Source of the DNA: a virus
Length of the DNA stretch: 20,357 nt
Strand: one strand, 5' to 3'
Virus record (IMG/VR): IMGVR_UViG_3300043409_001760
Location: 1-20,357 of that record
A model generated the notes under the pieces. It made no database searches and was not told the origin of the DNA. It saw nothing but the letters and a program-made list of their open reading frames with translations. The stretch's first letter is position 1. The number at the start of each line of letters is the position of its first letter. Positions 1 through 20,357 of the stretch are shown here, piece by piece. A program made the position numbers and the translations under genes.

Positions 1-35
1 AGGATGTCGGCGAAGTTTTTGATTTTGTACTTCAT
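1..35 (-). CDS. Start of an unidentified early protein (partial)
   Basis: An ATG at 33-35 on the minus strand overlaps the TGA of the upstream gene (32-34) in an ATGA arrangement, the same coupling used by most genes of this operon. The visible N-terminus reads MKYKIKNFADIL and then leaves the window. This is too short to identify. The tight overlap is the main evidence that it is a real gene and that the early operon continues to the left. Confidence 0.5.
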   Translation of the reverse strand, partial: MKYKIKNFADI

Positions 36-376
36 GGCTTCACCTTCTTCGGGCGACCGCCCACGTTACCGCTCTTCGCCTTGGCTTCGTTCATCAGCGC
101 CACTTGCTCGGCTCCGCGTTCTTTCATTCTCTCAGATTTTTTCAGAGTTTTCAGAGTTTCGCGGGTTGGGCGGTGCTGACGTTCGGCAAGCCATTCATCC
201 ATTCGGCGCTCGCATTCATGGAAGGCGGCAGCGCTTGACTGTCCAGGGATTGCGACCTCTTGTCCCTCATCGTCTCCGGCGAGTTCTTGTCCGTTCGCCG
301 CCGCTCGGATCAGCGGATGCTTGCAGGTGAGGACGCACAGCAGTGCGCTCAGCTTCTTGTAGTCGTTTCTCGTCAT
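32..376 (-). CDS. Hypothetical basic early phage protein (114 aa)
   Basis: Not recognised as a known family. The predicted protein is rich in Lys, Arg and Glu, probably mostly helical after residue 50, and ends in a basic GGRPKKVKP tail that could contact nucleic acid (inference). The start at 376 has a purine-rich AAAGGGA about eight bases upstream. It lies downstream of SSB in the early operon and couples to the next gene through ATGA at its stop. Its first 110 bases overlap the end of the zinc-ribbon-like ORF (267-500) in another frame, an unusually long overlap. The lysine/glutamate-rich composition here looks more natural than the arginine-rich tail of the overlapping ORF. Confidence 0.6.
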   Translation of the reverse strand: MTRNDYKKLSALLCVLTCKHPLIRAAANGQELAGDDEGQEVAIPGQSSAAAFHECERRMDEWLAERQHRPTRETLKTLKKSERMKERGAEQVALMNEAKAKSGNVGGRPKKVKP

Positions 377-500
377 CGGTCATGTCCCTTTCGTGGGGTT
401 TGGCCCGTGCGCAGTAGCCGCAGGGACCGCTTGAGTTCGGAATAAATCTGCCCCGCCTGAACCAACAGACGGGGCAGAGGCCAGGAGGGGCATCAGCCAT
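267..500 (-). CDS. Small zinc-ribbon-like protein (77 aa)
   Basis: The N-terminal half carries two Cys pairs, CPVC at residues 9-12 and CGYC at 27-30, spaced as in a four-cysteine zinc ribbon, followed by a charged helix around MTDDEKRL. The ATG at 500 overlaps the end of the preceding gene (stop 493-495), consistent with coupling. The last 20 or so residues are Arg/Thr/Gly-rich and lie in the 110-base overlap with the next gene, where the other frame looks better. Either the two genes genuinely overlap, or an indel or frameshift has displaced the true C-terminus. The function is unknown; DNA- or RNA-binding is only a suggestion from the Cys pairs. Confidence 0.5.
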   Translation of the reverse strand: MADAPPGLCPVCWFRRGRFIPNSSGPCGYCARAKPHERDMTDDEKRLQEAERTAVRPHLQASADPSGGERTRTRRRR

Positions 501-684
501 GGATCATGTGCGGGTCAAGCTCGCAACACGCCTCGACCGCTGCAAGCAGCTCCTTGCGGCCGGCTGACTCGCGCATCAAGGCGGCAGCTTTCGGGAAATC
601 GAAGACCTCAAGCGCTTGCTCAATGGCTTTGTTTTCATCGATGTGGGAGCGGAATGCGCGGCGGATGGTTTGAATGTCGTTCAT
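493..684 (-). CDS. Hypothetical small acidic early protein (63 aa)
   Basis: An unrecognised 63-residue protein, probably helical, with no signal peptide or membrane segment. It starts at 684 with AAGGAA placed about six bases before the ATG, which supports translation. It sits between SSB and the zinc-ribbon-like gene on the same strand with a 14-base gap to SSB, so it belongs to the early recombination operon. No catalytic motif is visible. Confidence 0.6.
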   Translation of the reverse strand: MNDIQTIRRAFRSHIDENKAIEQALEVFDFPKAAALMRESAGRKELLAAVEACCELDPHMIHG

Positions 685-698
685 GGGATTTCCTTGAA

Positions 699-1205
699 TT
701 AGAATGGGATGTCGTCTTCATCGCCGTTGCCAAAGTCCGGCATCGGCGGCGGCGGGTTGGATTTTGGCGCGTGGCGAGGTGCGCCGAAGTCGGCGTGGTC
801 GTCGGCCGGCGGTGACTGGCGCGGCGCAGGCTCGGCTTTCGGTGGCTGGCGCGCATCTTGACCCTCGCGAGGCCAGTAAGCCGGGCCAAAGCTGCGGATC
901 TCGATCACCAAGCCTTCTTTCTTCTCGCCATTTTGGCCCGTCCAGTTCTCCGCCTGCACGTCTCCGACGACAAGGATGGAGTCGCCTTTGCTGAGGCGCA
1001 TGAACTCATCGGCGGCGAAGTCTTGCCCCTGCCCATCACGGCCCCAAAGCTTGAGCTTAAACCATGCCGTCGCCCGGTTGCCGTCGCGGTCCTTTCGTCC
1101 GTTGAAAGCTCCAGTCGTTTCATAGATGCGCTTGCCGCTGGCAAGTTGCTTTTCGTCTGCGGATCGGCCAAGCGTGACGATGACGCGTATTTCGGTGCTG
1201 ATCAT
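699..1205 (-). CDS. ssb: Single-stranded DNA-binding protein
   Basis: SSB coats single-stranded DNA during replication and recombination and recruits partner enzymes through its C-terminal tail. The first 110 or so residues look like an SSB OB-fold, with a typical beta-strand pattern including FKLKLWGRDGQ and a strand resembling ILVVGDVQAENW. A Pro/Ala/Asp-rich flexible linker follows, and the protein ends in DDIPF, the classic acidic partner-binding tip of bacterial and phage SSBs. At 168 aa it is a normal length. The ATG at 1205 overlaps the exonuclease stop (ATGA), so SSB is translated with the Exo/Bet pair. Together they form a complete strand-annealing recombination cassette. Confidence 0.93.
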   Translation of the reverse strand: MISTEIRVIVTLGRSADEKQLASGKRIYETTGAFNGRKDRDGNRATAWFKLKLWGRDGQGQDFAADEFMRLSKGDSILVVGDVQAENWTGQNGEKKEGLVIEIRSFGPAYWPREGQDARQPPKAEPAPRQSPPADDHADFGAPRHAPKSNPPPPMPDFGNGDEDDIPF

Positions 1206-1843
1206 GCTGGCACCCCCAGAGCTTTGCGTAGGGCCGACACTCGGTCCTCGACAAGGTTGTTGAAACTGACGAGGGCCGGGATCATCTTGGCCAAGAACTC
1301 CTCATCGCGGTGGATACGAATGATGACCCCTTGTTGATCTTCGGGCAGGTCATCATGGAAAACCACCAGGTCGCACCACTTGCGGCCGCTGAGCCAGAGA
1401 CCGCCTTGAACCTGGTGCAGGTAGTCGGCGGCGTCCTTGGTCAAGGCAAACTCGCTGAATGCCGGGGCCATCGGACACTTGATCTCGAGCAAGCCGTCGC
1501 CGCCGATCAATCCGTCTGGGCTGTAGCTGTAATTGCCGCAAGCGCTGACGAACATTCCGACCTGCTCGACGGTGCTGCCGTTCTGGATTTCGTACCACTG
1601 GCGGGCGACCGGCTCAAGGTCATTGCCGCGCTTCATGGCGAAGTTCTGGAAGACCTCGCCGGCCGACTTGCCAGTCAGGCGCTCCCATGCCAGTTCCTTG
1701 AGATAGTTGAGGCCGGGGGCGGTTAATTGCCCCTTGGCGGTGCGCTCGCAGACCGTCGCAAAGCGGCTGGCGGTGATCTTGCCGAGGCGGGCAGCTTTCC
1801 ACTCGGGAGAGCCTTGGACAAGATTTTGAATCACGGAACTCAT
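1202..1843 (-). CDS. YqaJ / lambda Exo-type recombination exonuclease
   Basis: A PD-(D/E)XK nuclease of the YqaJ/lambda Exo family, which digests one strand of double-stranded DNA ends to produce single strands for the annealase. Visible motifs in order are SPEW at residues 12-15 followed by the GKITAS segment, GNDLEP at 73-78, SPDG at 108-111, LEIKC at 119-123 (probable metal-binding Asp110 and Glu120 with Lys122) and HQVQGGLWL from 143. All key catalytic positions are present. The length of 213 aa fits the family. Its ATG overlaps the Bet stop (ATGA at 1840-1843) with AGAGGTG upstream, so Bet and Exo are made together as in lambda. Confidence 0.93.
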   Translation of the reverse strand: MSSVIQNLVQGSPEWKAARLGKITASRFATVCERTAKGQLTAPGLNYLKELAWERLTGKSAGEVFQNFAMKRGNDLEPVARQWYEIQNGSTVEQVGMFVSACGNYSYSPDGLIGGDGLLEIKCPMAPAFSEFALTKDAADYLHQVQGGLWLSGRKWCDLVVFHDDLPEDQQGVIIRIHRDEEFLAKMIPALVSFNNLVEDRVSALRKALGVPA

Positions 1844-2649
1844 AAAGGCACCTCTTCAGTTTGGGATTCGGCAGGGATGGCAGCTGCGTCGGCAGCAGCG
1901 GCAGCGGTTTTATTGGCGTCGTGGTAAGGCGCGAGCGCTTTGCGTCCATCTTTGCTCAGGCCGGCAAAGAAGGCTTGATAAGCCTTCATGCCATTCATCG
2001 CGGCATCGCGGCCGCTGTCAATCAGGGCTTGGACATCTTGGCCGGGTGGTGGCGGCGGCGGCGCTTCGTCCGGCTGAAGAGCGCGGCCTTCCATCTCGTC
2101 GGCGGTGTAAGCCGCGGCAAACTCGGGAAAGGCGCGGCGGAGGGCCTGAGCCTCAGCGCACTTGGCGAGCTGCGCAAAGGGGCGGCGGGTCCACATCGCG
2201 TTTGGAGCTATGGAGTTCTTGCTGTCAGTTGCATAGTTCTCTTTCCATCGTTCGAGGGCTGGGAACTCGGCGACGGTGCCATTGGGCAGTAGGCGCTTGC
2301 AGATCACGCGGCACCACTCGGGATATTCCAGGGTTTTGCCGCCGATGTTCTCGGTCTTGGTCGGGCCGTATTCCGGCTCGCTGACCCCGGCGCACTGTTC
2401 GGTGCGGCTGGCCTGGGTGCGGTAGAGATTGACGCCAGGCATAATCACGTCACGCATGCCGTTGATGGTCTTGTCCCACATGGGGACGATGTGGACCGGC
2501 TTTTGCATCGGATCGAGGCCAGCCGCCTTGCAGTAGCTCAGGACCAGCGCGACACTTTCCGGCTTCGCTCCGGGATAGAGCGAGTTCTGGAGTGTGGTGA
2601 TTAGTTCTCTCTCAGATTGGGCGGTGACGATTTGGGTTTCTTTGGACAT
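1840..2649 (-). CDS. bet: Phage recombination protein Bet (RecT family annealase)
   Basis: A single-strand annealing protein that pairs complementary strands exposed by the adjacent exonuclease. The hallmark stretch AAGLDPMQKPVHIVPMWD near residues 42-60 is typical of the Bet/RecT family, as are the following YRTQAS segment, the WCRV strand with an aromatic and charged lysine environment, and the helical MWTRRPFAQLAKCAEAQALRRAFPE region near 150-175. The C-terminal quarter is Ala/Pro-rich and low complexity, including a PPPPPP run, and probably flexible. The length of 269 aa is normal. It lies directly upstream of Exo (4-base overlap) and downstream of the coiled-coil protein. The family is RecT-like rather than Rad52/Erf-like. 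Confidence 0.92.
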   Translation of the reverse strand: MSKETQIVTAQSERELITTLQNSLYPGAKPESVALVLSYCKAAGLDPMQKPVHIVPMWDKTINGMRDVIMPGVNLYRTQASRTEQCAGVSEPEYGPTKTENIGGKTLEYPEWCRVICKRLLPNGTVAEFPALERWKENYATDSKNSIAPNAMWTRRPFAQLAKCAEAQALRRAFPEFAAAYTADEMEGRALQPDEAPPPPPPGQDVQALIDSGRDAAMNGMKAYQAFFAGLSKDGRKALAPYHDANKTAAAAADAAAIPAESQTEEVPL

Positions 2650-2658
2650 GGGGGAACC

Positions 2659-3609
2659 TCAGTAGTTGATGGAGACATTGGGGATTGCGCCCTTGGCCAG
2701 GGCGACGACGATCTTGCGAGCGAGTTCTTCCGGCACTTCCAGAGCGCCGCAGAGATGCGCCATGATCTCGCGGTTGATGCCGCGTTTGTGCTCGACATCG
2801 CTAAAGGGAGCGGGAGACTTGGCGACTGAAGGCGCGACCGGCGCAGGGGCCGCGACACGGGCTTCAGCTTGTCTCTGAGCTATTTCGGCGGCGGCTGCGC
2901 GGCGGTTAGCAGCTTCGAGATCCGCCACTGCCTTGCGCTCAGCCTCAATCCGTCCGCGTTCTTCAGCCTCGCGGCGAATTTTCTCTTCGCGCTGCCGGGC
3001 TTCATTCTCAGCCGCTTCCTTGCGGAGTCGGGCGAGCTCTATTGCCTCGGCCTCGCGCTTCTCGGCGGCTGTATGGGCCTCGAAGAGGATTCCAGCACCA
3101 GTTGCATGAGCCATCGCAGCGGGCTCGGCGAACTCATCCCAGCCGTCGCGATTGAAGACGCCAAAAGCCTGCATCTGTTCAAGAATTTCGGCGGCTGTGG
3201 ACGCTGGCCGGACCTCGCGCAGCGCCTTGATTCGGGCTTGGAAGTCGGCTTGACGCTTCTCTTCGCGCTCTTCGAACTCGGTCAAGGGCTTGCGATACTC
3301 TTCCTTGAATGCGTCAAGTCCGTCGCGGATCATCTTGCGAAGATCATCAATTTTCTTGATTTCCTTCTTCTGGCCTTCGACTAAGCTTTTGCCGCAGTCA
3401 TCCAAAAATGTCTTGCTCTTGGCGATCTTGAGAGCGATCGACGCGCAGGATTTGCGGCCTTTATCGGTTGAGATGTCGACAGGGATCAGCAGCGCTTTAG
3501 CTCGAATCTCGGCGACCATTGCTTGCGCGGCCTCTTCGCCGGTGAAGGTCTTGAGCGCGATCTCTTGAGCTGGGATCAACTCAAGTTCGGCAGCGGCAGG
3601 GATGCTCAT
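2659..3609 (-). CDS. Coiled-coil protein upstream of Bet (316 aa)
   Basis: The protein is highly charged. Residues roughly 60-130 and 180-250 are long Lys/Glu/Arg/Ala-rich helices that should form coiled coils, and the latter consists of repeated EA/RRE/AE segments. A Pro/Ala linker follows, then a compact C-terminal domain from about residue 270 (DVEHKRGINREIMAHL onward). Similar large coiled-coil proteins often accompany RecT/Bet genes in phages, and DUF1351 is one such family. I cannot assign that family with certainty, and no function is established from the sequence. The start at 3609 has GGGGAGGTG upstream and overlaps the previous stop (ATGA), so it is firmly in the operon. Confidence 0.8.
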   Translation of the reverse strand: MSIPAAAELELIPAQEIALKTFTGEEAAQAMVAEIRAKALLIPVDISTDKGRKSCASIALKIAKSKTFLDDCGKSLVEGQKKEIKKIDDLRKMIRDGLDAFKEEYRKPLTEFEEREEKRQADFQARIKALREVRPASTAAEILEQMQAFGVFNRDGWDEFAEPAAMAHATGAGILFEAHTAAEKREAEAIELARLRKEAAENEARQREEKIRREAEERGRIEAERKAVADLEAANRRAAAAEIAQRQAEARVAAPAPVAPSVAKSPAPFSDVEHKRGINREIMAHLCGALEVPEELARKIVVALAKGAIPNVSINY

Positions 3610-3905
3610 TGCGCCACCTCCCCGCCGAGCGCCGCAATCTTGGCGTCAATCGCTTCGCGCTGCTTTTTCAGCTCCGCGATCTCGGCGGCGTTAATCTTGG
3701 CGCGGATGGCCGTCACTTCGGCGAGATGATAGATCAGGCGCTCAGTGCCGGACTCATGGCGCAGGACGCCAGCGGGTTGCAGTCCGAGAGCTTGCAGGCG
3801 CTCTTCAGTGTCGGCTGCGTTGAGCATGTCGGCGGCGGTCGAGCGGCTGACGATGATCAGCGAGCGGCTGAACTGGGATTGGTCGATAATGATTGATTCA
3901 GACAT
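3606..3905 (-). CDS. Hypothetical early protein with C-terminal helix (99 aa)
   Basis: An unrecognised protein. The frame is open upstream to 3998, but the ATG at 3903-3905 (MSESIIIDQ) is the better start: AAGGAAAACCC lies just before it and it overlaps the upstream stop by a few bases. The C-terminal third (around KINAAEIAELKKQREAIDAKIAALGGE) is a strong amphipathic helix, probably a coiled coil, which suggests oligomerisation or association with the neighbouring coiled-coil protein (inference). It couples to the 316-aa gene by an ATGA overlap. Confidence 0.65.
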   Translation of the reverse strand: MSESIIIDQSQFSRSLIIVSRSTAADMLNAADTEERLQALGLQPAGVLRHESGTERLIYHLAEVTAIRAKINAAEIAELKKQREAIDAKIAALGGEVAQ

Positions 3906-4179
3906 TGGGTTTTCCTTGCAGGTCATTGATTGCGTTTTGGATGGCTTGGCGAGCGGTGCGCATGGCCGGAATGCTCCGGCTTCTGGTCGCATCCTCAATG
4001 CGGCGGATCGCCTTGTTAATCGCCTCGGTCGGGGTATAGGTCGAAGCTACTTCGACCTTGAGCAACGCCCTTTCAAGCGGCAGGCTCATTGCGTCATTGA
4101 GGCGAGTGAGCGAGGCGCGTAAATCCGCCTCAGCGCGGGTGCCGAAACCAGTGTCAGCGAGGGTGATTGTGTCGTTCAT
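3898..4179 (-). CDS. Hypothetical helical early protein (93 aa)
   Basis: Not recognised. It is a mostly helical, mixed-charge protein without Cys pairs or membrane segments. The ATG at 4179 follows AAAGGTGG at good spacing and overlaps the stop of the HTH gene (ATGA). Its own stop overlaps the next start. The tight packing on both sides supports a real gene in the early operon. Confidence 0.65.
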   Translation of the reverse strand: MNDTITLADTGFGTRAEADLRASLTRLNDAMSLPLERALLKVEVASTYTPTEAINKAIRRIEDATRSRSIPAMRTARQAIQNAINDLQGKPNV

Positions 4180-4502
4180 GGGCCACCTTTGAGCTTGGTC
4201 AGTTTCTTCATGGCGTCATCGAATGACTTGACGGCGCTATCAAGAGCGACCTTTGCGTCCATAAGCTCCCTCATCGCCTCTGCGATATCATTGGCATCTG
4301 GAGCTGGACCCCCAGTGATAGCCGCTATGACGATGCGCCTTTGCGCCGGATGTATACCGCCGCCATCGATCCATTTGTGAAGACTGACATTACTGACCCC
4401 GAGACGCTTTCCGGCTCCTCTGTAGGTCAGCCCATTATCTTGCATCCACTTAACGAGGCCTTTTACTTGCTCATCAGTTAATGGCTTCTGTTTCATATTC
4501 AT
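4176..4502 (-). CDS. Small helix-turn-helix DNA-binding protein
   Basis: Residues about 25-46 (LTYRGAGKRLGVSNVSLHKWI) have the pattern of an XRE/transposase-type helix-turn-helix: a short helix, a glycine turn, and a recognition helix ending in the common KW. The C-terminal half is a helix with heptad character (around MDAKVALDSAVKSFDDAMKKL), suited to dimerisation. The start at 4502 has AAAGG about eight bases upstream; a second ATG lies two codons later. It is inside the early operon, not at its promoter, so it may act on another phage or host operator. It could also be a replication accessory protein. The DNA-binding role is well supported, the regulatory target is not. Confidence 0.72.
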   Translation of the reverse strand: MNMKQKPLTDEQVKGLVKWMQDNGLTYRGAGKRLGVSNVSLHKWIDGGGIHPAQRRIVIAAITGGPAPDANDIAEAMRELMDAKVALDSAVKSFDDAMKKLTKLKGGP

Positions 4503-4553
4503 ATTTCTGCCTTTGATTTGGGCGTAATCGTGTCTTTGATAGGGGGTTTTGGA

Positions 4554-4925
4554 TTAAAGGCTTCCGCTTTTTAGCAAATCATCGCCTTTTGACAGGCTCC
4601 AGCCATGGCCGTAATAGCCATTGTGGTAATTGTAGAGGGCGAATTTGATAGTCTCCGCGCCTTCTTTAATGCAGTCAAAGCAAAGCTCACCGCCCTCATC
4701 ACTTCCGTTTAAATTCTCAACGAAGGATTCAATATCAATCACATAGCCAGTAAGGCGGTCGTTGTCAGCGTCTAAAACTTCCTGACAGCGATCAACCTCT
4801 CCGATTTTGTATCCGAACTCCTCGCAACATGAAGAATTTAAATCGAATCCTACGATGACGTTGTTCTCGTCAATAATATTTAGAGACGAGCTGTAGCCGT
4901 CTTTATCTTCCTTGAAGATTCTCAT
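4554..4925 (-). CDS. AT-rich accessory protein of unknown function (123 aa)
   Basis: The frame opens at a GTG (4931), but the ATG at 4923-4925 (MRIFKED) is preferred because AGGAG lies eight bases before it, whereas only two bases separate it from the GTG. The protein is acidic, with a central FDLNSSCCEEFGY stretch, a CFDC pair near residue 93 and an aromatic YNYHNGYYGHGW segment near the end. That tail resembles small phage proteins now grouped as DUF7448, an assignment from memory with low certainty. The coding sequence is visibly richer in A and T than its neighbours, and it lies between genes without the usual overlaps. This suggests a recently acquired moron-like gene. Confidence 0.7.
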   Translation of the reverse strand: MRIFKEDKDGYSSSLNIIDENNVIVGFDLNSSCCEEFGYKIGEVDRCQEVLDADNDRLTGYVIDIESFVENLNGSDEGGELCFDCIKEGAETIKFALYNYHNGYYGHGWSLSKGDDLLKSGSL

Positions 4926-4960
4926 TTTCACGACTCCTCTATTTCGTAGAGATGGTTGAA

Positions 4961-5185
4961 TTAAAGGGTTTTCATGAAATCCTTGGCAGCGGGGGACAGC
5001 TCTCCGCCAAGGCCTTTCATCACTTTCTTATGGAGATCATTGAGCGCATCTTCAATGCCTCCGGGGATCTCGCCAGTCACCCGCTCATATTTCGCGGCGG
5101 CGGCGTTCAGTTCGCGGTAGAGGTCTTGAAGAGCGTCTTGCTCGGTATCCACATCGTCGGACCGGGCGTTCGGGTTATTGCTCAT
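4961..5185 (-). CDS. Hypothetical small helical protein (74 aa)
   Basis: Not recognised. It has an acidic N-terminus followed by two predicted helices around residues 18-40 and 43-60. The ATG at 5183-5185 overlaps the TGA of the preceding gene in the ATGA pattern, while the ribosome binding site is weak, so translation is probably coupled. No motif or membrane segment is visible. Confidence 0.6.
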   Translation of the reverse strand: MSNNPNARSDDVDTEQDALQDLYRELNAAAAKYERVTGEIPGGIEDALNDLHKKVMKGLGGELSPAAKDFMKTL

Positions 5186-5409
5186 CTACACTCACTCGCA
5201 ATGAATTCGTTCATTCTTTTCTCGACATGCGCCGAGCTGAGGTTTTGCGCGAGGTCGACCGATGCGGTGCAGAGCAGGCACTTCGCCGACGCCGCCGCTT
5301 CCATGAGTTGACCTTTTTCCATGTGGTCTTGGACAACGGCGACGGCGGCGAGGAGGCGCTTTAAGTCGCTTTCGGCTTCAAGCTCGTAAGTGTATTTATT
5401 GCGGCTCAT
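5182..5409 (-). CDS. Hypothetical small helical protein (75 aa)
   Basis: Not recognised. It is predicted to be almost entirely helical, with a CLLC pair near the middle (AKCLLCTASVD). It overlaps the stop of the upstream gene (ATGA at 5406-5409), which carries a GGTGGAAGA purine stretch usable as a ribosome binding site. It belongs to the block of small early genes whose products commonly modify host functions in phages, but nothing in this sequence shows that directly. Confidence 0.6.
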   Translation of the reverse strand: MSRNKYTYELEAESDLKRLLAAVAVVQDHMEKGQLMEAAASAKCLLCTASVDLAQNLSSAHVEKRMNEFIASECR

Positions 5410-5828
5410 TCTTCCACCTCCAGCGAATATGGCTCAGAAGTCGGGGTGTCGGCGATTTTATGCCGCCGTGCTAACGCCTCTGGCGCGGTGTTTATATTAT
5501 GTCCGTAGACATAGGGACCGTCGAACGCTGTGATTAGATATCGTTCTCCTCCTTGAGATACAATCCACTTCCCCGCGCACTCCTGCGGCGTCATGAGGCG
5601 GGTTTTCTTGAGGAGGATGGCATTCATACCCCTGCCGTTTTTAGAAATTCCCATGATGCAATATTCTGCATTTTTGTGCCCGATGACAACTGACGCTCGT
5701 TCACTGTCGTTCGGCAGTCCAGAGACAAACATTTTCGTCGGCGTGCAGAGCGTGACGCCTTCGCCTTCAAGAAATGATGCGGTGGGATTGGCCTTCAGAA
5801 TCTCGGCCTTGAATTCTTCTAGTGTCAT
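5406..5828 (-). CDS. Hypothetical early protein (140 aa)
   Basis: The frame is open upstream to 5882, but the extra N-terminus overlaps the membrane-protein gene. The ATG at 5826-5828 (MTLEEFKAEILKAN) forms a TAATG junction with that gene's stop and gives a sensible helical N-terminus, so it is preferred. The rest has alternating short beta-like strands (for example ASVVIGHKNAEYCIMGIS and KWIVSQGGERYLITAF) and could be a compact alpha/beta domain. I do not recognise the family. Base composition is somewhat lower in GC than the recombination genes. Confidence 0.62.
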   Translation of the reverse strand: MTLEEFKAEILKANPTASFLEGEGVTLCTPTKMFVSGLPNDSERASVVIGHKNAEYCIMGISKNGRGMNAILLKKTRLMTPQECAGKWIVSQGGERYLITAFDGPYVYGHNINTAPEALARRHKIADTPTSEPYSLEVEE

Positions 5829-6049
5829 TATGGAATCACTCCTGTCACAAGGGTGGTGTTGATCGTGTCGCACAGGCCCCATATGCCGCCAGCGGCGATC
5901 AGCAGGACCGCGCCAGTAATGGCGGCGAGGCGGGCAGCATCGCGCAGCTCGGCGCGGATCTTTCCGGCGAGCGGATTGACCGGGTTGACTTGCGGGGTGA
6001 TGCTGCTAAGTTCGCAGCTGTCGGGATTGTCATTGGTCTCGTCAAGCAT
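5828..6049 (-). CDS. Small single-pass membrane protein (73 aa)
   Basis: Residues about 40-60 (ARLAAITGAVLLIAAGGIWGL) form one hydrophobic transmembrane helix, preceded by a polar 35-residue N-terminal region and followed by a short tail. The ATG at 6049 has AAGGAACGAG upstream at workable spacing. It is the second gene of the early operon, after the ribbon-helix-helix-like gene. Small early membrane proteins of phages can affect superinfection or host envelope functions, but the sequence gives no direct evidence of role. Confidence 0.65.
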   Translation of the reverse strand: MLDETNDNPDSCELSSITPQVNPVNPLAGKIRAELRDAARLAAITGAVLLIAAGGIWGLCDTINTTLVTGVIP

Positions 6050-6075
6050 TTGTCTCGTTCCTTGTTTGTTCTTGG

Positions 6076-6104
6076 CCTCGCTCCCGCTTCAGCCGGGGGC
6101 GAGG
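6076..6104 (-). other. Intercistronic hairpin after the RHH gene
   Basis: An 11-bp stem (CCTCGCTCCCG against CGGGGGCGAGG, with one G-T wobble) encloses a 7-nt loop. It lies between the stop of the ribbon-helix-helix-like gene and the start of the membrane-protein gene. On the minus-strand mRNA no U-run follows, so a full intrinsic terminator is unlikely. It may be a processing or 3'-stabilising hairpin, giving separate control of the first gene. On the plus strand it is followed by TTTT, so weak rightward termination is possible. Confidence 0.5.
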
Positions 6105-6107
6105 TTT

Positions 6108-6248
6108 TCAGTTTTTGGGTTTCTTCTTTTTTAGAACCAGTTGCCGTATTGCCTCGGGATGCGTTAGGCCGCGTTCGGCTGCGTAAGCCTTAATCACTTC
6201 ATGCGCATCAAGCGGAACAGCCATGTGCTTCATCTCGCTTTTCTTCAT
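6108..6248 (-). CDS. Ribbon-helix-helix-like small protein, first gene of the early operon (46 aa)
   Basis: This short gene begins within ATGATGATG at 6246-6254 and ends with TGA at 6108-6110. The third ATG (6248) is preferred because AAGGGA then sits six bases upstream; starting at 6254 would give 48 aa. The sequence fits a minimal Arc/CopG-type ribbon-helix-helix fold: a short strand KHMAVPL, then a helix around DAHEVIKAYAAERG, a turn, and a second helix around THPEAIRQLVLKK, with a basic tail KKKKPKN. It is the first gene behind the early promoter, whose flank carries tandem repeats, so autoregulation is plausible (inference). Confidence 0.65.
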   Translation of the reverse strand: MKKSEMKHMAVPLDAHEVIKAYAAERGLTHPEAIRQLVLKKKKPKN

Positions 6249-6254
6249 CATCAT

Positions 6255-6381
6255 TCCCTTGAGTTTCGGCCCTATCCTGGGGCCTTCATCAGCGACCCCG
6301 AAGAAGGGGCCGGACTCACTGCTCTGTCAAAAATCACTTTAGGGACTGCTGCCCTGCTGGATCACCAGCTGCGTTTTGCAT
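6255..6381 (-). promoter_or_regulatory. Structured 5' leader of the early operon
   Basis: About 127 bases separate the predicted transcription start (near 6381) from the first gene. The leader can form three small hairpins: GCTGG/CCAGC at 6356-6369, CCCC/GGGG at 6296-6309, and GGCCC/GGGCC at 6268-6284, the last just before the AAGGGA ribosome binding site. A TTGACA-like box on the minus strand (6325-6330) has no matching -10, so it is not counted as a promoter. The leader is long for a phage early gene and may regulate translation or termination, but no known riboswitch class is recognised. Confidence 0.35.
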
Positions 6382-6387
6382 GATGCC

Positions 6388-6416
6388 ATAATAGACGCAC
6401 ATCACAGCCGCGTCAA
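6388..6416 (-). promoter_or_regulatory. Early leftward sigma70-type promoter
   Basis: On the minus strand a -35 box TTGACG (6411-6416) is separated by exactly 17 bases from a -10 box TATTAT (6388-6393). It points at the early operon, whose first start codon lies about 130 bases downstream. Both hexamers match consensus at five of six positions. The tandem 11-bp repeats lie immediately upstream of the -35 box, where an UP element or an operator would be placed. This is the best promoter match noted in the window. Confidence 0.72.
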
Positions 6417-6422
6417 GTGGCC

Positions 6423-6455
6423 TTTGAGATTTCTTTGAGATTTTTATGAGATTCA
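6423..6455. repeat. Three tandem 11-bp repeats beside the early promoter
   Basis: Three consecutive units, TTTGAGATTTC (6423-6433), TTTGAGATTTT (6434-6444) and TATGAGATTCA (6445-6455), share the core TGAGATT with an exact 11-bp period, close to one helical turn. They start six bases beyond the -35 box of the early promoter. Phased direct repeats are typical operators for ribbon-helix-helix repressors or initiator iterons, and A/T-rich phased tracts can also act as an UP element. Which of these applies cannot be seen from sequence alone. Confidence 0.6.
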
Positions 6456-6521
6456 TGAACGGCGCTTGCGGCGGGATTTCGTGGGGCTATCTTCTCTTGA
6501 GGCCGAGAAGGCAACACCCGA

Positions 6522-6560
6522 AGACTTTGCGGAAGGCTCAATTTCCGCAAGGTCTTTTTT
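6522..6560 (+). terminator. Rho-independent terminator, rightward
   Basis: A 13-bp stem (AGACTTTGCGGAA against TTCCGCAAGGTCT, one T-G wobble) with an 8-nt loop is followed directly by a run of six T on the plus strand. On the minus strand no T-run follows the stem, so it is directional. It must end a rightward transcript that starts somewhere in 6260-6500, or insulate the region against read-through. Confidence 0.72.
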
Positions 6561-6740
6561 CTTGGTTACTTGACACCCCGCCAACACGCTGCAATTTCGC
6601 AGAGGTCAGAACCCAAGGGCGCAGCTGGTACGGTTCCAACGGAACGCGTAGGCTTGTCGGGTCACCGCCGACCTGATCACATAGCGTCCCCTGGTGGGCC
6701 CGGCAACGGTGCGCGGATTCGATTCCTGCGGGTGCTTCCA
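6561..6740 (+). other. Gene-free stretch ending in a tRNA 3'-end look-alike (possible att site or decayed tRNA)
   Basis: No credible ORF is visible. Rightward, the stretch ends with a T-arm-like hairpin (stem 6713-6717 with 6725-6729, loop TTCGATT), a 7-nt acceptor-like strand GGGTGCT (6730-6736), a T and CCA (6738-6740). AGCGTCC at 6683-6689 can pair with the acceptor-like strand over seven positions with two G-T wobbles, but only 58 nt separate the ends, too short for a complete tRNA. The T-stem also has an A-C mismatch at the normally conserved closing pair. Other small hairpins are GTTCC/GGAAC and GTCGG/CCGAC. Phage attP sites often match a tRNA 3' end, but no integrase is visible. A TTGACA at 6570-6575 lacks a -10. 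Confidence 0.25.
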
Positions 6741-6750
6741 TCTACCCCAC

Positions 6751-6786
6751 AAAAAAGCCCCCAGTCCGAGATGGACCGGGGGCTTT
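6751..6786 (-). terminator. Rho-independent terminator of the leftward late operon
   Basis: A 13-bp stem (AAGCCCCC-A-GTCC against GGAC-C-GGGGGCTT, one A-C mismatch) with the 5-nt loop GAGAT lies 14 bases beyond the stop of the last late gene. On the minus strand it is followed by a run of six T. Rightward it has only TTT, so it may act weakly in both directions. Confidence 0.85.
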
Positions 6787-6799
6787 GAAGTGGCGCTGG

Positions 6800-7063
6800 T
6801 TAAACCCCCGGCTCGGCTTTCGCCAGTTCCCCGGCAATGGCTTGCTCAGAGGCGGCGACCATCTGGCCGGTGGTGGTGCCGAGATCGGAAGCTGGCAAGG
6901 TGTAAGTGCCGGTGCCGATCTTGATGTAGTCATCGCCGATCTTGATGGCTTCGTGGTAGCTGACATGCACCAGCTGCGAATCGTGGTCGATGCTGGTCAA
7001 CGCGGGTTTACGGTGCAGGGTTTGGCCGCTCTTAGTGGCGGCGCTAGGTGTCCATGTGCTCAT
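6800..7063 (-). CDS. Hypothetical late protein following the tail fibres (87 aa)
   Basis: Not recognised. It is the last gene of the leftward late operon, just before the terminator. The ATG at 7063 has GGAGAAAAAC upstream. The first two thirds look like short beta strands (VHVSYHEAIKIGDDYIKIG) and the last 25 residues like an Ala/Glu-rich helix. Its position right after two fibre proteins suggests a virion-associated tail or fibre-assembly protein, but this is context only. Confidence 0.62.
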   Translation of the reverse strand: MSTWTPSAATKSGQTLHRKPALTSIDHDSQLVHVSYHEAIKIGDDYIKIGTGTYTLPASDLGTTTGQMVAASEQAIAGELAKAEPGV

Positions 7064-7087
7064 ATGTTTTTCTCCGGGGGTTGAGGT

Positions 7088-8140
7088 TTAGCCAATGCGC
7101 ACCCAAGCGGTGATCGCAGCGATGTATTTGTAGCGTGCGAAGGAGTCAGCGGCGAGCGTCGTGATCGCGCCACGGATCGAGGTCCCAGCACCAGCGGTCA
7201 AGGTCAAGGATGTCACGCCGAATGCGCCGGAGTGAACCAGTAGTTCTTGGCCGTCAATCAAGGCCGTCGAGGCGGGCAGGGTGACGGTGTAGCTTGCAAT
7301 AGCTGCGCCAGCCGGATCAAAGAACATTTGGAGCTGGCGAGCAGTCGGGGATGACGCCGAGCCAGTGGTGATCCGGTTCGCGGGAGTTGCGATGCCTGCG
7401 GTTGCTGATGTTGGGCCGTGAAGCGTTTGTCTGGCCGCAGTGTTCTCAGTAGAACCAGAGGCCCCAATCACGATAGAGCCGCTTGTGATATTGGTTCCTA
7501 AGTTCAGAGTTGCAACAGACCCGCCTTGAACGGTGCATGCGAAGGCGCTAGCGGAAGTGATCGAGATTTGTCCGCCGCTAACAAGGTTTAATAGTCCTGA
7601 GCCGACGTTCGTTATCACCAGGTTTCCGTTAGCGCCGCTATTGCGAGTAATGTTTGCGACCGTTGAAGCAGGGGTGCCGCCGCCGTTCGCCATGAAATTT
7701 ATGATAGCATCCCCAGCCGCAGCGAGCGCCCGGATATTAACGGATGAAGTAGGCCCTTCATACCAGTCGATGCAGTAGGATAGAGCGGTAATCCCGATGA
7801 CTACAGGCGAAATCAAGCCATTGTATCGGAAGGTCACATACTTAACCGAGGTTGTCGGAGAGACGCAGATTATGGGGGACTTGAGAGCGGCATCGCCAGT
7901 GTAGAGGCTGTATCGCGACCATGCTCCTGATGTATTGACGACCCACAATCCATTCTCGGCTGGATTGGTCTGCGCACCAAGAAGAATGACCTCGCCATTG
8001 TTGGCGGTGCCGCCATTGACAGAAGCCGCGCCGGTTAGCCCTTGGTTCGCAGAGACTTGGTAGCCATTGACATAAAACGGCATGATGTCGCCGATTAATG
8101 ACGCGCCAGCACTGCTGTTATTTCCAGACCATGAACTCAT
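7088..8140 (-). CDS. Putative tail fibre protein (350 aa)
   Basis: The protein is rich in Gly, Ser, Thr, Ala and Asn with short repeating strands, as in phage fibre and spike shafts. Residues about 50-80 contain the segment VILLGAQTNPAENGLWVV followed by GAWSR, a motif seen in many phage tail fibre proteins. The C-terminus (from about residue 270) forms a compact beta region ending WVRIG. The start has AAAGGAG at good spacing, and the gene follows the 848-aa fibre protein after 12 bases. It probably contributes to receptor binding or fibre attachment. No chaperone or intramolecular-cleavage domain is recognised. Confidence 0.72.
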   Translation of the reverse strand: MSSWSGNNSSAGASLIGDIMPFYVNGYQVSANQGLTGAASVNGGTANNGEVILLGAQTNPAENGLWVVNTSGAWSRYSLYTGDAALKSPIICVSPTTSVKYVTFRYNGLISPVVIGITALSYCIDWYEGPTSSVNIRALAAAGDAIINFMANGGGTPASTVANITRNSGANGNLVITNVGSGLLNLVSGGQISITSASAFACTVQGGSVATLNLGTNITSGSIVIGASGSTENTAARQTLHGPTSATAGIATPANRITTGSASSPTARQLQMFFDPAGAAIASYTVTLPASTALIDGQELLVHSGAFGVTSLTLTAGAGTSIRGAITTLAADSFARYKYIAAITAWVRIG

Positions 8141-8152
8141 GATGATTCTCCT

Positions 8153-10699
8153 TTAGCTGAATGCCGCAGACATTGCGGTCACATGGTTTTTGATTTCGTC
8201 TTTATCTTCGATGGCAACAGAAACGCGGCCGACGACGGTTGCCGCGTTGACGATGGTATAGGGGGTCTCACCGTAGGAAACGAAGTTCCCATTGGCGTCG
8301 ACCGGGGCGAAAGGGATTGTGTAATTGATGAGCTGAACCCAGGCGCCAAAGGGGCATTTTGTGCCGGACGGATAACTCGGCAAAGGCTTGACGCGAAAGG
8401 TGTCGTCGTAGATGATCACACGGCGCTCGACAATCTCAAGCAAGAGCGGATCGCCAGTGACAAGAGCACCTTCGGCGCTGTCGAGGGTCAGACGCATGTA
8501 CTCGACAAAGACAATCGCCCTTTCGATGTCGCCAGCAGGCAGCGCAGGAACAAGGCCAGTCATCACGCCCGCCGAGTCAGCCGGGAGCAGTGCCGCCAAA
8601 GGCAGGTAGTTGGTTAGCACGTCGGTGTAGACCGCGCCAGAAATGCCAGTGAAAGAGCTGTTGAGGACCAGCGAAGTGACGACGTTCCCGCCTGCTGTGA
8701 CAGCGCCAAGCTGCGGGGTGTAGTTGAGGGCGTCGTAAAGCCAACGCCATTGCGAGCCAGGGGGCAATCTAACGACGAAGGACGCCGCAGCTCCAGCACC
8801 GCCAAGCGACGATGACAAGACGGCGTGTTGCCGGAGATTGCCAAGCGCCCAGATTTGCCACGCTGCGCCATCCCAGTAGCCGTGCTCCTCTCGGACTCCG
8901 TTGCTGTCAGCGTCGACCGCGTAATACTTGCCAATGTCCGCGCCGCCGCCAAGTCCTGGGTTTGCCGATTGCCCTGCTGCGTGCGAGGTGTAAACGCCAA
9001 GCAGGCCGTTGACCTTGAACTTGGTGGCGTCGATCAGCGCAAAAGTGCCGCCAGCCGGGGAGACCGTGAAAGTGGTGTCAATCAGGTTGTCGATGGTGAC
9101 GGTATTGCCAGTGCCTTGGTTGACAGTCAGAGTCGCGCCGCCTGTCACGATGGTGACGGCTCCGGTGCCATCGGCGACCGTCACGTCGGCGGTGTTCCCG
9201 CTAAAGGTCCAAGCGCTCACATCATAGGAGCCGGGGGCGGTGATGAGCAGGCCTTGGGCCGAGTTTTTGACCGTGGTGACAACCGGAGTAGTTCCAGCGA
9301 CTATCACCGAAGCAAGGCCGTCGAAGACTGCATTTTCCGGGGTGTCTGTGATCGTGGCAGAGCCTGTTCCGGAGTAGCGCAAAACAGTCGGAGAGGTCAG
9401 CGTGATTGATCCGGAAGTCTTGATTTCTTTGAGCTTGGCATCGGGAGCAAGAACAAACGTCGAAGAGATATTCAGCGCACCTAGGTCCCAAATGTCTCCA
9501 GAAGTGGAGCCGAATAAAACGCTATCAGTCAAGCGCCAGTACGCCTTGCGTGAAGCGTAGAGCTGGACAAGGGTCAAAGCTCCCGTCATGGTCAGGGTTG
9601 AGGCGCTGTGAGTCGCAGCAAGCGCACCGGCTGCGGTGTAGGAGATGCCAGCCAGATAATCGTCTGTGATCAGATAGAGATTGACATAGCTACCAGTCGC
9701 CGAGTCGCCTGCCTTGGCGGTTAAGTCGAAGGCAATATTTCCAAGCGGGTCATGCCCGTATGATCGAATTTCCCGGAAGTTCGCAACTGTCGCAATCGTG
9801 TAGTCACGGACGCTTGATGGCTCAGAAATGCCAGTGGCGCGAGATGTCCCGGCGTCGATGATGTATTGCACCATTTGATAGTGCTTACCGCCAGAGATTC
9901 GACCGTTTGAGTCTGAGGTGTAGCGAGAAATTTCAGCTTGAACACCTGCGGTCGTCTGGTCACTGCGGTAGATAATCACGGCATCTTGAACAGGCGAAGC
10001 GCCAGATAAAAGCTGCTCCGAGATAGACCAATAACGGAAGCATTTCCGATCGAGCACCACACCGGATTGAACAGCCAGGGAAACTGTTGTAAATGCCATG
10101 GTGCAGTCGCGGAATCGGAAGCGATTGGCTGCGCTTCCTGATCCAAGCCAAGCGATGAAGCCGGAGGGGGTTGAGCCAAGGGTGATATCCGTCAGGCTCA
10201 TGTCTCCGTTTGACCAGTTAAGGATATTCAGAGTGCATCCGGAATACGAGGCCTTCCAAGTTGTCGGAGTGCCGCTTAATTCATGGACGTGGATATTGAC
10301 GAATTCCGCGTCTTGAATGTTTGCACCTGCCAAGGTGTAGATGAATTTTGTCCCAGACTGCGAGCCGTCACCAATGATTTTTGATCTGGTTAATTCGGTA
10401 AAATAGTTGTTCACTCGGGTGGCACCGTTGCCGCTGATGCGAGCCACGGAGTCAACCAAGTTCAGTTTTCCAGACCCCGAGACACTGAGCCTGTTGCCTG
10501 CGCCATTCAATGCCAGTAGGCACTTGGTGAAGATGAAGATTGAGGCGGCATTATTAGGGACAGTGAAAGTGCCGATGACTAGAAGATTTTCATCAGTAGC
10601 GCTTCCCGGTGTGCCTGCTGTTGGCGTTTGGGCGGCAACCTTTTGAATGCTGGGCCAGTTGGTCGCGTCAACTGTCGTCGTGATATTGGTGACGCTCAT
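8153..10699 (-). CDS. Large tail fibre / tail spike-like protein (848 aa)
   Basis: This is the largest protein of the window. Residues 1-200 and 400-600 are long runs of short Ser/Thr/Val/Gly-rich strands (for example repeated TxTxxG and TVTI patterns), compatible with a right-handed beta-helix or stacked-beta fibre shaft. The C-terminal 250 residues are more globular, with aromatic-rich segments (GYWDGAAWQIWALG, QWRWLYDALNY) and a final strand-rich part. No catalytic signature of a depolymerase can be named. Translation is coupled to the upstream gene (TGATG at 10697-10701). Together with the 350-aa gene it forms the receptor-recognition module; host adsorption is inferred from position and composition. 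Confidence 0.75.
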   Translation of the reverse strand: MSVTNITTTVDATNWPSIQKVAAQTPTAGTPGSATDENLLVIGTFTVPNNAASIFIFTKCLLALNGAGNRLSVSGSGKLNLVDSVARISGNGATRVNNYFTELTRSKIIGDGSQSGTKFIYTLAGANIQDAEFVNIHVHELSGTPTTWKASYSGCTLNILNWSNGDMSLTDITLGSTPSGFIAWLGSGSAANRFRFRDCTMAFTTVSLAVQSGVVLDRKCFRYWSISEQLLSGASPVQDAVIIYRSDQTTAGVQAEISRYTSDSNGRISGGKHYQMVQYIIDAGTSRATGISEPSSVRDYTIATVANFREIRSYGHDPLGNIAFDLTAKAGDSATGSYVNLYLITDDYLAGISYTAAGALAATHSASTLTMTGALTLVQLYASRKAYWRLTDSVLFGSTSGDIWDLGALNISSTFVLAPDAKLKEIKTSGSITLTSPTVLRYSGTGSATITDTPENAVFDGLASVIVAGTTPVVTTVKNSAQGLLITAPGSYDVSAWTFSGNTADVTVADGTGAVTIVTGGATLTVNQGTGNTVTIDNLIDTTFTVSPAGGTFALIDATKFKVNGLLGVYTSHAAGQSANPGLGGGADIGKYYAVDADSNGVREEHGYWDGAAWQIWALGNLRQHAVLSSSLGGAGAAASFVVRLPPGSQWRWLYDALNYTPQLGAVTAGGNVVTSLVLNSSFTGISGAVYTDVLTNYLPLAALLPADSAGVMTGLVPALPAGDIERAIVFVEYMRLTLDSAEGALVTGDPLLLEIVERRVIIYDDTFRVKPLPSYPSGTKCPFGAWVQLINYTIPFAPVDANGNFVSYGETPYTIVNAATVVGRVSVAIEDKDEIKNHVTAMSAAFS

Positions 10700-10980
10700 C
10701 AGTTATTCTCCACGGTTGCCAGCTTGCCCGAGCTGTAGCCGAGCAGCTTGTCAGAAGTCCAGAGCGAGCCGCCGAAGACGAAGCTTTCCGTCACGCCCGT
10801 CAGCGTCGTCCCGGTGTAGCTCAGCGTGCGAGTGTGCGCGGTGTAGCCGTCGCCGTCGCTGAAGGAAATGGAAGTTAGCACCTCGCCGGTGTAATTCAGA
10901 GTCGCGACCTTCGGGCGCTTGGAAGCGTCCCGGAAGGCCTTGGCTTCTGGATTGTCGGCGGATGTAACGAAGCCGCTCAT
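10699..10980 (-). CDS. Small repeat-containing tail-module protein (93 aa)
   Basis: Three copies of a short motif can be seen: VATLNYTGEVLTSISF (about residues 26-41), RTLSYTGTTLTGVTESF (51-67) and KLLGYSSGKLATVEN (78-92), each of the form L-x-Y-(T/S)-G followed by L-(T/A)-x-(I/V). This resembles YD/RHS-type beta repeats in miniature. It starts by ATGA overlap with the previous gene, with a poor ribosome binding site, and its stop overlaps the start of the large fibre gene. Its position suggests a virion or fibre-linking protein; function unknown. Confidence 0.62.
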   Translation of the reverse strand: MSGFVTSADNPEAKAFRDASKRPKVATLNYTGEVLTSISFSDGDGYTAHTRTLSYTGTTLTGVTESFVFGGSLWTSDKLLGYSSGKLATVENN

Positions 10981-11273
10981 CTCAGGCGGCAGACATTGAC
11001 GGAGGCAGTGCCAGACGCAGCGACGACAGAGACGCGGCCACCGACGCGGCGGTTCAAACCGCCGTCATCAACGATCAGCGACTGGCCTGCTGCGAGGAAA
11101 AAGGAATCCATGCCGGGGTCAAGCGTGTTGTCGGTGGGGTTGCTGGTAGCAACGCCGTGAATGCTGGCCCAGATTCCGATAGCAGCGTCGAGGTTCTGAA
11201 TGATGAAAGCCCCTGAAATCTCGGTCGAAACAGGGTAGACGTATTGGGCGGTGGTGGTGGCAGTGATCTTCAT
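10977..11273 (-). CDS. Small beta-rich putative virion protein (98 aa)
   Basis: The sequence alternates short hydrophobic strands and polar turns (GAFIIQNLDAAIGIWASI, SFFLAAGQSLIVDDG, GRVSVVAASGTASVNV), suggesting a small beta-sandwich like those of phage decoration or tail-attachment proteins. No family is recognised with confidence. CCGGAG precedes the ATG at 11273, which also overlaps the stop of the upstream lipoprotein-like gene. It is the first of the tail-side genes after the small membrane genes. Confidence 0.6.
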   Translation of the reverse strand: MKITATTTAQYVYPVSTEISGAFIIQNLDAAIGIWASIHGVATSNPTDNTLDPGMDSFFLAAGQSLIVDDGGLNRRVGGRVSVVAASGTASVNVCRLR

Positions 11274-11620
11274 TTTGGTTCTCCGGTGATGGGGTTGGCG
11301 TCGGGTTCGGCGATCTTGGCAGCGGCAAGCGGGAGAGCGGCCGCGCCGCCAGTGCCGAGGGTGGCTGCGAGCTTGGCAGCAGACTTCACTGCTTCATCGC
11401 CGTTGACGCCGGGGGTGATTGATGCGGCTGCTTGCGCGGTCTGGGCGCTATTCTGGCGTTCAGTGTGCAGATCGAAGCGATTGTGGTTGCCGTTGGTGTT
11501 CACGGTCACATCGTGGGCGCCTGACTCGCGGATGGTGATGCAACCAATCGACAGCAGGCAGCCGATGAAGAGGGCGGCAAAGATCCACTTGAAAGCGGGG
11601 TGCGGGTCTTGGGGTTTCAT
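11270..11620 (-). CDS. Putative small lipoprotein or membrane-anchored protein (116 aa)
   Basis: The N-terminus has a basic/polar start (KPQDPHPAFKW), a hydrophobic stretch IFAALFIGCLLSIGC (residues 13-27) and a Cys at 27, compatible with a lipoprotein signal or a membrane anchor, although the lipobox LSIGC is not ideal at -3. The remainder is polar then Ala-rich, with no cysteine. AAGGAG lies eight bases before the ATG. With the upstream membrane plus coiled-coil protein it resembles, in layout only, an inner/outer spanin pair used in lysis of Gram-negative cells. It could equally be a virion-associated or superinfection protein. Confidence 0.6.
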   Translation of the reverse strand: MKPQDPHPAFKWIFAALFIGCLLSIGCITIRESGAHDVTVNTNGNHNRFDLHTERQNSAQTAQAAASITPGVNGDEAVKSAAKLAATLGTGGAAALPLAAAKIAEPDANPITGEPK

Positions 11621-11928
11621 GCGTTCATCTCCTTGATTTTGGCATCGATTTCTTGGGAAAGGCGGATGATGGATTCAGGCGAGATACAGACGCCACTGGT
11701 GTTAGCGAGCATCAAGACTGAGGTGCGAAAGCTCTCAAGGAGCATCACATGCGAGTGCAGTGACTTCAGCTCCAGACAAAGCTTGTCGACCTTCTTCTCA
11801 AGGTCGTCAATACGTTTATCCTTGTCGGTGTCGGCTCCAGTGATCCGGCCCCGGATGTAGCGCCCGACCGCGTAAACTGCGGCGGCGATCAAGCCGCCTG
11901 TGACGACTTGGCTTGATTCATCGCTCAT
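11617..11928 (-). CDS. Small membrane protein with coiled coil (103 aa)
   Basis: The second ATG (11928) is preferred over the first (11931) because GAGGTGAG then sits at better spacing; both overlap the upstream stop. Residues about 9-28 (VVTGGLIAAAVYAVGRYIRG) form a transmembrane helix with positive charges after it, followed by a strong coiled coil (DKDKRIDDLEKKVDKLCLEL and onward). This N-in, single-helix, coiled-coil layout is like inner-membrane spanins or some phage accessory membrane proteins. No homology is claimed. The next gene encodes a lipoprotein-like protein, which makes a paired role plausible (inference). Confidence 0.65.
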   Translation of the reverse strand: MSDESSQVVTGGLIAAAVYAVGRYIRGRITGADTDKDKRIDDLEKKVDKLCLELKSLHSHVMLLESFRTSVLMLANTSGVCISPESIIRLSQEIDAKIKEMNA

Positions 11929-12332
11929 CATCTCACCTCGCGGTAGCTGAAGAAGGCTGATCCAGCAAAGCGCACCAGAGCAAAGTATTTAGCCGCCTGA
12001 ATACCAGCAAGAAAAGCGGCTGGAGACTTGTACCAAGGGCACTGCAACAGGAACGCCATTGCATCGCGGAACACCCCGTCAGCCCATTGCCGAAAGGCTT
12101 CATCGCCGCCGATCAGATAGAGGCAGTCATGCAGCCAGCCAGCAAGGTTGAAGTCGAAGCCATAGGGGCGGCGAGCCCACGCGGCGGCAGGCTTCAAGAG
12201 CTTCATCTTGGTCAGCTTCTCGGGACCGAGGTAATCCACGGCGTCATTGTAGATCGCGCATCTCTCGAAGAGGGCTGAGCCGATGCGGCGGCGGGCCCAG
12301 TCCATAAATGCAGTAATTTCTTGCTTGTTCAT
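11928..12332 (-). CDS. PLA2-like / DUF1353-like HD-motif protein (134 aa)
   Basis: Residues 58-80 contain GFDFNLAGWLHDCLYLIGGD, in which the HDxxY core (His68, Asp69, Tyr72) resembles the active-site helix of phospholipase A2-type proteins and also the LHDxLY motif of the phage protein family DUF1353. The following residues (RQWADGVFRDAM) continue the pattern common to DUF1353, so that family is the more cautious assignment. No disulfide framework like that of secreted PLA2 is visible. The ATG at 12330-12332 forms TAATG with the portal stop. It may be a virion or lysis-associated enzyme, but activity is unproven. Confidence 0.58.
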   Translation of the reverse strand: MNKQEITAFMDWARRRIGSALFERCAIYNDAVDYLGPEKLTKMKLLKPAAAWARRPYGFDFNLAGWLHDCLYLIGGDEAFRQWADGVFRDAMAFLLQCPWYKSPAAFLAGIQAAKYFALVRFAGSAFFSYREVR

Positions 12333-14014
12333 TAAGTCCCCAGAAGAGCTTGCAGGGCGGTGGTTCCGTCCGGCGCGGTTTTGGTTTCAGACATGAGCTT
12401 TGCGCCTTGAACGGCGACCATGCCCATTTGGGCTTGTTGCTGCATCGCCGCTTGCTGCTGGCGTTGCTGGCGGCGCTCGGCGACTGCGCCCTCTTGGCGG
12501 AGGATCGTGGCGGGACTGCCAAGGACGCGGCTGTAGATGTTGACCGCCTCATCGGGGTCAAGCTTGTCCAGTGCCTCGGGATAGAGGCCGGCGAGGTTGC
12601 CGATGAAACTCACGGTCCGTTCAATCGCGATCGTCGCGCTAGCCTGCTGCGCCTGCGCCAGGATAGAGATAAACTCGACCCGCAGCTCAGCGCCTTGGAT
12701 GGCTTCGGGCGGCTCGGGCAGCATCTCTTGCCGGGAGAGGATGGCAAAGGCGCGGTCAATCAGGGGATTCAGCAGCTCAGCGCCTAGGCGTTCGAGCACC
12801 GGGCCGAGGGCGATCAGCTTCTCTTGCTGGCGAGCGGCAATCTCGGCGGCGGTGATGTTGCTGCGCTCATCGCTGGAAATCAGCAAGAACAAGTCGGCAT
12901 AGAAGGCGCGGGAGATTTGGCGCTTCTTCTCCTGCATGTCCATCGAAATGCCGCTCAGGTCGATCTGGTAGCGGTTTAGCGGTACGATGCCTTCGATGCC
13001 CTTGGCGGTGTTCAGGTAGGTGATACCACCGGGAAGGGTGTTGATCTCCTGGCCGCGCAACTCAGTCGGGACGGCAAGCGGCGGGTCGACCTGGTTGGCA
13101 ATGCCTTGCGCCCGCTTGCGCTCAAGCGCTTGAATGGCCTTGACCGTCGGCAGGGCGGCAGAGCCGGGGCCGCTGCCGTAGGTGTCATTACCGGCCACAT
13201 CCCAACGTGGAGCCATGAATGGGACTTCATTGTAGCCGCCGACATAAAGCGGAGAGTCGCAATTCTTGCCAAGTTCCAGGTAGACGCAGCGCCATGGCTT
13301 GCCGTTCTCAAAGGGGGACCCGACTGCGCGGGCGTGATTAGGCTCGATGGCGTGCAAGATGTCCACCAGCGCGTCAAGATCTCCCTTCTCGTAGAGCGTG
13401 CGGGTGTTATGGCCGCAGACGTCAAGGCCGAACTGCTCGACAACTTGGCCGACCGTCATGCGGAATTGGCGATAAAGAGTGTCGGCTCGCTTGTCGGCGC
13501 TGAGGGAGATGCAGTATTCACCGGCGGTGAAAGCGTGGCAACGGATGCCGTCTTCCAAGTGTTCATCGACCATCAAGCAAGCAGTGCCGAAAAGCGGCAG
13601 CTCTTCATAAAGAGAGTGCAGCGAGTTGTAGAGATTGGACTTAGCAAAGACGCGCTCCATGATCTGCTGCACGGCGTAGAGATATTCCCGAACGTCGGGC
13701 AGATCCTCTTGCGCCGGGTTCGGCAGGGTGAGCTTAAACCAAGGGCGGGCGGGGGAGGTGACGCCGCTCATTAATCCGGCAGAGAGGGTGCGTAGCTCAA
13801 GTGTGCCGTGCTCATCGAGGATGCGGCTTCGGCTCGGCGTCTGGTTGCTGTTGTCGGTGCTGTTGAAGCGGCCCAAGTTTGGGTTGACCAGCTCGCTCAG
13901 GTCTTTCCACTCGCTCAGCTTGCGGTCACGCTCAGCCCGCAAGGCAGCATGGCGGCGCAAGATGCGCTGGCGCAGCTCCATCGGCTGGGGAATGTCGGGT
14001 TTGCTGTGCATCAT
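12332..14014 (-). CDS. Portal protein (head-to-tail connecting protein)
   Basis: A T7-like portal of the phage head-to-tail connecting protein family (560 aa, usual length 500-600). The N-terminus (LRQRILRRHAALRAERDRKLSEWKDLSELVNPN) is typical, followed by TLELRTLSAGLMSGVTSPARPWFKL, a segment conserved in this family, and later a portal core with PLFGTACLMVDE and YGSGPGSAALPTVKAIQALE. The C-terminal 150 residues are helical and Gln/Ala-rich. It forms the dodecameric ring through which TerL pumps DNA. The GTG at 14017 is not preferred; the ATG at 14014 overlaps the upstream stop (TGATG). Confidence 0.93.
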   Translation of the reverse strand: MMHSKPDIPQPMELRQRILRRHAALRAERDRKLSEWKDLSELVNPNLGRFNSTDNSNQTPSRSRILDEHGTLELRTLSAGLMSGVTSPARPWFKLTLPNPAQEDLPDVREYLYAVQQIMERVFAKSNLYNSLHSLYEELPLFGTACLMVDEHLEDGIRCHAFTAGEYCISLSADKRADTLYRQFRMTVGQVVEQFGLDVCGHNTRTLYEKGDLDALVDILHAIEPNHARAVGSPFENGKPWRCVYLELGKNCDSPLYVGGYNEVPFMAPRWDVAGNDTYGSGPGSAALPTVKAIQALERKRAQGIANQVDPPLAVPTELRGQEINTLPGGITYLNTAKGIEGIVPLNRYQIDLSGISMDMQEKKRQISRAFYADLFLLISSDERSNITAAEIAARQQEKLIALGPVLERLGAELLNPLIDRAFAILSRQEMLPEPPEAIQGAELRVEFISILAQAQQASATIAIERTVSFIGNLAGLYPEALDKLDPDEAVNIYSRVLGSPATILRQEGAVAERRQQRQQQAAMQQQAQMGMVAVQGAKLMSETKTAPDGTTALQALLGT

Positions 14015-14229
14015 CACTGTCCCAGCATGGTTTTCTTGGTGGTGGTGGCGGGAGTCTCAAGGCCCATTGCCCCGGTGAGGTTGGAATTTGATTTTTGACC
14101 TGACAGCGCTTGTTTACGCCGCTCGTCTTCGATGGCTCGCATCATTTGGACATCGCCGGGGCGTGGGGTGGAGGGCGGGGGCGGCGGCGGCTTAGGCGGC
14201 TTTGGTGATTTAGGGGAGGACATACACAT
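14014..14229 (-). CDS. Small proline-rich protein between terminase and portal (71 aa)
   Basis: The ATG at 14227-14229 is preferred because AGGAG lies seven bases upstream; a TTG two codons earlier is in frame but closer to it. The N-terminal third is Pro/Lys/Ser-rich, with PKPPKPPPPPPSTPRPGD, and the rest is a short helix containing RAIEDERRKQALSG. Small proline-rich proteins with this gene position are common in podoviruses and related phages; the role is unknown but a head-neck or DNA-entry factor is plausible. It overlaps the portal start. Confidence 0.7.
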   Translation of the reverse strand: MCMSSPKSPKPPKPPPPPPSTPRPGDVQMMRAIEDERRKQALSGQKSNSNLTGAMGLETPATTTKKTMLGQ

Positions 14230-14231
14230 GC

Positions 14232-15731
14232 TCAAACTCCTGCATTGGGGTTATAGGCTTTCTTGGTTTGGCGGGTGAATTGCGGGGTTGCCTCTCCTCG
14301 TGAGAGCGAGTCGTCTTTGCGAATGTCGCGAGTTCCAACCGGCACAGCCCAAAGCAAGGCGATGGAATCGGCAAAGTCGGGTGAGCCGACGCGCCGGGCC
14401 TTCATCTCGTCCTTGCTCTCCAGCTTGATCCGGCTGTCATTGTCGTACTTGAAAAGCCTGGTTGTCAGCTCGCGTTCCAAGCGGTCATCATCCGGCAAAC
14501 GAAGCTTGGGCAGCTCATCGCGGAGAGTTCCCCACATCGAATCGCCGCGACTGGCATATTTGCGATCAGCGCTGGCGTGATTGTTCAGGACTTCATTCAC
14601 CACCCATCCCCAGTTACGCAAGATGTCAATGACACCGCCGCCGACACCGCCGCCGTCAATGTTGATAGCTTCAGGGCTCAGCTCTTTGGCAAGTGCGCCG
14701 ATCATGCCCGCAAGCTGCGTGGTGTCAGACTTGGGCAGGATAACGGGCTTGCGATAAGCGCAATCGCGGCCGCGCCGGACGGTAATCACCGCATCGTCAT
14801 CGCCAAAGCGGGCGACGTCACAAGCAATGACAATCGGATCGGCGGGATGGACTTCGACCACGCGCTTACGGGCAGCTTGCACCGGGTCGCGGCCAATGAA
14901 TTGATTGGATGAACTGGAAGGGAATTCGCCACGGATACGGACTTTCACCCGGTCGGAGTCTTCGCCGTGGATCTTCACTTCTTCGGCCAGCTCGGCCTTG
15001 TTGGTGACTTTCACGGTGCGGCTGTCGACCTTGCGACCCTTCCAACGCTTCGCCTCAGCCCCGTAGAAGCAATCGTAAAAAGCGCCGCTGTTCTGGGTTG
15101 GGTTCCCGAAGGCGCACCAGATGATCTCCGTCTCTTTGTCAGTTAGTGCGCCGTTGGCGACTTCCCAGACGATTTGAGGGATGCCGGAAGCCTCATCGAA
15201 GATCAAGAGCAAGCGGCGCTTCTGGTTGTGCAGGCCGGCAAAGGCTTCGGTGTTATGCTCGCTCCATGTCGACATGTCAAAGCGCCATGTCTCCGACTTC
15301 TCCGGATCGGCGCTGAAGATGGCGGACTTAGTGAGCTTAAACCAGTGCTTGCAGATAAGCAGGTTGAACCACTTACTGACTTCCGCCCAAGTCTTCTTGC
15401 GCAGCTGGTCTTCGGTGTTGGCGGTGACAATGCCCTTGCTGTCGGTCATCGTTGCCAAATTCCAGAGGATAAGCCAGCTAACGCAGGCGCTCTTGCCGAT
15501 GCCGTGGCCGGAGCTGACGCAGAGGCGCACCGGGCGAAGCAAGGCATCATCGACGCTGATGCCGTTCTTGATGTCAGTGAGGACGCCAACGGCCCATTCG
15601 TCCGGGCCATCGAAGTCTTGCAAGGGGCCGGGCTCACCCCAAGGGAAAGCGATCTGCACGAACTTGAGCGGGTCTTTTGAGCAGCCCGCCATCAGCTCAA
15701 GCAATTCCTGTTCGGGGTCGATGGCGATCAT
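14232..15731 (-). CDS. terL: Terminase large subunit (packaging ATPase/nuclease)
   Basis: The packaging motor ATPase and genome-cutting nuclease. Walker A SGHGIGKS is at residues 74-81 and Walker B LLLIFDE at 174-180, followed by AS. The C-terminal RNase H-like nuclease has acidic residues at Asp305 (ACDVARFGDD), Asp359 (INIDGGG) and Asp455 (SPDFADSIAL). All signatures are intact and the 499-aa length is usual. Its start overlaps the TerS stop (ATGA) and it ends close to the proline-rich gene. It should dock on the portal encoded two genes downstream. Confidence 0.95.
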   Translation of the reverse strand: MIAIDPEQELLELMAGCSKDPLKFVQIAFPWGEPGPLQDFDGPDEWAVGVLTDIKNGISVDDALLRPVRLCVSSGHGIGKSACVSWLILWNLATMTDSKGIVTANTEDQLRKKTWAEVSKWFNLLICKHWFKLTKSAIFSADPEKSETWRFDMSTWSEHNTEAFAGLHNQKRRLLLIFDEASGIPQIVWEVANGALTDKETEIIWCAFGNPTQNSGAFYDCFYGAEAKRWKGRKVDSRTVKVTNKAELAEEVKIHGEDSDRVKVRIRGEFPSSSSNQFIGRDPVQAARKRVVEVHPADPIVIACDVARFGDDDAVITVRRGRDCAYRKPVILPKSDTTQLAGMIGALAKELSPEAINIDGGGVGGGVIDILRNWGWVVNEVLNNHASADRKYASRGDSMWGTLRDELPKLRLPDDDRLERELTTRLFKYDNDSRIKLESKDEMKARRVGSPDFADSIALLWAVPVGTRDIRKDDSLSRGEATPQFTRQTKKAYNPNAGV

Positions 15732-16240
15732 TTGTCCCCCTTGAGGCGGCGGCGAACCGCTTCAAGCCGAGAACCAAGCTCGACATTGCCAGAAACCTCC
15801 AGCTTGTCGGTAAACATGCCGAGGTGACGGCCAAGCAAGGTCAGCGCGGCCACCTTGTCATTAAGCTTGACCTTGATATTTCGGCTTGATCCCTTCTCGC
15901 TCTCGGAGCTGGTTTCCGCGACTTCTGCAACGCAAGCAGCTGCATCATCGCTGAGTTCTTCTGAGGGAACGAGCTTGACTCCATCCGGCCCCCAAGACAT
16001 GACTTTGCGCGGATCGCCAAAGGCAATCTTTGCCAATTCCTTCACCACGGCGTCTTGCGTCACTGCAACACGCTGGCCGCGAACTTCCATCGCCTTGACG
16101 ATTGCCGCTTGCACATCTTCACGCTGCATCAGGCGTGTGCCAGCTACAGACGAGTGAGCGTATCCAGCTTCTTCAGCGGCGCGCGTCTGATTCAAATGAA
16201 CCAGGTAACAATCCACGAATTTTTGATGCTGGGGGTTCAT
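15728..16240 (-). CDS. terS: Terminase small subunit (Terminase_2-like)
   Basis: The N-terminal region LVHLNQTRAAEEAGYAHSSVAGTRLMQREDVQAAI is a classic Terminase_2 helix-turn-helix segment that recognises packaging DNA. The rest is a helical oligomerisation region with an Arg-rich tail. The frame is open upstream to 16294, but the ATG at 16238-16240 (MNPQHQKFVDCYL) matches the usual N-terminus and has GGAAAG about ten bases upstream. An earlier ATG at 16273 lies inside the repeat region. At 170 aa the length is normal. It is the first gene of the leftward late operon. Confidence 0.9.
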   Translation of the reverse strand: MNPQHQKFVDCYLVHLNQTRAAEEAGYAHSSVAGTRLMQREDVQAAIVKAMEVRGQRVAVTQDAVVKELAKIAFGDPRKVMSWGPDGVKLVPSEELSDDAAACVAEVAETSSESEKGSSRNIKVKLNDKVAALTLLGRHLGMFTDKLEVSGNVELGSRLEAVRRRLKGDK

Positions 16241-16261
16241 TGCGCTTTTTCTTTCCGCGTT

Positions 16262-16289
16262 ATATTCGTTCATGCGAATATTCGAATAT
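16262..16289. promoter_or_regulatory. Overlapping inverted repeats in the divergent late control region
   Basis: Half-site ATATTCG appears twice on the plus strand (16262-16268, 16278-16284), and its complement CGAATAT twice (16275-16281, 16283-16289). The first pair forms a 7-bp inverted repeat with a 6-nt spacer. The second overlaps as the perfect 12-bp palindrome ATATTCGAATAT (16278-16289). The centres are 12 bp apart. The array lies between the divergent TerS and Bbp19-like genes, where both late promoters must be, so it could be an operator for a late regulator. No convincing -35/-10 pair was found for either direction. Confidence 0.55.
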
Positions 16290-16315
16290 ATCACTCATTT
16301 AAAGGCTGCAAGACG

Positions 16316-16624
16316 ATGAGCCAAGAGAAATCCGCCAGCGAAATCCAGCGCGACAAGGTGAAGCAAGCGTTTCACGAAGAGCGCCGCCGCCGTGTCGCTG
16401 TCGGGGTCGAGCAGATGGCTAATTCACCGGAGGGCCGCGCCCTGCTGTGGGAAATCCTCAACGCCTCGCATGTCTTCGGCGATTGCTACGCAGCGAGCCC
16501 CACCGACACCGCCTACAACCTCGGTGCCCGCTCAGTCGGCTTGAACCTGCTTAACCTCGCTCTCCCCGCTCACTCCGAACTTATCAGCCTCTTAACCAAG
16601 GAAAACACATGTCCGATCAAGTGA
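16316..16624 (+). CDS. Bbp19-like phage protein (102 aa)
   Basis: The frame is open upstream of 16316, but the region before it overlaps TerS and the repeats; the ATG at 16316 (MSQEKSASEIQRDKV) is the first sensible start, with AAAGG about ten bases upstream. Residues about 38-90 (SPEGRALLWEILNASHVF onward, then YNLGARSVGLNLLNLALPAHSELISLL) match the pattern of the Bbp19 family found beside head genes of BPP-1-like podoviruses: GR-x-LLW, VF, then NxGxRxVGLxLL. The function is unknown; an assembly role is likely from its constant place. Its 3' end overlaps the scaffold start by 16 bases. Confidence 0.75.
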   Translation: MSQEKSASEIQRDKVKQAFHEERRRRVAVGVEQMANSPEGRALLWEILNASHVFGDCYAASPTDTAYNLGARSVGLNLLNLALPAHSELISLLTKENTCPIK

Positions 16625-17316
16625 ACCAGGGTGAAGTCAATGCCGCGCCTTCTCTCGTTTCTCCTACTGCTGCGCCCTCTGCCGCCGCTCCTGCCGTCAA
16701 TGCCAGCGCTGCGCCCGTATCAGCACCCGCAGCCGCCGCCCCGGCGTTGGCCCCGCGCCGCCAGTCGCTGCTGACCGCTCCGGAGCCTGTTGCAGAAACC
16801 AAGCAGGAAGCCGCGCCCGCCGCAGAAGCTAAGCCCGATGGCGAGGCTAAGACTATTGAAGGCGTTCCGGAAAAGTATGAATTCAAGGTCGATGGCTTTG
16901 AGTTCATCGACACCGCGCTTGCCGACAAGGCCGCACCAATTCTCCAGAAGCTCGGCCTCAACAACGAGCAAGCCAACGCTCTCGCGCAGGTCTACGCCGA
17001 ACACCTCACCCAGCAGGGCGAACTTTACGAAGCCAATCAGCAGAAAGCTTTCTTTGAAAAGCTTGATGGCTGGGAAGCCGAAACCCAAAAGCAGTTTGGC
17101 GACAAGCTGCCGCAAGCCCTTGAGAGCGCAAAGATCGCTCTCCAATACTTGGAGTCTCCCGAACTTGTGGAGCTTCTTGACACCTCCGGCCTTGGTTCTC
17201 ATCCCAATGTCATCCGCAGCCTAGCCAAGCTGGGCGGGCGGATGCGGGAACGAGAAACCGCGCTCGGAGTCTCGACCCCGCAGAGCGCCGACGCCTGGGG
17301 CTTCGGAAATCGATAA
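16609..17316 (+). CDS. Putative capsid scaffolding protein
   Basis: A 235-aa protein with an Ala/Pro/Val-rich, low-complexity N-terminus (residues 1-85) and an acidic helical second half containing LQKLGLNNEQANALAQVYAEHL and a C-terminal helix-turn region (LGLGSH-like, SLAKLGGRMRERETALG). This composition and place, immediately before the major capsid gene, are typical of podovirus scaffolds, which assemble the procapsid and then leave. AAGGAAAACAC precedes the ATG. No protease motif is visible, so a separate maturation protease is not encoded here. Confidence 0.8.
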   Translation: MSDQVNQGEVNAAPSLVSPTAAPSAAAPAVNASAAPVSAPAAAAPALAPRRQSLLTAPEPVAETKQEAAPAAEAKPDGEAKTIEGVPEKYEFKVDGFEFIDTALADKAAPILQKLGLNNEQANALAQVYAEHLTQQGELYEANQQKAFFEKLDGWEAETQKQFGDKLPQALESAKIALQYLESPELVELLDTSGLGSHPNVIRSLAKLGGRMRERETALGVSTPQSADAWGFGNR

Positions 17317-17341
17317 CAACAGATAAGCAAGGAAACACCCC

Positions 17342-18391
17342 ATGGCCCTCCTCAACAGTACCCAGCTTGGTCTTTTTGACCTGACCAAGCGCCTCGACGG
17401 CTCCGGCAAGGTCGTCGACATCGCCGAAATCGCCGTCAAGCAAAACGACATTCTTGATGACATGATGTTCGTCGAATGCAATGACGGCTCCGGTCACAAG
17501 ATCAACGCCCGCATGGGCTACCCCGCCCCTACTTGGCGCGAGCTCAACAACGGCGTCGACTTCGCGAAGTCTGACGTTCAAGTCCTGCGCGAAACCTGCG
17601 GCCTCATGGGCAGTATGGTTCGCGTCGATGCCAAGGCCGTCGAACTCGCTGGCGGCGGCAAAGCTGCCAGCGCTCGCAACGCCGACGAAAAGACCGCCGT
17701 GTCCAACCTCTTCGCCCAAGAGATCATTGGCGTCACTCAAGGCATGTCCGATGAAGCTGCTTCGACCATCATCTATGGCAGCTTGGCCGCTGACTCGAAG
17801 AAATTCACCGGCCTCGCCCCCCGTTACTCGCAGCTCACCGGCGAAAGTGCCACCAAGCAGAACGTCCTTGACGCCATTGGCAACGCTGGCGCTCTCAACA
17901 CCTCGATTTGGCTGGTCGTCCATGGCGGCGTCGGCCTACAGGGCATCTACCCCAAGAATACTAAGGCAGGCATCCAGCATGTCCAAGTCAGCAACGGCAC
18001 CCCTGTTCTAACTGATGCCCCCAACGGCGGCCAGTACCTCGCCTATGTCGATGAACTGAGCTGGAACCTCGGTATCGCTCTTCAGAACTGGGAAACCTGC
18101 ATTCGCATCGCCAACGTCGATACCACCAAGCTTCTGACCGATGACGCCTATGTTAAGACCATCCTCAAGAAGATGATTCAGGCCAGCGAGATCGTCAGCA
18201 AGTTCCGCATGGGCAAGGCCTGCTTCTACATGAACCGCCTCGCTCGCACCGCCCTACGTCTCGGCTACATGGAGCGCAGCGCCAATACCATCACCTTCGA
18301 CAGCGTGGCCGGTAAGCAGGCCATGCAGTTCGGTGAAATCCCCGTGCGCCTCTGCGAAAGCATCATCAACACCGAAGCCAAGCTCACATAA
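17342..18391 (+). CDS. Major capsid protein (BPP-1/Bcep22-like)
   Basis: 349 aa, matching podovirus major capsid proteins of the BPP-1/Bcep22-like group. The N-terminal pattern LLNSTQLGLFDLTKRLDGSGKVVDIAE, then GHKINARMGYPAPTWRELNNG, FAKSDVQVLRETCG and, around residues 137-155, MSDEAASTIIYGSLAADSKKF followed by GLAPRYSQL is the signature of this family. An HK97-like fold is expected from family knowledge. AAGGAAACACC lies before the ATG, and a strong hairpin follows the stop. It is probably the most abundant structural product. Confidence 0.92.
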   Translation: MALLNSTQLGLFDLTKRLDGSGKVVDIAEIAVKQNDILDDMMFVECNDGSGHKINARMGYPAPTWRELNNGVDFAKSDVQVLRETCGLMGSMVRVDAKAVELAGGGKAASARNADEKTAVSNLFAQEIIGVTQGMSDEAASTIIYGSLAADSKKFTGLAPRYSQLTGESATKQNVLDAIGNAGALNTSIWLVVHGGVGLQGIYPKNTKAGIQHVQVSNGTPVLTDAPNGGQYLAYVDELSWNLGIALQNWETCIRIANVDTTKLLTDDAYVKTILKKMIQASEIVSKFRMGKACFYMNRLARTALRLGYMERSANTITFDSVAGKQAMQFGEIPVRLCESIINTEAKLT

Positions 18392-18397
18392 ACCCCA

Positions 18398-18420
18398 CCG
18401 GGGGCTGAATAAGCCCCCGG
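18398..18420 (+). other. Hairpin between capsid and decoration genes
   Basis: A perfect 9-bp stem (CCGGGGGCT against AGCCCCCGG) with the 5-nt loop GAATA begins six bases after the capsid stop. No T-run follows, so it is not a full intrinsic terminator. It may protect the 3' end of the capsid mRNA or mark a processing or attenuation point. The next gene has its own GACAGGA ribosome binding site. Confidence 0.65.
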
Positions 18421-18438
18421 AAGACAGGAATCACCCAC

Positions 18439-19110
18439 ATGACCACCGACTACGCCACCAAACTCAGCGCCTCCCAAGTCGTCCCCGTCACCGCCAACAC
18501 CGTCACCCCTTCGACCAACCAGTTGAAGCTCGGCACCGGCATGAAGACCAACTTGGGTAATGTCATCGGCCCGAAGAACCTCCACCTCAAAATCAACATC
18601 GAGGTTGCCCCAACCGTCAGCACCAACGCCAACGGCTCCGGCGCTGAGCCCGCCGTCACCTTCCAGTTGCGCGGCTCGCAAAACGCCGACATGAGCGGCA
18701 GCGTCATCCTGCTTCAGTCCGCTGGTTACCGCCCCGGCGTCAGCGCTCGCGCCAACTCCACCGGCTACACCGCTGGTACTGTCGCCGCCAAAACCGGCAG
18801 CGTCCGCACCCCCGCCGTCCCGAACGGCTTCCAGTACCGCTGCACCACCTCCGGCACCTCTGCCGCTTCCGAGCCGGTCTTCCCGACCGTCCCCGGCCAA
18901 ACGGTCGTTGATGGTACCGTCACATGGACCTGCGAAGTCGCCGAAGGCCGTCAGCTCATCGCCACCAAAGAGCTCGACTTCTGTCCCGCCGTCCCCGCCA
19001 GCGCTTACGCCTACTTCGACGTGACCTACAGCGTCGGCGCCACCGCTCTTGATGGCGCTCTCACTGTCACCACCCAGCTGGTCGACGGCGAGCAAGTCAA
19101 CTGGCGCTGA
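18439..19110 (+). CDS. Bbp16-like capsid decoration protein with an inserted module (223 aa)
   Basis: Residues 1-95 and 168-223 fit the Bbp16-type head protein seen next to BPP-1-like capsid genes: an N-terminal strand region, FQLRGSQNADMSGSVILL near residues 75-92, and the C-terminal part with ASAYAYFDVTYSVGATALDGALTVTTQLVDG. Between them, residues about 107-165 contain the inserted module (NGFQYRCTTSGTSAASEP, then TVVDGTVTWTCE) also present in the tail tubular protein. Family members with and without the insert would settle its boundaries. It probably stabilises the expanded capsid or displays the module on its surface (inference). Confidence 0.72.
   Translation: MTTDYATKLSASQVVPVTANTVTPSTNQLKLGTGMKTNLGNVIGPKNLHLKINIEVAPTVSTNANGSGAEPAVTFQLRGSQNADMSGSVILLQSAGYRPGVSARANSTGYTAGTVAAKTGSVRTPAVPNGFQYRCTTSGTSAASEPVFPTVPGQTVVDGTVTWTCEVAEGRQLIATKELDFCPAVPASAYAYFDVTYSVGATALDGALTVTTQLVDGEQVNWR
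18757..18933 (+). repeat. Inserted module, copy 1 (in the decoration protein)
   Basis: The translated segment around residues 107-165 ends with the signature TVVDGTVTWTC. It matches residues about 70-126 of the tail tubular protein: NG-(F/Y)-x-Y-x-x-T-T-x-G-T-S before EP-x-x-PT-x-x-G-x-TVVDGTVTWTC. Boundaries are approximate. Confidence 0.7.
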
Positions 19111-19118
19111 GGTAGACC

Positions 19119-19364
19119 ATGCGATTCAAAGCCATTCAAACCTGCTTCATCGGCCATCACCTGCTTAAACCCGGTCAGGAGATCGAGCTGGCGGATGACT
19201 ACCCGGACACCCCGGGCGTCATCGAGGCTTTGAATCGCCCTCCTCCTCCCGGTCCCGTGGATGAAGAAGAGGACCCCGGCAGTGACGGCGAGGGTGATCC
19301 CTCCAAGCCGGGCGATCCTTCCAAGCCAAAGCGCGGACGAAAGCCCAAGACTAAAACCGAATAA
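19119..19364 (+). CDS. Small protein with acidic then basic tail (81 aa)
   Basis: The first 40 residues (FKAIQTCFIGHHLLKPGQEIEL) form a compact beta-like part of a kind found in small proteins encoded between podovirus head and tail genes. A proline run, an acidic stretch EEEDPGSDGEGD, and a basic tail KPKRGRKPKTKTE follow. The GAGGTAGACC before the ATG is a usable ribosome binding site. The charged tail could bind DNA or capsid; function unknown. Confidence 0.68.
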   Translation: MRFKAIQTCFIGHHLLKPGQEIELADDYPDTPGVIEALNRPPPPGPVDEEEDPGSDGEGDPSKPGDPSKPKRGRKPKTKTE

Positions 19365-19369
19365 CCCAG

Positions 19370-19397
19370 AGGGGGAGGAAATAAAACTCCTCCCCCT
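19370..19397 (+). other. Hairpin before the tail tubular gene
   Basis: A perfect 10-bp stem (AGGGGGAGGA against TCCTCCCCCT) with an 8-nt loop lies just after the 81-aa gene. Only TTCT follows, so termination would be weak at best. It resembles the hairpin after the capsid gene in placement and in being followed by a GACAGGA ribosome binding site. Confidence 0.6.
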
Positions 19398-19414
19398 TCT
19401 GACAGGAGCAAAGC

Positions 19415-20182
19415 ATGGCTTTCACTGACATTCAGATTTGCAGCCTCGCCCTTTCCCGCATCGGTTCACGTGCCACCATCGGCAGCTTGAGCGAGGCGAC
19501 AAACGAGGCCCGAGCCTGCAATATGGCTTACACTCTGGCGCTTGAATCGGCTCTTGTCCGCTTCAACTGGTCATTCTGTGCGGCCACCGCAAGACTGGTC
19601 GAATCCGGCACCGCGCACACCGCATGGATCAAGAACACCGTCTATGCTCTTGGCTCATTCCGCCGCCCCACCACCGACAACGGCTACGCCTATGAAGCCA
19701 CCACGGGCGGCACCTCTCACGCCACCACCGAACCCATTTGGCCCACCGCGGCAGGCGCGACCGTGGTCGATGGCACTGTCACTTGGACCTGCCGCGAGCC
19801 GATCACCGAATGGGAATACAGCTATGCCTTACCAAGCGACTGCCTCAAGGTTCGCCGCATCTTGATCGGCGATGAATGGTCGAGCGAGCCCTACGAGATC
19901 CAAGGTAATAAGCTGCTCACCAATGCCGCCGACGACAAGGGCTTGCGCATCCGCTACACCGCCCGCCCGGTCGACACTGCCCTTTTTCCTGCCTCCTTTG
20001 TCGAGGCCTTTGCGGCCAAGCTCGCCTCACGGCTTGCCGTCGCCATGGGCACCGATGCCAACACCCGCCAAGCCGTTGAACGCGAGTGGATGAGCACCCA
20101 GCCGGGAGCCGAGGCCGTGGACGCCGTGCAATCCCGCCGCAATGCAAAACCAGATCCCGAGTGGATCAAGGCGCGAGGCTAA
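19415..20182 (+). CDS. Tail tubular protein A-like, with inserted module (255 aa)
   Basis: The start (FTDIQICSLALSRIGSRATIGSL, then NEARACNMAYTLALESAL) and RFNWSFCAATARL are typical of T7-like tail tubular protein A, which attaches below the portal. The family's next landmark, a WEYSYALPSDCLKVRRI strand, appears at residues 133-149, but about 60 residues of extra sequence (70-127) are inserted before it. The C-terminal half (FPASFVEAFAAKLASRLAVAMG) is normal. GACAGGAGCAAAGC before the ATG gives a strong ribosome binding site. The insert is the same module as in the decoration protein. Confidence 0.85.
   Translation: MAFTDIQICSLALSRIGSRATIGSLSEATNEARACNMAYTLALESALVRFNWSFCAATARLVESGTAHTAWIKNTVYALGSFRRPTTDNGYAYEATTGGTSHATTEPIWPTAAGATVVDGTVTWTCREPITEWEYSYALPSDCLKVRRILIGDEWSSEPYEIQGNKLLTNAADDKGLRIRYTARPVDTALFPASFVEAFAAKLASRLAVAMGTDANTRQAVEREWMSTQPGAEAVDAVQSRRNAKPDPEWIKARG
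19622..19795 (+). repeat. Inserted module, copy 2 (in tail tubular protein A)
   Basis: Residues about 70-127, ending TVVDGTVTWTCRE, correspond to copy 1 in the decoration protein. The segment interrupts the usual tail tubular protein A sequence between the RFNWSF helix and the WEYSYALPSDCL strand. Boundaries are approximate. Confidence 0.7.
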
Positions 20183-20184
20183 TC

Positions 20185-20357
20185 ATGCAGCCAATCATTC
20201 AATCCGCTTTCACATCCGGCGAACTCAGCCCCGCCCTTCATGGACGTCAAGACCTCGCCAAGTACGACAGCGCGGCAAGATTCATTCAAAACTTCATCAT
20301 TCGCCCCACTGGCGGAGCCAGCAAGCGCCCTGGCACACGCTTCGTTGGCTACAGCAA
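20185..20357 (+). CDS. Tail tubular protein B-like / tail hub protein (partial)
   Basis: The ATG at 20185 follows the preceding stop by two bases. The visible 57 residues contain FTSGELSPALHGRQDLAKYDSAAR followed by NFIIRPTGGASKRPGTRFVG, a highly typical N-terminus of podovirus tail tubular protein B-like / stabilisation proteins. The gene leaves the window on the right. With protein A it would form the tail tube and nozzle, so the tail genes lie beyond the right edge. Confidence 0.88.
   Translation, partial: MQPIIQSAFTSGELSPALHGRQDLAKYDSAARFIQNFIIRPTGGASKRPGTRFVGYS

Follow-up and report, generated by a model that had tools for sequence, protein, structure and literature searches.

Gene run, promoter and phased repeats

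The DNA analysed here (the window) is a 20,357-base IMG/VR record, with Pfam matches to a small terminase subunit, a GP7 capsid protein and a head-tail connector. Its large terminase subunit is close (41-46% identical) to its counterparts in Pseudomonas phages UFJF_PfDIW6 and AF and in Salmonella phage SPN1S. On its minus strand, a run of genes headed by a small ORF reaches RecT (PF03837), a YqaJ exonuclease (PF09588) and SSB (PF00436). It had been proposed that this small ORF heads a recombination-gene run, which was confirmed by the ORF list and the Pfam matches, and the gene content suggests that the operon is an early one. The features of the locus are listed in Table 1.

Table 1. Features of the leader region and of the gene run behind it
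Feature	Position in window	Strand	Basis or remark
AATCTCA x3 (TGAGATT on + strand), 11-bp period	6425..6453	-	possible operator or A-rich UP-like element
sigma-70-like promoter TTGACG-17-TATTAT	6388..6416	-	scan; standard spacing gives +1 at ~6381
5' leader piece, ~69 nt, released by predicted self-cleavage	6313..6381	-	+1 inferred from promoter geometry
type III hammerhead ribozyme, whole motif	6259..6319	-	Rfam RF00008, 26.2 bits; model R1, 46.9 bits
stem III 5' strand UGAGU, pairs with 6264-6260	6314..6318	-	Rfam alignment, fold
predicted cleavage site, after C17 (6313), before 6312	6312..6313	-	homology to hammerhead core
stem-loop I, CGGCCCC / UUCUUC / GGGGUCG, 7 bp	6293..6312	-	descriptor scan
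core CUGAUGA (C3-A9)	6286..6292	-	Rfam alignment
inserted A between A9 and G10.1	6285	-	Rfam alignment; same insertion in CChMVd
stem-loop II, GGCCC / CAGGAUA / GGGCC, 5 bp	6268..6284	-	descriptor scan
GAAA core (G12-A15.1) and stem III 3' strand ACUCA	6260..6267	-	Rfam alignment
SD-like AAGGGA, touches stem III end	6255..6260	-	coordinates
first ORF, 48 aa (46 aa from third ATG), possible RHH protein	6108..6254	-	ORF list; predicted structure
rest of same-strand run: small unknown ORFs, phrog_10011, HTH-like ORF, phrog_1376, RecT, YqaJ exonuclease, SSB	699..6049	-	Pfam, PHROG

Loci of RecT relatives (28 loci) and of terminase relatives (31 loci) had only RecT/YqaJ or structural genes in common with the window. 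The small genes between 3606 and 6254 had no homologue in the relatives' loci except for one HTH-like match (L289), and the homologue search with the 158-aa ORF at 5406-5882 found nothing. Within the recombination gene run, the small protein encoded at 4554-4931 (-) matched phrog_10011 and, weakly, DUF7448.

The first ORF, 6254-6108 (-), has three in-frame ATGs. The first gives a protein of 48 aa, and the third, which is better spaced to the SD-like AAGGGA at 6260-6255 (-), gives the tiny 46-aa product that had been predicted. The ribbon-helix-helix (RHH) fold suggested for it was weakly supported: AlphaFold2 run without an alignment gave two helices (15-28 and 32-41; mean pLDDT 73), and RHH proteins (Rv0298, NikA, AvtR, Arc and CopG) took up a good part of the top of the Foldseek list, but no strand was modelled and Foldseek had no match at E<1. 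Pfam returned DUF6290 alone (E 0.11), the profile and sequence searches gave no significant match, the sole protein relative was a 22-aa match on one contig (L003), and no relatives were detected by tblastn in 50,697 phage records. The product is therefore like the Arc/CopG RHH repressors in length and helix pattern, whereas it has no significant sequence or structure match to them and its DNA binding is putative. Based on the structure model, the protein may well be RHH-like.

Upstream of this ORF, the minus strand carries TTGACG (6416-6411), a 17-bp spacer and TATTAT (6393-6388). This was the sole site with 10/12 consensus matches among the 12 sites of a whole-window scan, and the promoter originally proposed at this position is thus the best one in the window. 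The three TGAGATT units described directly upstream of it were also found, starting at 6425, 6436 and 6447 (+ strand) with a step of exactly 11 bp; the nearest unit ends 8 bp upstream of the -35. A set of three exact 7-mers with a 10-12-bp period occurred in 0/20,000 dinucleotide shuffles of 6381-6580 and in 0/300 shuffles of the whole window, in a test whose pattern was chosen after being seen. As the motif itself is not rare (4 copies of TGAGATT in the window vs 2.66 expected), it is the phasing that is the unusual part of these repeats.

Other structures were noted beyond the repeats. A terminator-like hairpin (16 pairs and a T-run) lies at 6520-6557 (+), with no evident gene there, and a strong hairpin rich in G+C, with T6 after it on the minus strand, lies at 6747-6788 and looks like the terminator of the minus-strand gene upstream (7063-6800). 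The stretch in between, 6620-6745 (+), looks like a broken tRNA, with a T-loop-like GGATTCGATTCC and a TTCCA end; ARAGORN found no tRNA in it, and it is possibly an attachment-site remnant.

Hammerhead motif of the leader

The original prediction envisaged a self-contained switch made of the promoter, the repeats and the first protein. This did not hold, because a hammerhead ribozyme motif lies between the promoter and the gene in the same transcript. As a second candidate for control or processing, the motif has the better support. All invariant core positions are intact (C3, U4, G5, A6, G8, A9, G12, A13, A14, A15.1 and U16.1, and H17), with CUGAUGA at 6292-6286, GAAA at 6267-6264, U6314 and C6313. 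Three stems can form around the core (I, 7 bp; II, 5 bp; III, 5 bp), the stem II closing pair G10.1-C11.1 is present as G6284-C6268, and one A (6285) is inserted after A9. Stem III is open and the loops are on stems I and II, which is the type III layout. Judged by its sequence, the leader segment 6319-6259 is a type III hammerhead ribozyme, for which self-cleavage is predicted.

A search with 4,227 Rfam families at E<=1 gave one match in the whole window, Hammerhead_3 (RF00008) on the minus strand at 6320-6258, with 26.2 bits (E 0.09 for the whole window; E 0.0035 with 801 bases searched). The match spans the whole model and has the same core and the same circular permutation with stem III open, but it carries one inserted A and scores below the gathering threshold of 48.5 bits. 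Gathering is a database cut-off and not a defining hammerhead feature. At gathering, Rfam gave no type III call in 13 loci with clear members of the class described below, and such elements may therefore be missing from standard annotation. A strict hammerhead descriptor (stems of >=5/4/4 bp) matched once in the window and 0 times in 1,500 dinucleotide shuffles of the window.

A covariance model (R1) was built from 38 other hammerheads, picked by length, inserted U or A and <80% identity, with the window excluded. Covariation in the 38-row alignment was strong; as the rows had been chosen by a pairing filter this is partly circular, and the held-out score of the window was relied on instead. 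R1 detected the hammerhead at 46.9 bits (E 2.5e-11), its sole match in the window up to E 10. In the RecT-relative loci (L003-L031; 29 loci, 343,862 bases) there was no match at E<=1, in the 31 terminase-relative loci (404,247 bases) there were three weak matches, and the best score in the 748 kb of relatives' loci was 23.5 bits, with mispaired stems (L319); 26 whole related virus records gave no match at E<=0.001. From these scores, the RNA in the window is a real class member that is not common to the nearest relatives examined. The RecT and terminase relatives were dropped as a route to the same locus, with few shared genes and no clear R1 match.

Type III hammerheads and the inserted base in phage contigs

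When virus contigs were initially scanned for the GAGTC form, 9 matches turned up, spread over 8 contigs. The stems and an inserted U were present in two of these, which lie in L032 at a distance of about 1 kb from each other; the other 7 lacked the stems. The two (L032:7377-7434 and 8424-8481) are type III hammerheads with differing stems and the same layout, each directly 5' of a different small ORF. In wider scans, strict type III hammerheads were present in at least 53/118 and at least 52/108 loci from virus contigs and in 7/23 loci from genome contigs. Among the matches listed, 134 placements collapsed into 116 distinct hammerheads when duplicates were merged; there are thus at least 116 (the window and L032 included), mostly from virus contigs. 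Two or three distinct strict copies were found in 14 loci among the matches listed. One virus contig also carries, 1.5 kb from its type III hammerhead, a type II hammerhead at the Rfam gathering score (L113:7867-7937). Three loci (L225, L228 and L243) have hammerhead-like matches in which stem II opens with a U-U mismatch (CUGAUGAUUGC...GCAUGAAA) and stem III is GAU...AUC.

The members of this class lie upstream of ORF starts. Among the matches listed, 106 of the 112 testable members had an ORF start (>=40 codons) within 80 nt downstream, four of the 116 having been left out for too little downstream sequence, compared with 24/111 on the reverse strand and 44.9/112 at random places for the same set; 74 of these 106 starts had an SD-like word. 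The median distance to the ORF start was 20 nt, and the downstream proteins had no common family (top PHROG 5/106, top Pfam family 4/106), both among the matches listed, which points to a general role in mRNA 5'-end formation and not to one gene type.

As 70/116 members among the matches listed are closely behind a same-strand ORF, most of them appear to lie between genes of one operon. The hammerhead in the window is unlike this majority, being preceded by a promoter and not by a close same-strand ORF. Promoters with >=10/12 matches were found <=200 nt upstream of 10/115 members listed, compared with 2.3% of controls, and the promoter-preceded members are a minority among the matches listed.

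An inserted base after A9 recurs in the class. The 116 distinct hammerheads listed had U in 51, A in 5 (window included), G in 4, C in 1 and none in 55, where inserted and plain counts are not comparable because each pattern scan had fixed the presence or absence of the insert. When any base was allowed at the position, the matches listed had U in 41, A in 4, G in 4 (a G here may be paired) and C in 0, and the inserted-A form scanned alone gave 16 stretches in all. Among the 173 distinct model hits listed for the scanned loci, there were 80 with U, 10 with A, 4 with G, 1 with C, 60 with none and 18 with another arrangement, so that 90/173 have an inserted U or A. Of the 30 distinct hammerheads in the same loci that neither pattern had selected, 19 had no insert, U was inserted in 9 and C in 1, and the remaining one had an odd core; with 19/30 lacking it, the insert is common but not the rule.

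The same extra A, between A9 and G10.1, is found in the plus-strand hammerhead of CChMVd, although that one is a viroid replication ribozyme and the one in the window is in an mRNA leader. According to the available excerpts of PMC3705267, the inserted A moderately lowers the trans-cleaving rate of the CChMVd ribozyme, a change of this A10 to U makes cleavage faster, and C or G is harmful. The U/A-rich and C-poor counts among the matches listed fit these effects. In the available text of PMC3088659, the core variants named do not include an insertion after A9, and mispairs next to the core were rejected by the filter used. In the open-licence PMC literature we found no report that the insertion after A9 recurs among phage hammerheads. 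Odd as it is in the viroid ribozyme, a U or A inserted at this point seems to be a natural form that is common among phages. Since type I, II and III hammerheads of phages are already published (excerpts of PMC7761336 and PMC3088659), the RNA in the window is best described as a hammerhead whose insertion has a viroid precedent.

Role of the leader and alternative explanations

We consider it likely that the leader folds as a hammerhead and cuts itself after C6313, thereby setting where the early/recombination mRNA begins, to the benefit of either its stability or access to the start site. Transcription from the promoter at 6416-6388, with +1 at ~6381, would produce a leader RNA whose type III hammerhead (6319-6259) immediately precedes the small first gene's SD and start codon. 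Stem I would be made first, then stem II, and lastly stem III, closing against the SD. Self-cleavage would remove ~69 nt, one strand of stem III among them; the operon mRNA left behind would have a 5'-OH end and two 5' hairpins (stems I and II), with 58 nt to the first ATG. Without its partner strand, stem III could no longer clamp the start site and SD. A 5'-OH end with hairpins should resist 5'-end-dependent decay in bacteria.

Leader processing is our first choice because of the precedent of HHphage in haloviruses HF1 and HF2, which lies 13 nt upstream of the first gene and where the early polycistronic transcript has its mapped 5' end <=3 nt from the ribozyme cleavage site (Perreault et al. 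2011, excerpts of PMC3088659). This is the closest published case, and the hammerhead in the window is likewise a few nt 5' of the first gene of an operon. As far as the excerpts of that paper go, the mapped end of HHphage fits cleavage in vivo; the core insertions of HHphage are near C3 and stem I, whereas that of the window is after A9; and HHphage belongs to a high-salt archaeal host with a helicase as first gene, whereas a tiny RHH-like ORF is first in the window. The same excerpts describe prophage hammerheads (Agrobacterium ardA, Azorhizobium and Clostridium scindens) beside varied phage genes, as in the window; they occur several per cluster, compared with one in the window, and some clustered ones have been shown to cleave (PMC3088659).

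It is quite improbable that the leader, as a decayed hammerhead or simply a stable plain hairpin, would protect the mRNA end or modulate translation through its alternative fold and without cleavage. The energies speak for it: an alternative long hairpin is favoured over the hammerhead by ~9 kcal/mol (-33.4 vs -24.6) under nearest-neighbour rules, in which tertiary contacts are not counted, it is more stable than 200/200 shuffles, and it dominates the prefix folds from ~114 nt on. A hammerhead-like minimum-energy fold was obtained for 65/116 of the class members listed, and the window is not among these. The extra A in the core could also be a sign of decay, but an inserted U or A is frequent in the class, as seen in the model hits listed above. 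A plain hairpin would have no need of the invariant core positions, all of which are kept; in addition, stem I appears by itself in the 90-nt prefix fold, and its synthesis is over before stem II is made. The alternative fold may reflect weak activity or serve as a genuine off-state, or it may arise artificially from the high G+C content of the stems. A 4-bp complement between loop I and loop II is possible in the window; in the class, loop I-loop II complementarity was not above that of shuffled partners (32 vs a mean of 25.1 and a maximum of 39, among the matches listed).

The phased repeats allow two further explanations. In one, the small protein would act as an Arc/CopG-type repressor, binding to the three 11-bp repeats to switch off its own promoter, with the leader RNA as a mere passenger. 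The repeats are in helical phase beside the -35, and such a protein would suit both the predicted helices and the high places of RHH entries in the Foldseek list. We nevertheless regard this as unlikely, as the first-ORF protein has no significant sequence or fold match, no relatives were found that would allow repeats and gene to be compared, repeats upstream of the -35 fit an activator or an UP element equally well, and the hammerhead is left unexplained. In the other, which we rate slightly higher though still as doubtful, the AATCTCA units would act as A-rich bends or UP-like contacts that strengthen the promoter with no dedicated regulator. This would suit A-rich units with an 11-bp period directly 5' of a near-consensus promoter, but the units have a common 7-bp word, which is more than A-tracts would need. 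A repressor and a ribozyme are not mutually exclusive, and it is possible that the repeats and the RHH-like protein form a separate, second transcriptional layer beside the ribozyme.

The role of hammerheads in phages is an open question according to the available part of a review (PMC6155905), and we found no description of type III hammerheads as a general class of gene leaders in the open-licence PMC literature. Tentatively, and with some reservation, we suggest that in tailed phages of many kinds there is a large class of type III hammerheads, for the most part unannotated and in many cases with a U or A insert after A9, that act as makers of mRNA 5' ends for single genes and for operons, where a cut abutting the SD would set both stability and access to the start; in the window, the competing fold could make the cut conditional. 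Being alone behind one promoter and before one operon, the hammerhead in the window is a clean test object for this. It was also observed that the predicted +1 is the A of an ATG opening a 15-codon ORF (6381-6334, -). This ORF could encode a leaderless peptide, and ribozyme cleavage would then split it from the operon mRNA.

Follow-up and report, generated by a model that had tools for sequence, protein, structure and literature searches.

Why should one phage carry the same segment of about 60 residues inside two different virion proteins? The question is raised by the window analysed here, which is an entire IMG/VR record of 20357 bases from an uncultured virus. From position 16609 onwards its plus strand encodes, in this order, a protease, the major capsid protein, a cement protein, a small gene, an adaptor and a tail stabilisation protein, an arrangement that matches those of epsilon15 and Carin1, and the phage is an epsilon15/BPP-1-type podovirus. 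The features discussed below are the following:

1202..1843, minus strand: exonuclease of a recombination pair (phrog_149/434, E 3e-40/6e-23)
1840..2649, minus strand: RecT-like annealing protein of the same pair (phrog_2449, E 7.5e-85)
17342..18391, plus strand: major capsid protein (GP7/phrog_212), here free of the module (PF20911, E 7.6e-87; phrog_212, E 3e-49)
18439..19110, plus strand: Bbp16/epsilon15-gp8-type cement (decoration) protein, P0001, 223 residues, with an internal module (gene position, core fold and weak sequence match)
18742..18936, plus strand: first module copy, cement protein residues ~102-166, within a jellyroll-core loop (module profile, E 2e-20)
19415..20182, plus strand: tail tubular protein A/head-tail adaptor, P0002, 255 residues, with an internal module (phrog_394, E 3.7e-42; PDB 8ck1_E)
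19610..19795, plus strand: second module copy, adaptor residues ~66-127, within the loop preceding WEYSYALP (module profile, E 1e-25)
20185..20355, plus strand: 5' part of a tail stabilisation/nozzle protein gene, ending at the window end (phrog_376 tail protein, E 2e-19)

Around 14232-17316 of the window the coding strand changes, from minus for the terminase and portal genes to plus for those of protease, capsid and tail, and the sign of the GC skew flips near 15-16 kb. Unlike this region, the corresponding genes of epsilon15 are colinear from the portal on. GC-rich inverted repeats are located at 18391-18430, 3' of the capsid gene, and at 19365-19410, 5' of the adaptor gene; in epsilon15, terminators are annotated immediately 5' of gp10, a region similar to that of the inverted repeats in the window.

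The first-pass annotation had claimed that the cement protein and the adaptor share a segment of some 60 residues with an identical TVVDGTVTWTC end, and this was borne out. The cement protein presents the motifs NGFQY (residues 129-133), TTSGTS (136-141), EPVFPT (145-150) and TVVDGTVTWTC (155-165), and the adaptor NGYAY (89-93), TTGGTS (96-101), EPIWPT (106-111) and TVVDGTVTWTC (116-126). BLASTP aligned a single segment of the two proteins, residues 108-166 of the first with 69-127 of the second, with 33 of 60 positions identical (55%; E 6e-16). Chance similarity is ruled out by this E-value together with a shuffle test, in which the BLOSUM62 local score of the pair (159) compared with a maximum of 63 over 2000 shuffles. 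Judged by their sequences, the two segments are homologous. Their proposed limits required adjustment, since the cement insert, placed at residues 107-165, begins earlier, at about residue 102 (nucleotide 18742), and the adaptor insert, placed at about 70-127, spans residues ~66-127 (nucleotides 19610-19795).

The adaptor is a full-length member of its family, with residues 4-254 covering positions 3-188 of the 190-residue phrog_394 profile, which it exceeds by about 65 residues, and it also matches the Connector Protein of PDB entry 8ck1_E (E 9e-11). We compared it with a set of 85 ORFs (64 distinct) drawn from 80 viral contigs and from phage records. The distance separating a conserved Trp from the Pro conserved in WEYSYALP is 27-29 residues in 61 of the 64 distinct adaptors and 89 in the window, in agreement with the earlier claim that the module interrupts the family sequence just before WEYSYALP. 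Only two other adaptors present a longer stretch. The one in locus L125 (4998-5714; 80 residues) carries at the same loop a CBM_5_12-like insert, scoring 26.1 bits against a cut-off of 26.2 (E 8.9e-6), and the one in MW202510 (locus L003, 6001-6831; 99 residues) carries there an E1_FCCH domain unrelated to the module (E 3.6e-9). Three different small domains have therefore entered one loop.

The cement gene lies directly 3' of the major capsid gene, like epsilon15 gp8 and Carin1 gp42, and its product belongs with these proteins by position and by a jellyroll core resembling 3j4u_H and 8cjz_A. Sequence matches are weak (phrog_427; cement profile, E 0.007). In Foldseek searches, the two best matches of its AlphaFold core were the Carin1 capsid chain 8cjz_A (probability 1.00, E 0.014) and Bbp16 3j4u_H (probability 0.99, E 0.07). 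Confidence in the full model is low owing to the insert, the region of which is itself modelled at low confidence, but the core strands flanking it (89-93 and 192-199) are confident. In the alignment, the insert separates the strand that ends in VILLQSAGYR from EGRQLIATKEL, and no such insert was detected in the ~70 cement profile matches from the loci of the adaptor survey. Since 61 of 64 adaptors and other cement homologues lack the segment, alignment with family members identifies both copies as insertions, and the reading of the segment as part of the core fold of these families is ruled out. Neither this nor a difference in fold between the two segments, the outcomes named in the first-pass annotation as contradicting its proposal, was observed. 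By strand count in the model, the cement insert follows the fifth strand and would thus form the F-G loop. The cement loops listed as contacting the capsid in BPP-1 are the N-terminal, C-terminal and C-D loops (PMC3863775), and because the F-G loop is not among them, outward display of the insert is plausible.

Because alignments that mixed full proteins with module fragments came out wrong, separate models were built for the module and for the cement protein. The model of the adaptor copy (68 residues, built on 57 aligned copies) reached a pLDDT of 92.8 and a pTM of 0.80. The best solved match returned by Foldseek was 7eea, the receptor-binding domain, as titled in the PDB, of the Pam1 cyanophage tailspike (probability 1.00, TM 0.70, 32% identity); next came chitin deacetylases, chitinase B and the isolated chitin-binding domains 2rts and 2d49. 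CBM5/12 domains matched with probabilities up to 0.95 and TM of ~0.4-0.5, but with E of 0.19 or higher, and no PDB match of the model attained an E-value of 0.001 or better. The module sequence profile likewise matched 7eea (E 0.011) and the chitin-binding domain of chitinase A1, 1ed7 (E 0.5). In Pam1 the matching residues (~493-546) include the DG.V.W end, although their loops are shorter and they belong to a tailspike. A search of predicted viral structures placed a P22 gp10-like protein first (51% identity), with tail fibre, baseplate and pectate-lyase-like proteins among the others.

Pfam CBM_5_12 (PF02839) matched 17 of the 57 module copies at E<=0.1, one of them (in L105) above the cut-off with 27.1 against 26.2 bits, and neither window copy. 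The module shares with CBM5/12 its Foldseek neighbourhood and the core W..xxxY..GD.V..NG..Y.C, and differs in a C-terminal half of its own, GTSG..EPTWPTT.G.TV.DGTVTWTC. Because the fold neighbours CBM5/12 but the window copies are missed by the Pfam model, we designate the module, on the strength of its predicted structure, a CBM5/12-like (chitin-binding type 3-like) autonomous beta domain of about 60 residues, and not a CBM5/12 member. An assignment to the phage Ig-like domains was rejected, with Pfam Big_4 touching a single one of the 57 copies (E 0.014) and the fold matching CBM5/12-like domains.

Searches of viral contigs with either whole window protein returned no matches. The module alignment initially obtained varied too much to yield a search pattern, and a strict codon pattern for DGTVTWTC, which selects copies with exactly that end, was used instead. 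It identified 112 viral contig stretches, in which a module HMM matched 136 ORFs, falling into 53 host-protein clusters after masking of the module. Named hosts include the major tail protein phrog_807, the major capsid protein phrog_212, the terminator phrog_176, the head-tail adaptor phrog_442, the head closure protein phrog_578 and the tail assembly protein phrog_778. The description as a mobile surface domain, perhaps carbohydrate-binding, is upheld as regards anatomy and fold by the host range, the insertions and the model, and carbohydrate binding, for which the window copies give no Pfam CBM_5_12 match, is presumptive. The module is internal in 159 of 170 copies. Cultured phages that carry it include Mycobacterium phage LilSpotty and Alteromonas phage vB_AmaS-R9Y2. 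Distant relatives of the major capsid protein carry it in 13 other loci, where it comes after a motif aligning with AFMGLA of epsilon15.

Two or more ORFs contained the module in 17 of 110 sampled loci, a lower bound given that the loci are cut, and carriage in two proteins is therefore not peculiar to the phage of the window. In four loci (L042, L045, L091 and L117) both the major capsid protein and the product of the adjoining structural gene of the same phage carry the module. In L063 and L099 the head-tail adaptor and tail terminator copies of one phage fall in a single supported clade, making these pairs better candidates than the window for copying between genes.

On balance, the module is probably an accessory domain with low affinity for glycans, serving adhesion and inserted in loops of virion proteins, its copies having been gained by recombination. 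In the phage of the window, the cement copy occupies a jellyroll loop of a protein that coats the head many times over, and the adaptor copy lies in the loop before the WEYSYALP strand, in the ring joining portal and tail. Low-affinity modules would gain avidity from their copy number and could keep the particle near cells or polysaccharide until the genuine receptor-binding protein takes over. Recombination probably brought in or exchanged the copies at different times. We infer the glycan binding, along with the outward exposure, the benefit to infection and the route of spread. The suggestion that head and tail display a single binding specificity is not warranted by the 54% identity of the copies.

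Three considerations make weak multivalent adhesion to glycans our best guess: the predicted fold, the match to Pam1, and the example set by the lactococcal 936 phages, whose Dit, major tail and neck proteins contain CBMs, with binding to host cells demonstrated for two of them (Hayes et al. 2019, PMC6669499). Like the module, these CBMs (evolved Dit, MTP TpeX and neck passage) are carried by virion components distinct from the receptor-binding protein, some internally and several per particle. Unlike it, they adopt BppA-type and other CBM folds, not CBM5/12, and they decorate the tail and neck of siphophages, in place of the head cement and adaptor of a podovirus. Their binding was assayed, whereas the module is known from sequence and a model.

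The main rival to glycan adhesion is a structural role, in which the module would bridge adjacent subunits of shell or neck as a stabiliser with no ligand. The precedent is the T4 capsid insertion domain, a chitin-binding-like domain inserted in the capsid protein, which bridges neighbouring capsid molecules and is reported to stabilise the capsid (PMC3185693), a likeness drawn from description; Foldseek matches of the module include the putative T4 chains 9mkb_Ao and 6uzc_C (TM ~0.46). Many module hosts are ring or shell proteins in which such bridging could occur. Nonetheless, tail fibres and tailspikes also contain the fold, and both window proteins have homologues that lack the module; we regard this role as unlikely.

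Somewhat less credible still is that the module is a passenger, with insertion-tolerant loops gathering small beta domains (CBM5/12-like, E1_FCCH) of little or no selected function. Such a scenario would accommodate the unrelated domains that relatives carry in the adaptor loop, the wide scatter across host proteins and the presence of any insert in only 3 of 64 adaptors. It is countered by strong conservation across hosts, with G36, P44, D56 and W61 invariant in 57 copies picked by their DGTVTWTC end, and by repeated carriage, at least 17 of 110 loci encoding the module in more than one protein of the same phage. Beyond these rivals it is possible, though less likely than not, that virion proteins possess preferred docking loops that swap unrelated small beta domains, and that phages load one adhesion module on several parts of the particle (cement and adaptor in the window; capsid and neighbour in the four loci listed above) as a coordinated multivalent coat.

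The age of the two copies was addressed by codon alignment, which yielded 59% nucleotide and 54% residue identity. At 34 shared residues, 19 third positions agree, against 18.6 expected from codon usage; because this agreement is only that predicted, synonymous sites are saturated and bear no sign that one gene was recently copied from the other, an event that is disfavoured. The nearest relative of the adaptor copy is a copy in another virus (locus L024, 74%, against ~54% for the cement copy), and the cement copy groups with copies from major tail proteins (57%, support 90), in a module tree that has few columns and is poorly resolved, its free search having missed a better tree. These comparisons favour separate acquisition of the two copies, an old duplication being possible. 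That a recent duplication within the genome copied the module between the cement and adaptor genes is very improbable in view of these identities and third positions, even if the TVVDGTVTWTC end is identical, the genes are near neighbours and an AU test does not reject sisterhood of the copies (p-AU 0.67). Passage between virion genes by recombination, as initially proposed, agrees with the mobility across 53 clusters; any direct transfer between these two genes would be old. The exonuclease and RecT-like annealing protein of the phage (1202-2649) are plausible agents of module shuffling.

Ig-like domains of phage virion proteins are often appended at a terminus, whereas the module is nearly always internal. 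Both are optional, promiscuous beta domains of capsid, decoration, tail and fibre proteins, with different folds; those of the Ig-like type were reportedly described by Fraser et al. in 2006 and are reviewed in PMC7602432, and domain shuffling in tail proteins has also been documented (PMC10684548). Promiscuous virion domains (Ig-like, CBMs) and the shuffling of tail proteins are already known, and what is new is a further fold family and new virion positions. Our literature search found no paper describing the module. This CBM5/12-like family, which has no dedicated Pfam model and appears in PHROGs as 'head decoration' (phrog_20658), joins a short list of promiscuous virion domains. With it, such decoration extends beyond long tails to the cement protein and adaptor of a podovirus, and even, among relatives, to the major capsid protein. 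The defined loops that accept foreign domains make the role of ancillary virion adhesion directly testable. Automatic annotation may name a protein by its module and not by its core: phrog_20658 matches many unrelated proteins solely via the module, and annotations derived from it are unreliable.
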